In this document: piece by piece, positions 1 to 64,000 of the stretch
Layout: every line of letters begins with the position of its first letter
Numbering within the stretch: position 1 is the stretch's first letter
Assembly: GCF_011806455.1 (NCBI RefSeq)
Contig: NZ_JAATOT010000002.1
Span: forward strand, 186,001 to 250,000
From: Celeribacter sp. HF31
GTDB taxonomy: Bacteria; Pseudomonadota; Alphaproteobacteria; Rhodobacterales; Rhodobacteraceae
DNA: 64,000 nucleotides
Direction of reading: 5' to 3'
Made by a program: the position numbers and the translations under genes
The notes under the pieces: model-generated
Database searches by the model: none
What the model was told of the DNA's origin: nothing
The model's input: the letters and a program-made list of their open reading frames with translations, nothing else

Positions 1-1
1 A

Positions 2-325
2 ACCGTTCTCGCCGCTGCTGTTGTCACCCTCGCAGGCTCCGCCGCCTTCGCAGGCACCAATTACATCAAACCCGGTTACGCCCAAAACACGAACTCCGGC
101 GTGACCCTTGAGTTGGTGCGCGCCGACAGCGCCGGTGTGATCTACGCTTACGACGCCCGTGACGGTGTCGAAGGCAAAGTGCTCGGCTCCGCGCCGGTGA
201 AAGCGGGCGCGAACACCGACGTGCGCATCGACTTTCGCACACCTGCCCTGAAAGATGTGCTGACCGTGCTCTACACCGGCGACACCACCACGCCTGCTGC
301 GAGTGCCGAAGTGAACGACAACTAA
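2..325 (+). CDS. secreted protein of unknown function (5' end outside window)
   Basis: The frame is open from the first bases of the window and ends at TAA 323-325, so the start codon lies upstream. The first visible residues (TVLAAAVVTLAGSAAFAG) read as the hydrophobic core and cleavage region of a Sec signal peptide. The mature part is about 85 residues, without cysteines, and looks beta-rich (VTLELVRADSAGVIYAYDA). It is probably a small periplasmic protein. I do not recognise the family. A terminator-like hairpin follows about 30 bases later. Confidence 0.6.
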   Translation, partial: TVLAAAVVTLAGSAAFAGTNYIKPGYAQNTNSGVTLELVRADSAGVIYAYDARDGVEGKVLGSAPVKAGANTDVRIDFRTPALKDVLTVLYTGDTTTPAASAEVNDN

Positions 326-356
326 GATACGATAGACTGTCCCTCCCACAGTCGAG

Positions 357-386
357 AGAAAGGCTCCCGTTTCGGGGGCCTTTTCT
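357..386. terminator. probable bidirectional terminator
   Basis: Stem AAAGGCTCCCG, loop TTT, stem CGGGGGCCTTT, with one G-T pair, followed by T-rich sequence on the plus strand. It lies between the convergent ends of the secreted protein gene (stop at 325) and the Hint gene (stop at 389), so it could serve both. Confidence 0.65.
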
Positions 387-388
387 TT

Positions 389-1468
389 CTATTGCCGCGC
401 GCCGAGAGCAACACGCAGCACATTCTCCGACCGGCGCACTCTGTCATGGCCGCCAGAAAGCGGCTCAAGGTCATAACCACCAGCAAGCGGCGCAAGCCCG
501 AGACGCCGTCGAAAAGACCCGACCTTTTCAACCGGACAGACATCTTTAAAGACACGAGAGGTGGTGACCGACGGATAGCGGGCCATCAAAAGCAGGCGGT
601 CCGCGGGCGCGAGCGCGCGAAGCGCCTGCGGCCCCGGGTTGAAACTTTCACTCCAGACGCCTTCCACCTCCAGCAACGCGTGATGGTCCAGCATAAGATG
701 CACATAGTGCTGTCTCTGCTTCGGACAGCGGGTCACATCTTGCCAGCCAAGGAAGGCTCGCGCAGGCACAAGTCGACTTTCCGCCAGCCTATCCGAACTC
801 GGCCAGATCATACGGTGTTGCGGGCTGACCCGAATGCCTTTCGAGGCAAACCCAAGGGCCCGACAGGCCTTGGGGCCGAACTGAATCGCGGCCTGTGCCC
901 CCATGGCAGGAACATGGGACTGGCCCGCCCATATCAGCGGCTGCGCCCCATTCTGTGTCCACACCGGATCACCGGCACGCAGCGCCTCCACCCGGCATGC
1001 GCCCTCTGGCGTGGCAATGCGTTGCCCCGCCGCGAAACAGACATAGAGCGCACTATAGGCAACAGACGGATCGTTACTGTCCTCGGCCATGATTTCATAG
1101 GTGACACCAGGCACAAGCCGATCCGTCGCGGCGATGCCCATGACATCGCCTTCGACCTCAAAGGCATAGACGATAATATCATCGGAGCCGTCTGTCGCGC
1201 CGCCAACCGGCCGCAAAACATAGGAATATTCGTTCTCGGCCTCTGAACCGGCCGCATAGGTCACTCCGCCCAGGGTCATCTCAGAGGCGGTTTGCGACCC
1301 GTCCGCGTCCTCAAAATACCCATCATCATCGGAGACATCGACCACAATGGGCGGGCCGTTGATGGTCAGAAACGTCCCGACATCGTGACTATCGGCCGTG
1401 GCATTTGACGCAAAGGGCGTCCCCGTCACGGACACATTCTGTAAATCCCAGACCGCAACCACAGTCAT
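389..1468 (-). CDS. Hint (Hedgehog/intein) domain protein
   Basis: About 359 residues. The start at 1468 (MTVVAVWDLQ) is chosen because GGAAGGGG lies just upstream; an in-frame start at 1630 has no comparable site. The N-terminal half (about 1-150) is acidic and beta-rich, like the lead domain of Rhodobacterales Hint proteins. The Hint fold begins at CFAAGQRIATPEG near residue 155, with the nucleophile-type Cys first, and continues with the SPQHRM block. These families self-process in hedgehog proteins and inteins, but there is no C-terminal intein Asn junction here. Extracellular location and processing are inferences. It converges on the preceding gene through a shared hairpin. Confidence 0.75.
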   Translation of the reverse strand: MTVVAVWDLQNVSVTGTPFASNATADSHDVGTFLTINGPPIVVDVSDDDGYFEDADGSQTASEMTLGGVTYAAGSEAENEYSYVLRPVGGATDGSDDIIVYAFEVEGDVMGIAATDRLVPGVTYEIMAEDSNDPSVAYSALYVCFAAGQRIATPEGACRVEALRAGDPVWTQNGAQPLIWAGQSHVPAMGAQAAIQFGPKACRALGFASKGIRVSPQHRMIWPSSDRLAESRLVPARAFLGWQDVTRCPKQRQHYVHLMLDHHALLEVEGVWSESFNPGPQALRALAPADRLLLMARYPSVTTSRVFKDVCPVEKVGSFRRRLGLAPLAGGYDLEPLSGGHDRVRRSENVLRVALGARQ

Positions 1469-1674
1469 AACACACGCGCCCCTTCCGCCAAGACGATCTT
1501 GTTTCGCGCGACCCACACGCGATCCTCGCCCTCTTAGAAACCACAACAAAGTTAAATTGGGCCTAAAGCCGCCCCGACTGTGCAGGAAACCGAAAAGACA
1601 TGTCGCGCGGTCTGTGCCGCGATACAGCAAGACTCAGGCTTGCAATACCTACGCCACCCTGCTCAAACCGGGCC

Positions 1675-2871
1675 ATGGAACAGTTTGACACGATCATCTT
1701 GGGCGCGGGCGCTGCCGGGCTGTTTTGCGCGAAATTCGCCACCGAGCGAGGCGGCTCCGTGTTGGTCGTCGATCACGCCAAACGCCCCGCCGACAAGGTC
1801 CGCATTTCCGGCGGAGGGCGGTGCAATTTCACCAATCTCTACGCCGAGGCGCAAAACTACCTCTCCGCCAATCCACATTTCATGAAATCGGCTCTGGCGC
1901 GTTACACGCAATGGGATTTCATCGACCTTCTGGCCACACATGGCATCACCTGGCATGAGAAAAATCCTGAGAAAGGGCTGGGCCAACTGTTCTGTGACGG
2001 CAAATCCGCCGCGATCATCGACATGCTGTTGGCCGAGGCACGAGGCGCAGAGATCCGCCTGTCCACAGAGGTGGGCGACATCCGCCACGACGGAACTCAT
2101 TTCATCGTCACCCTGAATGGTGCCCCGGTTCAATGCCGCACCCTCGTCGTCGCCTCCGGCGGCAAGTCGATCCCGAAAATGGGCGCCACCGGCATAGGTT
2201 ATCAGATCGCCGAGCAGTTCAGCCTCACGCTTCTCGACACCCGCCCCGGCCTCGTGCCCCTGACGTTTGCCCCGCATGAGCTCGACTGGATCGCACCGCT
2301 CGCGGGCACGGCTTTGGACGCCCGCGTGACGGCGAATGGCACCTCTTTTGACGAGGCGCTTTTGTTCACCCATCGCGGTCTTTCCGGGCCTTCGGTGCTG
2401 CAAGTGTCGAATTACTGGCGCGAAGGTGACGCGATCACCGTCGATCTTTTGCCCGGACAAGATGCCTTTGAAGCGCTGAAATCCGAGCGCGCACAAAATG
2501 GCCGACGCCAGATGCAAACCGCCCTTGCGACGCTCTTCCCCACCAAACTCGCGACGGCACTGGCGGAGAAATTTCAGCTAAAGGGAAACCTCGCCGATCA
2601 CTCCGACAAGGCGCTGCGCGCACTCGCCGATCAGCTCCATGGGCTGACTTTGAAACCCACCGGCTCCGAAGGCTACCGCACCGCCGAAGTCACCTTGGGC
2701 GGCGTCGACACCAATGAGCTGTCGTCAAAAACCATGGAGGTCAAATCTGTGCCGGGCCTTTATTTCATCGGCGAAGTGGTCGATGTCACCGGCTGGCTCG
2801 GGGGCTATAATTTCCAATGGGCCTGGGCCTCGGCCGCGGCGGCGGGCCGGGCGATTGCGGCCAAAGTCTGA
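1675..2871 (+). CDS. FAD/NAD(P)-binding flavoprotein, HI0933/BaiN family
   Basis: About 398 residues, the usual length. Start 1675 (MEQFDTIILGAGAAG) puts the dinucleotide-binding GxGxxG motif at the N-terminus, as in the family; a Shine-Dalgarno site is weak. Further family marks are GGGRCNFTN near residue 47, ASGGKSIPKMGATG in the middle and the C-terminal GGYNFQWAWASAAAAG block that closes the FAD site. Members include YhiN and the bile-acid flavoprotein BaiN, but most have no defined substrate, so the reaction is left open. It is followed by xthA on the same strand after 93 bases. Confidence 0.85.
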   Translation: MEQFDTIILGAGAAGLFCAKFATERGGSVLVVDHAKRPADKVRISGGGRCNFTNLYAEAQNYLSANPHFMKSALARYTQWDFIDLLATHGITWHEKNPEKGLGQLFCDGKSAAIIDMLLAEARGAEIRLSTEVGDIRHDGTHFIVTLNGAPVQCRTLVVASGGKSIPKMGATGIGYQIAEQFSLTLLDTRPGLVPLTFAPHELDWIAPLAGTALDARVTANGTSFDEALLFTHRGLSGPSVLQVSNYWREGDAITVDLLPGQDAFEALKSERAQNGRRQMQTALATLFPTKLATALAEKFQLKGNLADHSDKALRALADQLHGLTLKPTGSEGYRTAEVTLGGVDTNELSSKTMEVKSVPGLYFIGEVVDVTGWLGGYNFQWAWASAAAAGRAIAAKV

Positions 2872-2964
2872 CGCCCACATCAAAGCTTTGTCGGCCTTCT
2901 GCCAACATCCCCTTTCCCTCGCCCCACTCGCCCCCTAAAAAGAGGCAAACCAAGGAGAGCCGTC

Positions 2965-3795
2965 ATGAAAATCGCCAGCTTCAACATCAACGGCATCAAG
3001 GCGCGGGTGAATGCCCTGCAAGACTGGCTGAAAGAGGCCGAGCCGGATGTGGCGATCCTTCAAGAGATCAAATCCGTGGACGAAAACTTCCCCCGCGAGA
3101 TTTTCGAAGACATGGGCTACAACGTTGAAACCCATGGCCAAAAGTCGTTCAACGGCGTTGCTCTCCTGTCGAAACTGCCGCTCGAAGATGTCACTCGCGG
3201 CCTCACCGGCGCCGAAGGCGCGGGCCGCGACGGGGCCGACGATGAAGAGGCGCGTTACATCGAGGCCACGGTGGTCGGCGACAAGGGCGCGATCCGCATC
3301 TGTGGGCTCTACCTCCCGAATGGCAATCCGGTTGATCTGGACGGCGATGGCGCGCCTGTGCCCGGTTCGAAATATGACTTCAAACTCAAATGGTTCGACC
3401 GGCTGACGGCCCGCGCGCAAGAGTTGCTGGCCGAAGAACAGCCCTTCCTCATGGCGGGCGATTACAACCTGATCCCGCAGCCTGAGGATGCGAAACGCCC
3501 GGAGGCCTGGAAAGAGGACGCGCTGTTCCGCCCTGAGAGCCGCGCCAAGTTCCGCAAACTCATGAACCTCGGCCTGACGGATGCGCTCCGTGTGCGCAAT
3601 GGCGCGCCGGACACCTATACGTTCTGGGATTATCAAGCAGGCGCGTTTCAGAAAAACGACGGCATCCGCATCGACCATTTCCTTTTGTCGCCGCAGGCCG
3701 CCGATCTTTTGACCGACTGTCAGATCGACGCTTACACCCGCGCCAAAGACAAGCCGTCCGATCACGTTCCGATCTGGGTTGATCTCGACCTCTGA
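2965..3795 (+). CDS. xthA: exodeoxyribonuclease III
   Basis: 276 residues, preceded by AAGGAG six bases before ATG. The endonuclease/exonuclease/phosphatase fold is clear: MKIASFNINGIKAR at the start, LQEIKS with the metal-binding Glu, the GDYNLIPQP block with catalytic Asp and Asn, and KPSDHVPIW with the C-terminal Asp-His pair. The enzyme cuts DNA at abasic sites and trims 3' ends in base excision repair, in the cytoplasm. The length fits the family. Confidence 0.93.
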   Translation: MKIASFNINGIKARVNALQDWLKEAEPDVAILQEIKSVDENFPREIFEDMGYNVETHGQKSFNGVALLSKLPLEDVTRGLTGAEGAGRDGADDEEARYIEATVVGDKGAIRICGLYLPNGNPVDLDGDGAPVPGSKYDFKLKWFDRLTARAQELLAEEQPFLMAGDYNLIPQPEDAKRPEAWKEDALFRPESRAKFRKLMNLGLTDALRVRNGAPDTYTFWDYQAGAFQKNDGIRIDHFLLSPQAADLLTDCQIDAYTRAKDKPSDHVPIWVDLDL

Positions 3796-3861
3796 ACTAC
3801 GTTAACCATAGCCCCAGCGAATTTTGAATAGCCAAAAATTTGATTTCAAAGGGGGCGCTTT

Positions 3862-4221
3862 ATGAAGCACTTTTTTATCGGCATGGCCATGATCGCCACA
3901 TTGTCTGCCTGTTCCGTTGACCCGCAAGCGGCTGCGGACCGCCGTCAGAAAATCAAGGACGTGCTTCTTGAACCAGCGGATCAACAGGGGATTGAGCTGC
4001 TGTTCCCGATGGAAAATAACGGGCGTCTCTCGACGTTCCATGTCACTTACAATCCGAAACTTGTGTCAGAGCCCGAAGTTATCCGCCGCATAGGAAACAT
4101 CTGCGTCGATCAGGAATTTAACGGCATTTCCATCAAAGCCGAGGGCGAACCCGGTTTCTCGACGCAGCCGGACGGCACGAAACTTCCGATCATCAGCATG
4201 TGGCTTAAGTGTAAGCGCTGA
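3862..4221 (+). CDS. small lipoprotein of unknown function
   Basis: 119 residues. The N-terminus MKHFFIGMAMIATLSAC is a lipoprotein signal peptide with Cys 17 as the likely lipidated residue. The mature part has a charged helix (ADRRQKIKDVLLEPAD) and two further cysteines (in GNICVDQEF and WLKCKR) that could form a disulfide in the periplasm. I do not recognise the family. The gene has its own upstream region, which includes TTAACCAT at 3802-3809, and is closed by a strong hairpin at 4255-4290. Confidence 0.7.
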   Translation: MKHFFIGMAMIATLSACSVDPQAAADRRQKIKDVLLEPADQQGIELLFPMENNGRLSTFHVTYNPKLVSEPEVIRRIGNICVDQEFNGISIKAEGEPGFSTQPDGTKLPIISMWLKCKR

Positions 4222-4254
4222 CGACCGCTCGGGCCGAAAAAGGCGCAAGACCAG

Positions 4255-4290
4255 AAAAGGCACCCGAAGGATAACCTTCGGGTGCCTTTT
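4255..4290. terminator. strong bidirectional terminator
   Basis: A perfect inverted repeat: AAAAGGCACCCGAAGG, loop ATAA, CCTTCGGGTGCCTTTT. It has A-runs and T-runs on both sides. It sits between the convergent lipoprotein gene and der and can end both transcripts. Confidence 0.9.
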
Positions 4291-4311
4291 TCAATGCGGT
4301 GATAAGCAGCC

Positions 4312-5829
4312 TCACCGCTTCGGAGGCCGCTGTTTCTTCACCTTCGGCGCATCCGCGCGGTCTTTGCCCAAGTGTTTGCGCAGCCGCGAGGGCGTCGATT
4401 TCGTCTTGTTCTTATAGGGGTTCTTGTCCGCCTGAGAGCGGAAGAACAGCCGGATCGGCGTCCCCGGCATATCAAAATCTTCGCGCAAGCCGTTGATCAG
4501 ATAGCGTTTATAGCTGTCGTTCAACTCGTCGGGATGCGAACACATCACCACGAATTGCGGCGGGCGGGCTTTCACCTGGGTCATGTACCGCAGCTTGATC
4601 CGACGACCGCCTGGCGCAGGCGGCGGGTGGGCCGTGGTCATGGCGCCGAGCCAGGAATTGAGACGCGAGGTCGACACGCGGCGGTTCCAGATCGCATGCG
4701 CGTTCAGGATGGCTTCTTGCAGTTTATCGAGGTTCTTGCCGGTCATCGCCGACACGGTCACCAGTTGCGCACCGCGGAGCTGCGGCAGGAGACGCGCGAA
4801 CTCTTCACGCAGCTCTTTCGCTTTGTTGGATTTGTCCTTTTCCTCGTCCCATTTGTTGACCGCGATCACCACGGCACGGCCCTCGCGCTCCGCGAGATCG
4901 GCAATGCGCAGGTCCTGTTGCTCGAAGGGGATCGAAACATCAAGCAGGACGACCACGACCTCAGCGAATTTCACCGCGCGCAGACCATCGGCGACGGAGA
5001 GCTTTTCAAGCTTTTCCTGCACCTTGGCCTTTTTTCGCATCCCCGCCGTGTCGAACACGCGCACCGGCGTGCCGTTCCACGTCATGGTCACGGAGATCGA
5101 GTCGCGGGTGATCCCGGCCTCGGGGCCGGTCAAAAGACGATCTTCGCCCAAGAGCTTGTTGATCAGCGTGGATTTTCCGGCATTCGGGCGGCCCACGACG
5201 GCGATTTGCAGCGGTTTGTCCAGCGTGAAATCGCGCGATGCGCCGCCGATGTCTTCGCCCTCGCCCAGCTCCTGCTCTTCCTCGGTCAGCTCGACATCGA
5301 CCTCGGGTTGCTCTTCAGCCGAGCGAATGTCGAACTCTTCCGCCAGCGGTTTGAGCGCGTCGTACAAATCCGGCATGCCCTCGCCATGTTCAGCCGAGAG
5401 CCGCAAAGGCTCGCCAATGCCCAAACCATAGGCCTCAAGAAACCCGCTCTCGCCCGCCTGCCCCTCGGCCTTGTTCACCGCCAAGATCACATGTTTGGCG
5501 CGTTTGCGCAGGATCTCGGCAAAGACCTCATCGGCGGGCAGAACGCCTGCGCGCCCGTCCACCATGAACAAACATACGTCCGCCATATCGACCGCACGTT
5601 CGGTGAGCTTGCGCATCCGCCCCTGAAGGCTCTCGTCGGTGGCTTCTTCCAACCCCGCCGTGTCGATCACGGTGAACCGAAGATCGCCAAGCTTCGCCTC
5701 GCCCTCCCGCAGGTCGCGCGTCACGCCCGGCTGGTCATCGACCAAAGCCAGCCGCCGCCCGACGAGGCGGTTGAACAGGGTCGATTTGCCCACATTGGGA
5801 CGACCGACAAGGGCAAGCGAAAAGGACAT
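4312..5829 (-). CDS. der: ribosome-assembly GTPase Der (EngA)
   Basis: About 505 residues. Start 5829 ([14 protein letters not shown]) is preferred over 5847 because GGAG lies seven bases upstream. Two complete GTPase domains are visible: GRPNVGKST near residue 10 and GRPNAGKST near residue 210, with matching NKAEG and NKWDEE specificity motifs. A C-terminal KH-like domain and a basic tail ([10 protein letters not shown]) follow. Der acts in maturation of the 50S subunit. The acidic linker between the G domains ([15 protein letters not shown]) is typical of alphaproteobacteria. It is the last gene of a yfgM-bamB-der unit. Confidence 0.95.
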
Positions 5830-5920
5830 GGACGGGCTCCAAAACAAGTGTCAAGCGGCCCCGATACACCTGTTCGGGGCCGCTCGTCAAAGAGATTTCA
5901 TACGCGTCTCGAAAAACGCT

Positions 5921-7252
5921 TTAGTGCAGAGCGGCCAGAGAGCCGTCTTCGAGCAGAAGATACATCACACCGCCGACGACGATCGGATCGGACGCGGCCC
6001 CTTTCGGGAGCGTCACCGTGGACACCAGCGCGCCAGAGGCCGGATCAAAGCCGCGCAACACGCCATCGTCAGAGGCGACCCACATTTTGCCACCCGCAGC
6101 GACCGGGCCGTAATGGGCAAAGACAGTCTTGCGTTTGCGCACCTTGTCGGTGGTGAAATACGGCAGTTGCACGCCCCAGATGCGCGCGCCCGTTGAGGCC
6201 GAAAGCCGCACCAGCTCGTTGCGATCCGTGACGATGAAGACAGAGCCGCCGACGATAGAGGCCGGGCTATAGGCGCCCTCATCCGCCGTCCAGAGCCGCG
6301 TGCCGGTCTCGAGGTTGAACGCCGCATAGCGCCCGGCCTGATTGCCGACGTAAAAGGTATTGCCCACCACCACCGGGTCCGAGGTGATGTCTGAGACGTT
6401 GGCATAGACCACGCCCTTGCGCTGACCGGCCAGAGAGGCGGTCCAGTAGCGGATGCCGCCTTGCCGGAACACGCCGTAAAGATCGCCCGAGGCAAAGGGC
6501 AGGATCGCGAATTTGTCGGAAACGGCGGGCGAGACGGCACCCACGCGCGAGGTCACGGATTCGGGGCCGGTGATCTGCCATTTGACACGCCCGTCAGAGG
6601 TCTGAACCGCCCAGGCTGTGCCGTTGCCAGCGGTGACATAGGCCAGACCGTCATAGCCCGTCAGACCCGCCGCACCCACGGAATCGAGGCGTTGGCGCCA
6701 GATCTCGCCGCCAGATTTCAGATCGAGCGCCACGAGATCGCCGTAACCGGTGGTGGCATAGATCACGTTGCCGGAGATCGCCAAAGCGCCGCCAAAGACC
6801 TTGCCGGCTTTTTCGCCCGCAGGGGTCAGATCGACGGACCAGACCGTGCCGCCTGTGCTGGCGGAGACGGCGGTCAGACGCGCTTCGGCATCCATCGCCA
6901 CGACGATGCCTTGGGCGGCGACCGGATCAACCGTCAGGCGGGTTTTGCGGGTCTTGCCCTGACCGATGTCTGAGGTCCAGGCGAGTGTCGGCGTGCCGGA
7001 GGTAAAAGCGTTATGGCCTGAGGCGTGCATCCGCCCGGCGCCGGTCATGGTCCAGGCAGCGCGCGACACTTGTTGACCCAAAGAAATCGCCACGCTGCGG
7101 TTCTGCACCGGGCCTGTGTCGGCATTGGCCAGCGGTGAGCCATCGCGCAGATCGACACGCGGACCAGAGAGAATCTCTTCACGCCCCGCACCACAGGCGG
7201 TGAGCGCCAGCATCGCTACGAACAGCCCCGCTTTGCCAGATCGACCGATCAT
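5921..7252 (-). CDS. bamB: outer-membrane assembly lipoprotein BamB
   Basis: About 443 residues. Start 7252 (MIGRSGKAGLFVAMLALTAC) is preceded by AAGGGAG and gives a lipoprotein signal peptide with LTAC as lipobox; an upstream in-frame start at 7297 lacks a binding site. The rest is a PQQ-type eight-bladed propeller with repeats such as GDLVALDLKSGGEIWRQ and GRYAAFNLETGTRLW. BamB is the propeller subunit of the BAM complex that inserts beta-barrel proteins into the outer membrane. Its place between the YfgM-like gene and der is the conserved order. Confidence 0.9.
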   Translation of the reverse strand: MIGRSGKAGLFVAMLALTACGAGREEILSGPRVDLRDGSPLANADTGPVQNRSVAISLGQQVSRAAWTMTGAGRMHASGHNAFTSGTPTLAWTSDIGQGKTRKTRLTVDPVAAQGIVVAMDAEARLTAVSASTGGTVWSVDLTPAGEKAGKVFGGALAISGNVIYATTGYGDLVALDLKSGGEIWRQRLDSVGAAGLTGYDGLAYVTAGNGTAWAVQTSDGRVKWQITGPESVTSRVGAVSPAVSDKFAILPFASGDLYGVFRQGGIRYWTASLAGQRKGVVYANVSDITSDPVVVGNTFYVGNQAGRYAAFNLETGTRLWTADEGAYSPASIVGGSVFIVTDRNELVRLSASTGARIWGVQLPYFTTDKVRKRKTVFAHYGPVAAGGKMWVASDDGVLRGFDPASGALVSTVTLPKGAASDPIVVGGVMYLLLEDGSLAALH

Positions 7253-7308
7253 ACCCGCACTCCCTTTCTTAACACGATCCCGACGCATCTCTTGCATGCA
7301 GACTACAC

Positions 7309-7962
7309 TTATTCAGCCGCAGGATCGGCCCCGAGGGCCACAATCATCTGTGCCGCGCGCCGACGCAAGGCATTACTTGCCTCAGCATCCTGCGAGATGG
7401 CCCGATAGCCCTCGATCGCGGCCTGAACCTCGCCCATTTCAACTTGGGCGGCGGCGATTTGTTCCTCGGCCAACAACCGGTAAGGCGCGCCGGGGCTGGC
7501 GATGGCGGCCAGTTGCGTCACGCGGTCTTCTGGCGCGATTTCCCCCGCGCCGATCATGGCGGATTTCAGCACGGCCAGATCGCGGTACACCGGCGCCAGC
7601 ATATCGTCGGCCATCAGAGGCGCCAGCACGGTAAGCGCCGCCTTGGCGTCGCCTGCCGCATGCAATTCTCCTGCGCGCAGCATGGCCGCGATCACGCGAG
7701 CGTCGCCCTCGGCGGTGACCTGCCCCAAAGCTTCGGCGCGGGCCGCGTCGGTCTCTTGGCCGAGAGCTGCGGTCAACGCGTCGCCCGTGGCCTCGGCCTG
7801 CGCGCGCGCCTGGGCCTTGGAATATTCGTTGAAAGCCGCGCCCCCAACGAGGGCCAGCACGGCGACGATTCCAATCCAGCCGTATGTCTTCAGAAAGCCA
7901 TAGAATTTGTCGCGGCGGACCTCTTCGGTCACTTCCTCGATAAAGGTATCGCTTTGGCTCAC
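7309..7962 (-). CDS. YfgM-like TPR membrane protein
   Basis: About 217 residues from a GTG at 7962 (VSQSDTFIEEVTEEV), which has AGGGGG six bases upstream; an ATG at 7986 is possible but has a weaker site. One transmembrane helix (WIGIVAVLALVGGAAFNEY, about residues 26-45) follows a short charged cytoplasmic part. The C-terminal domain is alanine-rich and helical, as in the TPR_21/DUF2133 family. In E. coli YfgM is linked to the Sec translocon and periplasmic chaperones. It is the first gene of the unit with bamB and der. Confidence 0.8.
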   Translation of the reverse strand: MSQSDTFIEEVTEEVRRDKFYGFLKTYGWIGIVAVLALVGGAAFNEYSKAQARAQAEATGDALTAALGQETDAARAEALGQVTAEGDARVIAAMLRAGELHAAGDAKAALTVLAPLMADDMLAPVYRDLAVLKSAMIGAGEIAPEDRVTQLAAIASPGAPYRLLAEEQIAAAQVEMGEVQAAIEGYRAISQDAEASNALRRRAAQMIVALGADPAAE

Positions 7963-8374
7963 GTCTGCCCCCTGCCCTGACCCCATGCGCTTTACCGCAT
8001 CTGAGAGTCATCTCGCTTTTTAAACTCGTGCCCCCTCTTACCCCGATCTTCGCCAGATTGCCAAGACCCGGCCTTTCATCTGCGTGCCGCTCACGGTGTG
8101 GACAGTGCGCTGTGCGAAAACAGAGATGGCGGCCAACCCCCACTCTGCAAATACGCCCCAGCGTCCCTCTGCCGCAGTAAAAATCCACGAAATGCAGAGA
8201 AAAAAGCGCGACACGATCTTGTGAATGTCGCGGAGCTTCCCCATCTTGGCCGCAATGTTAAAGCCATTAACTCTTGAAAGCGTGATAAGCTTGATCCATC
8301 GTCTCGGCCCGACCGTATGATGAGAGACCAGATCAAAAGACCGCCGCAAGACTGAAGTACAGGAACAGACCACC
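7963..8374. other. divergent intergenic region (412 bases)
   Basis: It separates the minus-strand yfgM-bamB-der unit from the plus-strand efflux pair, so it should hold both promoters. I see no convincing gene. The part near 8250-8300 is A+T-richer (TTAAAGCCATTAAC, then CTTGAAAG), which could belong to a promoter for the efflux genes, but no clean -35/-10 pair stands out. A weak ribosome-binding site (AGGAAC) precedes the ATG at 8375. Confidence 0.4.
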
Positions 8375-9529
8375 ATGCGTATCGTTTCCATCCTCATCGC
8401 CCTGCTCGTGACCGTGGGCCTGTACCTGTTCATCTTTGAACGCGACCGCCTGACCGGCGCACCCGCAGAGACAGAAACGGCAGAAATCAGCGAAGACTTC
8501 GCGCCGCCCGCAGAGAAAGCCACTGCGGGCGACACCGCCGTCTCCGTGGTCGCAGAGCACTCGACCGCGCAGTCGCTTGAGACCGGCGTCGTGTTGCGCG
8601 GCGAAACCGAAGCCGCGCGCAGCGTCGATGTCACGGCGGAAACCACAGGCCGCGTGATCAACGCGCCGCTGCGCAAAGGCGTGACGATCACGGCGGGTCA
8701 GGAGCTGTGCCAGATCGACCGGGGGACGCGTGATTCGAGCCTGGCACAAGCACGCGCGGCACTGTCCGAGGCCGAGGTGGCGCTGGCCAATGCGCGCAAA
8801 CTGGCGTCCGGCGGCTATGCCTCAGAGACGCAGATCCTTTCGGCGGAGGCCGGTGTTGAGAGCGCCCGCGCCGCTGTCGCGCAGGTGGAACGCGATATTG
8901 AAAACATCTCGATCAAAGCGCCCTTTGCGGGGCTGTTGGAAAGCGACACGGCGGAGCTTGGGACATTCCTGTCCGCGGGCAGCCCCTGCGCGACCGTGAT
9001 CCAACTCGATCCGATCAAACTGGTGGGCTACGCCTCCGAGAGCGATGTGACCAAGATCGAGCTGGGCGCCATGGCGGGCGCGCGGCTGCTCACCGGCGAT
9101 ACGGTGACGGGTCAGGTGACCTTTCTGTCGCGCTCCGCCGATCCGGCCACCCGCACCTTCCGCGTCGAGATCGAAGTGCCGAATCCCGATTTTGCCATTC
9201 GCGACGGCCAGACGGTTGAGATCGCCATCGCCGCTGCGGGCGTTGAGGCGCATCTCGTGGCGCAATCTGCGCTCACTTTGGATGACGAGGGTCGCATTGG
9301 CCTGCGACTTGTCGGGCCTGAGAACCGTGTCGAATTCGCGCCCATCACCGTGCTGCGCGACACGCGTGAAGGCATCTGGGTCGCGGGTTTGCCCGAGCGT
9401 GCCGACATCATCACCGTCGGGCAGGAATTTGTCCGCGCGGGTGTGCTGGTCGATCCGCATTTTGGCGATGAAACAGAGACACCTGACGCAGAAACCTCCG
9501 GTGAGACCTCCGGGGAGATCAGCCAATGA
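8375..9529 (+). CDS. RND efflux periplasmic adaptor (HlyD/AcrA family)
   Basis: 384 residues. An N-terminal anchor (VSILIALLVTVGLYLFIF) is followed by an acidic stretch. The lipoyl halves are visible (VDVTAETTGRVINAPLRKG near residue 90 and ISIKAPFAGLLESDTAELG near 180) around an alanine-rich helical hairpin, then a beta-barrel part (GQVTFLSRSADPATRTFRVE). It bridges the inner-membrane pump to an outer-membrane channel. It overlaps the permease gene by four bases (ATGA), so the two are translated together. No outer-membrane factor gene is nearby, so the channel must be encoded elsewhere. The substrate is unknown. Confidence 0.88.
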   Translation: MRIVSILIALLVTVGLYLFIFERDRLTGAPAETETAEISEDFAPPAEKATAGDTAVSVVAEHSTAQSLETGVVLRGETEAARSVDVTAETTGRVINAPLRKGVTITAGQELCQIDRGTRDSSLAQARAALSEAEVALANARKLASGGYASETQILSAEAGVESARAAVAQVERDIENISIKAPFAGLLESDTAELGTFLSAGSPCATVIQLDPIKLVGYASESDVTKIELGAMAGARLLTGDTVTGQVTFLSRSADPATRTFRVEIEVPNPDFAIRDGQTVEIAIAAAGVEAHLVAQSALTLDDEGRIGLRLVGPENRVEFAPITVLRDTREGIWVAGLPERADIITVGQEFVRAGVLVDPHFGDETETPDAETSGETSGEISQ

Positions 9530-12500
9530 CCGGCCTCGTCGATTGGGCGGGCGAGCGCGCCCGGATGATCCTCGCCTTTGTGGCGCTGACCTTGATCGCG
9601 GGCGCTTATGCCTATGTCAGCCTGCCGAAAGAAGGCGAGCCGGACATTGAAATCCCCGGGCTTTATGTCTCCGTGCCCTTCCCCGGCATTTCCGCGGAGG
9701 ATTCCGAGAAGCTCTTGGTCAAACCGATGGAGACGGAGCTCTCCGATCTCGACGGGCTCGACACCATGTCGGCGACCGCCTCGGAGAATTATGCGGGCAT
9801 CTGGTTGGAGTTCGAGTTCGGCTGGGACAAGACCAAAATCATCGCCGATGTGCGGGACCGCATGGGCCGCGTCGAGGCGGAATTCCCGGAAGGCGCCGAT
9901 AGTTACACCATCGCCGAGGTCAATTTTTCAGAATTCCCGATCCTGATCGTCAACCTCACCGGCCCGGTGCCCGAGCGCACTCTGGTGCAATACGCCAAAC
10001 AGATGCAGGACCGTCTCGAAGGCCTGGAGCCCGTCTTGGAGGCGCAGCTCACCGGCCACCGTGACGAGATGCTGGAGGTCGAAATCGACCCGCTGCGGTT
10101 GGAAAGCTACAATGTCACCGCCGCCGAGCTGATCAATGTGGTGACCAGCAACAACCAATTGGTCGCCGCCGGTGAGGTCGAGACGGATCAAGGCACATTC
10201 TCCGTCAAAATCCCCGCCTCTTTCAACGATCAGCGCGATGTCATGGAGCTTCCGGTGAAGGTGAACGGCGACCGCGTGGTGACGCTGGGCGATCTCGCCG
10301 ACATCCGCCTGACCTTCGAGGATCGGACCGGCACAGCGCGGTTCAACGGCGAAAACACCGTGGCGCTTCAGGTCGTGAAACGCAAAGGCTTCCCGATCAT
10401 CGACACGGTGGAGACGGTGAAACAAGAGGTCGAGGCCGAATTTGCCACCTGGCCCGAACCGCTCCGGCAGGCCATCGTGGTCGGCACCTCGAACGATCAG
10501 TCGCGGCAGGTGTCTTCGATGGTGAGCCAGCTCGAAGGCTCGGTGCTGACCGCCATTGCGCTTGTGATGATCGTGGTCCTGGCCTCTTTGGGCATTCGCT
10601 CGTCCTTGTTGGTCGGTTTCGCGATCCCGACCTCGTTTCTGTTGTGCTTCATCCTTTTGGGACTGATGGACATCACCATCTCGAACATCGTCATGTTCGG
10701 GTTGATCCTCGCCGTCGGCATGCTGGTCGACGGGGCCATCGTCGTCGTAGAATATGCCGACCGCAAGATGGAAGAAGGCACCGGCCCCATGGCCGCCTTT
10801 GTCGAGGCCGCGAAACGCATGTTCTGGCCCATCGTGTCGTCGACCGCCACCACGCTTTGCGCCTTTCTGCCGATGCTGTTCTGGCCCGGTGTGGCGGGCG
10901 AATTCATGGGGATGCTGCCGGTCACGATCATTTTCGTGCTCTCCGCCTCCCTCATCGTGGCGCTGATCTACCTTCCGGTCATGGGCGGTGTCTCGGGCCG
11001 CATCGCGCGCGCTTTTGAACATGCCTCAAGCGGCCTGCGCGCCACCACGCCCTATTGGCTCCGCGCCGTCTTGGTCGTCCCCTCCGCCTATATGGTCTTC
11101 CTCGGGCTGATGCAGCTGATGAACCCGAGCTATCTTCTTTCAGACCCGGATGGCTTTTGGCCCGTGGCCCTCGGTGCCCTTCTGTTCCTCGCAGGCTCCG
11201 CCTTCACCGGCATCACGCTCTCTGCCGCCCGGATCGAGCGCAAACGCAAAAAGGTCGACGCAGGTTACAAACGCTCGCCCTTCGGCCATTTCACCCATTT
11301 CATCGCGGGCAACCCGGTGATGCCGGTCGTGACCATTCTGGCGGTGATCTTCGCCGTCGTCTCCGTCTTTGGCTATTACGGCAAGAACAACAAAGGCATC
11401 GAATTCTTCGCCGCCACGGAGCCGGAACAGGCGATCATCTACGTCAAAGCGCGCGGCAACCTGTCGCTCATGGAAAAAGACGCGCTGGTGCGGCAGGCCG
11501 AGGACATCGTGCTTGCGCAACCCGGCGTCGACAATGCTTTCGTCTTTGCGGGTGACGGCGGCCTCAATTCTAACACCGGCGGCGGTTCCGCGCCGCGTGA
11601 CACCATCGGGCAAATTCAGGTCGAGCTGATCCCTTGGGAAGATCGCCCGACGGAGACCAAGGACGGTTTTCTGTTCTTCGAGGACACCCATGTGCGCCCC
11701 GAATATGACGGCAATTACGTGCTCGATCAGATCGAGGCGAAACTGGCCAAACTGCCCGGTATTCAGACCGAAACGATGAATCTCGCGATGGGGCCTGCCT
11801 CGGCGAAACCTGTGCATCTGCGGCTCAAATCCGACGATTTCGCCCTTTTGGAAGAGGCAACCGAGATCGTGCGCACCAAATTCGAGGCGACCGAAGCGCT
11901 CGCCGACATCGAAGACACAAGGCCGCTCCCCGGCATCGACTGGCAGATCGACGTGGACGTCGAGAAGGCCGGGCGCTTTGGCGCGGATGTGGCCACTGTC
12001 GGCGGGATGATCCAGCTTGTCACCCGAGGCATCACCCTCGACACCATGCGCGTCGACAGCTCAGACGAGGAAATCGACATCCGCGTCCGCCTGCCCGAGG
12101 AGTACCGCGTGCTCTCGACCCTGGACACGTTGAAAGTGCGCACCATGGACGGGCTGGTGCCGCTGTCGAATTTCATCACCCGCGAACCTGTGGCAAAACT
12201 CGCCTCGATCAGCCGCGTCGATCAACAACGCTATTACGATGTGAAAGCGGCGGTGGATGTGCCTGAGGACATGTCGCTTCTCGAACTCGCACGCTCAGAA
12301 CAAGAGCAAACGGAAGACGAAGCCGCAGAGAACGAAGAAACGGAACGATCCGACCAGCCGCATCAAATCGGTCTTGGCTATAAGCTGTCACAGGATCAGA
12401 TCGACGACGACGCCCCCTATAATTTCATTGTCCGAAACAAGGTTTCTCTGCTGTTTGGACTTCTGAAATGGGATGCTAAACCGGAGTATTTCTTCGTCGA

Positions 12501-13536
12501 GGGCGACTATGCCCAGCAGGATTTCGATCAACTTCTAAAGGACAGCGCATTTGCTGACGGTGAGGCGATCACTGTCTCGGAGAAACCGATCACGCCCACC
12601 GAACGGATCGAGACCCTGACCGAATGGTTGGAAGGTGAAAATCCCCTGCCCCAAGGTGTGGCTTGGGAGTGGACCGGCGACGACGAAGAGCAAAAGGAAA
12701 CCGGCGCTTTCCTCCTCAAGGCCTTTGGCGCTGCTCTCGCGCTGATGTTCATCATCCTACTCGCTCAGTTCAACAGCTTCTACAACTCGGTGCTGGTGCT
12801 CATAGCCGTGGTGATGTCCACGGCGGGTGTGCTGATCGGGCTTTTGGTGATGGATATGACATTCGGCATGATCATGACCGGCACGGGCGTCGTGGCACTT
12901 GCGGGGATCGTGGTGAACAACAACATCGTTCTCATTGATACCTATCAGGAATATGCCCGCTACATGCCCCGGATCGAGGCCATCGTGCGCACCGCCGAAG
13001 ACCGCATCCGACCAGTGCTTCTGACCACGATCACCACCATGGCGGGCCTGACGCCGATGATGTTCGGCCTGTCGCTCGACTTCATCAATGGCGGCTACAC
13101 GATCAACTCGCCCACCGCGCAGTTCTGGACCAACTTGGCCACCGCCGTGGTCTTTGGCCTCGGCATCGCCACCGTCCTTACGCTGGTTTTCACGCCTGCG
13201 ATGCTGGCTCTTCGGGTCTGGTTCTGGGACATCCTGCACCATGTGTGGATGCGACTGATGACCCAGATGGGGCGCCAAAGCCGCTCAGCCGAAGACTACC
13301 GCCTGCGCCGCGAGGCCAAACGGGCCAAAAACCCGGAATTCGTTTGGAGCACAGGCGCGCAAGGCTGGGCCGCGCCCGACACGTTTGAGGCCACCCGCGT
13401 GTCCCAAACCGCGCCGAAACAGCGCCCGATCGAACAGCCCCCGGCAACGCCAGAAAGCGTGATCGAAGTGGAGCCAGAACACCCGGAGACGGGACATATG
13501 CGAAAAGGCAAAGGCGGGACTGAGGCCGCGGAGTGA
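9526..13536 (+). CDS. RND efflux permease, enlarged (AcrB/MdtC type)
   Basis: 1336 residues, against roughly 1030-1060 for common AcrB-type pumps. Canonical parts are the N-terminal helix with LPKEGEPDIEIPG, the central helices with VGMLVDGAIVVVEY (the proton-relay Asp region) and a second helix bundle near GVVALAGIVVNNNIVLID. Extra material appears in three places: added hydrophobic segments about residues 505-570, an acidic insertion about 915-1010 with lower G+C, and a Pro/Glu-rich C-terminal tail of about 90 residues. It is coupled to the adaptor upstream. It probably exports drugs, solvents or lipids. Confidence 0.88.
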   Translation: MTGLVDWAGERARMILAFVALTLIAGAYAYVSLPKEGEPDIEIPGLYVSVPFPGISAEDSEKLLVKPMETELSDLDGLDTMSATASENYAGIWLEFEFGWDKTKIIADVRDRMGRVEAEFPEGADSYTIAEVNFSEFPILIVNLTGPVPERTLVQYAKQMQDRLEGLEPVLEAQLTGHRDEMLEVEIDPLRLESYNVTAAELINVVTSNNQLVAAGEVETDQGTFSVKIPASFNDQRDVMELPVKVNGDRVVTLGDLADIRLTFEDRTGTARFNGENTVALQVVKRKGFPIIDTVETVKQEVEAEFATWPEPLRQAIVVGTSNDQSRQVSSMVSQLEGSVLTAIALVMIVVLASLGIRSSLLVGFAIPTSFLLCFILLGLMDITISNIVMFGLILAVGMLVDGAIVVVEYADRKMEEGTGPMAAFVEAAKRMFWPIVSSTATTLCAFLPMLFWPGVAGEFMGMLPVTIIFVLSASLIVALIYLPVMGGVSGRIARAFEHASSGLRATTPYWLRAVLVVPSAYMVFLGLMQLMNPSYLLSDPDGFWPVALGALLFLAGSAFTGITLSAARIERKRKKVDAGYKRSPFGHFTHFIAGNPVMPVVTILAVIFAVVSVFGYYGKNNKGIEFFAATEPEQAIIYVKARGNLSLMEKDALVRQAEDIVLAQPGVDNAFVFAGDGGLNSNTGGGSAPRDTIGQIQVELIPWEDRPTETKDGFLFFEDTHVRPEYDGNYVLDQIEAKLAKLPGIQTETMNLAMGPASAKPVHLRLKSDDFALLEEATEIVRTKFEATEALADIEDTRPLPGIDWQIDVDVEKAGRFGADVATVGGMIQLVTRGITLDTMRVDSSDEEIDIRVRLPEEYRVLSTLDTLKVRTMDGLVPLSNFITREPVAKLASISRVDQQRYYDVKAAVDVPEDMSLLELARSEQEQTEDEAAENEETERSDQPHQIGLGYKLSQDQIDDDAPYNFIVRNKVSLLFGLLKWDAKPEYFFVEGDYAQQDFDQLLKDSAFADGEAITVSEKPITPTERIETLTEWLEGENPLPQGVAWEWTGDDEEQKETGAFLLKAFGAALALMFIILLAQFNSFYNSVLVLIAVVMSTAGVLIGLLVMDMTFGMIMTGTGVVALAGIVVNNNIVLIDTYQEYARYMPRIEAIVRTAEDRIRPVLLTTITTMAGLTPMMFGLSLDFINGGYTINSPTAQFWTNLATAVVFGLGIATVLTLVFTPAMLALRVWFWDILHHVWMRLMTQMGRQSRSAEDYRLRREAKRAKNPEFVWSTGAQGWAAPDTFEATRVSQTAPKQRPIEQPPATPESVIEVEPEHPETGHMRKGKGGTEAAE

Positions 13537-13635
13537 GCGCGCGCCACGCCTGCGACACTCAACCACGCCTCTCCCACTTGTCTGCCTGACGCCCACATGA
13601 CAGCATCCTCCCATTGCATATATGGGAGGAAAATT

Positions 13636-14082
13636 ATGCGAAACTTCCTTATAAAACTTATGTTTGCGCTCTCACTCCTCGTGACACCACTCACGGTAAA
13701 CGCGCAGGAGGAAAAACCCGGTCTGTTCATCAACCTGACCACCGACGACACATGGGCTGCAGCAAAAGCCATCATGTTTGCCCATGAGAAATCGCTTAAG
13801 AACGGGCACCCGACAGCGATCTGGCTCAATGTGCGCGGGGTCTATCTGGCCGACAAGAAACGTCCGAGCAACGTCCCCGGACTGATGGCCGAAAGCGGCA
13901 CGTCAATTCAGGACATGCTGACGAATTTTATGGCTGATGGCGGCACCGTGATCATGTGTTCCGCTTGTTCACAAGCGGCAGGCCTGACCAAAGACGACTA
14001 TATCGACGGCGTCGAAATGGGCACATATCCCGTGGTAGAAAGCTGGCTGTTTGATCCGACGGTCAAGACGCTCTCTTGGTGA
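13636..14082 (+). CDS. secreted DsrE-like protein
   Basis: 148 residues. Start 13636 is chosen for the GGGAGG site just upstream and because MRNFLIKLMFALSLLVTPLTVNA is a good signal peptide. The mature domain (LFINLTTDDTWAAAKAIMFAHE, then DMLTNFMADGGTVIMCSAC) resembles DsrE/YchN-type sulfur-carrier folds, and VIMCSACSQ holds a CxxC pair where family members keep a reactive cysteine. A role in periplasmic sulfur or redox chemistry is inference. A terminator follows at 14110. Confidence 0.65.
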   Translation: MRNFLIKLMFALSLLVTPLTVNAQEEKPGLFINLTTDDTWAAAKAIMFAHEKSLKNGHPTAIWLNVRGVYLADKKRPSNVPGLMAESGTSIQDMLTNFMADGGTVIMCSACSQAAGLTKDDYIDGVEMGTYPVVESWLFDPTVKTLSW

Positions 14083-14109
14083 ATATTCCACATTAGACCT
14101 TATGACCCT

Positions 14110-14137
14110 AAAGAGCGGCCATTTCGCCGCTCTTTTT
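14110..14137. terminator. terminator between convergent genes
   Basis: Stem AAAGAGCGGC, loop CATTTC, stem GCCGCTCTTT, followed by T residues. It ends the DsrE-like gene, and on the other strand it lies just past the dusA stop. Confidence 0.8.
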
Positions 14138-14143
14138 CTGCAC

Positions 14144-15130
14144 TCACTCCGGCAAAGCCTCGCGCACCAACTCAAACCCTGCACCCTCTTTATGCGCCCC
14201 CTCGGAAAGCACCCGTTTCCAGCGCCGCGCGCCGGGTTGGCCGGCAAAGAGCCCGAGCATATGTTTGGTGACCTGCGCCAGCTTGCCGCCCGATGCGATG
14301 TGGCGCCCGATGTAGTCTTCCATGGCAAAGACCACGTCGGCGCGGCTCAGAGCTTGGCGGGCGTCACCGAACACCTTTTGATCGGCGTGACCCAGAATGT
14401 CATAGGGCTGATGATAGGCCGCGCGACCGACCATCACGCCATCCATGACATTCAATTCTTCCTCAACCGTTTCAAGGCTTTGCACACCGCCGTTGATCGA
14501 CAGATGCAGCTCCGGGAAGGTGCGTTTCATCTCATGCACGAGGGCGTAATCCAACGGCGGGATGTCGCGGTTTTCCTTCGGGCTAAGCCCGTCAAGCCAG
14601 GCCTTGCGGGCATGCACCATGATCCGCGTCACACCCGCGCCGCGCATCTTGTCCAAGAAGGCGGGCAAGACCTCAGCGGGGTCCTGATCATCCACCCCGA
14701 TCCGGCATTTCACCGTCACCGGCACGTCGCCCGCACCCTCTTGCATGGCGCTCACACAGTCCGCCACGAGATCCGGCGACTTCATCAGCACGGCCCCAAA
14801 GGCCCCCGATTGCACCCGATCCGAGGGGCAGCCGACATTGAGGTTCACCTCGTCATAGCCCCTCTCGACGCAGAGCGCCGTCGCCGCTTTCAACTCCGCC
14901 AGGTCAGACCCGCCGAGTTGCAGCGCCACGGGGTGTTCTTCCGGATTGTACTCGAGCAAATGCACCGCGCCGCCGCGCACCAAAGCGGGCGCCGTCACCA
15001 TCTCCGTGTACAACAGCGCATGATGCGACATCAGCCGATGCAGATAGCGGCAATGACGGTCCGTCCAATCCATCATCGGGGCGACGGAGAGGCGCGCAGA
15101 GTGCTCTAGGGTTGGGGTCAAACGGCTCAT
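14144..15130 (-). CDS. dusA: tRNA-dihydrouridine(20/20a) synthase
   Basis: 328 residues, the normal length. The FMN-binding TIM barrel starts at LSVAPMMDWTDRHCRYLHR. The LNVGCPSDRVQSGAFGAVLM block carries the catalytic Cys near residue 100, and HARKAWLDGLSPKENR is a DusA-subgroup motif. The enzyme reduces U20/U20a in the D-loop of tRNA. It stands alone, transcribed towards the terminator at 14110. Confidence 0.92.
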   Translation of the reverse strand: MSRLTPTLEHSARLSVAPMMDWTDRHCRYLHRLMSHHALLYTEMVTAPALVRGGAVHLLEYNPEEHPVALQLGGSDLAELKAATALCVERGYDEVNLNVGCPSDRVQSGAFGAVLMKSPDLVADCVSAMQEGAGDVPVTVKCRIGVDDQDPAEVLPAFLDKMRGAGVTRIMVHARKAWLDGLSPKENRDIPPLDYALVHEMKRTFPELHLSINGGVQSLETVEEELNVMDGVMVGRAAYHQPYDILGHADQKVFGDARQALSRADVVFAMEDYIGRHIASGGKLAQVTKHMLGLFAGQPGARRWKRVLSEGAHKEGAGFELVREALPE

Positions 15131-15228
15131 TTCAGGGCTTTCAGACAGATCGCGGGGGCAGCGCGTCGGATAACATTGCCCCCCTCAGATGCCAAGCCTC
15201 TTTGGCTTCACAGCGTTTGGGCGCGCAG

Positions 15229-15753
15229 TCAGCTGTCGAGCGCGTGGAATTTGCGGGCGTAATAGACGGAGGCGCTCGGGCTGTCGGCGCGCACAACACT
15301 CAGCACCTCGCAGAACAGCACCGCATGGGTGCCGATCTCTTGGCGGGCCGTCACATGGCAGTCGAATGAAACAGCCGCCCCTTTGAGGCACGGCGCGCCC
15401 GTGACATCCGCGCTCCAGTCCTGCTCGACAAAGCGTTCGTCCACCGGGAGTTTGCCGCCAAAAGCCATCGCCAATTCGGCCAGATCGGGCCCCACGGTGT
15501 TCACGCAGAGGGCGGTGTTTTGCAGAAAAGCCGGGGCAACCGAGCTGGACAGATTCACACAGACCAAAAGCGTCGGCGGCGTGTCGGTCACGGAACAGAC
15601 GGCGGTCGCGGTAAAGCCCGCGCGGCCCGCAGGCCCGTCGGTGGTCACGATGTTCACCGCCCCCGCCAGATGCGCCATACCATCGCGAAACGCCTCGCGC
15701 GAGACATGCGAGAGCGCCGTCACGTCTGGTTTTGAACTCTTCGCGTCCGCCAT
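15229..15753 (-). CDS. flavin reductase (HpaC/RutF type)
   Basis: 174 residues. ATG 15753 is chosen because AAGGAG lies seven bases upstream. The flavin-reductase split-barrel is clear: FRDGMAHLAGAVNIVTTDG at the N-terminus, GFTATAVCSVTDTPPTLLVC, and GTHAVLFCEVLSV near the C-terminus. Such enzymes supply reduced FMN or FAD to a partner monooxygenase. No monooxygenase is nearby, so the partner is unknown. Confidence 0.82.
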   Translation of the reverse strand: MADAKSSKPDVTALSHVSREAFRDGMAHLAGAVNIVTTDGPAGRAGFTATAVCSVTDTPPTLLVCVNLSSSVAPAFLQNTALCVNTVGPDLAELAMAFGGKLPVDERFVEQDWSADVTGAPCLKGAAVSFDCHVTARQEIGTHAVLFCEVLSVVRADSPSASVYYARKFHALDS

Positions 15754-15861
15754 GCCCAACTCCTTTTGCCCCCATATATGTCGTCGTGACGGGTGCGACC
15801 AGTCCTAACGCCGCCCGAAGGGCGCTGAAACTGGCTCAACCAGCATAGAGGCGGAGTGTCA

Positions 15862-15890
15862 AGCAGGCTCCTGTTCAACAGAGGCCTGCT
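15862..15890 (-). terminator. possible terminator of the bet operon
   Basis: Arms AGCAGGC and GCCTGCT with further pairing inside (CTGTT/AACAG) lie 11 bases past the betA stop. No clear T-run follows on the minus strand, so termination is uncertain. Confidence 0.4.
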
Positions 15891-15900
15891 CAAAAGAGGC

Positions 15901-17550
15901 CTATCGTTGCGCCGTCTCCCACCGCGGGTTGATCCAGGGCTCGGCGTTCGAGGCCGGCAGCGGGGTTTTGCCCAGAATGTGATCCGACGCCTTTTCGCCC
16001 GACATGATCGAGGGCGCATTGAGGTTGCCGTTGGGGATCTGCGGAAAGATCGAACTGTCGGCAAGCCGCAGCCCTTCGACCCCGATCACGCGGTTTTCCG
16101 GGTCCACGACGGCCATCGGATCGTCCGCGCGCCCCATGCGACAGGTGCCGCAGGGGTGATAGGCGCTTTCGACGTGCTCTTTGATGAAACCGTTCAGCTC
16201 CTCGTCGCTTTGGACCCCGGCCCCCGGTTGGATTTCGTGTTTGACGTAGGGCTTAAACGCATCCTGGCCGAAAATCTCACGCGTCAGGCGGATACAGCTG
16301 CGGAAATCCTCCCAATCCTTCTCCTGAGACATGTAATTGAACAGGATTTTTGGCGCCTCACGCGGGTCTTTCGAGCGCAGAGTGACTTCCCCTCGTGAGG
16401 GTGAGCGCATCGGGCCGACATGGGCTTGGAACCCGTGACCTTCGGCGGCGGCCTGCCCGTCATAGCGCACGGCGATGGGCAGGAAATGATATTGAATATC
16501 AGGATATTCCACGCCGGCCTTCGAGCGAATAAAGGCCGCGCTCTCGAACTGGTTCGACGCCCCCAGCCCCTGTTTCGTGAACAGCCATTGCGCGCCGATC
16601 AGGGCCTTGGAGATCAGGTTCCAGTGTTTGTAGAGCGTGATCGGTTGCGAGGCCGCCATTTGCAGATAAAGCTCAAGGTGATCTTGCAGGTTCTTACCCA
16701 CGCCACGGCGGTCGGCTTTGACCTCGATGCCCAGTGCGGCCAGTTCGTCGGCCGGGCCGACCCCCGATTGCAACAGGATTTTCGGCGAATTGATCGAGCC
16801 CGCCGAGAGCACCACCTCGCGCCGGGCTTTGATCACCCGACCATCGACCAGACGCACACCGGTGGCACGGCCTTCTTCGATCTCGATGCGGTCCACAAGC
16901 CCGTGGACCAGATCGCAATTCTCGCGTTTCAGCGCCGGTTTCAGATAGGCGTTGGCGGCGGACCAGCGGCGGCCTTTCCAGACGGTTTGCTCCATCGGGC
17001 CAAAGCCCTCTTGTTTCTCGCCGTTATAGTCGCCGGTGACCTCATAGCCCGCTTGCGCGCCCGCATCGACGAAGGCCTGAAACAGCGGGTTGTCGCGGGG
17101 ACCTCGGGTGACATGCAAAGGCCCATCGGTCCCGCGCCAGCTTGGATCGCCGCCATGGCCGCCGTCGTGCCAGGTCTCCATGCGTTTGTAGTACGGCAGC
17201 ACATTTTTATAGGCCCAGCCATCTGCGCCCATCTCCGCCCAGGTGTCGAAATCGCGCGCATGGCCGCGCACATAGACCATGCCGTTGATCGAGGACGATC
17301 CCCCGATCACCTTGCCGCGCGGCGTGGCGAGGCGACGGCCATCGAGATGCGGCTCGGGCTCGGATTGATAGCCCCAATCGTAGCGCTTCATATTCATCGG
17401 ATAGGACAGCGCGGCCGGCATCTGAATGAGTGGCCCCGCATCCGTGCCGCCATGTTCGATGACCAGAACCGAGGCCCCGCTCTCAGACAGACGATAGGTC
17501 ATGGCCGAGCCTGCGCTGCCCGCGCCGATGATGACGAAATCTGCTTCCAT
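15901..17550 (-). CDS. betA: choline dehydrogenase
   Basis: 549 residues, close to the usual 550-560. It is a GMC-family flavoenzyme: [18 protein letters not shown] at the N-terminus binds [21 protein letters not shown] is the family signature, and HPCGTCRMG plus [16 protein letters not shown] form the C-terminal catalytic region. It oxidises choline to betaine aldehyde at the membrane. It is the last gene of betI-betC-betB-betA, 12 bases after betB, and so probably under BetI control. Confidence 0.95.
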
Positions 17551-17562
17551 AACGTGCTCCTC

Positions 17563-19038
17563 TCAGAAGGCGGCTTCGACCGGAGAAAGGCCGACATAGA
17601 CGGATTTCACTTCGGAATAATGCTCGATGGCGGCATGGGCGTTTTCGCGCCCCACGCCGGAGGCTTTGACGCCGCCAAAGGGCATCTCAATGGGCGTCAG
17701 GTTATAGGCGTTGATCCAACAGGTGCCCGCCTCAAAGCCTTTGACCACCCGATGCGCGCGGGTCAGATCCGAGGTGAACACACCGGCGGCCAGCCCGAAC
17801 TCGGTGTCATTGGCCCGCGCCATGACCTCCTCTTCGGTGTCAAACGGCAGAACGGACATCACCGGGCCGAAAATCTCTTCGCGGGCGATGGCCATGTCGT
17901 CTGTAACGTCGGAGAAGACGGTGGGTTCGATGTAAAGCCCGCCCCTCTCATGCGCCTTGCCGCCGGTGATCAGCGTCGCGCCCTCCTCAACCCCCTTCTC
18001 GATATATCTGAGCGTGATGTCGAGCTGGCCTTGCGACACCATCGGGCCAAAATTCGTCGCCTCATCCATCGGGTCGCCGATCACGGCGCGTTCGGTGCGG
18101 GTTTTGAGACGCGCGAGGAAATGCGGCAGGATGCCTTTCTGCACAAAGACCCGCGTGCCGTTGGAACAAATCTGGCCGGAGGAGTAGAAATTGCCGTTGA
18201 TCGCGGCAGAGATGGCGTCATCCAAGCTGGCGTCGTCGAAAATGATCAGGGGCGATTTGCCGCCCAATTCCATGGTGACGTGTTTCATCCCCGCCGCCGC
18301 CGCCGCGTAGACCTTGCGTCCTGTCGGCACGGAACCGGTGAGAGAGACTTTTGCCACGCGCTTGTCCTCGACCAGCGCAGCACCCACATCGCCGTAACCC
18401 TGCACCACGTTGAACACGCCGTCGGGCAGCCCGGCTTCTGACAGGATTTCGGCCAGTTTCAGCGCGCCCAGCGGCGTCGTCTCCGAGGGCTTGAACACCA
18501 TCGTGTTGCCGCAAGCCAGCGCAGGCGCGGCCTTCCAACAGGCGATCTGGGTCGGGTAGTTCCACGCGCCCAAGCCCACGCAGACGCCCAGAGGTTCGCG
18601 GATCGTATAGGCGAAATCCGCGCCCAACTGGATGTGCTCGCCGGTCAGCCCCGCCGCGATCGACCCGAAATATTCGAGGCAATCGGCCCCCGAGGCGGCG
18701 TCTGCAATCAAGGTCTCCTGCAAAGGCTTGCCGGTGTCATAGGTCTCCATCACCGACAGCTCATGATTGCGCGCGCGGATGATCTCGGCGGCACGGCGCA
18801 GGATGCGGCCCCGCTCGGAGCCGGTCATCGCGGCCCACCCGGCACGCGCGGCATCGGCGGCGGCGAGGGCCTGATCCACGATGGAGGGCGTTGCGGAATA
18901 AAGCTTGGCAATCACCTCGCCCGTGGCCGGATAAGTGGAATTGAGAGCGGCCCCGTCACTGTCTTCGACATAGCGGCCATTGATAAAGTGGCTGGCTTTA
19001 GGCTGTTGAACGGGCGGGTGGTCTGGGGAGGGTGTCAT
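17563..19038 (-). CDS. betB: betaine aldehyde dehydrogenase
   Basis: About 491 residues. Start 19038 ([14 protein letters not shown]) has AAAGGA upstream; longer in-frame starts would run into betC. The aldehyde dehydrogenase fold is complete: [16 protein letters not shown] in the NAD-binding part, [13 protein letters not shown] with the general-base Glu, [14 protein letters not shown] with the catalytic Cys, and [10 protein letters not shown]. It makes glycine betaine from betaine aldehyde with NAD+. It lies between betC and betA in one unit. Confidence 0.95.
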
Positions 19039-19061
19039 CGGTCTGGTCCTTTCAGCCAAAG

Positions 19062-20576
19062 TCATTCGCCACGCGGGAAACGCGCGATGTCTTCGACGGT
19101 GTTCAAATCCATGTGGTTGCGCATGTAACGCTCGGAGGCCTTTTGCAGCGGCTGATAATCCCAAGGAAAATAATCGCCGTTGCGCAGCGCCTCATAGACG
19201 ATCCAGCGCCGCGCCTGACTTTCGCGGACCTGCGCATCGAAGAGGTCGAGATCCCAGCGCGCGTCGGCCATGGCCTGAAACCGCGCGAGCGTGTCGGTAT
19301 ACGCCGGGTCCGCCGCGAGGTTCGTCAGCTCATGCGGGTCATGCGCGACATCGAACAATTGCTCGGGATCCAAAGCACAGCGGGTAAATTTGTAATCCCC
19401 GTCCCGCAAAGCGACGAGTGGCGCGTAAGAGGCTTCGGCGGCATATTCCATGGCGACGGGGGCCGTGCGCGCCTCGCCCTTGGCCAGCGGGATGAGGCTC
19501 TCGCCATCGGTCCAGGGCATGACGTCTTCCATCGACACACCCGCGATGTCGCACAGCGTCGGCGTGACGTCGATGGTCGAGACCGGCGTCTCGATCAGGC
19601 CGGGGGCAAGATCGGGAGAGGCGATCATCAAAGGCACCCGTGCGGAGCCCTCAAAGAAGGTCATCTTGAACCACAGCCCCCGCTCGCCCAGCATATCGCC
19701 ATGGTCGGAGACAAAGAGGATCACCGCCTCCTGCCGTGTGGCCTCCAGCGCGTCGAGGATGCCGCCGATCTTGTCATCGAGATAGGAGATGTTGGAAAAA
19801 TACGCCCGACGCGATTTGCGGATGTCCTGGTCCGTGATGTCGAAATTGCGCCAGTCGTTGGCGTCGAAGATGCGTTTCGAATGCGGATCGTGGTCCTCAT
19901 AGTCCATCGCCGGAACCTCGGGCGAAAGATGCTCGCAATCCTCGTAAAGGTCCCAGTATTTCTGCCGCGTCACATAGGGATCATGCGGATGGGTGAAACT
20001 CACCGTCAGGCACCACGGGCGGTCATCCTTGCCGCGCGACAGGTCCTGAAGTTTGCGCGTGGCGTGATAGGCCACCTCGTCGTCATATTCCATCTGGTTG
20101 GAAATCTCGGCCACACCCGCGCCGGTCACCGACCCCATGTTGTGATACCACCAGTCGATGCGCTCGCCGGGTTTGCGATAATCCGGCGTCCAGCCGAAAT
20201 CGGCGGGATAGATGTCGGTGGTCAGACGTTCCTCGAACCCGTGGAGCTGATCCGGGCCGACGAAATGCATCTTGCCCGAGAGGCAGGTTTGATAGCCCGC
20301 GCGGCGCAGGTGGTGCGCGTAGGTTGGGATGTCGGAGGCAAACTCGGCGGCATTGTCATACACACGCGTGCGCGAGGGCAATTGGCCGGACATGAAGCTC
20401 GCCCGCCCCGGTGCGCACAAAGGCGAGCCGGTGTAGCTGTGGGCAAACCGCGTCGAGCGCGCGGCCAGACGTTTGAGATTGGGGGCATGGAGCCACTCGG
20501 CCGGCCCGTCGGGAAACAACGTGCCGTTCAACTGGTCGACCATAATAATGAGGATATTGGGGGATTGTGCAGTCAT
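19062..20576 (-). CDS. betC: choline-sulfatase
   Basis: 504 residues, as expected. The sulfatase signature [11 protein letters not shown] near residue 54 contains the Cys that is turned into formylglycine. Metal ligands are visible in [11 protein letters not shown] and in [13 protein letters not shown]. The C-terminal extension typical of BetC is present. It releases choline from choline-O-sulfate, a common marine and fungal osmolyte, and so feeds BetA. It sits between betI and betB. Confidence 0.94.
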
Positions 20577-20599
20577 GTGAGGTTCCCGTCGGACTTGCT

Positions 20600-21187
20600 T
20601 CAGATGCCCTGCTCTTTCGGCAGGTGCAGGTTGAGATAATCGAGCACGATGGCTTCCGGGTGCTCCGGTCGGTCGCGTTCGTCGCAGAGCACGAAACGGA
20701 TGTAGGCGCCGTCGATCAGCGCCGCGATGCCTTCGGCCACCATCGGGGCCTGAGCGGGAATCACCTGCCGCAATTCGGCGAGGAGATTCGAGCGAAGACG
20801 GCGGTGATAGACTCTGAGAAGGCGCGAAACTTCGCCTGATCTTTGGGCATAAACGTAAAAATTAAGCCATGCGCCAACCGTATCCGGCTGCATATTCATG
20901 TCGGAAAAACTGCTACGAATGATCGTCTCGATGCGCTCTTTGGGATCAGTTTTGCCCTTGAGATCTTGCCGAATCTCTTCGCTGTATTTCGTCAAAATAT
21001 GACGCATTGCGGCGATGAACATATTGGTTTTGCTACCAAAATAGTGATGCGCCAGCGCACTCGACATCCCGGCCCGCTTGGCGATCTGGCTGACGGTGAC
21101 CTCCATGGAGCCGGTCTGTCCGATCTCCGAGATCACCGCCTCGATCAGGGCCGTCGTGCGGATCGGTTCCATTCCTACTTTTGGCAT
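20600..21187 (-). CDS. betI: TetR-family repressor BetI
   Basis: 195 residues. The N-terminal helix-turn-helix (VTVSQIAKRAGMSSALAHHYFGSK, about residues 30-53) is the BetI type. The C-terminal part with AWLNFYVYAQRSGE and ALIDGAYIRFVL is the ligand domain. In other bacteria choline relieves BetI repression of bet genes. Here it heads the bet operon and is divergent from choX, with an inverted repeat in the shared promoter region, so it probably controls both directions including itself. Confidence 0.93.
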   Translation of the reverse strand: MPKVGMEPIRTTALIEAVISEIGQTGSMEVTVSQIAKRAGMSSALAHHYFGSKTNMFIAAMRHILTKYSEEIRQDLKGKTDPKERIETIIRSSFSDMNMQPDTVGAWLNFYVYAQRSGEVSRLLRVYHRRLRSNLLAELRQVIPAQAPMVAEGIAALIDGAYIRFVLCDERDRPEHPEAIVLDYLNLHLPKEQGI

Positions 21188-21225
21188 TTCTGTCCTCTTC
21201 CGGTTGTCAAACCAGACTCAACACG

Positions 21226-21249
21226 TTTTGATTAACTCATCAATCAAAA
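21226..21249. promoter_or_regulatory. probable BetI operator in the betI-choX intergenic region
   Basis: An exact inverted repeat, TTTTGATT, eight bases, AATCAAAA. A shorter one is nested in it (TTGAT, TAACTC, ATCAA). It lies 20 bases before the choX start and 38 bases before the betI start, so binding could block both promoters. The assignment to BetI rests on position and symmetry. Confidence 0.65.
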
Positions 21250-21269
21250 TAAAACAGGGACCATCTCGA

Positions 21270-22199
21270 ATGCTCAGAACAACCGCTCTCGCGACCATTC
21301 TTGCAGCCACCCAATTCAGCGCACTTGCGGCCACTGCCGAAACACCCTGCGACGCTGTGTCGTTTTCGGATGTGGGCTGGACCGACATCACCACCACCAC
21401 CTCCATCGCCAAGCAGATCCTCGAACCGCTGGGCTATGACGTGGACGTCTCCGTGCTCTCCGTGCCGGTGACCTTCGCCTCGCTCTCCGGCGGCGACACC
21501 GACATTTTCCTCGGCAACTGGATGCCCGCACAGGCCGGCGCCGTTCAGCCCTACCTCGATGACGGCTCCATCGTCATCGCCCACGAAAACCTGCAAGGCA
21601 CCGTCTACACCCTCGCCGTGCCCGCCTACACCTATGAGAAAGGCCTGAAGGATTTCGCCGACATCGCAAAATTCGCCGACGAGCTGGACGAGACCATCTA
21701 CGGCATCGAGCCGGGCAACGAAGGCAACGACTACCTGATCGGCCTGACCGAAGCGAACACCCATGGCTTGGGCGAGTTCAAGGTCAAGGAAAGCTCCGAA
21801 CAAGGCATGCTGAGCCAGGTGCGCCGCGCCTATGACAAGGGCGAAGACGTGGTCTTCCTCGGCTGGGCACCGCACCCGATGAATGTCAACTTCGATCTGA
21901 AATACCTCACCGGCGGCGAAGAATTCTTTGGCGGCGTGGGTGTCGTCAACACGCTGACCCGTACGGGCTTTTCCGAGGAATGCCCCAATGTCGGCAAGCT
22001 TCTGACCAACCTCGACTTCACCGTTTCGATGGAAAGCGAAATCATGGGCGCGATCCTCAACGACGGCGAAGACGCCGACGATGCGGTCAAAGCCTATGTC
22101 ACCGCCCACCCCGAGATCCTCGATCCTTGGCTCGACGGCGTGACCACCACGGCGGGCGAGCCGGGTCTTCCCGCTGTCAAAGCGGCTTTCGGCCTCTGA
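21270..22199 (+). CDS. choX: choline ABC transporter substrate-binding protein
   Basis: 309 residues from ATG 21270 (MLRTTALATILAATQFSALAATAE is the signal peptide). It is an OpuAC-type protein: VSFSDVGWTDITTTTSIAKQ at the start of the mature protein, DIFLGNWMPAQ, and YGIEPGNEGNDYL are characteristic of ChoX/ProX-like proteins. It binds choline (and acetylcholine in known ChoX) in the periplasm. It is the first gene of choXWV and is separated from choW by a hairpin, which would favour more binding protein than permease. Confidence 0.92.
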   Translation: MLRTTALATILAATQFSALAATAETPCDAVSFSDVGWTDITTTTSIAKQILEPLGYDVDVSVLSVPVTFASLSGGDTDIFLGNWMPAQAGAVQPYLDDGSIVIAHENLQGTVYTLAVPAYTYEKGLKDFADIAKFADELDETIYGIEPGNEGNDYLIGLTEANTHGLGEFKVKESSEQGMLSQVRRAYDKGEDVVFLGWAPHPMNVNFDLKYLTGGEEFFGGVGVVNTLTRTGFSEECPNVGKLLTNLDFTVSMESEIMGAILNDGEDADDAVKAYVTAHPEILDPWLDGVTTTAGEPGLPAVKAAFGL

Positions 22200-22207
22200 T
22201 CAAACAC

Positions 22208-22237
22208 GGCCCGGGGGCGCGCACCCTCGGGCCTTTT
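22208..22237 (+). terminator. intercistronic hairpin / attenuator after choX
   Basis: GGCCCGGGGG and CCCTCGGGCC pair around a short loop, followed by TTTT. It lies nine bases after the choX stop. Such hairpins after binding-protein genes either partly terminate or protect the mRNA 3' end. Confidence 0.6.
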
Positions 22238-22282
22238 CGTTTTGAGACCTACCGCCAAGACTCCCAGAAGATCGGAAACGCA

Positions 22283-23116
22283 ATGAGCTGGATCACTGAC
22301 ACTAAAATCCCGGTCGGAGAGGTCGCCGCCGACTTTTTCGACTGGATGCAACACCACGGAGGCTGGTTCTTCGACGCCCTCGCTGCTGCGCTCGAATGGA
22401 TGATCGAGGCCGTCCTTTGGGTGCTGCAAACCCCGCCGCCGCTGGTGGTCATCGCCGTTTTCGTGGCGGGCACCTGGGCGCTGCAACGCAATTGGAAAGC
22501 CTGTCTGCTCGTCGGCCTCGGGTTTCTCTTCATCCTCAATCAGGACTATTGGGAAGAGGCCACCGAAAGCCTCACCCTCGTCGTCGCCTCCTGTGTCGTC
22601 TGTATGGCCATTGGCGTGCCCATCGGCATTTATGCCGCGCGACGTCCCGGATTTTACCGCGTGCTGCGCCCGATCCTCGATCTGATGCAGACGCTGCCGA
22701 CCTTTGTCTACCTGATCCCCGCCATCGTGTTTTTCGGCATCGGCATGGTGCCGGGCCTTCTGGCCACCGTGGTCTTCGTGTTGCCCGCGCCGATCCGTCT
22801 GACGCATCTCGGGATCAGCTCCACCCCGCCCGCGTTGCTCGAAGCCGTCCAAGCCTTTGGCGGCACCTCGCGGCAACTCCTGTGGAAGGTCGAGCTGCCC
22901 TTTGCGCTCCCGCAGATCATGGCCGGTCTGAACCAGACCATCATGCTGTCGCTCTCCATGGTCGTGGTCGCCGCTCTTGTGGGGGCCGATGGCCTCGGCG
23001 TGCCGGTGGTGCGGGCGCTCAACCAGGTGAACACCGCTTTGGGCTTTGAAAGTGGCTTTGTCATCGTCGTGCTGGCCATCATGCTGGACCGTGTCCTGAG
23101 GATTGAACGCAAATGA
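22283..23116 (+). CDS. choW: choline ABC transporter permease
   Basis: 277 residues from ATG 22283 (MSWITDTKIPVGEVAADFFDW). Several membrane helices are evident (PLVVIAVFVAGTWALQ, LTLVVASCVVCMAIGVPIG, VYLIPAIVFFGIGMVPGLLA). The EAVQAFGGTSRQLLWKVELP loop is the EAA motif that contacts the ATPase. It forms the channel of the choline importer. It ends in a four-base ATGA overlap with choV. Confidence 0.93.
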   Translation: MSWITDTKIPVGEVAADFFDWMQHHGGWFFDALAAALEWMIEAVLWVLQTPPPLVVIAVFVAGTWALQRNWKACLLVGLGFLFILNQDYWEEATESLTLVVASCVVCMAIGVPIGIYAARRPGFYRVLRPILDLMQTLPTFVYLIPAIVFFGIGMVPGLLATVVFVLPAPIRLTHLGISSTPPALLEAVQAFGGTSRQLLWKVELPFALPQIMAGLNQTIMLSLSMVVVAALVGADGLGVPVVRALNQVNTALGFESGFVIVVLAIMLDRVLRIERK

Positions 23117-24135
23117 CCGCAGTAATTTTTGACAATGTTTCCATCGTCTTCGGAGACAAACCTGAGACCGCCCTGCCGCTCATGGACGAGGCCAAGGACC
23201 GCTCTGAGGTTCAGGAACAGACCGGACAGGTTCTGGGCGTGCACAACTGTTCGCTCGAAGTCCAAGAGGGCGAAATCCTCGTCCTCATGGGCCTCTCGGG
23301 GTCGGGCAAATCGACGCTTCTGCGGGCGGTCAACGGGCTCAACCCGGTGGTGCGCGGCGAGGTGAAGATCAGCGACGGCAGCGAGATGGTCAGCGTGACC
23401 CATGCCGACGCCAAGGGCCTGCGCGATCTGCGCCAAAGCCGGGTCGCCATGGTGTTCCAGCAATTCGGCCTCCTACCCTGGCGCACGGTGCGCGAGAACG
23501 TCGGGCTTGGCCTTGAGCTGGCCCATGTGCCGCCGGATGTGCGCGCGAAAAAGGTCGATGCGCAACTGAGCCTCGTGAACCTGACCGACTGGGCCGAGAA
23601 CAAGGTGTCGGAGCTTTCGGGCGGCATGCAGCAACGTGTGGGCCTTGCTCGCGCCTTTGCCGCCGATGCGCCGATCCTGTTGATGGACGAGCCGTTTTCC
23701 GCGCTCGATCCGCTGATCCGCAACCACTTGCAGGACGAATTGCTCGAGCTGCAACGCAAACTCAAACGCACGATCATTTTCGTGAGCCACGACTTGGATG
23801 AAGCGTTCAAACTGGGCGACCGGATCGCGATCATGAAAGGCGGGCGCATCGTACAATGCGGCACGCCCAAGGACATCTTCGAGAACCCCGCCGACGATTA
23901 CGTCGAGGAATTCGTCAACCATATGAACCCTTTGGGCGTGTTGACGGCGGGCGATGTGATGGAAGAGGCCAAGGGCGATCATCTCGACACCGTCGAAGCC
24001 TCTGTGCCCGTGATCGACCTCATGGCCCGTCTGGCAGAACTCGACACACCTCTCGGCGTGACGCAAGACGGGGCGTTGATCGGCCAGACCTCGCGCGCCT
24101 CGCTGCTCCGGGAACTGGCGAAAAAATCGAACTGA
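23113..24135 (+). CDS. choV: choline ABC transporter ATP-binding protein
   Basis: 340 residues. Walker A is GLSGSGKSTLLRAVNG, the signature is LSGGMQQRVGLARA and Walker B is ILLMDEPFSALDP, followed by the SHDLDEA switch His. The N-terminal extension before Walker A is about 50 residues and typical of ChoV/ProV. A C-terminal regulatory part follows but without two full CBS domains. It powers ChoXW and is translationally coupled to choW. Confidence 0.94.
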   Translation: MTAVIFDNVSIVFGDKPETALPLMDEAKDRSEVQEQTGQVLGVHNCSLEVQEGEILVLMGLSGSGKSTLLRAVNGLNPVVRGEVKISDGSEMVSVTHADAKGLRDLRQSRVAMVFQQFGLLPWRTVRENVGLGLELAHVPPDVRAKKVDAQLSLVNLTDWAENKVSELSGGMQQRVGLARAFAADAPILLMDEPFSALDPLIRNHLQDELLELQRKLKRTIIFVSHDLDEAFKLGDRIAIMKGGRIVQCGTPKDIFENPADDYVEEFVNHMNPLGVLTAGDVMEEAKGDHLDTVEASVPVIDLMARLAELDTPLGVTQDGALIGQTSRASLLRELAKKSN

Positions 24136-24141
24136 ACCTTC

Positions 24142-24172
24142 GCCCCTCGCGGGGATCAAAACCGCGAGGGGC
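24142..24172 (+). terminator. hairpin after choV
   Basis: An exact 11-base stem (GCCCCTCGCGG and CCGCGAGGGGC) begins six bases after the choV stop. It lacks a T-run, so it may be a weak terminator or an mRNA-stabilising end. Confidence 0.5.
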
Positions 24173-24448
24173 AACGACCCGCATCCGCGGCACCGCTTGC
24201 GGCAAACATTTTCGCTACGTTTCCAAGAGGTTTTTCGCAACTTTCGGAAAGGATGATCAAAATTTTCTTTGGACAGCGGCGTCAAAACACGCAAGTATGA
24301 TCAAAAATCAATCAACCCCGGAAGGGTGGCCTGAAACTTAAGAGAGTGCGGTGGACATTCTCGCGAAGGCTGCTTTTCTTACCAAACAACGGGGACGGCC
24401 CAGACGTCGCAAAGATGCAGAGGCCAGAAAAACAGGGACGTAAACACT
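24173..24448 (+). other. upstream region of the PotABCD-type operon
   Basis: A stretch without a clear gene. It is A+T-richer from about 24230 and should hold the promoter of the next operon. ATGATCAAAA occurs twice (about 24252 and 24297); its ATCAAAA core matches one arm of the proposed BetI operator. A 30-codon frame from GTG 24351 to TAA 24443 encodes a basic QRGRPRRRKDAEARK segment, like the N-terminus of some DNA-binding proteins, with a poor ribosome-binding site. It could be a leader peptide, a remnant or chance. Confidence 0.35.
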
Positions 24449-25546
24449 GTGCTTGATCAAGGCTCAGACGCCTTTGTCGTGTTCGACAAGGTGCAAAAAA
24501 GTTATGACGGTCAGACACTTGTTGTCAAAGACCTCAATCTCTCAATTGGAAAAGGTGAATTTCTGACCATGCTCGGGCCGTCTGGCTCCGGCAAAACCAC
24601 CTGCCTCATGATGCTCGCGGGGTTCGAGACCGCCACCCATGGCGACATCCTTTTGGACGGTCAGGGCATCAACAACATCCCGCCGCACAAACGCGGCATC
24701 GGCATGGTGTTTCAAAACTACGCGCTTTTCCCGCATATGACGGTGGCCGAAAACCTCGCCTTCCCGCTCGAAGTGCGCAAGCTTGGAAAATCCGACCGCG
24801 AGGCCAAGGTCAAACGCGCGCTCGATATGGTGCAGATGGGCGATTTCGCCAGTCGCCGCCCGGCGCAATTGTCCGGCGGTCAGCAACAGCGGATCGCTCT
24901 GGCCCGCGCGCTGGTGTTCGAGCCGGAACTCGTTTTGATGGACGAACCGCTGGGCGCGCTCGACAAGCAACTGCGCGAACATATGCAGTTCGAGATCACC
25001 CGGCTGGCGCACAATCTGGGCATCACCACGGTCTACGTCACCCACGATCAGACCGAGGCGCTCACCATGTCCGACCGGGTTGCCGTCTTCAACGATGGCC
25101 GCATCCAGCAACTCGATCCGCCGGACACGCTTTATGAAGAGCCGAAGAACAGCTTTGTTGCGCAATTCATCGGTGAGAACAATTCCTTGGAAGGCACGGT
25201 GAAAGAGCTGAACAGCGACACGGCCCTGGTCCAGCTCGACGATGGCGGGTTGATCGATTGCAAGCCTGTGAACGTCAAACAGGTGGGCGACCGCACCAAA
25301 GTGTCGATCCGCCCCGAGCGTGTCGAATACCGCTCCGAACGGTTCCAAGAGGGCGCGCATCTGCTCAAAGCCGAGGTTCTGGAATTCATCTACATGGGCG
25401 ATGTGTTCCGCACCCGTCTGCGGGTCGCGGGGCGGGACGATTTCATCATGAAATGCCGCAACGCGCCGGATCAAATCCGTTTGAAACCCGGTGAAACGGT
25501 CAACATCGGCTGGATGCCCGAAGATTGCCGCGCGCTGGACGCCTGA
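24449..25546 (+). CDS. PotA-type ABC transporter ATP-binding protein
   Basis: 365 residues from GTG 24449, preceded by AGGGA. Walker A is GPSGSGKTTCLMMLAG, the signature LSGGQQQRIALARA and Walker B LVLMDEPLGALD, then VTHDQTEALTM. The C-terminal 120 residues form a TOBE domain (VSIRPERVEYRSE), as in PotA/PotG. It is the first gene of an ATPase, binding protein, permease, permease operon. Polyamines are the usual substrate of this class, but other cationic compounds are possible next to the bet/cho genes. Confidence 0.9.
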   Translation: MLDQGSDAFVVFDKVQKSYDGQTLVVKDLNLSIGKGEFLTMLGPSGSGKTTCLMMLAGFETATHGDILLDGQGINNIPPHKRGIGMVFQNYALFPHMTVAENLAFPLEVRKLGKSDREAKVKRALDMVQMGDFASRRPAQLSGGQQQRIALARALVFEPELVLMDEPLGALDKQLREHMQFEITRLAHNLGITTVYVTHDQTEALTMSDRVAVFNDGRIQQLDPPDTLYEEPKNSFVAQFIGENNSLEGTVKELNSDTALVQLDDGGLIDCKPVNVKQVGDRTKVSIRPERVEYRSERFQEGAHLLKAEVLEFIYMGDVFRTRLRVAGRDDFIMKCRNAPDQIRLKPGETVNIGWMPEDCRALDA

Positions 25547-25613
25547 GCGTGGCCATAAACACCCGTCAGATAGGCGGGGTTCATAAAACAAAACCACCAA
25601 CTTGGAGAGTTAC

Positions 25614-26711
25614 ATGAAACTTACGACCCTTGCCGCCGCCTTGTCCGCGACTGCACTCACCCTGCCGGCCGTTGCCGAAGACATGACCATCGTGTCCTGG
25701 GGCGGCGCCTATCAATCCAGCCAGCAAAAGGCCTATACCGAGCCCTATGCCGAGATGAAGCCCGACTTCAACGCGATCTGGGACGAAAGCTCCGGCGAGG
25801 CCGTGGCGAAACTGCGTGCCATGGATGAGGCGGGCAATGTGACCTGGGATCTCGTCGACGTCGAAGGCCCGGACGCCGTGCGTCTCTGTGACGAAGGCCT
25901 CGCAATCGAGGTCGATGTCGATGAGGTGCTGGCACCGGGCGACGACGGCTCCTCGCCGACCGACGATTTCGGCCCCTCTTTGATCAGCGAATGTTTCATC
26001 CCGCAGATCGTCTTCTCCACCACCTTCGGCTATCGCACCGATGTCGAAGCCTGGGGCGACAAGAAACCCGAAGATCTCTGCGCCGTCTTCGATCTGGAAA
26101 CCTTCCCCGGCAAACGTGCGCTGCAAAAAAGCCCGAAGAAGAACCTCGAATGGGCTTTGCTCTGTGACGGCGTGGAAAAGGACGCTCTCTATGACGTGCT
26201 CGACGAGGACGGCGGCGTGGAACGCGCGCTGGCCAAGCTCGACACCATCAAGGACGAGGTCGTCTGGTGGTCCGCAGGTGCGGAAACCCCGCAGCTTCTG
26301 GCCGATGGCGAGGTCGTGATCGGCTCCACCTATAATGGCCGCCTCTTCTCCGTAATCGAAGAACAGGATCAGCCGGTGGCGATGCTTTGGGACTACCAGG
26401 TGTTCGACTTCGACGGTTGGGTGATCCCGGCCGGTCTGACGGAAGAGCGCGAAGCGGCGGTGAAGGAATTCGTGAAATACGCCACCGACACGCAGCGTCT
26501 GGCGGATCAGGCGAAGTACATCTCCTACGGTCCGGCGCGTGCATCGTCCCAGCCGCTCGTTGGCAAACACGCCGAGCTTGGTATCGAGATGGCGCCGCAT
26601 ATGCCGACCAACCCGGAGAACGCTCAGCGCTTCCTCGTGAACAACCTCGACTGGTGGGCCGACAATCAGGACGATGCCGAAGCCAAGTTCCAGGCCTGGC
26701 TGGCGCAATAA
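25614..26711 (+). CDS. PotD/PotF-type substrate-binding protein
   Basis: 365 residues from ATG 25614 with GGAG upstream. The signal peptide is MKLTTLAAALSATALTLPAVA. The mature N-terminus (DMTIVSWGGAYQSSQQKAY) and the end (NLDWWADNQDDAEAKFQAWL) fit extracellular solute-binding proteins of the spermidine/putrescine type. It captures the substrate in the periplasm. A stable hairpin follows before the permease gene. Specificity cannot be read from the sequence by eye. Confidence 0.88.
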   Translation: MKLTTLAAALSATALTLPAVAEDMTIVSWGGAYQSSQQKAYTEPYAEMKPDFNAIWDESSGEAVAKLRAMDEAGNVTWDLVDVEGPDAVRLCDEGLAIEVDVDEVLAPGDDGSSPTDDFGPSLISECFIPQIVFSTTFGYRTDVEAWGDKKPEDLCAVFDLETFPGKRALQKSPKKNLEWALLCDGVEKDALYDVLDEDGGVERALAKLDTIKDEVVWWSAGAETPQLLADGEVVIGSTYNGRLFSVIEEQDQPVAMLWDYQVFDFDGWVIPAGLTEEREAAVKEFVKYATDTQRLADQAKYISYGPARASSQPLVGKHAELGIEMAPHMPTNPENAQRFLVNNLDWWADNQDDAEAKFQAWLAQ

Positions 26712-26747
26712 GTATCTGAGCGAAACGCTTGAATACAAAATGAAAAA

Positions 26748-26772
26748 GCAAAGGGGCGCCCTGCCCCTTTGC
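26748..26772 (+). terminator. intercistronic hairpin after the binding-protein gene
   Basis: An exact 10-base stem, GCAAAGGGGC, loop GCCCT, GCCCCTTTGC. It is not followed by a T-run, so it more likely protects the upstream mRNA from 3' decay and favours extra binding protein than ends transcription. Confidence 0.6.
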
Positions 26773-26798
26773 GCTTCACACACCTCGATGGACGGATC

Positions 26799-28085
26799 AT
26801 GAGCGACACGACCACAGACGACAGCCCCCAAACCGGTCCAGTTCTGGCCGCAGACGGCACGCCCCTGCACCGCAGCCTTGCACGCGCGCTGCGCCGCCAG
26901 AAATTGCGGGCGCTGATGCTGATTGCGCCGCTTCTGATTTTCATCATAGTGACCTTTATTTTGCCCGTGGCGGATATGCTCTACCGCTCGGTCGAGAATG
27001 GTATCGTTTCTGAGACCCTGCCGCGCACGGTGGTCGCGCTCGCCGATTGGGACGCCAGTGGCGACACCCCGCCCGATGAGGCCGTCTTCGCGGCGCTGGC
27101 CGCCGATATCCAGATCGCCGCCGAGGAAAAGACCCACACCAAACTCGGCTCGCGCCTCAATTACGAAAACCCGGGCATGTCCTCGCTGTTCCGCAAATCC
27201 GGGCGTCAGGTCAAACGCTGGGATCTGGAAACCGACGGGCCGTTTATGGAGAAATTCCTCGACATCGACGAGGACTGGGGCGACATCGACGTCTGGCGCA
27301 CGATCCAGACCTATTCGCCCGCGACGACCTCCGGCTATTATCTCGCCGCCGTGGACATGCAACTCGGCGCCGACGGCCCCGAAATGCGACCCGAAAACGA
27401 ACGCATCTACCTCAAACTCTTCGGTCGCACGCTGATGATGTCGCTGGCGATCACCTTGAGCTGTATCGCCTTGGGCTATCCGGTCGCCTGGCTTTTGGCC
27501 AACCTGCCGATGCGAACCTCCAACCTCTTGATGATCCTTGTCCTTTTGCCTTTCTGGACATCGCTTTTGGTGCGCACGTCGGCGTGGAAAATCCTGCTGC
27601 AACAGCAAGGCGTGATCAACGACATCCTGGTCTGGATCGGACTTGTGTCCGATGACGCGCGGCTGGTGATGATCAACAACCAATTGGGCACGATCATTGC
27701 GATGACGCATATCCTTTTGCCCTTCATGATCCTGCCGATGTATTCCGTGATGCAGTCCATCAACCCCTCCTATCTGCGCGCCGCCAAAAGCCTTGGCGCC
27801 ACCGATTGGACGGCGTTTTGGCGGGTCTATTTCCCGCAGACCGTGCCGGGCATTGGCGCAGGCTCGATCCTCGTCTTCATCCTCGCCATCGGCTATTACA
27901 TCACGCCCGCTTTGGTCGGTGGCACCACCGGAACCTTCATCTCGAACCGCATCGCCTTTCACATTTCGACCTCGCTCAACTGGGGGCTGGCGGCCGCGCT
28001 TGGCGGCATCCTCCTCGCGGTCGTTCTCGTGTTCTACTGGGCCTATGACAAATTTGTCGGCATCGACAACGTGAAGCTGGGGTAA
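26799..28085 (+). CDS. PotB-type ABC permease with a large periplasmic insertion
   Basis: 428 residues from ATG 26799, longer than the 280-320 of classical PotB. The first membrane helix (LMLIAPLLIFIIVTFILPVADM, about residues 47-68) is followed by some 140 mostly hydrophilic residues before the next helix (LMMSLAITLSCIALGYPVAW). Five more helices and the EAA-type loop (YLRAAKSLGATDWTAFWRVYFP) follow. The enlarged loop is common in one subgroup of alphaproteobacterial Pot permeases. The stop is followed after five bases by the second permease. Confidence 0.88.
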   Translation: MSDTTTDDSPQTGPVLAADGTPLHRSLARALRRQKLRALMLIAPLLIFIIVTFILPVADMLYRSVENGIVSETLPRTVVALADWDASGDTPPDEAVFAALAADIQIAAEEKTHTKLGSRLNYENPGMSSLFRKSGRQVKRWDLETDGPFMEKFLDIDEDWGDIDVWRTIQTYSPATTSGYYLAAVDMQLGADGPEMRPENERIYLKLFGRTLMMSLAITLSCIALGYPVAWLLANLPMRTSNLLMILVLLPFWTSLLVRTSAWKILLQQQGVINDILVWIGLVSDDARLVMINNQLGTIIAMTHILLPFMILPMYSVMQSINPSYLRAAKSLGATDWTAFWRVYFPQTVPGIGAGSILVFILAIGYYITPALVGGTTGTFISNRIAFHISTSLNWGLAAALGGILLAVVLVFYWAYDKFVGIDNVKLG

Positions 28086-28090
28086 TTGAC

Positions 28091-28939
28091 ATGAGCTTGC
28101 CATCCTACGCCACCACCGGTCAGCGCATCTGGCACTACAGTTTCCGGGTGATCTGCGGGCTGATCTTTTTCTTCCTGATCGCGCCGATCGTCGTCGTCAT
28201 CCCGCTCAGTTTTAACGCGCAGGATTTCTTCACCTTCACGCCGGAGATGCTGCGCCTCGATCCCGAGGGCTATTCGCTCAAGCACTACCGCGATTTCTTC
28301 AGCAACAGCGATTGGCAGCTGGCGCTTTGGAACTCGCTCAAGATCGCGCCTCTGGCGACGATCCTCTCCGTGAGCCTCGGCACCTTGGCCGCCATCGGGT
28401 TGAGCCAACCGCATGTGCCGTTTCGCCGGGCGATCATGGCGCTGTTGATCTCGCCCATGATTGTGCCGCTGATCATCTCCGCCGCCGGCATGTATTTCTT
28501 TTTCAGCCGCATCGGCTTGCAGGGCACCTATGCAGGCGTCGTTCTGGCCCATGCCGCGCTCGGCATCCCCTTCGTGATCATCACGGTGACCGCCACGCTC
28601 GTGGGGTTTGACAATTCGCTGACCCGCGCCGCCGCCAATATGGGAGCCGATCCGGTCACGACGTTTTTCCGGGTCCAGATGCCTCTGATCCTCCCCGGCG
28701 TGATCTCCGGCGCGCTTTTTGCCTTTATCACCTCTTTCGATGAGGTGATCGTCATCTTGTTTGTCGGCTCGGCCAGTCAAAAGACCCTGCCCTGGCAGAT
28801 GTTCATCGGTCTGCGCGAACAGATCAGCCCGACGATCCTCGCCGTGGCGACCATCCTCGTGGTGATCTCCATTGCGCTTTTGACCACCGTCGAGCTGCTC
28901 CGCCGTCGCTCCGAACGGCTGCGCGGGATCACAAGCTAA
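28091..28939 (+). CDS. PotC-type ABC permease
   Basis: 282 residues. Six helices can be followed, from VICGLIFFFLIAPIVVVIPL to ILAVATILVVISIALL. The EAA loop reads TRAAANMGADPVTTFFRVQMP. It pairs with the larger permease upstream, as in all PotABCD systems. It is the last gene of the operon and converges on the aminotransferase remnant, with only 12 bases between the stops. Confidence 0.9.
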   Translation: MSLPSYATTGQRIWHYSFRVICGLIFFFLIAPIVVVIPLSFNAQDFFTFTPEMLRLDPEGYSLKHYRDFFSNSDWQLALWNSLKIAPLATILSVSLGTLAAIGLSQPHVPFRRAIMALLISPMIVPLIISAAGMYFFFSRIGLQGTYAGVVLAHAALGIPFVIITVTATLVGFDNSLTRAAANMGADPVTTFFRVQMPLILPGVISGALFAFITSFDEVIVILFVGSASQKTLPWQMFIGLREQISPTILAVATILVVISIALLTTVELLRRRSERLRGITS

Positions 28940-28951
28940 GCGGTCGGGAGG

Positions 28952-29614
28952 TTACGCCCCCCGCCCCAAGCACGCCGACAAAGCCGACAAAAGCCGCGCT
29001 TCATCGGCCTCCGTTACATGCAGATGCGGCGCGATCCGAAGCGCATTGCCGCGACGGCTGACGTAGACCTGCCGCTCCGCCAGCGCCGGAATCAGGCCCT
29101 CGGGCAAAGCGCCCCCGGCGGCCACACCCAGAATATGCGGGCTGCGCTGGGATTTCGGCACGGGGGGTAGCCCCATCTCGATCAGGGATGTGGCCAGCCG
29201 ATCATTGATCGCCTGAAGCTGCGGCGCGATGTTTTCACCCCCCCAATCCCCGATCTGCCGCAGCGCCACCAAAGCGCCGGGCAGAAGCGCCGGCATGCTC
29301 TTTTGCCCCATATCGAACCGCCGCGCGCCGAGTTGATAGGCCTCGGCATAATCAGACAGTGTTTCGAACACCTCCGCGCCTGTCCGGATGAGCCAGCTTT
29401 CCTCCAGAGGCCGCGCGTCATGCCATTGGGGGCGGCGTAAAACTGGCTTAGCCCGTAGGGAAACAACAGCCATTTATAGCCCGATGCGATCATGAAATCC
29501 GGCTGCACCCGCGCGAGATCGAGCGGCATCGCGCCCAAGGATTGCGTCACCTCCACCACCAAGGCCGCCCCCACCGCGCGCGTGGCCTCGGAAATCGCGA
29601 TGAGATCCAGCACC
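28952..29614 (-). pseudogene. 3' remnant of a class V aminotransferase, also frameshifted
   Basis: The minus strand encodes the middle and end of a class V PLP enzyme: ALVVEVTQSLGAMPLDL, then ASGYKWLLFPYGLSQFY with the PLP lysine in GYKW. In the next frame it continues with QWHDARPLEESWLIRTGAE through to the C-terminus. The frame changes at a run of five G (29428-29432); one more base would restore it. The first 150 or so residues are missing, and the sequence stops being aminotransferase-like at about 29614, next to an 18-base palindrome. Both lesions point to a dead gene. Confidence 0.75.
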
Positions 29615-29620
29615 GCGCCG

Positions 29621-29638
29621 CAGAGCATGCATGCTCTG
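29621..29638. repeat. 18-base perfect palindrome at the junction of two gene remnants
   Basis: CAGAGCATG followed by CATGCTCTG, with no loop. It lies exactly between the aminotransferase remnant (minus strand) and the MocR-type remnant (plus strand). Confidence 0.8.
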
Positions 29639-29854
29639 GTGCATCTGCCGCCGGGGCAGCGCAGCAGCACATTGGTCTCCACGCTGTTCGAGGTGGGGGT
29701 CATCGTCGCGCCCCTGCGCCAATTCGCGGCCCCGCATGGCGAGGGTCATCCGATCCCCGAAGGTGCGCGTCTCTGCCTCGGCGCCCCACCCGACCGGCGC
29801 AGGTTGAAACAGGGGCTGGCGCTCTTGGCCGCACATCTCGGGCCCACTGCCTGA
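29627..29854 (+). pseudogene. 3' remnant of a MocR/GntR-type aminotransferase-like regulator
   Basis: The frame from 29627 reads MHALVHLPPGQRSSTL and ends with GARLCLGAPPDRRRL and LALLAAHLGPTA before TGA 29852-29854. This matches the last 75 or so residues of the aminotransferase-like domain of MocR/PdxR regulators. The helix-turn-helix and most of the PLP domain are absent. MocR regulators are often divergent from the gene they control, which fits the aminotransferase remnant on the other strand. Confidence 0.6.
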
Positions 29855-30003
29855 TGCTGATACCTGACGCGTCTGACCCGCGGACCTTCGCTCATGAGGA
29901 CCGAAAGCTTTTTGCCCAGACGACAAACCGTGGTACCCTCCCCACAGTCCAAAAGCCTCAAGTCTATTTGTTTTGTGATCGTTAATGATTTGGAGGATGT
30001 GAT

Positions 30004-31110
30004 TTGCACCCTGTGTTTCGCCGCCTTATGCGGGCCATCGCGCCTGACACGACCCGAGACCCCGAGCCCACACCCCATGCAGCCGCCGCGGCGCCTGTAG
30101 CCGCCGTGACACCGCCGCGAAAAGCCCCGCCGAGAGAAAACCTGCGTGACCTTGAGGCCCTGCGCCTCAAGCAGATCGTCACCTCCATCGCCCGGCTTCA
30201 ACCCCAGCCCGAAGACAAAAGTCCCCTGCGCATGCGGCACAAAAGCGGGCTGGGCTATGCGGGGGCGCATCTCGTCACAGCGCGGCTGGCCAGTGGCCTG
30301 GTTCAGGGCCGCACGACCCAGCAGGACCCCTGGTGGCGCAGCGACGAAGTCACCCGCATCCCCGCCGCAGATGAGCTGACCGAAGACAAACGCGTCGGCG
30401 ACAGCGAAACCTATCTTTTGCGCGAGGAGAGCCGCAAAATCCGGCTGCTCGACGGGCGCATCTTTACCACCATGCGGCAGGTTTTCTACGACAAAGCCAC
30501 GCGTCGGCATTTCAAGGAGCTTTCCGCGATCACCCCCGAAGGCCAGCGCATCGCCTATAACGCCGTGCCAAAACACCTGATGCCGCTTGAGGGACTGGAT
30601 GCCGTCAATATCACCGGCCAGAGCGAGTTGATCCTGGTCGAGGGCTACCCCGCCGCCGAGGCGCTCCGCGCCCGGGGCATTGCGGCGGTCGGCATCATCA
30701 GCGGCACCTTCGATGTGCCCTCCGAGCGTGCGCTCGATCCGGTGATGCGGGCCGGGCGGCTGATCCTCTGGCCCGACAATGACGGCGCGGGCGCAAGCCT
30801 GATGGACAAGGTCGCGCGCCGCTTCATCGCCATGGGCTACCCTCCCGACCAGATGTCACTGATCTTCTGGCGGGGCGGTCCGCGCAAGGGCGACGCCTAT
30901 GATTTCGACGGCAGTGACAAGGACCTTCTGGCCTTGATCAAGGGGGCCACGCCCTGGCGCCCGAACATGCGTCTGGCCGATGGGCAAATCCTGCGGGTCA
31001 CTGCGCCGAAAGCCCCCGGACAGCTGCGCCTCGATCCGGATGCACAACCGCCACAACCGGCCCTGACACGCGCCGCACTTGCCCCCAAGAGCCCGGAGGC
31101 GGAGACATGA
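30004..31110 (+). CDS. TOPRIM-domain protein
   Basis: 368 residues. A TTG at 30004 is the best start because GGAGG lies exactly seven bases upstream; no ATG fits as well. The N-terminal 50 residues are Pro/Ala-rich. The TOPRIM domain is at about 205-290: ELILVEGYPAAEAL has the conserved Glu, and LILWPDNDGAG has the Asp pair that binds metal. Such domains occur in primases, topoisomerases and OLD nucleases. No zinc ribbon or helicase part is present, so it is not a complete primase. Its stop overlaps the ATG of the next gene (ATGA). Confidence 0.75.
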   Translation: MHPVFRRLMRAIAPDTTRDPEPTPHAAAAAPVAAVTPPRKAPPRENLRDLEALRLKQIVTSIARLQPQPEDKSPLRMRHKSGLGYAGAHLVTARLASGLVQGRTTQQDPWWRSDEVTRIPAADELTEDKRVGDSETYLLREESRKIRLLDGRIFTTMRQVFYDKATRRHFKELSAITPEGQRIAYNAVPKHLMPLEGLDAVNITGQSELILVEGYPAAEALRARGIAAVGIISGTFDVPSERALDPVMRAGRLILWPDNDGAGASLMDKVARRFIAMGYPPDQMSLIFWRGGPRKGDAYDFDGSDKDLLALIKGATPWRPNMRLADGQILRVTAPKAPGQLRLDPDAQPPQPALTRAALAPKSPEAET

Positions 31111-33971
31111 TTTTTCAGACCGGCAGCGACGATCTGGACCATCGCCTCGACACGCAGCTGGCGCACCTTGCCGAGCGCAACGCCCCCTCCGGCTATCTCG
31201 CCAATCAGGTGACGCGCATCCGCGAAGCGGTGTTTCACGACTTTTCCTCCTATCGCTTTCTTCTGCCGCCCGCCTATCTGCGTCACCGCGGGGCGGGACC
31301 GGCGGGCGCCACCGAGCTTGATGGCAGCGACGTGAGTGTCGCCACATGGATGGCCTTCGACGCCTTTGTGTCGCGCTTTGACACGGATGTGCAGGCCGTT
31401 GTCGCCGATTGGGTCTGGCACGAGGTCGGCAGCGTCATCACGCGCGAGAGCTTTGACTACATGGGCGAGGTCGAATGGTGGCGGGAGGATCACGAACGCG
31501 AACAGCGCAACCGGCAGGTGTTTCAGGAAGCCCGCGAGGGGTTCTCTTTGGGCCTCGCCCCCGATCTCTTCGCGATCTACACCATGACGCCGCGCCCCGC
31601 CGGCTTTCTGATGGCCGCGCAGTCTTTGGTCTCCGATTGGCTGGTCGCCGCCCTGCGCGCGCTGCGCCGCCCCGATGGCACCTATCGCTACACCGACATC
31701 CGACGCGTCAACACGGCGCCCTTCTGGCAGGCTGCGCAGCCCGACATCCTGCCCGCGCTCGCCGATTTTCTGCCCTCGGAGGACGACGCGGACCCCGATG
31801 CGGGCGAAGAAGAGTTCGGCGAGGCCCTGCCCGAAACCTTCGCCTTTGAACCTTTCATGCCCGCCACGGTGAATTTCGGCCTGCAAACCGTTTACCGGCA
31901 AGGCTGGACACCTCTTGGCACACAGCCGGGCGAAATCGTCCGCACCCTGCCCCTGGGCCCGAAACAGACCGAGAAAATCTCGGTCAAGGCGGTGCGCCGC
32001 ACCAAGGCCACACGTCAAGCCGAGATCAGTTCCAGCATCGAAACCGCGACCGAAAGCTCGGCCGCCACGAAAGACAGCTCCGAAGTGGTGCAGGAGGCCT
32101 CCGAAAGCTTCAATTGGCATGTCGAGGCCACGGCGAGCGCCAGTTTCGGCTTTGGCAGCGCCTCGGTGACCGCGGGTGCGGGCGGCGAAAACGCATCGTC
32201 ATCACGCGACACCAAAAGCCAGCTCAACGAAACCATGGAAAAGACCGCGAGCAAAATTCGCAAGGACACGAAAATCATCGTCTCCACGGAGGTCGAAGAG
32301 ACCTCGGAATTCTCGCAAGTCTCTGAAATCTCGAACCCCAACGACGAAATCGCGGTGACCTACATCTACAGCCGCCTGCAGCGCCAATACGAGATCCGCA
32401 CCTATCTATCCGAGGTCAATCAGGTGATCTATGTCGCCGAAGCGATCCCTTCGCCCAGCGAGATCACCGGCCCCTGGGTGCGGCGCTACGACTGGATCAT
32501 TTCGCGCGCCTTGCTGGATGAAAGCTTTCGTTCCGATCTCGATGCCGTGCGTCGTTATGAGGACGAAGGTGACAGCGAGGCGGGCGTTGACCCGCGCATC
32601 GCCGCGCTGATGGGCAGCCTCTCCGGCGACGGCAGCACCCCCGGCCCCGGCGTGCCGGATTATAGCGGTTTGCCCGGCCAGATCCCCGACATCCACCGCC
32701 AGCAACAGGAGGCCTATGAGCGCGAGGTCGAACGTGAACGCGCCCGGGCCGCCGACCGCGCGCAATACCGCCGCAGCGTGCGACGCCTGCGCGGCCATAT
32801 CTACGACAATATCCTGCATTACTGCCGCGCGATCTGGTCGTCGGAAGACCCCGATCAACGCGCGCTGCGCTATGCCCGCACCCGCGTGCCGATCCGTTGG
32901 GAATTCGTCGCCACCGGCAGCGGGCCGCAGTCGGTCGAGGGCTATTTCGCCCCCGCCGTCACCGATCGCAGTCGCGACACCGCGCCGCTTTCCGATCTGG
33001 TCAATCCCGCCGGACCCATTGGATTTGCCGGGAATTACGCGGTGTTCTACCTGCGACACTCGACGCGGTGGGCCTCGATCACCCGGATGTTGCAGATGAT
33101 GCAAGCACCTTATCTGCGCTTTGACATCGAGATTGCGCGCGCCGGTCTCGACCCCGCCGTCGGCCTGCGCGCCGCCGTTTCCGACAGCCTGACCGGACCC
33201 GCACAGTATCGGTTTACGGTCGCGGCAGGCGATGACGGCGGCAGGGTCCTGAACGTGCAGGGACTGGACGAGGACGGGGTTTGGACAGATGTCCGTGTGT
33301 TGCCGCTGCGCGAGAACCGGGCCTTGGTGTTTCTTGGGCTCAAACTGATCGCCACCAATGTGGCGGCCTTCAATCTCGGCGATCAGTTCGAGATTCTCCT
33401 GCGCAGCCGTCAGATGCTCGAGGACCCGGAACTCAAAGCGATCAAATGGTCGGAGCCGCCGCTGGACGACGCGGGCGCTGCCGCGTTTTTCACCCTTGAG
33501 GCCATCGCCGAGGCGCGGGAAAACTTTGCCGATGTTTACCGCGCGCTCAAGGATATGGCCGTGGACGTCGCCTGGGCCGATCTCGACGAGACCCAGCGCG
33601 CTGTGTTGCGTGCCCGCTATTTCGAGCTTTTACTGCGCCGCCAGCACACCCGGCGGATCGTCCTTGACACCAACAACCTGATGCTGACCCGCGAGGTGGA
33701 TGATGCCACCACGCTTGAGCCCTTCAAAGGCCTGCACCGCGTGATCGATGTGCTCTCGGCCAATGCCGCCGTGCGGGCCGAAACGCTTGAGGCGGATCGT
33801 CTCTCCGACCGGCTGGACGCGGGACACTTGGGGGACCCGGACATCGACAAGCTCACGGTTGTGGCCGCCGATCCCGGTTTCGCGGGCCTCGCCGCGCTCG
33901 ACGGCCTCACGCCGGACGGGCCGGATGGACCCACCGGCCCCGTCGCGCCCGATCCGCTCGACGACGACTGA
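31107..33971 (+). CDS. 954-residue protein of unknown function
   Basis: I do not recognise this protein. There is no signal peptide. Residues 1-230 are mixed helical with many Trp and Arg. A distinctive stretch near residue 254 reads VNFGLQTVYRQGWTPLGTQ. It is followed by a Lys/Arg segment (GPKQTEKISVKAVRRTKA) and a Ser/Thr/Ala/Glu-rich, probably elongated part (about 305-420, with FNWHVEATASASFGFGSAS). A charged helix (EAYEREVERERARAADR) comes near 535 and the C-terminus is Pro/Asp-rich. It overlaps the TOPRIM gene by four bases and precedes the toxin-like gene by 22 bases. A structural or delivery role for the next protein is only a guess. Confidence 0.8.
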   Translation: MIFQTGSDDLDHRLDTQLAHLAERNAPSGYLANQVTRIREAVFHDFSSYRFLLPPAYLRHRGAGPAGATELDGSDVSVATWMAFDAFVSRFDTDVQAVVADWVWHEVGSVITRESFDYMGEVEWWREDHEREQRNRQVFQEAREGFSLGLAPDLFAIYTMTPRPAGFLMAAQSLVSDWLVAALRALRRPDGTYRYTDIRRVNTAPFWQAAQPDILPALADFLPSEDDADPDAGEEEFGEALPETFAFEPFMPATVNFGLQTVYRQGWTPLGTQPGEIVRTLPLGPKQTEKISVKAVRRTKATRQAEISSSIETATESSAATKDSSEVVQEASESFNWHVEATASASFGFGSASVTAGAGGENASSSRDTKSQLNETMEKTASKIRKDTKIIVSTEVEETSEFSQVSEISNPNDEIAVTYIYSRLQRQYEIRTYLSEVNQVIYVAEAIPSPSEITGPWVRRYDWIISRALLDESFRSDLDAVRRYEDEGDSEAGVDPRIAALMGSLSGDGSTPGPGVPDYSGLPGQIPDIHRQQQEAYEREVERERARAADRAQYRRSVRRLRGHIYDNILHYCRAIWSSEDPDQRALRYARTRVPIRWEFVATGSGPQSVEGYFAPAVTDRSRDTAPLSDLVNPAGPIGFAGNYAVFYLRHSTRWASITRMLQMMQAPYLRFDIEIARAGLDPAVGLRAAVSDSLTGPAQYRFTVAAGDDGGRVLNVQGLDEDGVWTDVRVLPLRENRALVFLGLKLIATNVAAFNLGDQFEILLRSRQMLEDPELKAIKWSEPPLDDAGAAAFFTLEAIAEARENFADVYRALKDMAVDVAWADLDETQRAVLRARYFELLLRRQHTRRIVLDTNNLMLTREVDDATTLEPFKGLHRVIDVLSANAAVRAETLEADRLSDRLDAGHLGDPDIDKLTVVAADPGFAGLAALDGLTPDGPDGPTGPVAPDPLDDD

Positions 33972-33993
33972 GCGGGGGCGCGAAAGGACTGTC

Positions 33994-36564
33994 ATGGGGG
34001 CCGAGCGCGAAGCAGAAGCGATCTTTGCCCGGTTGCGCGCGGCGCGATGGGCGGTGGAAACCGTGGATCGTGTCTCCACAAACCCCTACGGCAGTTCCGG
34101 CCTGGAAGACGATCAGCGCCTTCGGGCCTGGGCGCATCTCGCCCGTGTCTACAATATGGAAACCATGCAGGCCCGCCGGCAATACCGACGCGACATCGAG
34201 TTTCTGCGCGACGTGCTGACCCATACCGCCAAAGAGATCGGCGAGCGGTCGGACGCGATGATGGAGGACGTGCGCGGTCGCCTCTCAGAGAGCTTTCTGC
34301 ATGGCCCGGTCAATGATTTCGATCCCTCTGGCCGGACGCCGCCGCTCACCAGCCTCGCGCGCAGCCTCGCGGCCTATACGGTCGCCTGTAGCGACGCGCC
34401 CTACCCCTATCTCGAAGAAGACCTGTCCCGGCTGTCCGCCACGCCCCCCGGCCCCGAGGTGCGCAACACCCTGCCCGCCGGCGTTCCCGAAGCGCCGCCG
34501 CCCAGCACCGTTTCGGAGATGCGCGACGCGGGCGTCCCCGAACCCGAAAGCGGCTGGGCGGTGCAACTGCCGGATCGTTGGCGGGGCTGGGACAGCGGGC
34601 GCAATCCGCAGGTCCAATTCGCCAAGGAGGCCTATGTCTATGTCGTCACCACCGACGAAGATCTGCGCCTCGCCACGCTGACGCAGGACATGCGACGCCC
34701 GCCCAGCACCGAAACCTACGACGGTCACGCCATCACCCTGCTCGCCGGGCGGTTCATGACCCCACGCCAGCTCTATCTCACGCTCAGATCCTCCCCGACG
34801 GCCCGCAACCACGAGCTGCGTGGTCTGGCCGAACGCATCGATCTCTATCTCGCGGAGGGGCAAAGAGAGTTTCGCGCGGCGTTTCGGGCGCGGGACTGGC
34901 AAACCCTGCGGCCCTTGCTCGAGGCGGCGAAATGGTCGCTGTTTCCCAATGCCCAGACCTCCGGCGGCCTTCTGCGCTATCGCGGTGCGGATGCGCCTTT
35001 GCAGTTCATCTGTGACGAGATCATCGACGATCTCGAGGGCTGGACCATCTCCGACACGATCCTGGCGGTGACCATCGTCGCCTCTGTTGCCCTGGCCTTC
35101 ATGTCGATGGGAACCTCCTCGATCGTGGCGGCCACGGCGATCCGGGCGACGGCTTTTGCGGTGGACATTGGGGGCGTGGCAGTCGATCTCATCGTCGCGG
35201 ATCAACAGAACCAGCAACGCGCCACGATCAACCGTTTCGCGGCGCTGGACACCGCGCTGAACGTCGCGGCGCATCCCGAAAGCCTCAAGGCACGAGCGGC
35301 CATCGGCGCGCTGTCGCTGCTGATCCCCTATGCGCTGCCCCGCGCCATCAGCGCGGTCCGTGGCAGTCTATTGAGCCGGGCACTGCGCCGCATTCCACGG
35401 GGCGATTTGCCTCCCGCGGTGGCCCGCGCCGCAAACGCCACGCCCGTGCCGCCCCCTCCACCTGCCGTCACGCGGACCGGTCAAGCGGTCACCGCGGAGG
35501 CACGCGGCACCACCAATGCCGCACGTCAGGCCAGCGAGCGCGGCACCGGACGGGCCGCCCCCCCGCGACCACGCCGCGGCGCATCGGCGACGCCCGAACA
35601 GACCACAGCGACACAAGCGACACCGACGCAAACCACCTCGCCGTCCGCCACACAACCGACCGCCAGACAATCGACCGCAGCCCCGAGCGCGTCACAACGC
35701 ACGACGCGCGGGACAACGCGTGGCACAGGAGCGGGAACAGGACGCGGTCGCACGCAACGCGGGACTGGCAGCGGCTCAAGACGCGGCTTCACCGGCCCTG
35801 CGCCCGCGCATGTCCCCAACCCGCCCGGCAGCGGCCAGAGATATATCGATGCGGCAGCGGCCTCCTATGGCAACGCCCCGATCATGTCGCCCCGCACCGC
35901 CGGGTTTCTGAGCGACTTCGATCGCGCCATCGCCGGAACGGGCGGCATTCGCAAAATCATTGCAGGACGGACTCCGGATGGACGCAGTGCCTTTCGGATC
36001 TCCGGAGAAATCCTGCCCGGTCGGTTGCGCCGCAGAGCCGGGCGCTTGTTGCCCGGTCAAACGCGCGCTCCGAATTTCAACAATCTGATCCGGGGCACGA
36101 ACATGCTGGGCCCGATCCGCCAGCTTGCCGCAACCCTTAGGGGCACCCCCACCCGTTTGGGCGGGCGCTGGCAATGGTTGCATCTCTGGGGGCCGGGCTT
36201 TGGCGACGAGGCCGCTGCGGGCATGATGATCGGGCTCAGATCGGTCAATCTTCAGCTTCAGAACCTTGGCATTGAGGACACCATTCGCGGGCTGGCCACA
36301 CGCGCCCGTGCCGCCGGCGGGCGTTTGGAACTTGTGGCCACGGCCGAGGCCTGGGGCCGGACCACGCCCGCCGGGTTCACCACGCCAAGCGGCGCGGAAT
36401 TCCTGCACAGCGCGGAATATCGGTTCTGGATCGTGACCCCCAATGGCACACGTGAGGCGGCGTTTCTCGTGAACATCACCTGCCCCGACCCCGGCGACGT
36501 CATTGGCGCCATCCGCGCAGGAACACGTCTGCCCCGTGCGGTGGTCTCAGAGGGGTATCTCTAG
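33994..36564 (+). CDS. polymorphic-toxin-like protein
   Basis: 856 residues from ATG 33994, with GAAAGGA upstream. The order is a long helical N-terminus (1-330), a hydrophobic Gly/Ala-rich segment (about 350-405, TILAVTIVASVALAFMSMG), a Pro/Thr/Arg-rich linker (about 480-610) and a compact C-terminal domain (about 690-856). That domain has WLHLWGPGFGDEAAAGMM and FLHSAEYRFWIVTPNGT. N-terminal carrier, hydrophobic pretoxin region, linker and C-terminal effector is the layout of polymorphic toxins. The tip resembles, from memory, the family called polymorphic toxin type 4; this was not searched. No obvious immunity gene follows. Confidence 0.65.
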   Translation: MGAEREAEAIFARLRAARWAVETVDRVSTNPYGSSGLEDDQRLRAWAHLARVYNMETMQARRQYRRDIEFLRDVLTHTAKEIGERSDAMMEDVRGRLSESFLHGPVNDFDPSGRTPPLTSLARSLAAYTVACSDAPYPYLEEDLSRLSATPPGPEVRNTLPAGVPEAPPPSTVSEMRDAGVPEPESGWAVQLPDRWRGWDSGRNPQVQFAKEAYVYVVTTDEDLRLATLTQDMRRPPSTETYDGHAITLLAGRFMTPRQLYLTLRSSPTARNHELRGLAERIDLYLAEGQREFRAAFRARDWQTLRPLLEAAKWSLFPNAQTSGGLLRYRGADAPLQFICDEIIDDLEGWTISDTILAVTIVASVALAFMSMGTSSIVAATAIRATAFAVDIGGVAVDLIVADQQNQQRATINRFAALDTALNVAAHPESLKARAAIGALSLLIPYALPRAISAVRGSLLSRALRRIPRGDLPPAVARAANATPVPPPPPAVTRTGQAVTAEARGTTNAARQASERGTGRAAPPRPRRGASATPEQTTATQATPTQTTSPSATQPTARQSTAAPSASQRTTRGTTRGTGAGTGRGRTQRGTGSGSRRGFTGPAPAHVPNPPGSGQRYIDAAAASYGNAPIMSPRTAGFLSDFDRAIAGTGGIRKIIAGRTPDGRSAFRISGEILPGRLRRRAGRLLPGQTRAPNFNNLIRGTNMLGPIRQLAATLRGTPTRLGGRWQWLHLWGPGFGDEAAAGMMIGLRSVNLQLQNLGIEDTIRGLATRARAAGGRLELVATAEAWGRTTPAGFTTPSGAEFLHSAEYRFWIVTPNGTREAAFLVNITCPDPGDVIGAIRAGTRLPRAVVSEGYL

Positions 36565-36618
36565 AGAGGGCAAGGAAACGTCCGCAAATACCGGAGCGGT
36601 CCGAATGGCTTTGGGGAA

Positions 36619-36783
36619 ATGAGGAAAATGGCGCACACAGGGGGAATTGCTGCAAACTTTCTCGACCCTCAAAAATCCGACGATAATTCCATTGATTTCA
36701 ATGCTGTAAGCAAAGAGTTGGAACGATGGGAATCTATCCTCAAACATGAGGATACGACCATTTTACGGGGGCCTCGACCATGA
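36619..36783 (+). CDS. small ORF after the toxin-like gene
   Basis: 54 codons from ATG 36619 (or 51 from ATG 36628, which has GAGG four bases upstream), ending at TGA 36781. The product is polar and acidic (FLDPQKSDDNSIDFNAVSKE) and its base composition is A+T-richer than the toxin gene. Its position is where an immunity gene would be expected, but it is short and overlaps the next frame by 38 bases. It may be a remnant. Confidence 0.3.
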   Translation: MRKMAHTGGIAANFLDPQKSDDNSIDFNAVSKELERWESILKHEDTTILRGPRP

Positions 36784-37273
36784 GTATTCGAACTCCGTTT
36801 TCAATGCGTCTACCCGGCTTTGCAACTCCGGCGTGCGCTGGCTTACACGCGCACCGAAGGGCCGTAGTCTGGATGATATGTGGCGCGAGCTCGATGATGG
36901 CACGGCACTTTTCTCCGCCGTCTGGAATGCTAAACACATCCCTTGCCGAGCCATCGAGAACCCGGTGATGCAGCGCCACGCGAAGGAGCGCATCGAGAAT
37001 TACAAACCGCCCTCACAGACGGTCCAGCCTTGGCAATTCGGGACAGATGAAAGCGGGCCGGATAATGAGCGCAAGCGAACCTGTTTTTGGCTGCACAACC
37101 TGCCGCATCTCACCCCCACCGGCACACTAGACAGAACAACAGCCCGCGACAGTGTTCACAAGGCGCGCCCCAGTCCCGACCGCTGGAAAATCCGCTCTAA
37201 ATTCTATCCCGGCCTCGCCTCGGCAATGGCCGACCAATGGGGCCAAACCGCAAGCCGAAGGATCGCAGCATGA
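36746..37273 (+). CDS. phage-type protein, N-terminally truncated
   Basis: The open frame has 175 codons, but family-like sequence begins only near residue 23 (TRLCNSGVRWLTRAPKG). It continues with CRAIENPVMQRHAKERI, QTVQPWQFG, KRTCFWLHNLPHLTPTGTL and KFYPGLASAMADQWG. This pattern occurs in proteins of alphaproteobacterial phages, some labelled DNA-methyltransferase-like, where the region before it starts with a PPCT motif. That motif is missing here and no ribosome-binding site precedes the ATG, so the gene probably lost its 5' end. It marks the start of the prophage remnant. Confidence 0.6.
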   Translation: MRIRPFYGGLDHEYSNSVFNASTRLCNSGVRWLTRAPKGRSLDDMWRELDDGTALFSAVWNAKHIPCRAIENPVMQRHAKERIENYKPPSQTVQPWQFGTDESGPDNERKRTCFWLHNLPHLTPTGTLDRTTARDSVHKARPSPDRWKIRSKFYPGLASAMADQWGQTASRRIAA

Positions 37274-37470
37274 ACAGCAAAGCAAACCCTAATTGCCCCG
37301 TCTGCCACGGCGAAGGCTATGACGGCTCTCCGATATTCGGATTCCCATGCCCGCGCTGTTTTCCTGAGACTGTCGAAGATTTCAAACCAAAACTCAAGCA
37401 AGCAAGGAGGACACCCAATGATCGCCAGCATTGTTATCATCGCGGCCACCATAGACACACCGCCATGTGA
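37270..37470 (+). CDS. small zinc-ribbon-like phage protein
   Basis: 66 residues from ATG 37270, which overlaps the preceding stop (ATGA). Two CxxC pairs (CPVCHGEGYDG and CPRCFPE) spaced by 17 residues suggest a zinc-binding ribbon. The C-terminus is His-rich. Small proteins of this kind are common near phage integrases. Its function is unknown. Confidence 0.5.
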   Translation: MNSKANPNCPVCHGEGYDGSPIFGFPCPRCFPETVEDFKPKLKQARRTPNDRQHCYHRGHHRHTAM

Positions 37471-37507
37471 ACCTGTGAAGACAAATGATGAGTTCAGCCA
37501 TGGGTAG
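37418..37507 (+). CDS. possible 29-residue ORF
   Basis: ATG 37418 has an excellent ribosome-binding site (AAGGAGG, seven bases upstream) and the frame ends at TAG 37505. The product begins MIASIVIIAATIDTPP, which is hydrophobic. It overlaps the zinc-ribbon gene in another frame and runs into the excisionase-like frame. The strong site may have belonged to a longer gene before decay. Confidence 0.25.
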   Translation: MIASIVIIAATIDTPPCEPVKTNDEFSHG

Positions 37508-37875
37508 ACACACACACAGATGAACGCTTAGAGGCGCTTCCTCCGCTTTGCTCCATTCAAGACGCCGCCAAAACGCTTGGCGTTCCGAAAGCATCCCTGC
37601 GCTCCGTCGCAGAAACTCACGGCTTCATCGTCCGCATGGGACGGGCCGTATTGCTCGAAAGCGAGCGACTTCCTGATTTGGCGAAAAAATGCCGAGACCA
37701 GCCAAAGGAGCCAGGCTCCACAAATTCAAGCACCGACCGCACTGGTACATCCGAGACACCGCGCAACCAGACCGCAGCACGGGCCACACAAGCCGCGAGC
37801 AAGCTGAAAAAGCCCTCGCTGCGTATATCGCCACCAAAGGCCGGAAAGGTTCTGCCAATGAGCCGGGAAACATAA
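37492..37875 (+). pseudogene. excisionase-like helix-turn-helix protein without a start codon
   Basis: The frame from 37492 to TAA 37873-37875 contains PPLCSIQDAAKTLGVPKAS, a helix-turn-helix as in phage excisionase or MerR-like proteins, then FIVRMGRAVLLESERLPDL. No ATG, GTG or TTG precedes the domain. ATGGGTAGAC at 37499 would supply a start in frame (ATGGTAGAC) if it had one G fewer, so a one-base change in a G run is the likely cause. The end overlaps the integrase start, the usual xis-int arrangement. Confidence 0.5.
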
Positions 37876-38652
37876 CCTGCGGTGAGGTTCTGACAATCTA
37901 CGCCGAAGAATATGCGCCAACCGTCGCCGCGCCAGAACGGATCGGATATGCGCTTGATGCGCTCATACCATTCTGGGCTGAACTCAAAGTTTCGCACGTC
38001 AAGGGCGAGACTTGCAGGCGCTATGCGAAGTTTCGGAAGAAGGTCATTAAACGCGATGCAGAAGGCGAGCCCATCGAGTGGGCGCCAGTTTCTGCAGGCA
38101 CCGTGCGAAGGGAACTCGGGACGTTACAGGCCGCGCTGAACTATTGCCAAAGTGAAGGATTCCTCACGAGCGCGCCGCTTGTCACTCTGCCTGAGAAGCC
38201 AGAAGCGAAGGAACGATGGCTGACGCGAGATGAGGCCGCACGTCTGATTTGGACGGCGTATCGAGGCCACAAGGCCAAACACATCGCACGGTTCATTCTC
38301 ATCGGCCTCTATACCGGTACGCGGAAAGACGCGATCATCAGAATGGGCTTTGAGAAGAACACCATAGGGGGTTGGTTCGATCTAGATCATGGGCATCATG
38401 TATCGCATGAGCGCGTCGGAGCGGTCGACAAAGAAGCGCAGAACCCCTGCCCCCATCCCTCGCCAACTTCTCGCCCACCTGAAACGCTGGAAAGCTCAAG
38501 GGGCCGTTTGGGCCGTCGAATATAATGGTGGATTGATCAAAGACCCAAAGCGCGACTTCGCCAAGCTGCGCCGCAAAAATAGCAAGCTCGAGGAGCGGCA
38601 GCTTTGGGCCGATGTCGTTTCTATGATTTGCAACGCAGTCACCTTTTATTAA
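37689..38652 (+). pseudogene. tyrosine recombinase (phage integrase), copy 1, frameshifted and truncated
   Basis: The start MPRPAKGARLHKFKHRPHWY at 37689 is the arm-binding N-terminus. The core domain follows (CGEVLTIYAEEYAPTVAAPE), then the catalytic Arg in LYTGTRKDAII. After DLDHG the frame is lost because the G run at about 38391-38393 has one base more than copy 2. The alternate frame continues (MYRMSASERSTKKRR) to PKRDFAK and then leaves the family at about 38564, so the C-terminal His and Tyr residues are missing. It cannot encode an active recombinase. Confidence 0.8.
37947..38564 (+). repeat. long direct repeat, copy 1 (internal integrase sequence)
   Basis: 618 bases that recur at 40433-41049 in the same orientation with only scattered substitutions and one extra G. 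The repeat begins at TATGCGCTTGATGC and ends at TTCGCCAA. Confidence 0.88.
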
Positions 38653-38807
38653 CCAACTCGCGCTAAAGCTGAATGTGGCTCAAGCAGTGCCCACTAAACT
38701 TATCAACTTACCAATCCTAAAGCTCTAAGATTTAGAAAACTGAAAAAACTTCGATTGCATCCGCGTCGAAGTTTTTCGGCGAGGAAAACGTGTCTCCTTT
38801 AGGTTGA

Positions 38808-38822
38808 GTAACGACTTGTTAA
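38808..38822 (+). promoter_or_regulatory. CtrA-like site upstream of the small membrane protein gene
   Basis: GTAA, seven bases, TTAA: one mismatch to the TTAA-N7-TTAA consensus of CtrA. It ends 44 bases before ATG 38866. The 150 bases before it (38653-38807) are A+T-rich and contain no gene I can support. Confidence 0.45.
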
Positions 38823-38865
38823 CCAACATCTGTTCATGCTGAGAGGAAGCGGGGAAAGAAAGACA

Positions 38866-39051
38866 ATGATCAGGCAAAAAGTTTTTCTTATACTCGTTTT
38901 GATATGCGGGCTGGTCGGTTCCTCCTTTTTGGTCGACAGACTGATAGCTGTTCAGCCCTTCGCTAGCATCGCGACATATTTCACGCTGTTAATTGGTACT
39001 GGTTTAGCTGTGTTCATTTACAACAGGTACTTTTGGGAGGGAAACGAATGA
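38866..39051 (+). CDS. small membrane protein
   Basis: 61 residues from ATG 38866 (MIRQKVFLILVLICGLVG). This start is preferred to 38836 because the CtrA-like site then stands at the same distance as in the two neighbouring units. Two membrane helices fill most of the protein (VFLILVLICGLVGSSFLV and YFTLLIGTGLAVFIY). No family is recognised. It shares ATGA with the next gene. Low G+C sets it apart from the chromosome around it. Confidence 0.5.
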   Translation: MIRQKVFLILVLICGLVGSSFLVDRLIAVQPFASIATYFTLLIGTGLAVFIYNRYFWEGNE

Positions 39052-39263
39052 CGATCTCGGAGCATCCAAATTTGAAGAGCGTCTATGCAGATGCTTTGGT
39101 CCTTAGCCGGGACGAGACGCAATCTCTCAATATGCGCCGAGCCGCTTTAAGGCTTGTCTTGGCAATTCGAATGGAAGTTGGTGAAGATCGTTTGACTGAA
39201 AAGTCGGCTTCCGATCAAAGGAGCTGCTCCACGGCTCTAGATCGGGTTCTTTTCCACAAATGA
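39048..39263 (+). CDS. small protein of unknown function
   Basis: 71 residues from ATG 39048, with GGGAGG upstream inside the preceding gene and a four-base overlap with it. The product is soluble and helical (LSRDETQSLNMRRAALRLVL). I do not recognise it. Coupling suggests it works with the membrane protein before it. Confidence 0.5.
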   Translation: MTISEHPNLKSVYADALVLSRDETQSLNMRRAALRLVLAIRMEVGEDRLTEKSASDQRSCSTALDRVLFHK

Positions 39264-39309
39264 TTTCCACAAGATAATCCACATGCAATTCGGGTTCCCA
39301 AGCGTTTTG

Positions 39310-39324
39310 TTAATCAACTGGTAA
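39310..39324 (+). promoter_or_regulatory. CtrA-like site upstream of a 50-residue ORF
   Basis: TTAA, seven bases (TCAACTG), GTAA: one mismatch to TTAA-N7-TTAA. It ends 46 bases before ATG 39370. Confidence 0.45.
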
Positions 39325-39369
39325 CCAATTTAAACGAAGCCTTACGCAGAAGTTATCTGTGGAGGATGT

Positions 39370-39522
39370 ATGTTTAAGATGCTGCAAGGTGCTGATGCGG
39401 TTAGCTCAGTGACTCAGAGTGATTTTGAAGGCCTCCCCCCAATTAAATGCCTTGGCACTGAACCAACGCCGATCAATATCCGCGACATTGCATTGACAGC
39501 CCTGTATCGCGCCTCAGACTAA
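39370..39522 (+). CDS. small ORF of unknown function
   Basis: 50 residues (MFKMLQGADAVSSVTQSD), preceded by GGAGG four bases before ATG and ending at TAA 39520. No family is recognised. The ribosome-binding site and the upstream CtrA-like site at the common distance argue that it is real. Confidence 0.45.
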   Translation: MFKMLQGADAVSSVTQSDFEGLPPIKCLGTEPTPINIRDIALTALYRASD

Positions 39523-39647
39523 ACGTCATTTCCCCGAATAGCTCTCAGTCCCATGCCAGCGGAAGCTCCTGTAAATGGTTGTTTTTCCGCCGAATGAAGC
39601 CTGACAAAGAGCGAGAAATCGCGCACTAAACCGTCTCTACTTTGCGA

Positions 39648-39662
39648 TTAACTTTTTGTTAA
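39648..39662 (+). promoter_or_regulatory. CtrA-like site upstream of a 91-residue ORF
   Basis: An exact TTAA-N7-TTAA (TTAA, CTTTTTG, TTAA). It ends 46 bases before GTG 39708. The 125 bases before it hold nothing else I can support. Confidence 0.55.
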
Positions 39663-39707
39663 TGGACTCGGCGCGCAATAGACCTATCCCAAACACGGAG
39701 GACCACC

Positions 39708-39983
39708 GTGAATATTCAGACACTTTTACTGACCAATCCCCTCCAAGAAGGGGCGGAGAAGGTTCAACAGGACCGATCTCCTTCACCACTGAGAATTGAG
39801 CTGGCGACTTATCGCAACGAGCTCTTAACGGCTTTCTCCGAGGCCGACATTTCGGGATTCGAAGCGACGAAAATGGCTTTGGCTGAAATGCTGCGCGAGG
39901 TGGAAAAGGAACTCAGAGGAGTAAGGATAACTGAGGCAGTCAATAGCAGGGCGGAACCGTCAAATCTGGAAGATGACAATTAA
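39708..39983 (+). CDS. small helical protein of unknown function
   Basis: 91 residues from GTG 39708 with GGAGG seven bases upstream. The middle is a long amphipathic helix (YRNELLTAFSEADISGF to LREVEKELRGVRI) that could form a coiled coil. No family is recognised. Its stop is five bases before the end of the IS3-type fragment. Confidence 0.55.
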   Translation: MNIQTLLLTNPLQEGAEKVQQDRSPSPLRIELATYRNELLTAFSEADISGFEATKMALAEMLREVEKELRGVRITEAVNSRAEPSNLEDDN

Positions 39984-39987
39984 TCTT

Positions 39988-40434
39988 GATCCGCCCCACT
40001 TGAGTGGTCCAATTTGATTGTTAGTGCATGATCGGCCTTTGGTCCATCTGGATGATGGTTTCGGGGGCCGGTGGGCGGTAGCCCAGAGCACTGTGGGGGC
40101 GTTTCGTGTTGAAGTGTTTCCTCCATTCTTCGATCAGGATTTGAGCCTCGCGCAGGCTGTAGAAGATCTCACCGTTCAAGAACGCGTCGCGGAACCGAGC
40201 GTTGAAGCTTTCACAATATCCATTCTCCCAAGGGCTACCCGGTTCAATGTAGGCCGTCTTCGCGCCGACAGCCTTGATCCAGTCCTGGACGGCCCGAGCA
40301 ACGAACTCAGGCCCATTATCGGAACGTATGAACGCCGGCACGCCGCGCAGGATGAACAGGTCACTCAAAGCGTCGATGACGTTGCCAAAGTTCAGCTTGC
40401 GATCCACGCGTATGGCCAGACATTCCCGACTGTA
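39988..40434 (-). mobile_element. truncated IS3-family insertion sequence
   Basis: The left end keeps a likely IS terminus (TGATCCGCCCCACTTGAG) followed by the 3' end of a transposase gene on the minus strand. The right end is cut: at about 40434 the sequence passes directly into integrase copy 2, sharing only TA with both partners. The 5' half of the element and its other end are gone. Confidence 0.75.
40021..40434 (-). pseudogene. IS3-type transposase OrfB, C-terminal fragment
   Basis: The minus strand encodes the end of an rve-type DDE transposase: FIRSDNGPEFVARA has the second catalytic Asp, and PGSPWENGYCESFNARFRD the Glu. It ends in HFNTKRPHSALGYRPP before TAA. The first catalytic Asp and the OrfA part are missing, so it is inactive. 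The frame runs a little further into integrase sequence, but that part is not transposase. Confidence 0.85.
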
Positions 40435-41049
40435 TGCGCTTGATGCACTCATACCATTCTGGGCTGAACTCAAAGTTTCGCACGTCAAGGGTGAGACTTG
40501 CAGGCGCTATGCGAAGTTTCGGAAGAAGGTCATTAAGCGCGATGCAGAAGGCGAGCTCATCGAGTGGGCGCCAGTTTCTGCAGGCACCGTGCGAAGGGAG
40601 CTCGGGACGTTACAGGCCGCGCTGAACTATTGCCAAAGAGAAGGATTCCTTACGAGCGCGCCGCTTGTCACTCCGCCTGAGAAGCCAGAAGCGAAGGAAC
40701 GATGGCTGACGCGAGATGAGGCCGCACGTCTGATTTGGACGGCGTATCGAGGCCACAAGGCCAAACACATCGCACGGTTCATTCTCATCGGCCTCTATAC
40801 CGGCACGCGGAAAGACGCGATCATCAGAATGGGTTTTGAGAAGAACACCATAGGAGGTTGGTTCGATCTGGATCATGGCATCATGTATCGCATGAGCGCG
40901 TCAGAGCGGTCGACCAAGAAGCGCAGAACCCCTGCCCCCATCCCTCGCCAACTTCTCGCACACCTTAAGCGCTGGAAAGCTCAAGGTGCCGTTTGGGCCG
41001 TCGAATATAATGGTGGATTGATTAAAGACCCAAAGCGTGGATTCGCCAA
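40433..41049 (+). repeat. long direct repeat, copy 2 (internal integrase sequence)
   Basis: Partner of the repeat at 37947-38564. It keeps the correct reading frame at the G run where copy 1 has an extra base. Confidence 0.88.
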
Positions 41050-41257
41050 TGCCGTGAAAGATGCAGGCCTTTCAGGCGTCACACCTCACACCCTCAAACA
41101 CACGTCCATCACCTGGGCATTCCAAAACGGCGTGAGCATTTGGGACGCGGCGGGCTTCTTTGTGACAAGCCCTGAAACCATAGAAAAGATCTACGGCCAC
41201 CACGCCCCAGACTTCATGCACAGTGCAAAAACAGCCATGGAACGTCGCCGCAAATGA
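40433..41257 (+). pseudogene. tyrosine recombinase, copy 2, lacking its N-terminus
   Basis: The frame enters from IS sequence and becomes integrase-like at YALDALIPFWAELK. The catalytic part is intact: LYTGTRKDAII (Arg), PHTLKHTSITW (His-x-x-Lys/His box) and IEKIYGHHAPDF (Tyr). The arm-binding domain is missing, so DNA recognition is probably lost. The gene ends 61 bases from the tRNA-Arg 3' end, the normal position of an integrase next to its attachment site. Confidence 0.75.
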
Positions 41258-41318
41258 CAGTTTTTGTTACGCGTAACAGGTACGTGCATATCGCGTTTTC
41301 TGTAAGCTATTGATTTTG

Positions 41319-41395
41319 TGGCGCACCCATCAGGATTCGAACCTGAGGCCTCTGCCTTCGGAGGGCAGCGCTCTATCCAGCTGAGCTATGGGTGC
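41319..41395 (-). tRNA. tRNA-Arg (anticodon CCG)
   Basis: The minus strand folds into a full cloverleaf: acceptor GCACCCA with TGGGTGC, D arm GCTC...GAGC, anticodon stem CTGCC/GGCAG with loop CTCCGAA (anticodon CCG), T arm TCAGG-TTCGAAT-CCTGA, discriminator G and an encoded CCA. It reads the CGG codon. Its 3' end faces the integrase remnant, so it is the likely chromosomal attachment site of the prophage-like element. Confidence 0.97.
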
Positions 41396-41500
41396 GCGGG
41401 CTGACCGCGTCAGTGGGGTTTCTATAGGGGATGAAAAACCGGCGCGCAATCGGTTTTCATCGCAAATTGCTTCGCCTCTCCCGCGCCGTCTCCCGCCCTG

Positions 41501-41977
41501 TCATGGTCCGACATAGCGATGATCGACCCGCGACGAGACCATGCAGGGCGCCGATGTGCCCAGCATTTGCGCCATCGCCGCAGGAAAGGTGACCTGCAAG
41601 CGGGAGAGCTGTTCCAGCTCGGTTTCAGATCGCACAAACAAATCAATGCTTTGGCCGGCCACCAAGGGTCCCACGCCGGTCTCGGTCACCTCTTGAAACG
41701 CAGCGCGCCAATGGTTTTCCGCCAGTCTGACCCAAGTGAAATCTCCCGCAAGGCTCTCTGGTGTGAAAGGGTCGGGAAAGGTGATCTGCTGCGGGCCGTA
41801 GCTGCCGGTCTCGGCAAAGGCATTCGGCATTTGCTCGGCCATCTGCGGCGGGCAGTCATCATGGGCCAAAAGCGCCACCTGCCCCTGCCACGTCCCCGAC
41901 ATCGGTTGAATATCCGCCAGCGCCATGAGCGGGCTTATCCCCATCCCGAGCATTAGAAAAAACATGAAACGCCGCAT
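41501..41977 (-). CDS. secreted protein of unknown function
   Basis: 158 residues from ATG 41977, with AGGAG seven bases upstream. The signal peptide is MRRFMFFLMLGMGISPLMALA. The mature part contains a beta-rich domain (MSGTWQGQVALLAHDDC) and a second cysteine in APCMVSSRV, likely paired in the periplasm. No family is recognised. It lies past sufS on the same strand, 59 bases on, and may be read from the suf transcript. Confidence 0.6.
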   Translation of the reverse strand: MRRFMFFLMLGMGISPLMALADIQPMSGTWQGQVALLAHDDCPPQMAEQMPNAFAETGSYGPQQITFPDPFTPESLAGDFTWVRLAENHWRAAFQEVTETGVGPLVAGQSIDLFVRSETELEQLSRLQVTFPAAMAQMLGTSAPCMVSSRVDHRYVGP

Positions 41978-42035
41978 CACCGAACTCCTCATGCGAAGCG
42001 TGACACGGCCTCCCGTTTCAGGCAAGGCTTGTCTC

Positions 42036-43253
42036 TCAGCCAAAGAATTCCCGGCAAAGCTCCAGTGCGTCCACCAGACGGTCGACCTCTTCGGTGGTGT
42101 TGTACATCGCGAAAGACGCCCGGCAGGTGGCGGTGACACCCAGGTGCTGCATCAGAGGCATGGCGCAATGGCTGCCCGCGCGCACCGCGACGCCTTTCTT
42201 GTCGAGAACCGTCGAAATGTCATGCGGATGCGCGCCCTCCATGGTGAAGGAAAAAATCGCGCCCTTGCCCGGCGCCGTGCCTTGGACATTGAGCCAATTG
42301 AGGTTTTGCAGCTTCTCGGAGGCGTAGGCCGCCAGCTTGGCCTCATAGGCCGCGACATTCTCCATACCGATCTGCATGAGGTAATCGAGCGCCACGCCCA
42401 TGCCGATGGTCTGGACGATGCCGGGTGTTCCGGCCTCGAATTTGAGCGGCGGCTTGGCATAGGTGACGGTGTCTTTGGTCACCGTGTCGATCATGTCGCC
42501 GCCGCCCATGAAAGGCCGCATCTCAGCCTGACGTTCCGCGCGAATATAGATCGCGCCGGAGCCCGACGGCCCGTAGAGTTTATGCCCGGTGATGGGATAA
42601 AAATCGCAGCCGAGGTCTTGCACATTGACAGGCCCATGCACCGAGGCCTGAGACCCATCAATGAGCGTGGCGATGCCCTTCTCACGCGCGGCATGACAGA
42701 TGGTTTTGACGTCGACTTTTGTACCGGTCACGTTGGACATATGCGTCACGGCAACCAGTTTGACCTTCGGCCCCATGGCGTCGATCACGGCTTGCGCATC
42801 AAGGCTTCCGTCCGGCGCGCAATCGACCCATTTCAGAACCACGCCCTGACGTTCGCGCAGGAATTGCCAAGGCACGATATTGGCGTGATGCTCCAGGACG
42901 GAGAGCACGATCTCATCGCCCGGCTGCAACTGCTCCATCGCCCAGGAATAAGCGACAAGGTTGATCCCCTCGGTGGTGCCGGAGGTAAAGACGATCTCGT
43001 CTTCATGACCGGCGTTCAGGAACTTGGCGACCACTTGGCGGACGTTCTCGTATTTGTCGGTCGCAAGATTAGAAAGATAGTGTAAGCCACGGTGAACATT
43101 GGCGTATTCCTCGGAATAAGCTTTGGTGATCGCGTCGATCACCACCTGCGGCTTTTGCGCTGAGGCGCCGCTGTCGAGATAGGTCAGAGGCTGACCGTTG
43201 ACCTGCCGCGACAGGATCGGGAAATCGGCACGAATGGCGTTGACGTCAAACAT
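42036..43253 (-). CDS. sufS: SufS-type cysteine desulfurase
   Basis: 405 residues. It is a group II desulfurase: the PLP lysine lies in ITGHKLYGPSGSGAIY and the active-site Cys in VRAGSHCAMPLM near the C-terminus. It removes sulfur from cysteine as a persulfide for SufBCD. No SufE or SufU gene is seen nearby. It is the last core gene of the suf operon, immediately after the YIP1-type gene. Confidence 0.93.
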   Translation of the reverse strand: MFDVNAIRADFPILSRQVNGQPLTYLDSGASAQKPQVVIDAITKAYSEEYANVHRGLHYLSNLATDKYENVRQVVAKFLNAGHEDEIVFTSGTTEGINLVAYSWAMEQLQPGDEIVLSVLEHHANIVPWQFLRERQGVVLKWVDCAPDGSLDAQAVIDAMGPKVKLVAVTHMSNVTGTKVDVKTICHAAREKGIATLIDGSQASVHGPVNVQDLGCDFYPITGHKLYGPSGSGAIYIRAERQAEMRPFMGGGDMIDTVTKDTVTYAKPPLKFEAGTPGIVQTIGMGVALDYLMQIGMENVAAYEAKLAAYASEKLQNLNWLNVQGTAPGKGAIFSFTMEGAHPHDISTVLDKKGVAVRAGSHCAMPLMQHLGVTATCRASFAMYNTTEEVDRLVDALELCREFFG

Positions 43254-43254
43254 C

Positions 43255-43749
43255 TCAGCTCTCTTTCTTGGTCTTGCGGGCGACTTCGGACAGCATTGCG
43301 CCCCAGAAATAGATCAAAGCGGCCAGCGCCAAAACGCCCACCGCGGTTGTAGCCGCCCCATCGCCCAAAAAGCCCGCGGTCAGGCCCCACAAAAGCCACA
43401 GGGGCGCGGCACAGAGAAGGCCCCAAAACAGCGCCATGCGGGTCTCGAATCCGGTGGCGGGCGTCTTGAGCACACGCAGAACAAACGCGACAATCCCCGA
43501 CAACACGTAGAAGACCAAAGGCATGATGAACAGCCAACTGAGCAACGTGGCCCCCATCAGCATTTGCACCTCTTGGCCGGTCTCGAACGCAAGCCGCGAC
43601 AGACGCGGCCATTGCGCCACGAAAATCAGCCCACAGGCCAGCATCAGGGTCACAAGGGCACTGCCCTCATTCTCCCCGCCCGCCAGCCGGTGACGGAGCA
43701 CCGCGCGCGGCGCGCGGTAGCTCTTTGCAATGTCGGTGACGACGCCCAT
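43255..43749 (-). CDS. YIP1-type membrane protein in the suf operon
   Basis: 164 residues with about four to five membrane helices (LVTLMLACGLIFVAQW, LLSWLFIMPLVFYVLSGI, ALFWGLLCAAPLWLLWGL, TTAVGVLALAALIYFWG). It resembles the YIP1-family proteins that lie between sufD and sufS in Rhodobacterales. Spacing is four bases to sufD and one to sufS. Its role is unknown. Confidence 0.75.
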   Translation of the reverse strand: MGVVTDIAKSYRAPRAVLRHRLAGGENEGSALVTLMLACGLIFVAQWPRLSRLAFETGQEVQMLMGATLLSWLFIMPLVFYVLSGIVAFVLRVLKTPATGFETRMALFWGLLCAAPLWLLWGLTAGFLGDGAATTAVGVLALAALIYFWGAMLSEVARKTKKES

Positions 43750-43753
43750 TCGC

Positions 43754-45051
43754 TTAGCCTGCGCGGCGGCGGGTCAGCCAGCCTTCGAGACGATGCAGGA
43801 TGTCTTCGGCGATGGCCTCATCCTCGATCTCCTCGATGGCTTCGGCCAAGAACGCCAGCGTCAAAAGGTCGGTCGCCTCCGCCGTCGGCACGCCACGCGA
43901 ACGCAGGTAGAACAGCGCGTCCTCGTCGATCGCCCCCACGGTGGAACCGTGCGAACAGGCGACGTCATCGGCGTAGATCTCAAGCTCCGGCTTGGCGAGG
44001 AACTGGCTGTCGCCATCGAGCAAAAGGCCTTGGCTGATCTGATAGCCATCGGTCTTTTGCGCGCCCGCTTTCACGAGGATCTTGCCCTGAAACACGCCTT
44101 TCGCCCCGTTGCGCAGCACCTTTTTGAACACCTGACGGCTTTCACAGCGCTCGGCGTCATGGGTGATGAAGACCGTGTCGTCGTGATGGAAATCACCATC
44201 GCCAAGTGCGGCACCCGCGACATGCGCCATGGAATCGTCACCCTGGATGTCGAGCACGACCTCGTTGCGGGTCAGCACACCGTTGGCGGTCATGGTGAAG
44301 CTTTTGAACAAAGCCTCCTGCCCGACCGTGCCAAAGATATGGGTCACGGCGCGACGTTCGTGATCGCGGCCTTGCGCGCGGACGTGGTGGAAGGCGGCCT
44401 TGTCCGCCACCTCGACCTCCATCACCTTGTTGAACCGTGCCGCCGCCGGGCCGTTTTCCAACACGGTCAGCTCAGCGCCCTCTTCGACGCGGATCACATG
44501 GTGCAGGATCGCGTCCGAGGTCTCATTGCGGTGCAGATAGATGAGCGACACAGGTTTCGCGACCTTGCCCGTGGCGCGGATCACCACGCCGTCCGTGGCA
44601 AAGGCAGTGTTGAGCGTCGCGAAAGGCCGCTCGACCGGGGTCTGCGCCTTTTTCTCCTGCACGCCGTAAGCGTCTTTCACCCAATGGATGTCGGCGGAGA
44701 GCGCATCCGAGAGACGCATGATCTCAAGGTTCTCGCCGTCGAGCGCATCCGAGGCTTCGGCATCGAACACACCATCGACGAAAACGATCTTTAGCCGATC
44801 AATGCCGGAAAACACCGGCGCTTCCTTGGCGACGAACACCGTGGCGAGTTTCGGCGCATCGGCGTTCAGCGTGTCCGGACGGGTCCAGCGCCAATATTCG
44901 TCACGCCCCTGCGGCAAGCCCATGGCGAGCAAGCGGTTCAAAGCGTCCTGACGCAGCGCCTCGGCCCAGGCAGCCCCTGCAGGCAGGGTCATGCCCTCAA
45001 CACGGGCGCTGGTGGCGTCCAACTTGCGTTGTTTCAACTCTGCGCGTTTCA

Positions 45052-45052
<1 letters not shown>
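43754..45052 (-). CDS. sufD: Fe-S cluster assembly protein SufD
   Basis: 432 residues. The C-terminal beta-helix core has CSHGSTVGAIDEDALFYL with the conserved Ser-His pair, followed by LRSRGVPTAEATDLLTL. SufD forms the scaffold with SufB and SufC. Its ATG overlaps the sufC stop (TGATG). Confidence 0.93.
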
Positions 45053-45813
<761 letters not shown>

Positions 45814-45936
45814 ATTATTACCCTTTCACGAGGAAGGGCCCGCGCGGGGAGAACCCGGCAGGCGCCTGTGTGTTTTTCATGTGCGTGGAGGTTGAGGCGC
45901 GCGGGCGCGCCCTATCAGAACGGGGGTCTGATGCGA

Positions 45937-46203
45937 TCAGACGCCCGAAAAATGCAAAAAGATCAAAAGGCCGGAGCCCAGTGCGATCAGTTTCAGAAGC
46001 CCGGACTTGAGCCCCATGGCCAAAAGCGTGCGTTTGAGCAGACGCTCTTCCTGCACGACACCATGATGGCTGACGCCCGAAACGCGTTTGCCCTTTGGCG
46101 TGTCCACATCCTGTAGCCCCGTGTAGACGGTGGCGAATGTATTCGGCCCCCCGGCTTCGATCCGTTTGATCCTGTCGGCGAACTGAGCGTGCTGTAGCTG
46201 CAT
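45937..46203 (-). CDS. small protein with a C-terminal membrane helix
   Basis: 88 residues from ATG 46203 (MQLQHAQFADRIKRIEAGG), with GGGAG upstream. The body is polar and basic; the end (LLKLIALGSGLLIFLHF) is one membrane segment. No family is recognised. It lies in the block inserted between sufB and sufC. Confidence 0.55.
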   Translation of the reverse strand: MQLQHAQFADRIKRIEAGGPNTFATVYTGLQDVDTPKGKRVSGVSHHGVVQEERLLKRTLLAMGLKSGLLKLIALGSGLLIFLHFSGV

Positions 46204-46326
46204 CTTCTCCCTGCCCCTCTTTTCTGTCTTCATGAACAGATTGGCCGGGAATTTGGGAAAGATTTGGGCAGGTTACGGGCAATCTTGCGCCCGATACGAA
46301 TGACGCAGCGTCACCCGCGCGGGCGG

Positions 46327-46884
46327 TCAGATGTGATAGCTGGTGCCCCGGAAATAGAGCGTGCCCGGCTCGGTCGTGCCCGTCACATATTGCACCCATT
46401 GTTGGGAGAAGAGTTTCGAGAACAGGTCGGGCATTTCGTGCACCACATTGTGCATCGTGACGATCGCCAGCAAAATCCCCGCAAATTGTGTCCCCATGCG
46501 TTTGACCGCCGACAGAGACACCAGTTCGCGCAGGATAAAGGCAACAAAGATCGCGAAGATCACGTCGAGCGCCAGATCGGCGTCCGCCGACCCCATCGCT
46601 TGCGCCCCGGAGATTTGAAACCGCAGCACGCGCGCGATCACCGCAGCCATTCCGCCCATGGCGAAGGCCAGCACATAGGACATGATCTGCGAGAGTTTGA
46701 GCCGCGGTTCGCCCGCATAGCTCCGGCCATGCACGCCCTGCGCCTGATGCCGTTCGAGCATTTCGGTGAGGCGTTGATTGCGGCCATGGGTGCGCGTTTG
46801 TGCCGGCCCCATCCCCTCGAGGCGCGATTTCGGCGCCGCCGAGACGCGGCCAATGCGGCTTAGAAAGTCCTGATGCTGATCCAT
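46327..46884 (-). CDS. membrane protein of unknown function
   Basis: 185 residues from ATG 46884, with AAAGG upstream. The first 70 residues are polar and basic; three hydrophobic segments follow (MSYVLAFAMGGMAAVIAR, LDVIFAIFVAFILREL and FAGILLAIVTMHNVV). No family is recognised. It is in the sufB-sufC insertion. Confidence 0.55.
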   Translation of the reverse strand: MDQHQDFLSRIGRVSAAPKSRLEGMGPAQTRTHGRNQRLTEMLERHQAQGVHGRSYAGEPRLKLSQIMSYVLAFAMGGMAAVIARVLRFQISGAQAMGSADADLALDVIFAIFVAFILRELVSLSAVKRMGTQFAGILLAIVTMHNVVHEMPDLFSKLFSQQWVQYVTGTTEPGTLYFRGTSYHI

Positions 46885-47001
46885 CACGATACCTTTTACC
46901 TTGCGTAAGCCCCACGTTAACCGCGTTTACCAAGGAATCGTGGCAAAATTCGGGCAGAGCCGGAGCACAAGACAGGTCGGTTTGGGAAACAAAAGCCAGG
47001 G

Positions 47002-47625
47002 TCATGCTTTCACCTGAAAGGCTTTGAGCAGGCCGTAAAGCGCCGCCGACGGAAGTGTCGAGATCGGCGAGAGGTCGAATTGCGCCATCCGACCGTGAAA
47101 ACCGGTGGGCGTGGCAAACTCTGTGATGATGCCGTATTTGTCTTCGCGCCCGACATAGTCGTCGACCAGAACCCGCGTGGGGCGCGTGATCGAGACCATC
47201 GTCGCGAAGAAACAACCCGCCCGGAACCGGCCGTCGATCAGCACCAGATCGGGGGCTTTCAAATCGTCGCGCTGCCAGACGCCAAAGCAATAGTCCGGAT
47301 AGCGGAACCATTTGCCATTGCCCTTGGGCCAGGACCATTCCTTGGTTTCGCCGATGTCGGCATGGATCAGATGCAGGTCTGCTTTCGGCGAATGGGCCGC
47401 GAAATGGCTCTGCATGGCCTTATGCCAGGCCTTGTCGCCTTCGACCGAATAGAGCGTCTTTCCGGCCTGCGCCGCGCCGTAAGCCGTCGAGCCGCCGGAG
47501 CCATACTCAAGGATCACCTCCGCCGCATCATATTGCGCGCACACGACATCCCTGACCTCCTCGGGGAAGGTCAGCTCCGGCCCGTCGGGGCCAAACGTGG
47601 GCATATGTGCGCTTTGCAGGGTCAT
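47002..47625 (-). CDS. methyltransferase-like protein
   Basis: 207 residues. ILEYGSGGSTAYGAAQAG near residue 38 looks like the glycine-rich SAM-binding loop of class I methyltransferases. YSVEGDKAWHKAM follows where the acidic ribose-binding residue is expected, and DLVLIDGRFRAGC resembles the next motif. The substrate is unknown; uncharacterised Rhodobacterales relatives exist. Twelve bases separate it from the small membrane gene before it. Confidence 0.6.
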   Translation of the reverse strand: MTLQSAHMPTFGPDGPELTFPEEVRDVVCAQYDAAEVILEYGSGGSTAYGAAQAGKTLYSVEGDKAWHKAMQSHFAAHSPKADLHLIHADIGETKEWSWPKGNGKWFRYPDYCFGVWQRDDLKAPDLVLIDGRFRAGCFFATMVSITRPTRVLVDDYVGREDKYGIITEFATPTGFHGRMAQFDLSPISTLPSAALYGLLKAFQVKA

Positions 47626-47637
47626 TTATGGATCATG

Positions 47638-47850
47638 TCAGCCGGAGTAGGTCACCAATTTGATCAGCGCGGAAATCACCAGCGCCGCGACAGAGGCAAG
47701 AAAGGCGGTGGCGGCGACGGAGTTCATGAACAACCCCTCGCGCTTACCGGCCTTCACCCGAACGAGAAGCCCGATGAAAACGCCGATAAACACACCGAGA
47801 CCGATGCCGGCAGAGCTTGCGAGAAAAACGGGAAAAAGATCGAAGCGCAT
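47638..47850 (-). CDS. small two-helix membrane protein
   Basis: 70 residues, with two membrane segments (GIGLGVFIGVFIGLLVRV and AATAFLASVAALVISALI) joined by a basic loop. It follows the YbjQ-type gene by three bases, so the two are probably co-translated. No family is recognised. Confidence 0.6.
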   Translation of the reverse strand: MRFDLFPVFLASSAGIGLGVFIGVFIGLLVRVKAGKREGLFMNSVAATAFLASVAALVISALIKLVTYSG

Positions 47851-47853
47851 GTG

Positions 47854-48165
47854 TTACTCCACTGTCACGGCGGTGCCGGAGGCGGAGACCATGAGCATCT
47901 GGCCGATCACCTCGTAATCGAGATCGACGCCGACGACGGCATTGGCGCCCATGGCGGCCGCACGCTCCTGCATCTCGCGAATGGCGGTCTCGCGGCCTTC
48001 GCCCAGTTTCTGCTCATAGGCGCCGGAACGCCCGCCGATGATGTCGGTGACCTGCGCAAAGAGATCGCGCACGATATTGGCACCCATGATTGCTTCGCCG
48101 GTGACGATGCCATGATAGGCGGAGATCTTGCGGCCCTCGATGGAGGGGGTCGTGGTGGTGATCAT
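47854..48165 (-). CDS. YbjQ/UPF0145 family protein
   Basis: 103 residues, the family length. Start 48165 overlaps the stop of the preceding gene (ATGA). Family marks are [34 protein letters not shown] and [17 protein letters not shown]. The family forms pentamers and has been called heavy-metal-binding, without firm function. It sits just after sufB. Confidence 0.85.
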
Positions 48166-48407
48166 GTCTTGCCGTCCTTCAGGATTGTGCCGCCGATCAG
48201 GCCCTCGCCGGTGAGCGCACCGCGGTTGAGATACACGTTGTTCTGAACCATCCCGGTCAGCTCCGCTTCGACGCCTTCCGAGAGGATCAAATCGCGGTTG
48301 ATCATAGCGGAGATCACGGTCTTGGTCCCCGGTTTCACCCGAAGCGTGCCGCCGATCATGCCGGAGATGTCCGGCGCGTCGCTTACGTGATCCCCGCGAT
48401 GCATCAT
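48162..48407 (-). CDS. small beta-rich protein of unknown function
   Basis: 81 residues. Start 48407 overlaps the sufB stop (TGATG). Glycine-spaced short strands ([26 protein letters not shown]) resemble a small beta-helix or polymer-forming protein. This resemblance is only by pattern. It is coupled to sufB and to the YbjQ-type gene. Confidence 0.6.
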
Positions 48408-49948
48408 CACCCCACGGACCCCTCAAGCGAAATCGCCACCAGCTGCTGCGCTTCCATGGCGAATTCCATCGGCAGCGCTTGCAGCACCTCCTTGGCAAAG
48501 CCGTTGACGATCAGCGCCACAGCTTCCTCTTCGTCCATGCCGCGCTGGCGGCAGTAGAACATTTGTTCGTCATCCACCTTCGAGGTGGTCGCCTCGTGCT
48601 CAACCCGCGAGGAGTTGTTGCGCACTTCGATATAGGGCACGGTGTGCGCCCCGCATTTGTCACCGATCAGCAAGCTGTCGCACTGCGTATAGTTGCGGGA
48701 ATTCTTCGCCTTCGGGTGCATCGAGACCTGACCGCGATAAGTGTTCTGCGCCAGACCTGCCGAAATGCCTTTGGAGACGATCCGCGATTTGGTGTTCTTG
48801 CCCAGGTGGATCATCTTCGTGCCGGTGTCGGCCTGTTGATGGTTGTTGGTGATGGCGATGGAATAGAATTCGCCCTGGCTGTCGTCGCCGCGCAGCACGC
48901 AGGACGGGTATTTCCAAGTCACGCTTGAGCCGGTTTCGACCTGCGTCCACATCACCTTCGCCCGGTCGCCCCGGCAATCGGCGCGTTTGGTCACAAAGTT
49001 GTAGATGCCGCCCTTGCCCTCTTCGTCGCCGGGGAACCAGTTTTGCACCGTGGAGTATTTCACCTCGGCATCTTCCTCGATGACGATCTCGACCACGGCC
49101 GCGTGAAGCTGTGCGGTGTCACGTTGCGGCGCGGTGCAGCCTTCGAGGTAGGACACGTAGCTGCCCTTGTCCGCGATGATCAGCGTGCGCTCGAACTGGC
49201 CGGTGTTCTCCGCGTTGATGCGGAAATAGGTCGACAGTTCCATCGGACAGCGCGTGTTCGGCGGGATGTAAACGAAAGATCCGTCGGAGAAGACAGCGGA
49301 GTTCAGCGTCGCATAGTAGTTGTCGGACACCGGCACCACGGAGGCGAGGTATTTTTTCACCAGCTCCGGGTGGTCTTTGATCGCTTCCGAGATGGAACAG
49401 AAAATGACGCCTGCCTTTTCCAATTCCTTCTTGAAGGTCGTGCCCACAGACACAGAGTCGAACACCGCATCCACGGCGACCTTGCGCTCGGAATTGTCGC
49501 CGTCCGCCGGCACCTCGCCCGCGCCTTCGACACCCGCGAGGATCATCTGCTCTTTCAGAGAAATGCCGAGTTTTTCGTAGGTTGCGAGGAGTTTTGGATC
49601 GACCTCATCCAAAGACTTCGGTTTTTTCTCCATCGATTTCGGACGCGCGTAATAATATTGGTCCTGGAAATCGATCTCAGGGTACTCGACCATCGCCCAA
49701 TCCGGCTCTTCCATCGTGATCCAGCGGCGATAGGCCTCAAGACGCCACTCCAGCATCCATTCCGGCTCTTCGTTCTTGGCGGAAATCAGGCGCACGATGT
49801 CCTCGGAGAGGCCCTTCGGCGCATAATCCATCTCGATTTCCGTGTCCCAGCCGTATTTATACTTGCCGGCCAGCGCCTGAACGGCGGCGACGGTTTCTTC
49901 CTCGACGCCCTCTTTGACTTGGTCCTTCAATTGTACGTCATCCGCCAT
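48407..49948 (-). CDS. sufB: Fe-S cluster assembly protein SufB
   Basis: 513 residues, longer than the 480-495 common in enterics because of the N-terminus. The scaffold domain is clear: [36 protein letters not shown] with the cluster-site Cys, and [19 protein letters not shown] with the conserved C-terminal Cys. It nucleates the nascent cluster with SufC and SufD. It follows the desulfurase gene after 76 bases. Confidence 0.95.
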
Positions 49949-50024
49949 GGGATCACTCCTTACCGTATCTCTGGAGGCTTGCGCCTCATGTGCTATCCGG
50001 GGCCTCTGACCCTCTCGTTTATCT

Positions 50025-51074
50025 TCACGCCGCGCGTTTGCGCCAGCGCCCGTGGGCGGCCAGCCACGCCGTGGCGAACCGCTCCAAATCTTCCTTGCTC
50101 ACCTCGGGGCCGATCGACACCCGAAGCGCGCTGGCCGCCTCGTCTTCGGTGTATCCCATCGCGGTCAACACCTTGGACGCCTTGACCTTTCCCGACGAAC
50201 AGGCCGAGCCTGCGGAGACCGCAAACCCCGCCAGATCCATCTGCATCACCTGCGTCTCGCCCTTCCAACCGGGCGTGATCAGGCTCATCGTATTGGGCAG
50301 GCGCGCCACGTCTTTCCCCACAAAAATAGGGGTTTCGATCTCATTCGCAATCAGCGCCTCAAGATGATCGCGCTTATCCGCGACCTCTTCCCAAACGCCG
50401 TCGGCCAAGGCTTTCGCCGCCGCCGCCGCCGCCGCGCCAAAGCCCGCGATGCCGATCAGGTTCTCGGTGCCGCTCCGGCGCCCCATCTCCTGACCGCCGC
50501 CCTTGATCCCGGCCTCGACATCCAGACCCTGTTTCAACACCAAAGCGCCGACGCCCTTCGGCCCGCCGAGCTTATGCGCCGACACCAGCGCCATATCGCA
50601 GCCCAGCCAGTTGAAAGCCAGCGGCATCTTGCCAAAGCCCTGCGTCGCGTCGCAAACCGCCAGACCTTCGGGCAGGTCCTGAATGATCCCGGTCTCGGAA
50701 TTGGCAATCTGTTGCGCACTCTGATCCGGTGCCGTCACCGTCACACGCCCCTCACGATCCACGGGCAAATCGGCCACGCACCACGAGGACACCGCCTCAT
50801 GTTCGACCTCGGCACAGTGTATCCCACGGCCTGAGAGCGCCAAAGCCGCCGCTTCCGTCGCGCCCGAGGTAAAAACAATATCCGCGCCTTGCGCGCCAAA
50901 CGCTTCGGCCACCTGCGCCCGCGCCCGCTCCATCAAAGCCTTGGCCGCGCGCCCCTCGCCATGCACCGACGACGGGTTGCCGACCACATCCATGGCCGCC
51001 AGCATCGCCTCACGCGCCGCCTGACACAAAGGCGCGGTAGCGTTCCAGTCGAGATATGTGCGCGTCTTGGTCAC
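50025..51074 (-). CDS. IscS/NifS-type cysteine desulfurase
   Basis: 349 residues, shorter than E. coli IscS (404). It is a group I-like PLP enzyme: [11 protein letters not shown] at the start, [15 protein letters not shown] with the PLP lysine and [16 protein letters not shown] with the mobile-loop Cys. It is the second gene of the operon and a second sulfur donor besides SufS. The spacing to iscR includes one copy of the TGAGTATTT 3' element. Confidence 0.88.
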
Positions 51075-51077
51075 GGG

Positions 51078-51101
51078 TTTCCTTTGCTGGTCAAATACTC
51101 A
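51078..51101 (-). repeat. 3'-UTR element, copy after iscR
   Basis: On the minus strand it reads TGAGTATTT, GAC, CAGCAAAGGAAA, and begins 9 bases after the iscR stop. It belongs to a set of four near-identical elements in the window, all just past stop codons and in sense orientation. Confidence 0.7.
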
Positions 51102-51110
51102 AAAGAGCGG

Positions 51111-51572
51111 TTAGTCTTCGTCGACAACGGCGAACAGGGTCGGCACCGCAGGACAGGGCCGCAGCTCGTTTTTCACCACATCCGAAAGGCGCGTCTGGTG
51201 CAGGAAGACATAGACATGCGCCGAGAGACCTTCCCAGAGGCGGTTGGTCATCGACTGCGCCCTTGAGCCCGACACACCACCCGAGGCGCCCGCGCCCGTG
51301 TGCATGGCGGAAACAGTCTCATCCACCGCGCCCAAAATGTCGGAGACGCGAATCTCGGACGCCGGTCGCGCCAGTTTGTAGCCGCCACCCGGCCCCCGCA
51401 CGGAGGCCACAAGCTCGGCGCGGCGCAGTTTGACGAAGAGCTGCTCGAGATAAGGCAGAGAAATATCCTGACGCTTGGCGATCTCCGCCAGCGACAACAG
51501 GCTATCGTCCTTTTGCAGCGCCAGATCGGCCAGCGCCACCATGGCATAACGCCCTTTCGTGGACAGTTTCAT
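51111..51572 (-). CDS. iscR: Rrf2-family regulator IscR
   Basis: 153 residues from ATG 51572 (MKLSTKGRYAMVALADLAL) with AAGGGG upstream. The winged helix (SLAEIAKRQDISLPYLEQLF and VRGPGGGYKLARP) is IscR-like. The loop that holds three Cys in enteric IscR has none here (HTGAGASGGVSGSRAQSM); the only Cys is in RPCPAVP near the end. Rhodobacter sphaeroides IscR is known as a single-Cys Fe-S regulator, so this is a lineage trait. It heads the suf operon and probably represses it. Confidence 0.9.
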   Translation of the reverse strand: MKLSTKGRYAMVALADLALQKDDSLLSLAEIAKRQDISLPYLEQLFVKLRRAELVASVRGPGGGYKLARPASEIRVSDILGAVDETVSAMHTGAGASGGVSGSRAQSMTNRLWEGLSAHVYVFLHQTRLSDVVKNELRPCPAVPTLFAVVDED

Positions 51573-51958
51573 CGGCTTTCCCCTTCGTTTTGAGCCCCGC
51601 CTTTCGGCCAGACGCCCTCTCTTCAACCGCATTTTTGCCGCGTCTTCTGGTCTTTGTCGGCCTTACCGCCCCCGACTTTCGCCGATTCCTCGACGCGGAC
51701 CCGCGAAAAGCCGCGCAAAAACATTGACGTGCGCGCGTGAGAGCCTTACCTCCATACCACCCGCGTGCGCCTTGCCTCTGGTCAATTTAGAATGCTTCTA
51801 AATAGCCTGAGCAATTTCGTCAACTATAAAGCGCCCGCGCCACAAACACGAGTGCAAAACCGCCATATCGGCTTTGCCACAAAAGCGCGCTACGGCCTGA
51901 TGATGTCCTACGGGACCCGCCTATGAGGCCGCAGCGACATGAGGAGACAGGGACGACT
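51573..51958. other. divergent intergenic region, iscR and hydrolase promoters
   Basis: 386 bases without a gene. It contains an Irr-type operator at 51785-51803. Directly next to the operator, on the minus strand, is TTGACC, a possible -35 for the iscR-suf transcript, though I cannot place its -10 with confidence. The plus-strand side leads to the hydrolase gene with GAGGAGA before the ATG. Confidence 0.5.
51785..51803. promoter_or_regulatory. Irr-type iron control element (ICE box)
   Basis: A perfect inverted repeat, ATTTAGAA-TGC-TTCTAAAT. It contains TTTAGAA-N3-TTCTAAA, the Irr-box consensus of alphaproteobacteria. Its place upstream of iscR-suf agrees with known Irr control of Fe-S genes in Rhodobacterales. 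Confidence 0.75.
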
Positions 51959-52612
51959 ATGCCCGAAGTGATTTTTCCCGGCCCCGAAGGCCGGCTAGAA
52001 GGCCGCTACCACCCGCAACCGCAAAAAGACGCCCCCATCGCCATCATTCTTCATCCGCACCCGCAATTTGGCGGCACGATGAACAATCGCGTCGTCTACA
52101 ACCTGCATTACGCCTTCCACAACATGGGCTTCACCGTGCTGCGGTTCAATTTCCGCGGTGTGGGCCGGTCTCAGGGTGAATACGACCAAGGCGTGGGCGA
52201 ACTGTCCGATGCCGCCTCCGCGCTCGATTATCTTCAGTCGATGAACCCCAATGCGAAACATTGCTGGGTCGCGGGCTTCTCCTTCGGCGCATGGATCGGC
52301 ATGCAATTGCTGATGCGTCGCCCGGAGATCACCGGCTTCATCTCCGTCGCCCCGCCGGCGAATATGTACGACTTCTCCTTCCTGGCCCCCTGCCCCTCGT
52401 CCGGCCTGATCATCAACGGCACCGCCGACCGTGTGGCGCCGCCGAAGGACACGCAGTCCCTGGTGAACAAGCTCCACGAGCAAAAAGGCATCACCATCAC
52501 CCATGAGGAAGTCGAGGGCGCGGGCCACTTCTTTGAAGACCCGCATATGGAACAGATGATCGGCTCCGTGGACGAATATGTCCGCCGTCGCCTGACCGAA
52601 AACACCCGCTAA
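51959..52612 (+). CDS. alpha/beta hydrolase
   Basis: 217 residues from ATG 51959 (MPEVIFPGPEGRLEGRYHP). The fold is clear: AIILHPHPQFGGTMNN with the oxyanion-hole region, FNFRGVGRSQG, the nucleophile elbow VAGFSFGAWIG with Ser, GTADRVAPP with Asp and VEGAGHFFED with His. Substrate unknown. Similar hydrolases occur throughout Alphaproteobacteria. Thirteen bases separate it from the next gene. Confidence 0.85.
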   Translation: MPEVIFPGPEGRLEGRYHPQPQKDAPIAIILHPHPQFGGTMNNRVVYNLHYAFHNMGFTVLRFNFRGVGRSQGEYDQGVGELSDAASALDYLQSMNPNAKHCWVAGFSFGAWIGMQLLMRRPEITGFISVAPPANMYDFSFLAPCPSSGLIINGTADRVAPPKDTQSLVNKLHEQKGITITHEEVEGAGHFFEDPHMEQMIGSVDEYVRRRLTENTR

Positions 52613-52625
52613 GGAGCCGATTGCA

Positions 52626-52895
52626 ATGGGGATCATGGAGGACATCGCCGACGATCTGGCGAAAGAGACCATCGCGGCGCTCGACATTGTCGGCACCGAT
52701 GAATTGATCCAGGACGTGGCCCGCGTGATCGGCGCCTCGTCCATCACCACGCAAGAAGCCTTCCTCACCGCCGCGCGCGTTCGCCTCTCGGAGGCCCGCG
52801 CGCGTCAGTACCTGCACAAACGCATCGCCGAGGCCAAGGCTGGCCTCGAAGCCTCCGCGCCTCCGCCGGGCTCAGAGGATGACATCGAATACTAG
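52626..52895 (+). CDS. small helical protein of unknown function
   Basis: 89 residues, helical and charged (MEDIADDLAKETIAALD, then RVRLSEARARQYLHKRIA), with a Pro/Asp-rich tail. It is conserved in position, as far as I recall, in Rhodobacterales, without known role. It lies in a three-gene unit with the hydrolase and the HD protein. Confidence 0.65.
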   Translation: MGIMEDIADDLAKETIAALDIVGTDELIQDVARVIGASSITTQEAFLTAARVRLSEARARQYLHKRIAEAKAGLEASAPPPGSEDDIEY

Positions 52896-52901
52896 GACCC
52901 C

Positions 52902-54080
52902 ATGCCCAAAGACAGCGCCTCCCCCCGCCTCGACGCCCAATACGCTTTCCTGATGGAGGCCGACCGGCTCAAGACGGTGGAGCGCGCCAATCAGGTCATG
53001 GACCGCTCCCGGTTCGAAAACTCCGCCGAACACAGCTGGCACGCCTGTCTTCTGGCCTTTCTCATGGCGCCGCTGGCCTCGGATCAGGTCGATCTGAACA
53101 GCGTGATCCAGATGCTCATGCTGCATGACATCGTCGAGGTCGACGCGGGCGATCACCCGATCCACATTCTCTACGACACCGACGACATCGCCGCGCGCGA
53201 GGCGGCCGCCGCCGACCGCATCTATGGGCTTTTGCCCGAGGATCTGGCGACGACTTTCCGTGCCATCTGGACCGAATTCGAAGCGATGGAGACGGAGACC
53301 GCGCGCTTTGCGAAATCCATCGACTACCTCGCGCCTGCACTGCAAAGCATTGGCGCCAAAGTGCAATTGGAGGAAGAGCGCGAGATCGTTGCGGGCAACC
53401 TCCGCCGAGGCCGCGCCGTGAAGACCAAAGACATCCTGCCGGAGCTTTTCGCCTTCACCCAAGCAGCGTTTGAGGGCGAGGCCACCGATCCCATTCTGAC
53501 GCAACGCTTCGCCTTCTGGTGCGAGGCGGACCGCCTGAAAACCGTCTACCGCGCCACACCGATTGCCGATGGGTCGCGCAAGGAAAACACTGGCGAGCAC
53601 AGCTGGCACATCATGCTCTACGCGCTCACGCTCGCGGATCATGCGGGCGACGGCGTGGACGTCGATCTGGCGCTCAAAATGCTTTTGCTGCACGACATCG
53701 TCGAGGTTGACGCGGGCGACACGCCGATCCACGGCGCTGTGACCCCCGAAGCCTTGAAAGCCCAGGAAGAGGCCGAACTCCGCGCCGCCGACCGGCTCTT
53801 TGGCCTCCTGCCCGCCGATCAGGCGCAGGAGTTCCGCGCCATCTGGGACGACTTCGAGGCCGCCGAAACACCCACCGCGATCTATGCCAAATCCATCGAC
53901 CGCTGCCAGCCGGTGCTGCACAACCTCGCCGATGACGGTGGTTCCTGGCGGACCTATGACGTGAAACTGCACCAACTCGACAGCCGCGTCGGCGTCAAAA
54001 TCGACCGCGGCTGCCCGAAGCTCTGGCCCTATATCCGCGCCAAATGCGAACCTTGGTTCGTCGCGCGGGACGCTCTCTAA
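52902..54080 (+). CDS. tandem HD-domain phosphohydrolase
   Basis: 392 residues, twice the usual length of YfbR/HDDC2-type proteins (about 180-200). Two copies of the same domain follow each other. The first has EHSWH at 43-47 and LHDIVEVDAGD near 74-84; the second has EHSWH at 232-236 and LHDIVEVDAGD near 263-273. All metal-binding His and Asp residues are kept in both. Relatives are metal-dependent 5'-nucleotidases, so nucleotide hydrolysis is likely. Both copies may be active. Confidence 0.82.
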   Translation: MPKDSASPRLDAQYAFLMEADRLKTVERANQVMDRSRFENSAEHSWHACLLAFLMAPLASDQVDLNSVIQMLMLHDIVEVDAGDHPIHILYDTDDIAAREAAAADRIYGLLPEDLATTFRAIWTEFEAMETETARFAKSIDYLAPALQSIGAKVQLEEEREIVAGNLRRGRAVKTKDILPELFAFTQAAFEGEATDPILTQRFAFWCEADRLKTVYRATPIADGSRKENTGEHSWHIMLYALTLADHAGDGVDVDLALKMLLLHDIVEVDAGDTPIHGAVTPEALKAQEEAELRAADRLFGLLPADQAQEFRAIWDDFEAAETPTAIYAKSIDRCQPVLHNLADDGGSWRTYDVKLHQLDSRVGVKIDRGCPKLWPYIRAKCEPWFVARDAL

Positions 54081-54082
54081 AA

Positions 54083-54145
54083 TGAGTATTTAACCAGCAA
54101 AGGAAACGCACTATACCCCGTCTCCTTTGCTGCTAAAAATACTCA
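54083..54145. terminator. long hairpin made of two inverted 3' elements
   Basis: The plus strand reads TGAGTATTTAACCAGCAAAG from 54083. An inverted copy (CTTTGCTGC, then AAATACTCA) ends at 54145, which includes the stop codon of the peptidase gene. The two copies can pair into a long stem with a loop of about 16 bases. It lies between the convergent HD-protein and M32 genes and probably ends both transcripts. Confidence 0.65.
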
Positions 54146-55624
54146 AAACCCGTAGATGCCCGCGAATTTCTCTTCGAGATAGTCCAAAAGCGGCGCCTCG
54201 GTGGGCTCAAAGCCACAGGCATGTACGATGGTGTCGCGCGGCTCGCGCAGGCCGCCGAACTGTTGCAGATTCTCGGCCAGCCAGCGGGTCGCCTTGGATG
54301 TGTCGCCCTTGGCCATCTGTGCATCGAGATCGGAAATCTCTGCCCGGAGCGCCTTGTGCAGACAGCCCGCGTAGACATTGCCCAAAGAATAGGTCGGGAA
54401 ATAGCCAAAGAGCCCGACAGGCCAGTGCACGTCCTGCAAACAGCCGTTCGAGACCTTGTCGACCTTGACCCCGAAATCCGCCTCAAAGCGCGTGTCCCAA
54501 GCCTCCGGCAGGTCGTCGATCTCCAGCGCGCCGCCGATGATCTGGCGCTCCAAATCAAAGCGCAGCAGCACGTGCAGGTTGTACTGCACCTCGTCGCTTT
54601 CCGTGCGGATATAGCCTGGCGTGACGCGGTTGACGGCGGCGTAGAACGCTTCGGCGCTGTTCACACCGATGTCCCCAAAGGTGTCGCGCATCTGGCCGTA
54701 GAGATATTCGGTAAAGGCGCGCGAACGACCCAGTTGGTTTTCGAAAATCCGCGACTGGCTTTCATGCACACCCATCGACACGCCCTCGCCGAGCGGCGTC
54801 AAAAGGTAATCGCGCGAGATGTTTTGTTCGTAGCACGCATGCCCGGTCTCGTGGATCGTCGAATAGATCGAGTTGAGCGGGTCTTCCGGCTTGGTGCGCG
54901 TGGTGATGCGCACATCGAGGCCCGAGCCAGAAGAAAACGGATGCACCGCCTTGTCGACCCGGCCATGGGCAAAATCATAGCCGAAGGCGGCGGCCAAGCC
55001 TTCGGTCAGAGCCATTTGTTTGGTCTCATCGAAGGTGCCCGAGAGGCCCTTGGGCTGATCCGCACCCATGATTTTATCACGCAGCGCCACCAGACGCGGG
55101 CGCAGCGCGCCGAACATGGCGTCCAATTCTGCCCCCGTCGAGCCGGGTTCGTAATCCTGATGCAGCGCGTCCCAGAGGTCGTAATCGGTGCCCTCCTTCA
55201 AAGCGGCCGCCTCTTCGCGGCGCAGGCGCACCACCTCTTTGAAGGTCGGCGCGAAATGGGCGAAATCATCGCGCGCCCGCGCCTCGGCCCAGGTGCCTTG
55301 CGCAACGGATGTCACCCGCGCAATCTCGGCGGCAAGTTTGGCGGGCACCTTGGTGTTGCGCTCAAACGACCGGCGGATGTGGCGCAGTTTGGCCAACCCC
55401 ACCTCGCCCAAGACAGAAGCGTCGATTGCCTCCAACCAAGCGCCGATTTGCGGATCGGTGCGCCGGGCGTGCAGCACGCCCTCCAAAGCGGCCATTTCCT
55501 CGCCCCGCTGTTCGGCAGCGCCACGCGGCATCATGGTTTCCTGATCCCAGCTCAGCCGCCCCATGATCGCGCCAAGCGCTTCGGTCTCACGGGTGTAGCT
55601 CATCAACTCATCATAGGCAGACAT
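54143..55624 (-). CDS. carboxypeptidase, M32 (Taq) family
   Basis: 493 residues, the family length. The zinc site is HETGHACYEQN (HExxH) near residue 245 with the downstream ligand in HESQSRIFENQLGRS. The N-terminal MSYTRETEALGAIMGRLSWDQ is a family start. It is a broad metallocarboxypeptidase. The ATG follows the ctaA stop without a gap, so the two are coupled. Confidence 0.92.
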   Translation of the reverse strand: MSAYDELMSYTRETEALGAIMGRLSWDQETMMPRGAAEQRGEEMAALEGVLHARRTDPQIGAWLEAIDASVLGEVGLAKLRHIRRSFERNTKVPAKLAAEIARVTSVAQGTWAEARARDDFAHFAPTFKEVVRLRREEAAALKEGTDYDLWDALHQDYEPGSTGAELDAMFGALRPRLVALRDKIMGADQPKGLSGTFDETKQMALTEGLAAAFGYDFAHGRVDKAVHPFSSGSGLDVRITTRTKPEDPLNSIYSTIHETGHACYEQNISRDYLLTPLGEGVSMGVHESQSRIFENQLGRSRAFTEYLYGQMRDTFGDIGVNSAEAFYAAVNRVTPGYIRTESDEVQYNLHVLLRFDLERQIIGGALEIDDLPEAWDTRFEADFGVKVDKVSNGCLQDVHWPVGLFGYFPTYSLGNVYAGCLHKALRAEISDLDAQMAKGDTSKATRWLAENLQQFGGLREPRDTIVHACGFEPTEAPLLDYLEEKFAGIYGF

Positions 55625-56782
55625 TCAAAGGCCCTCCCGGACCGATTGGGGTTTCGGAAATTGGCTCATGAACCGTGCGCGGGAGATCGCCACAAAGAGC
55701 GCCACGGCGCCGACTTGGTGGGCAAGACCCAACACCAAAGGCGCGCCATGCAGCACCGTGACGATGCCGAGAACGACTTGCAGGAACAGCAGCGCGCCCA
55801 TCATGTTGAAGGCGGCCACGGTGGTTTTATTGGCGGATTTACGGCCCTTGAGCCAGGTCACGACACCGAAAGCAAACAACAGGTAGCCCGCGACGCGGTG
55901 GATGAATTGCACCAGAGCCGGGTTCTCAAAGAAATTGCGCCAGACAGGCTCGATGTAGAAAGGGTCCGGCGGCAACACTTGCCCGCCCATCAACGGCCAA
56001 TCGGTATAGCCGCGCCCGGCGTCAATGCCCGCGACCAAAGCGCCCAAGAGGATTTGCAGGAAGGCGAAATGCAGCATGCCCGTGGACATGCCGAAGAGTT
56101 TCGCATCCTTGGCCCGGCGCGCCTGCATCAATTCGGCCTCGGTGCGGCCCAAGAGAAAGACATACCAGGCGATGAAACCGAGGATAATAAAGGCCAGTCC
56201 GAGATGCACCGCCAGACGATAAGAGGCCACATCGAGCATCTCGCCGGTCAGCCCCGACGACACCATCCACCAGCCGATCGCACCCTGAAGCCCGCCCAAG
56301 GCACCGATAAAAATCAGCCGTTTGTGCCAGCCGGTCGGGACTTTTTTGGCGACCGCAAATCCCACGTAGCCAAGCGCCCAGACGAGGCCAATGACACGGC
56401 CAAGCTGGCGATGGCCCCATTCCCACCAGTAGATCGACTTGAACTCCGACAGGCTCATGCCTTCGTTTTGCAGCGTATATTCCGGAATTTGTTGATATTT
56501 CTCGAACTCCGCCTGCCACGCGGCCTCATCCATCGGCGGCACGGCGCCCGTCACCGGCTTCCACTCGGTGATCGACAACCCGCTGTCCGTGAGCCGCGTC
56601 AGGCCGCCCACGGCGATCATCATCATCACCAGCGCGAAAATCACCATGAGCCACACCCGGATGCCCCTGCGCGCGCCGCGGTTGCCCTTTTCGATCAGCC
56701 CGCCTTTGGGTTTGGACTCCGTTGCGGATTTGGGCTTTTGATCCGTGCCCACCTCTTCGAAAATGCTGCGTTTTTGTGCCAT
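55625..56782 (-). CDS. ctaA: heme A synthase
   Basis: About 385 residues from ATG 56782 (MAQKRSIFEEVG). Eight helices are expected; the conserved blocks VGGLTRLTDSGLSITEWKP, WWEWGHRQLGRVIG (heme-ligand His) and FIHRVAGYLLFAFG are present. It converts heme O to heme A for cytochrome oxidase in the inner membrane. The ribosome-binding site is weak. It is the first gene of a pair with the M32 peptidase. Confidence 0.93.
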   Translation of the reverse strand: MAQKRSIFEEVGTDQKPKSATESKPKGGLIEKGNRGARRGIRVWLMVIFALVMMMIAVGGLTRLTDSGLSITEWKPVTGAVPPMDEAAWQAEFEKYQQIPEYTLQNEGMSLSEFKSIYWWEWGHRQLGRVIGLVWALGYVGFAVAKKVPTGWHKRLIFIGALGGLQGAIGWWMVSSGLTGEMLDVASYRLAVHLGLAFIILGFIAWYVFLLGRTEAELMQARRAKDAKLFGMSTGMLHFAFLQILLGALVAGIDAGRGYTDWPLMGGQVLPPDPFYIEPVWRNFFENPALVQFIHRVAGYLLFAFGVVTWLKGRKSANKTTVAAFNMMGALLFLQVVLGIVTVLHGAPLVLGLAHQVGAVALFVAISRARFMSQFPKPQSVREGL

Positions 56783-56970
56783 TTGGGTCTCTTGGAGTCT
56801 CGTCTCGTTGCGTGCCCAGACCCTAGGTTCGTCCACCGCGAAGGGCAAGCGTTTCGGGATGAATTTCGCGGGCCCCGGTGTGGCAACTTACCGCCGAGGG
56901 CCGAAGTTGTCGGGAACCCCGCCCGGCACCTGCCGCGTTTCTCCCTCGAACAGACGAAAGGAGACGTCTC

Positions 56971-57384
56971 ATGACACAGAAACGCACATTCCTCGCCGCC
57001 ACCCTGATGGGCGCCGCGCTCATCACCGCCCCGATGCTCGCCCCCACCGCCGCCACGGCACAAACGCAGGCGGTGGCGCATGCGGACTACAAGGTCAAAC
57101 CCGGCGTGACGCTCAACGCGCGTTCTGGCCCCGGCACCGGCTATCACGCGGTGACCGCCTATGCCCCCGGCACGCCGCTCACCGCTCTGGGGCAAAGCGG
57201 CGGTTGGGTGAAGGTCTCTGCGCATGGCTCCGCGCCGCTTTGGGTTTCGGGCAGCTACCTTGTTCCGGTCACAGAGTCCGCACCTCAGCCCGACGGTCTG
57301 TTGGTGGTGCCGCAAGCGAAACCCGACCCAAGCAAACCCGCCTTCGAAGGGCAATATCCGCTCGTGGTGCGCCCGCAGTCGTAA
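56971..57384 (+). CDS. secreted SH3-domain protein
   Basis: 137 residues from ATG 56971 with AAAGGAG upstream. The signal peptide ends near APTAATAQ. The mature part has one SH3b domain (TLNARSGPGTGYHAV, GGWVKVSAHG, LWVSGSYLVPV), a fold that often binds peptidoglycan. A Pro-rich tail follows. It is divergent from ctaA and ends at a terminator. Confidence 0.8.
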   Translation: MTQKRTFLAATLMGAALITAPMLAPTAATAQTQAVAHADYKVKPGVTLNARSGPGTGYHAVTAYAPGTPLTALGQSGGWVKVSAHGSAPLWVSGSYLVPVTESAPQPDGLLVVPQAKPDPSKPAFEGQYPLVVRPQS

Positions 57385-57403
57385 TCCACGACATGGAAAA
57401 CAA

Positions 57404-57432
57404 AAGAGCGCGGGGGCATCCCTCGCGCTCTT
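57404..57432. terminator. terminator between convergent genes
   Basis: AAGAGCGCG and CGCGCTCTT form the stem around GGGG-CATCCC. It lies between the SH3 gene and the RNA methyltransferase gene. Confidence 0.7.
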
Positions 57433-57458
57433 GTCCGCATGTCCAAAGTGACCAAAGC

Positions 57459-58208
57459 TTAGCTGCGGTCTTTCCAGCGCTTCATCTGGCGCATCACCCC
57501 ATGCAGCATTTGCACATCGGCCCGCGTCAAAGGCATGCGCGACCAGAGGTTGCGCAGGTTGAGCTTCATATTCTCGGCCTTGTGCTCGGGGAAAAAGAAC
57601 CCGGCCTCTTCCATCACCTCTTCGTAGTGATCGCCGAGCTTTTCGACCTCCACATGTCCGGCCCAGTCCGTTTTCGCCATCTCCATGACCTCGGGCGGGG
57701 TCTCCGTCGTCTGACGCCCCCATTCGTAGGACATGAGCAACACCGCCTGCGCCAGATTGAGCGAGGCAAAGGCCGGGTTCACCGGCACAGTCACAATGGC
57801 ATTGGCCTCGACCACATCTTCGTTCTCAAGCCCTGCACGTTCCGGGCCGAACATCACGCCGACCTTCTTGCCCTCCGCGACCAAAGCGCGGGCGTGCTCC
57901 ATGGCGCGCTCCGGCGTCATGATCGGTTTGGTGATGCCGCGCATCCGGGCGGTCGTGGCAAAGACGTAATCGCAATCGGCCACCGCCTCGCGCACCGTGC
58001 CGAACAGCCCCGCCTCATCCAGCAGACGCCCTGCACCTGAGGCCATCGCCACCGCTTTCTGGTTCGGCCAGCCATCCCGAGGCGCCACGACGCGCATCCG
58101 GTCCAGCCCGAAATTCCACATCGCACGGGCCGCGCCGCCGATGTTCTCGCCCATCTGCGGACGGACAAGGATCATGGCGGGGGTGATGACGTCTGGCGTT
58201 TCGGACAT
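57459..58208 (-). CDS. trmJ: TrmJ-type tRNA 2'-O-methyltransferase
   Basis: 249 residues from ATG 58208, with AAAGGAA upstream. The SPOUT motifs are clear: ILVRPQMGENIGGAARAM at the N-terminus, MFGPERAGLENEDV in the middle and NPAFASLNLAQAVLLM at the knot. The C-terminal RADVQMLHGVMRQM is a TrmJ-family tail. It methylates position 32 of tRNAs in known members. Confidence 0.85.
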   Translation of the reverse strand: MSETPDVITPAMILVRPQMGENIGGAARAMWNFGLDRMRVVAPRDGWPNQKAVAMASGAGRLLDEAGLFGTVREAVADCDYVFATTARMRGITKPIMTPERAMEHARALVAEGKKVGVMFGPERAGLENEDVVEANAIVTVPVNPAFASLNLAQAVLLMSYEWGRQTTETPPEVMEMAKTDWAGHVEVEKLGDHYEEVMEEAGFFFPEHKAENMKLNLRNLWSRMPLTRADVQMLHGVMRQMKRWKDRS

Positions 58209-58324
58209 GGCGGCGTTTCCTTTCGGCTTTGCCTGCCGATTACCGGCATTTCCCCCTATGAGCAAGGCTTCCCCCGGCGCGTCGCTTACGCTATAGCGGG
58301 CAAAACTCCACCTGAGGTGCCCAA

Positions 58325-58951
58325 ATGTCCGAGCCGCAATCCGAACTGCCGCAGATCTACCTGTTGACGCCGACCGCTTTCGAGCCGGACGACTTCGCGC
58401 CGAAACTGGCAGCTGTGCTGGATGCGCATGAGGTGGCCTGTGTGCGCCTCGCTTTGGCCTCCAAGGATGAGTATGTGCTGGGCAAGGCCGCCGACGCCTG
58501 TCGCGAGGTCTGCCATGCTCGCGATGTGGCGATCGTGATCGAGAGCCATGTGGCGCTCGCGGAGCGTCACGGCCTTGATGGCGTGCACCTCACCGATGGC
58601 GCGCGTTCGATCCGCAAGGTGCGTAAGACCCTGGGCGATGACGCCATCGTCGGGTCGTTTTGCGGCGCCTCGCGTCATGACGGCATGACGGCGGGCGAAG
58701 CGGGCGCGGATTACGTGGCCTTTGGCCCCGTGGGCGACACCGACCTGGGCGACGGCACCAAGGCGCCGCGCGATCTGTTCGACTGGTGGTCGGCCATGAT
58801 CGAAGTGCCCGTGGTGGCCGAGGGCGCGCTATCGGTCGAGATCGTCAAAGAGCTGACCCCCGTGACCGATTTCTTCGCCGTGGGCGAGGAGATTTGGGGC
58901 GCGGAAGACCCGGTGGCAGCACTTGGAGATTTGATCGCGGCGATGGGGTAA
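58325..58951 (+). CDS. ThiE/TenI-like thiamine phosphate synthase family protein
   Basis: 208 residues. The TIM-barrel pattern YLLTPTAFEPDDF, then HGLDGVHLTDGARS, GSFCGASRHDGMTAGEAGADYVAFGPV, matches ThiE/TenI. The diphosphate-binding residues differ somewhat from classical ThiE, so it may be a paralogue without thiamine activity. No other thi gene is near. It is divergent from trmJ. Confidence 0.75.
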   Translation: MSEPQSELPQIYLLTPTAFEPDDFAPKLAAVLDAHEVACVRLALASKDEYVLGKAADACREVCHARDVAIVIESHVALAERHGLDGVHLTDGARSIRKVRKTLGDDAIVGSFCGASRHDGMTAGEAGADYVAFGPVGDTDLGDGTKAPRDLFDWWSAMIEVPVVAEGALSVEIVKELTPVTDFFAVGEEIWGAEDPVAALGDLIAAMG

Positions 58952-58956
58952 CCCCC

Positions 58957-59838
58957 TCACACATCCACATACTCCGCCGGGATTTCCGGCAATCCCGACC
59001 GCACAGCCGCCTCGCAGCGTGCGGCCATCTCCTTGCGATCCTTGACGTCTTTCACCGCAATCGGATCATGGAAAATCACCTCGACACGGCCTTGCGGGTA
59101 GGCTTTCAAAACTTGTACCAGAGACGGGCCGAACTCCATCTCGCCCCACCAGCCGTAGAACCGCACGTCTTGGCCCTCAGGCGCGATGTAGCGCGCCGTG
59201 ACGGGTTGAATCCAGACTTCATCGCGCAGCTCAGGCGTAAAAAAGGCGGCAAAAAGCGTGGGTTTGAAAGGCAAAACCCGAAGGCTGTCCGACGACGTGC
59301 CTTCCGGGAAAAACAAGAGTTTATGCCCGAGGTGCAACCGCTCTTCGAACACGCGCTTCTGCTCGGCGGCCTCTTTGCGGTCGCGGTTGATGAACACCGT
59401 GCCGGTCGCCTTGGCCATCGTGCCGATGCCGGGCCAGTTTGCGACCTCGGCTTTGGAGACAAAGAAAATCCGCTGCACGGCGTTCAGGACGAAAATATCG
59501 AGCCAGGTCGAATGGTTCGCCACAACCGCCCCGTGGTGGCGCATCGGCTGACCTTTGACGCTGAGCTTGATGCCCATCAGCCGCAGCGCGTTGCGTGACA
59601 CGAAGCGCGGGAAAAACGACGACCACGGACGGCGCAGACCGTAGAACAGCCGCTCCACCGCGCGGGTCGCAAACATCGCCACCATGCAGATGACGATGAG
59701 CAAAACGATCGGCAGACCGCGACGGATCATCCGCCAGGTGCCGCCTTTGACCGGTGCGGGTTCGGACGGCGGAATGCGGCTTTCCCACAGTGGTCCATTC
59801 TGGGGGCCATTCTGGGGGCCATTCGACACACCGCTCAT
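58957..59838 (-). CDS. lysophospholipid acyltransferase (PlsC/OlsA type)
   Basis: 293 residues. An N-terminal membrane helix (LPIVLLIVICMVAMFATR) precedes the acyltransferase domain: VVANHSTWLDIFVLN (HX4D) and LLFFPEGTSSDSLRV. It overlaps the OlsB-type gene by four bases (ATGA). OlsB makes lyso-ornithine lipid and OlsA adds the second acyl chain, so this is probably OlsA. The N-terminus contains the repeat NGPQNGPQNGP. Confidence 0.8.
   Translation of the reverse strand: MSGVSNGPQNGPQNGPLWESRIPPSEPAPVKGGTWRMIRRGLPIVLLIVICMVAMFATRAVERLFYGLRRPWSSFFPRFVSRNALRLMGIKLSVKGQPMRHHGAVVANHSTWLDIFVLNAVQRIFFVSKAEVANWPGIGTMAKATGTVFINRDRKEAAEQKRVFEERLHLGHKLLFFPEGTSSDSLRVLPFKPTLFAAFFTPELRDEVWIQPVTARYIAPEGQDVRFYGWWGEMEFGPSLVQVLKAYPQGRVEVIFHDPIAVKDVKDRKEMAARCEAAVRSGLPEIPAEYVDV
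59795..59824. repeat. 12-base tandem repeat in the acyltransferase gene
   Basis: Two exact copies of CCATTCTGGGGG plus half of a third. In frame they encode NGPQ repeats near the N-terminus, ahead of the membrane helix. Confidence 0.85.
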
Positions 59839-60623
59839 GACCCGGCTCCTGTGAGACCCTTGGTGTACATCGCCCGCTGACGCTCGGAGATCTTGTCGAC
59901 GTCGAGGATCAACAACACATCCACCGTGTTGAATGCCCGATCCAAGAACGCCCCTTCACCCACCGTGCCACCAAGCCGCAGATAGGCCTTGATCAGCGGT
60001 GGGATCGCCAGCATCGCGCGTTTGCGGTCGATCTCATCCTCAGGCACCAAATCCATGTTCTGGAAATGCGCCTCTTGTGCGCGGGCACGCAGGGCCTCCG
60101 GCGCCAGGTGACGATGATGCAGCAAAGACAAGGCCTCGGCATGCTGGGCCACATCTGCGCCGAAAAACGAGGCCGTGCCGAAGAGCACATCATAGCCCTC
60201 CTCGATCACATATTTCGCCAGCCCCGCCCACATCTGAAACAGCGCCACGCCACCACGATACTCTCGCGCCACGCAGGATCGTCCCAGCTCCAACAACCGC
60301 TTGCCAGAGGTCCTCAAAGCCGTCAGATCGTATTCGCCCTCGGAATAGAAATGCCCCAGTTCGGCGGCCTTTTCTCCGGTCAAAAGCCGGTACACGCCGA
60401 CACAGTGCTCAAGAGGGTCGTCTGAGCGTGTCGGGTCCAACAACATGAGATGCTGGTAATCCGGGTCGAACCGGTCGGCCTCCAACATGGCCGCGTGATC
60501 CACCATCTCGCCATCCGAACCCAGTTCCTCGACGAAGACCCGATAGCGCAAACGCTGCGCCGCGCGCAGATCGGCCTCGGTCTCGGCGAATTTCAACTGG
60601 AACGGCTGCGCCTCTGCGCTCAT
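59835..60623 (-). CDS. olsB: L-ornithine N-alpha-acyltransferase (OlsB type)
   Basis: 262 residues of the GNAT/hemolysin-like acyltransferase family: LRYRVFVEELGSDGEMVD at the N-terminus, LLELGRSCVAREYRGG in the acyl-ACP region and DVLFGTASFFGAD. OlsB transfers a 3-hydroxyacyl group to ornithine, the first step to ornithine lipids. The coupled acyltransferase gene downstream supports this. Confidence 0.82.
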   Translation of the reverse strand: MSAEAQPFQLKFAETEADLRAAQRLRYRVFVEELGSDGEMVDHAAMLEADRFDPDYQHLMLLDPTRSDDPLEHCVGVYRLLTGEKAAELGHFYSEGEYDLTALRTSGKRLLELGRSCVAREYRGGVALFQMWAGLAKYVIEEGYDVLFGTASFFGADVAQHAEALSLLHHRHLAPEALRARAQEAHFQNMDLVPEDEIDRKRAMLAIPPLIKAYLRLGGTVGEGAFLDRAFNTVDVLLILDVDKISERQRAMYTKGLTGAGS

Positions 60624-60811
60624 GGCGATCTCTTTTGCTTGGCCCTGACGGGTAACAGGTGGGCGGGTTTTAAGATTTTGTTGATTTCAATGCAACAGAC
60701 TGACGGGGTTCCATGCGGGACGAATACCGCTCAGGTTGAATGTTTGACCAATTCGCGCCACCATAGGGCGCAAATGCCACGCGATCTGATGCCCCGATGC
60801 GCCTCGAGGCC

Positions 60812-61006
60812 TCAGTCAAAAACAGGGAGGAGCGCAAGCCGCCGACTATCGATCACAACCTTGCCCTGATGCTGGAACATCACCGTCAACTTGCCATTGA
60901 TGTTCGACTGCACCTGCCCAAGCCCCCAATCGGGCTCCTGCGGGTGGCGCACCATCTGGCCCGGCTCCAGCATGGCGTTGAGATCGTCCAGATCGCGATT
61001 TTGCAT
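60812..61006 (-). CDS. DUF3553 protein
   Basis: 64 residues, preceded by GAGGAAG. The pattern MVRHPQEPDWGLGQVQS with FQHQGKVVIDSRRLAL is the DUF3553 (CarD-like/Tudor-type) fold. Function unknown. It is divergent from chpT, 51 bases away. Confidence 0.82.
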   Translation of the reverse strand: MQNRDLDDLNAMLEPGQMVRHPQEPDWGLGQVQSNINGKLTVMFQHQGKVVIDSRRLALLPVFD

Positions 61007-61057
61007 CGGCTTCTTCCTCGAAATACCGGCCTGACCCGGCCACAAACGGAGACTTGA

Positions 61058-61693
61058 ATGACCCACGACACGCCTACAGATGCGCCTAAAGACACGAAAC
61101 GTGACATGACCCGCGACATCGCCGCCCTGATCGGTTCCCGTATCTGTCACGACCTGATCAGCCCGGTGGGGGCGATCTCGAACGGTGTCGAATTGATGGC
61201 CATGTCGGGCGCGGGAACCGGCCCTGAGCTTAGCCTTATCTCCGAAAGCGTCGACAATGCCAATGCCCGGGTGAAATTCTTTCGCATCGCTTTCGGCATG
61301 GCCTCGGCCGGCCAGATGACCTCGCGCGCCGAAATCTCCGGCATCCTGAACGCGATCTCCACCCCGCGGCTCACCTATGTCTGGGAGCCCGCCGAAGACC
61401 TGCCGCGCGAAGAGGTCAAACTGGCCTGTCTCATGCTGATGTGCCTTGAAACCGCCCTGCCCCGTGGCGGCGAAATCAAGGTGACCTATTCCAACAACCA
61501 ATGGAAAATCCGCGCCTCTTCCGCGCGGCTCGAACCTGCGCCCGATCTCTGGGCCCGGCTTGGCAGTGTGACGGGCACCGAAGGGTTGAAACCCTCTCAA
61601 GTGCAATTCATCCTCGCCCCCTTGCAGGCTTCGGCTCTTGGCCGCCGCATCACACAGGGCTCCGGCGACGGGGTGATTTCTCTGATGGTATAA
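61058..61693 (+). CDS. chpT: histidine phosphotransferase ChpT
   Basis: 211 residues. The dimerisation helix carries the phosphorylated His in SRICHDLISPVGAISNGVELM near residue 31. The degenerate ATPase-like part (KLACLMLMCLETALPRGGEI) follows. ChpT passes phosphate from CckA to CtrA and CpdR. Its length and order match the family. A terminator closes the gene. Confidence 0.9.
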   Translation: MTHDTPTDAPKDTKRDMTRDIAALIGSRICHDLISPVGAISNGVELMAMSGAGTGPELSLISESVDNANARVKFFRIAFGMASAGQMTSRAEISGILNAISTPRLTYVWEPAEDLPREEVKLACLMLMCLETALPRGGEIKVTYSNNQWKIRASSARLEPAPDLWARLGSVTGTEGLKPSQVQFILAPLQASALGRRITQGSGDGVISLMV

Positions 61694-61696
61694 GAA

Positions 61697-61729
61697 AAGG
61701 CGCGCCGGATCACAGGCGCGCCTTATTTT
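61697..61729. terminator. terminator after chpT
   Basis: An exact 10-base stem (AAGGCGCGCC and GGCGCGCCTT) around an eight-base loop, followed by ATTTTC on the plus strand. Confidence 0.8.
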
Positions 61730-61749
61730 CATTGCAGTCAAAATACTCA
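61727..61749 (-). repeat. 3'-UTR element, copy after proA
   Basis: On the minus strand it begins TGAGTATTT and continues GACTGCAATGAAA, a diverged member of the TGAGTATTT/CAGCAAAGGAAA set. It starts 13 bases past the proA stop. Confidence 0.5.
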
Positions 61750-61762
61750 GCTTCGGCCCGGG

Positions 61763-63028
61763 TCAGCTGCGCACCGCCCCGTCCGAGGTCACGAGGTATT
61801 TAAAACTCGTCAACTGTTCCGCGCCCACCGGCCCGCGCGCGTGCATCTTGCCTGTCGCGATGCCAATCTCCGCGCCCATGCCGAACTCCCCGCCATCGGC
61901 GAATTGCGTCGAGGAATTGTGCATCAGGATCGCACTGTCGATGCGGGAGAAAAACGCCTTCACGTTTTCCGGCGTCTCGGAGAGGATGCATTCGGTGTGC
62001 GAGGAAGAATAGCGCTGGATATGCGCGATGGCCTCATCGACATCGGCCACGACTTTCGCGGCAATGATGCTGTCGAGGTACTCACGTCCCCAATCCTCAT
62101 CGGTGGCGGGCGTCACCTGATCGACCAGCCCTTGCACCGCCGCATCGCCACGCACATCGACGCCCTTCTCGACCAAAGCCGCCACCAGATCACGCCCCAG
62201 CGTGTCGGCGATATCCTTGTGAAGCAGCAAACATTCCGCAGCCCCGCAAATCCCCGTGCGCCGGGTTTTCGCGTTCAACACGACCTTCATCGCCTTTTCA
62301 GGATCGGCAGAAGCGTCGACGAAAATATGCACGATGCCTTCGAGATGGGCAAAGACCGGCACGCGGGCTTCGCGCTGCACAAGCCCCACAAGGCCCTTGC
62401 CACCGCGCGGCACGATGACGTCGATATAATCGGTCATGGTCAGCATTTCGCTCACCGCCGCCCGGTCGCGGGTCGGCACGCGTTGGATCGCATCCTCAGG
62501 CAGACCGGCGGCTTTCAGGCCTTGGGCCAAACACGCATGGATCGCGCCGGAGCTGTGGAAACTCTCGGAGCCGCCGCGCAGGATCACGGCATTGCCGGCC
62601 TTGAGGCACAGCGCGCCCGCATCCGCCGTCACATTCGGGCGGGACTCGTAGATCACGCCGATCACCCCCAAAGGCGTGCGGACGCGTTTGATGTGAAGCC
62701 CCGTGGGTTGATCCCACTCGGCGATCACATCGCCCACCGGATCCTTTTGGCCCGCGATGGCCTTGAGCCCGTCGATCATGCCCTGAATGCGCGGCTCATC
62801 GAGTTTGAGCCGGTCCATCATGGCATCCGTCAGGCCTTTGTTGCGGCCAAATTCGAGGTCTTTTTCGTTGGCGGCGATGATCTCCGCCCGGTTGGCCCAA
62901 AGCGCGTCTGCCGCAGCCAAAAGCGCCTGTTCCTTGGCCTCGGAGGTTGCCGTCGCCAACACCTGCGCCGCAGCTTTCGCGCGCTCACCCAGGTCTTTCA
63001 TCATGTCTTTCACGTCAATATCGGTCAT
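61763..63028 (-). CDS. proA: gamma-glutamyl phosphate reductase
   Basis: 421 residues. The family blocks are present: [19 protein letters not shown] in the cofactor region, [17 protein letters not shown] with the catalytic Cys and [25 protein letters not shown] at the C-terminus. It reduces glutamyl phosphate to the semialdehyde in proline synthesis. Its ATG overlaps the proB stop (ATGA). Confidence 0.95.
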
Positions 63029-64000
63029 GTCACCAAATCGTCTCTATGGATCAAGGCAGCCCGGCCGGGATAGCCGAGGATCGCCTGTATGTCTTCGGAA
63101 TGCGCGCCTTTGATGGCTTCGGCTTCGTCAGAAGTGTAGCGCGACAGCCCGAGCCCGATGCGCGCGCCCTCGGGTCCGAGCACCACGACTGGTTCGCCGC
63201 GGCCAAAATGGCCCACAACCTCCTCGACGCCGACGGGCAACAGAGATTTACCTTTCGCAAGTGCCGCCACAGCGCCCGCGTCGATCTGCACTTCGCCTTT
63301 GGGCTTCATCGCGCCGATCCAGCGTTTGCGGGCATGCGCAGGGTCCTCTTTGGCCAGGAACCAGGTGACGCGCGCGCCCTCTTCGAGCGCTTTCAACGGG
63401 CGCATGTGCGAACCTTCGGTGATGGCCATGGAGCAGCCGCCCGAAATTGCGGTTTTGGCCGCCATCACCTTGGTCTTCATACCACCTTTCGACACGCCAG
63501 AGACCGGATCGCCCGCCATGGCTTCGATTTCGGGCGTGATCTCTTCGACCACCGGGATGTGTTTGGCATCCATGTCGACCGAGGGGTTCGCCGTATAAAG
63601 CCCGTCCACATCGGACAGCAACACCAGCCGATCCGCGCCCACCGTCACCGCGATATTCGCCGCCAATCGGTCGTTGTCGCCATACCGGATTTCGTCGGTC
63701 GCCACCGTGTCGTTCTCATTGACGATGGGCACGACCCCCAGCGACAAAAGCGCATCCAGCGTGGCGCGCGAGTTGAGGTAGCGACGGCGATCCGCGCTGT
63801 CTTCCAGCGTCAAAAGCACCTGAGAGGTGGTGATGCCACGGGGTTCCAGCACCTCCTGATAGGCGCGGGCGAGGCGGATTTGCCCGACGGAGGCGCAGGC
63901 CTGCGAGTGCTCCAGCGGCAATTCCCCCGACGGCAGTCCCAAAATACCACGCCCCAAAGCGATGGAGCCGGACGACACCAAAATCACCTGCGCGCCGCGC
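63025..64000 (-). CDS. proB: glutamate 5-kinase (5' end outside window)
   Basis: About 324 residues are visible and the frame is open at the window end. The kinase domain has [34 protein letters not shown] and [13 protein letters not shown]. The C-terminal part ([18 protein letters not shown]) is a PUA domain. It phosphorylates glutamate, the first step of proline synthesis, and precedes proA in one operon. Confidence 0.95.

Follow-up and report, generated by a model that had tools for sequence, protein, structure and literature searches.

The closest described counterparts of the locus reported here are the CtrA-activated promoters of the Rhodobacterales, namely those of R. sphaeroides fla2 and of the D. 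shibae regulon, in which a box of the TTAA-N7-TTAA(C) type, the published CtrA consensus (passages of PMC4046655 and PMC6180460), sits at a -35-like distance. At CtrA promoters of R. sphaeroides, transcription starts 23-24 nt after the site and the leader measures 12-33 nt (passages of PMC6180460), and a site before ctrA is reported for D. shibae as well (an excerpt of PMC4046655). In groups other than the Caulobacterales and Hyphomicrobiales, the roles described for CtrA are in motility, chemotaxis and quorum sensing, and CtrA sites on mobile DNA are already known from alphaproteobacterial phages, in which several are packed before unassigned genes (sections of PMC9437464). Caulobacter has CcnA, a non-coding RNA tied to CtrA (PMC8959179, in part).

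Within the window, by which we mean the whole 64,000-nt stretch of Celeribacter sp. HF31 DNA analysed here (genome 3.6 Mb in 13 contigs), such sites stand before short genes in a cluster of about 1.3 kb (38606-39927) that occurs twice in this genome, the second time on contig C12, and once in Celeribacter naphthalenivorans. As in R. sphaeroides and D. shibae, the boxes are of the TTAA-N7-TTAA(C) type at a -35-like distance and the host has both CtrA and ChpT; as in D. shibae, a site precedes ctrA. The targets differ, being flagellar or regulatory genes there and short genes of unassigned role here, on what we infer to be a mobile island. With the phage clusters the locus shares several CtrA-like sites packed before unassigned genes on mobile DNA; unlike them, it has no phage genome around it, and its conserved copies lie by tRNA genes in two species of Celeribacter. 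The RNA proposed below is likened to CcnA by description and not by sequence, its region having no Rfam match up to E = 5. From sequence comparison, we consider it probable that this is a mobile cluster whose transcription units carry CtrA-activated promoters.

CtrA-like sites, their genes and the host regulator

A window-wide scan for the CtrA-type pattern TTAA-N7-TTAA, with at most one mismatch allowed, gave five places: P1, P2 and P3 in the cluster and two more at 1552 and 60670. The preliminary description had listed the three cluster sites, the third exact and the others with one mismatch, and the scan returned the same coordinates; the spacings it gave from the site ends to the start codons at 38866, 39370 and 39708, namely 44 (P1), 46 (P2) and 46 nt (P3), are reproduced from the coordinates. 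Its count of three transcription units has to be revised, since a weaker fourth site, P0, and a candidate small RNA had been overlooked; P0 has more than one mismatch to the pattern and hence was missed by the pattern scan. The features are as follows:

38638-38652, + strand: P0, weaker fourth CtrA-like site, GTCACCTTTTATTAA then CC; matrix rank 5 among the window's 127966 positions on both strands
38677-38777, + strand: candidate small RNA, a conserved non-coding stretch with a predicted 5' end
38808-38822, + strand: P1, CtrA-like site 1, GTAACGACTTGTTAA(CC), one mismatch; matrix rank 1
38866-39051, + strand: gene 1, for a hydrophobic (membrane-type) peptide of 61 aa; its stop overlaps the start of gene 2 in ATGA
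39048-39263, + strand: gene 2, 71 aa, predicted helical
39310-39324, + strand: P2, CtrA-like site 2, TTAATCAACTGGTAA(CC), one mismatch; matrix rank 3
39370-39522, + strand: gene 3, 50 aa, hypervariable
39648-39662, + strand: P3, CtrA-like site 3, TTAACTTTTTGTTAA, exact (no mismatch)
39708-39983, + strand: gene 4, GTG start, 91 aa, predicted two-helix protein
61058-61693, + strand: chpT, PF10090 at 85.6 bits, above cut-off; two NCBIfam ChpT models match below their cut-offs

Purifying selection is strong on genes 2 and 4 but not on genes 1 and 3: dN/dS is 0.05-0.19 for gene 2 and 0.11-0.14 for the shared part of gene 4 (its C-terminus is unlike that of the sister copies), 0.63 for gene 1 (window vs C. 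naphthalenivorans) and 0.55-1.2 for gene 3. Gene 1 has a further in-frame ATG upstream, at 38836; the ATG at 38866 is ATT in C. naphthalenivorans and the C12 copy of the gene is frameshifted, with P1 kept in both. For gene 2, AlphaFold predicts helices at residues 7-21, 27-44 and 57-69 (mean pLDDT 73.5, from two sequences), a model with no PDB match below E = 1, and for gene 4 the predicted helices are at 27-45 and 52-81 (mean pLDDT 69.8, from three sequences). None of the four genes matches a family above cut-off in Pfam, PHROGs or NCBIfam, weak matches below cut-off being of the kind of DUF2017 for gene 2 (E 0.015), and the preliminary view that the genes are unrelated to each other holds as far as they were compared. 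Protein searches of 149 genomes of the family matched genes 4, 2 and 3 in their own genome only; a search with the gene 4 alignment across 394 genomes had hits in two, the second being G306 at E 3e-4. Of the 20 genomes of the genus, three have gene 4 and two have gene 2. A diverged gene 4 relative lies on a 21-kb contig of C. halophilus (L029 5845-6126), with no evident CtrA-like site upstream by eye.

That these genes are wired to CtrA, as had been proposed with reference to a chpT gene within the window, is supported by sequence as regards the binder. The chpT gene is indeed there, the host CtrA matches NF045991 at 431.5 bits (cut-off 350), and a scan of the 3.7-kb ctrA locus at no more than one mismatch found two places, one of which, GTAACGTGTAGTTAACC, lies 76 nt before the ctrA start and has the half-site variant GTAAC-N5-GTTAACC in common with P1. 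The accompanying link to the cell cycle is doubtful, because outside the Caulobacterales and Hyphomicrobiales the described roles of CtrA are the motility, chemotaxis and quorum-sensing ones given above. Elsewhere in the genome, exact sites lie 56 nt before a protein in which only PAS domains were matched and which we take to be DivL-like, 67 nt before a glycosyltransferase with an MshEN domain and a c-di-GMP-binding match, 29 or 35 nt before a SpoIIE-type response regulator, 41 and 70 nt before two RTX genes (depending on the choice of ATG) and 45 nt before a small protein without family. The sites before the PAS-domain protein, the glycosyltransferase and the family-less small protein recur before the orthologues in other Celeribacter species.

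The mechanism we infer would run from CckA through ChpT to phosphorylated CtrA; positioned at the -35 region on the palindrome TTAAC-N5-GTTAA(CC), CtrA would recruit RNA polymerase. The start points would be expected some 24 nt past the sites, near 38847, 39348 and 39687, leaving leaders of about 20 nt, and GGAGG before genes 3 and 4 would act as ribosome-binding site, that of gene 1 being weaker. The output of P0 would be the small RNA, that of P1 the membrane peptide and the helical 71-aa protein, that of P2 the 50-aa peptide and that of P3 the two-helix protein.

Chance, other binders and repression

Chance would account for the sites if TTAA words had piled up in A+T-rich foreign DNA of a GC-rich genome and their spacing were luck, a reading that we regard as very improbable. 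Base composition speaks in its favor (GC 0.47 in the cluster vs 0.61 in the window), and the number of sites is by itself weak evidence against it, because at least three occur in 4.6% of 5000 dinucleotide shuffles of the A+T-richer cluster (P = 0.046); whole-window shuffles reach at least five places in 9 of 100. A genome-wide scan gave no excess of the pattern (22 places vs 32 for its reverse), nor is the stricter TTAAC-N5-GTTAA enriched over 20 genomes of the genus (70 vs 79 for the control, a hand sum). A matrix does place its best matches in the window at the cluster sites: over 127966 positions on both strands, P1 comes first, P3 second (read against the direction of its gene; in the gene's direction it ranks seventh, below P0) and P2 third, the next distinct place being P0. 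This matrix was built from eight sites outside the cluster, the ctrA site and 7 of 20 exact places, chosen by eye for a plausible gene downstream; of the 13 left out, some also precede plausible genes. Position likewise argues against chance, the probability of a site 43-47 nt before the start, a range picked post hoc, being 0.0014, 0.0078 and 0.0042 for the three starts; of the window's 176 mechanically called ORFs with 100 aa or more, three have a site within 130 nt upstream and one has it at 43-47 nt. The constant spacing stressed in the preliminary description is not a special feature: 44-46 nt is the usual layout, because the start points and leaders of R. sphaeroides predict 35-57 nt from site to start codon, and the spacing fits mapped CtrA promoters. 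If the starts are placed 23-24 nt past each site, P1 has both of the bases reported for R. sphaeroides, A at -11 and G at -4, P2 has the A alone and P3 has neither (letters read by eye), and a promoter scan gave one sigma-70-like match, at 39251-39278 and not at any site, where shuffles average 1.4. Stronger evidence than the motif count comes from conservation, which lifts the sites above chance because their core is invariant in three diverged copies (dS 0.32-0.56 in genes 2 and 4). Across the window, C12 and C. naphthalenivorans copies, 24 of 24 TTAA/TTAA core letters are unchanged, vs 259 of 334 upstream positions outside the sites (Fisher P = 0.003). P2 keeps all eight core letters while four of its seven spacer letters vary; at P1 and P3 the spacers are invariant too, the P3 15-mer being identical in both other copies.

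Even if the sites are real, the protein that binds the palindromes might be a different host regulator, or a repressor belonging to the element itself, which we hold to be quite improbable. P3 is a perfect palindrome in its outer letters, like many repressor sites; yet the sites match the published CtrA consensus, the same type of site stands before ctrA and signalling genes of this host, and no DNA-binding family is matched above cut-off by any of genes 1-4. CtrA might also bind here and repress, as proposed for genes of phage vB_BsubS-Delta (a section of PMC9437464), and CtrA is able to do so; this seems unlikely, given that repressing half-sites in Caulobacter overlap the -10 region (a passage of PMC6180460) and that the distance to the start codon here fits activating sites. 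Activation by CtrA is the reading that we retain as probable.

Copies of the cluster and their surroundings

The window copy shares 84% identity with the C12 copy and 86% with that of C. naphthalenivorans, and since the three pairwise identities (84, 86, 86%) amount to about equal distances, the window copy is, judged by them, not a recent duplicate. Cluster DNA was matched in 3 of 20 genomes of the genus, its own included, and in one of these, the Celeribacter genome G159, only 29 nt of the candidate RNA are matched. Flanks are common to the copies on C12 and in C. naphthalenivorans, and both copies lie by tRNA-Leu(caa); the latter adjoins a 56-nt 3' fragment of tRNA-Leu, past the end of a prophage in which tape-measure and endolysin genes are present, so placed that the cluster seems to be outside the prophage end, beyond the fragment. 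The window copy is flanked on both sides by a piece of a tyrosine integrase gene; a transposase remnant also stands to its right, and tRNA-Arg(ccg) is adjacent:

37689-38564, + strand: truncated tyrosine integrase gene, copy 1 (phrog_1, 5.8e-20)
40021-40488, - strand: transposase remnant with integrase-core (rve) domain (PF13683, PF00665), presumably IS3-type
40433-41257, + strand: tyrosine integrase gene, copy 2, 5' part lost (phrog_1, 9.4e-31; PF00589 below cut-off)
41319-41395, - strand: tRNA-Arg(ccg), 3' end toward the integrase

The two integrase copies are 96% identical between 37947-38564 and 40433-41049. The preliminary description had called the region a prophage remnant; the integrase and transposase debris at tRNA-Arg agrees with this, but genes 1-4 match no PHROGs family. 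Moreover, the cluster DNA and the gene 4 protein have no match in plasmid or phage records, and genes 2 and 4 have no relative in viral contigs, so that a location in a phage genome was not found.

The cluster is followed by decayed second copies of its own parts, in C. naphthalenivorans of the P0/P1 region and the gene 1 start (L022 1922-2165) and on C12 of the gene 1 start (L021 11032-11119); parts of it would therefore have been duplicated in place. Downstream of both sister clusters is a 57-aa gene (L022 2250-2423, L021 11208-11381), absent from the homologous stretch of the window copy. Its protein resembles one near an RNA core (see below) in genome G098 at E 8.6e-5 in a comparison of 12 proteins, for which shuffles gave 18 matches below 0.05 in 20 rounds of 144 pairs. 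Elsewhere in the window, a 938-aa ORF at 33748-36564, whose C-terminal part matches Ntox4 (PF15541, 4e-11), overlaps the end of another ORF, of 954 aa, that has no Pfam match, possibly a polymorphic-toxin locus, and a Hint-domain protein (PF13403) is encoded at 389-1630 on the minus strand.

A candidate small RNA and its relatives

Downstream of P0, whose right half and CC are invariant in the C12 and C. naphthalenivorans copies while its left half varies, there is no convincing ORF. The candidate RNA there has a core, CACTAAACTTATCAACTTAC, at 38692-38711 and a terminator-like stem at 38747-38773 followed by a T run; a terminator scan with a loop limit of 8 reported none in the region, the candidate's loop being longer. 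The longer stretch 38660-38785 folds no better than its shuffles (z -1.1), and a stem 3' of the core is present in all four loci folded (z -3.1, 0.1, -2.0 and -6.1). The last of these values belongs to G159, which has the exact 20-nt core at another locus, then a different, very stable stem and a T run, with GTTAC-N5-TTTAA at the same distance upstream of the core, not significant by the matrix (3.2, P = 0.21). Apart from its own antisense, the core has no complement of at least 11 nt in the 17 stretches searched.

A family-wide search with at most three mismatches gave 23 hits in 19 of 394 genomes vs 18 for the reversed core (our own count), and because of this control most three-mismatch matches are by themselves noise. 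Membership of an RNA family was set, irrespective of CtrA sites, by AGCAG or GAGC no more than 20 nt upstream of the core, and 15 of 25 loci (the 23 matches plus loci in G161 and G159) belong to it. A matrix site with shuffle P below 0.05 lies within 90 nt in 9 of these 15 members and in 2 of the 10 other loci. Without the three cluster copies, 6 of 12 loci have a CtrA-like site 27-35 nt upstream of the core (binomial P = 1e-5) and the other six have no significant site; counted by genome, with the cluster copies again excluded, the figure is 5 of 9 (P = 3e-5). Both values are to be read with the facts that several upstream regions were inspected before the site test was set and that two genomes supply 5 of the 12 loci; of 20000 random 90-nt stretches, one strand, from 14 loci, 305 score at least as high as the weakest of these sites.

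Near the cores, RTX proteins (PF00353) are encoded in C. naphthalenivorans, G098, G198, G223 and G375, and LuxI synthases (PF00765) in G159 and G375. By motif scan, 8 of 17 stretches, none of them the window, carry RTX or RYPGG signatures. In G396, a CtrA-like site ends 44 nt ahead of the start of a 67-aa ORF. As raw counts, these neighbors suggest a possible link of the cores to CtrA and quorum-sensing outputs.

LuxI autoinducer synthases near a core are located at L069 14401-15033 and L102 2334-3104. CtrA-like sites also stand before short ORFs near cores in other genera (L098 37 and 4147, L101 4333, L105 628 on the minus strand), and short proteins near cores in G111 and G312 resemble each other. 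When genes 1, 2, 3 (C12 copy) and 4 were compared by BLAST with the small proteins encoded near cores in other genera, no convincing match emerged. The core also occurs in a viral contig (L106), inside a phage gene, and was set aside there as a chance match; matches of the RNA region in plasmids and phages are weak and were taken for chance.

Tentatively, then, these loci may represent a new small-RNA family of the Rhodobacteraceae, composed of GAGCAG, the core CACTAAACTTATCAAC and a terminator, with CtrA-type promoters, carried on mobile islands near genes for RTX secreted proteins and LuxI and accompanied by small helical proteins, which would form a portable post-transcriptional arm of the CtrA/quorum-sensing circuit. 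Our literature search found no paper with the core letters, and the titles and abstracts searched, a set with most subscription journals outside its scope, name no such RNA in the Rhodobacterales; in that set, CtrA and Celeribacter come together in a single paper, a survey of prophages. Beside the CtrA sites already known from phages, what is apparently new here is a non-phage, tRNA-linked cluster together with a candidate RNA family. Boxes for a host regulator on an apparently mobile cluster would show how acquired DNA that brings no regulator along can join the CtrA circuit, and the RNA family, if real, would be a directly testable CtrA-dependent riboregulator common to several genera of the family.
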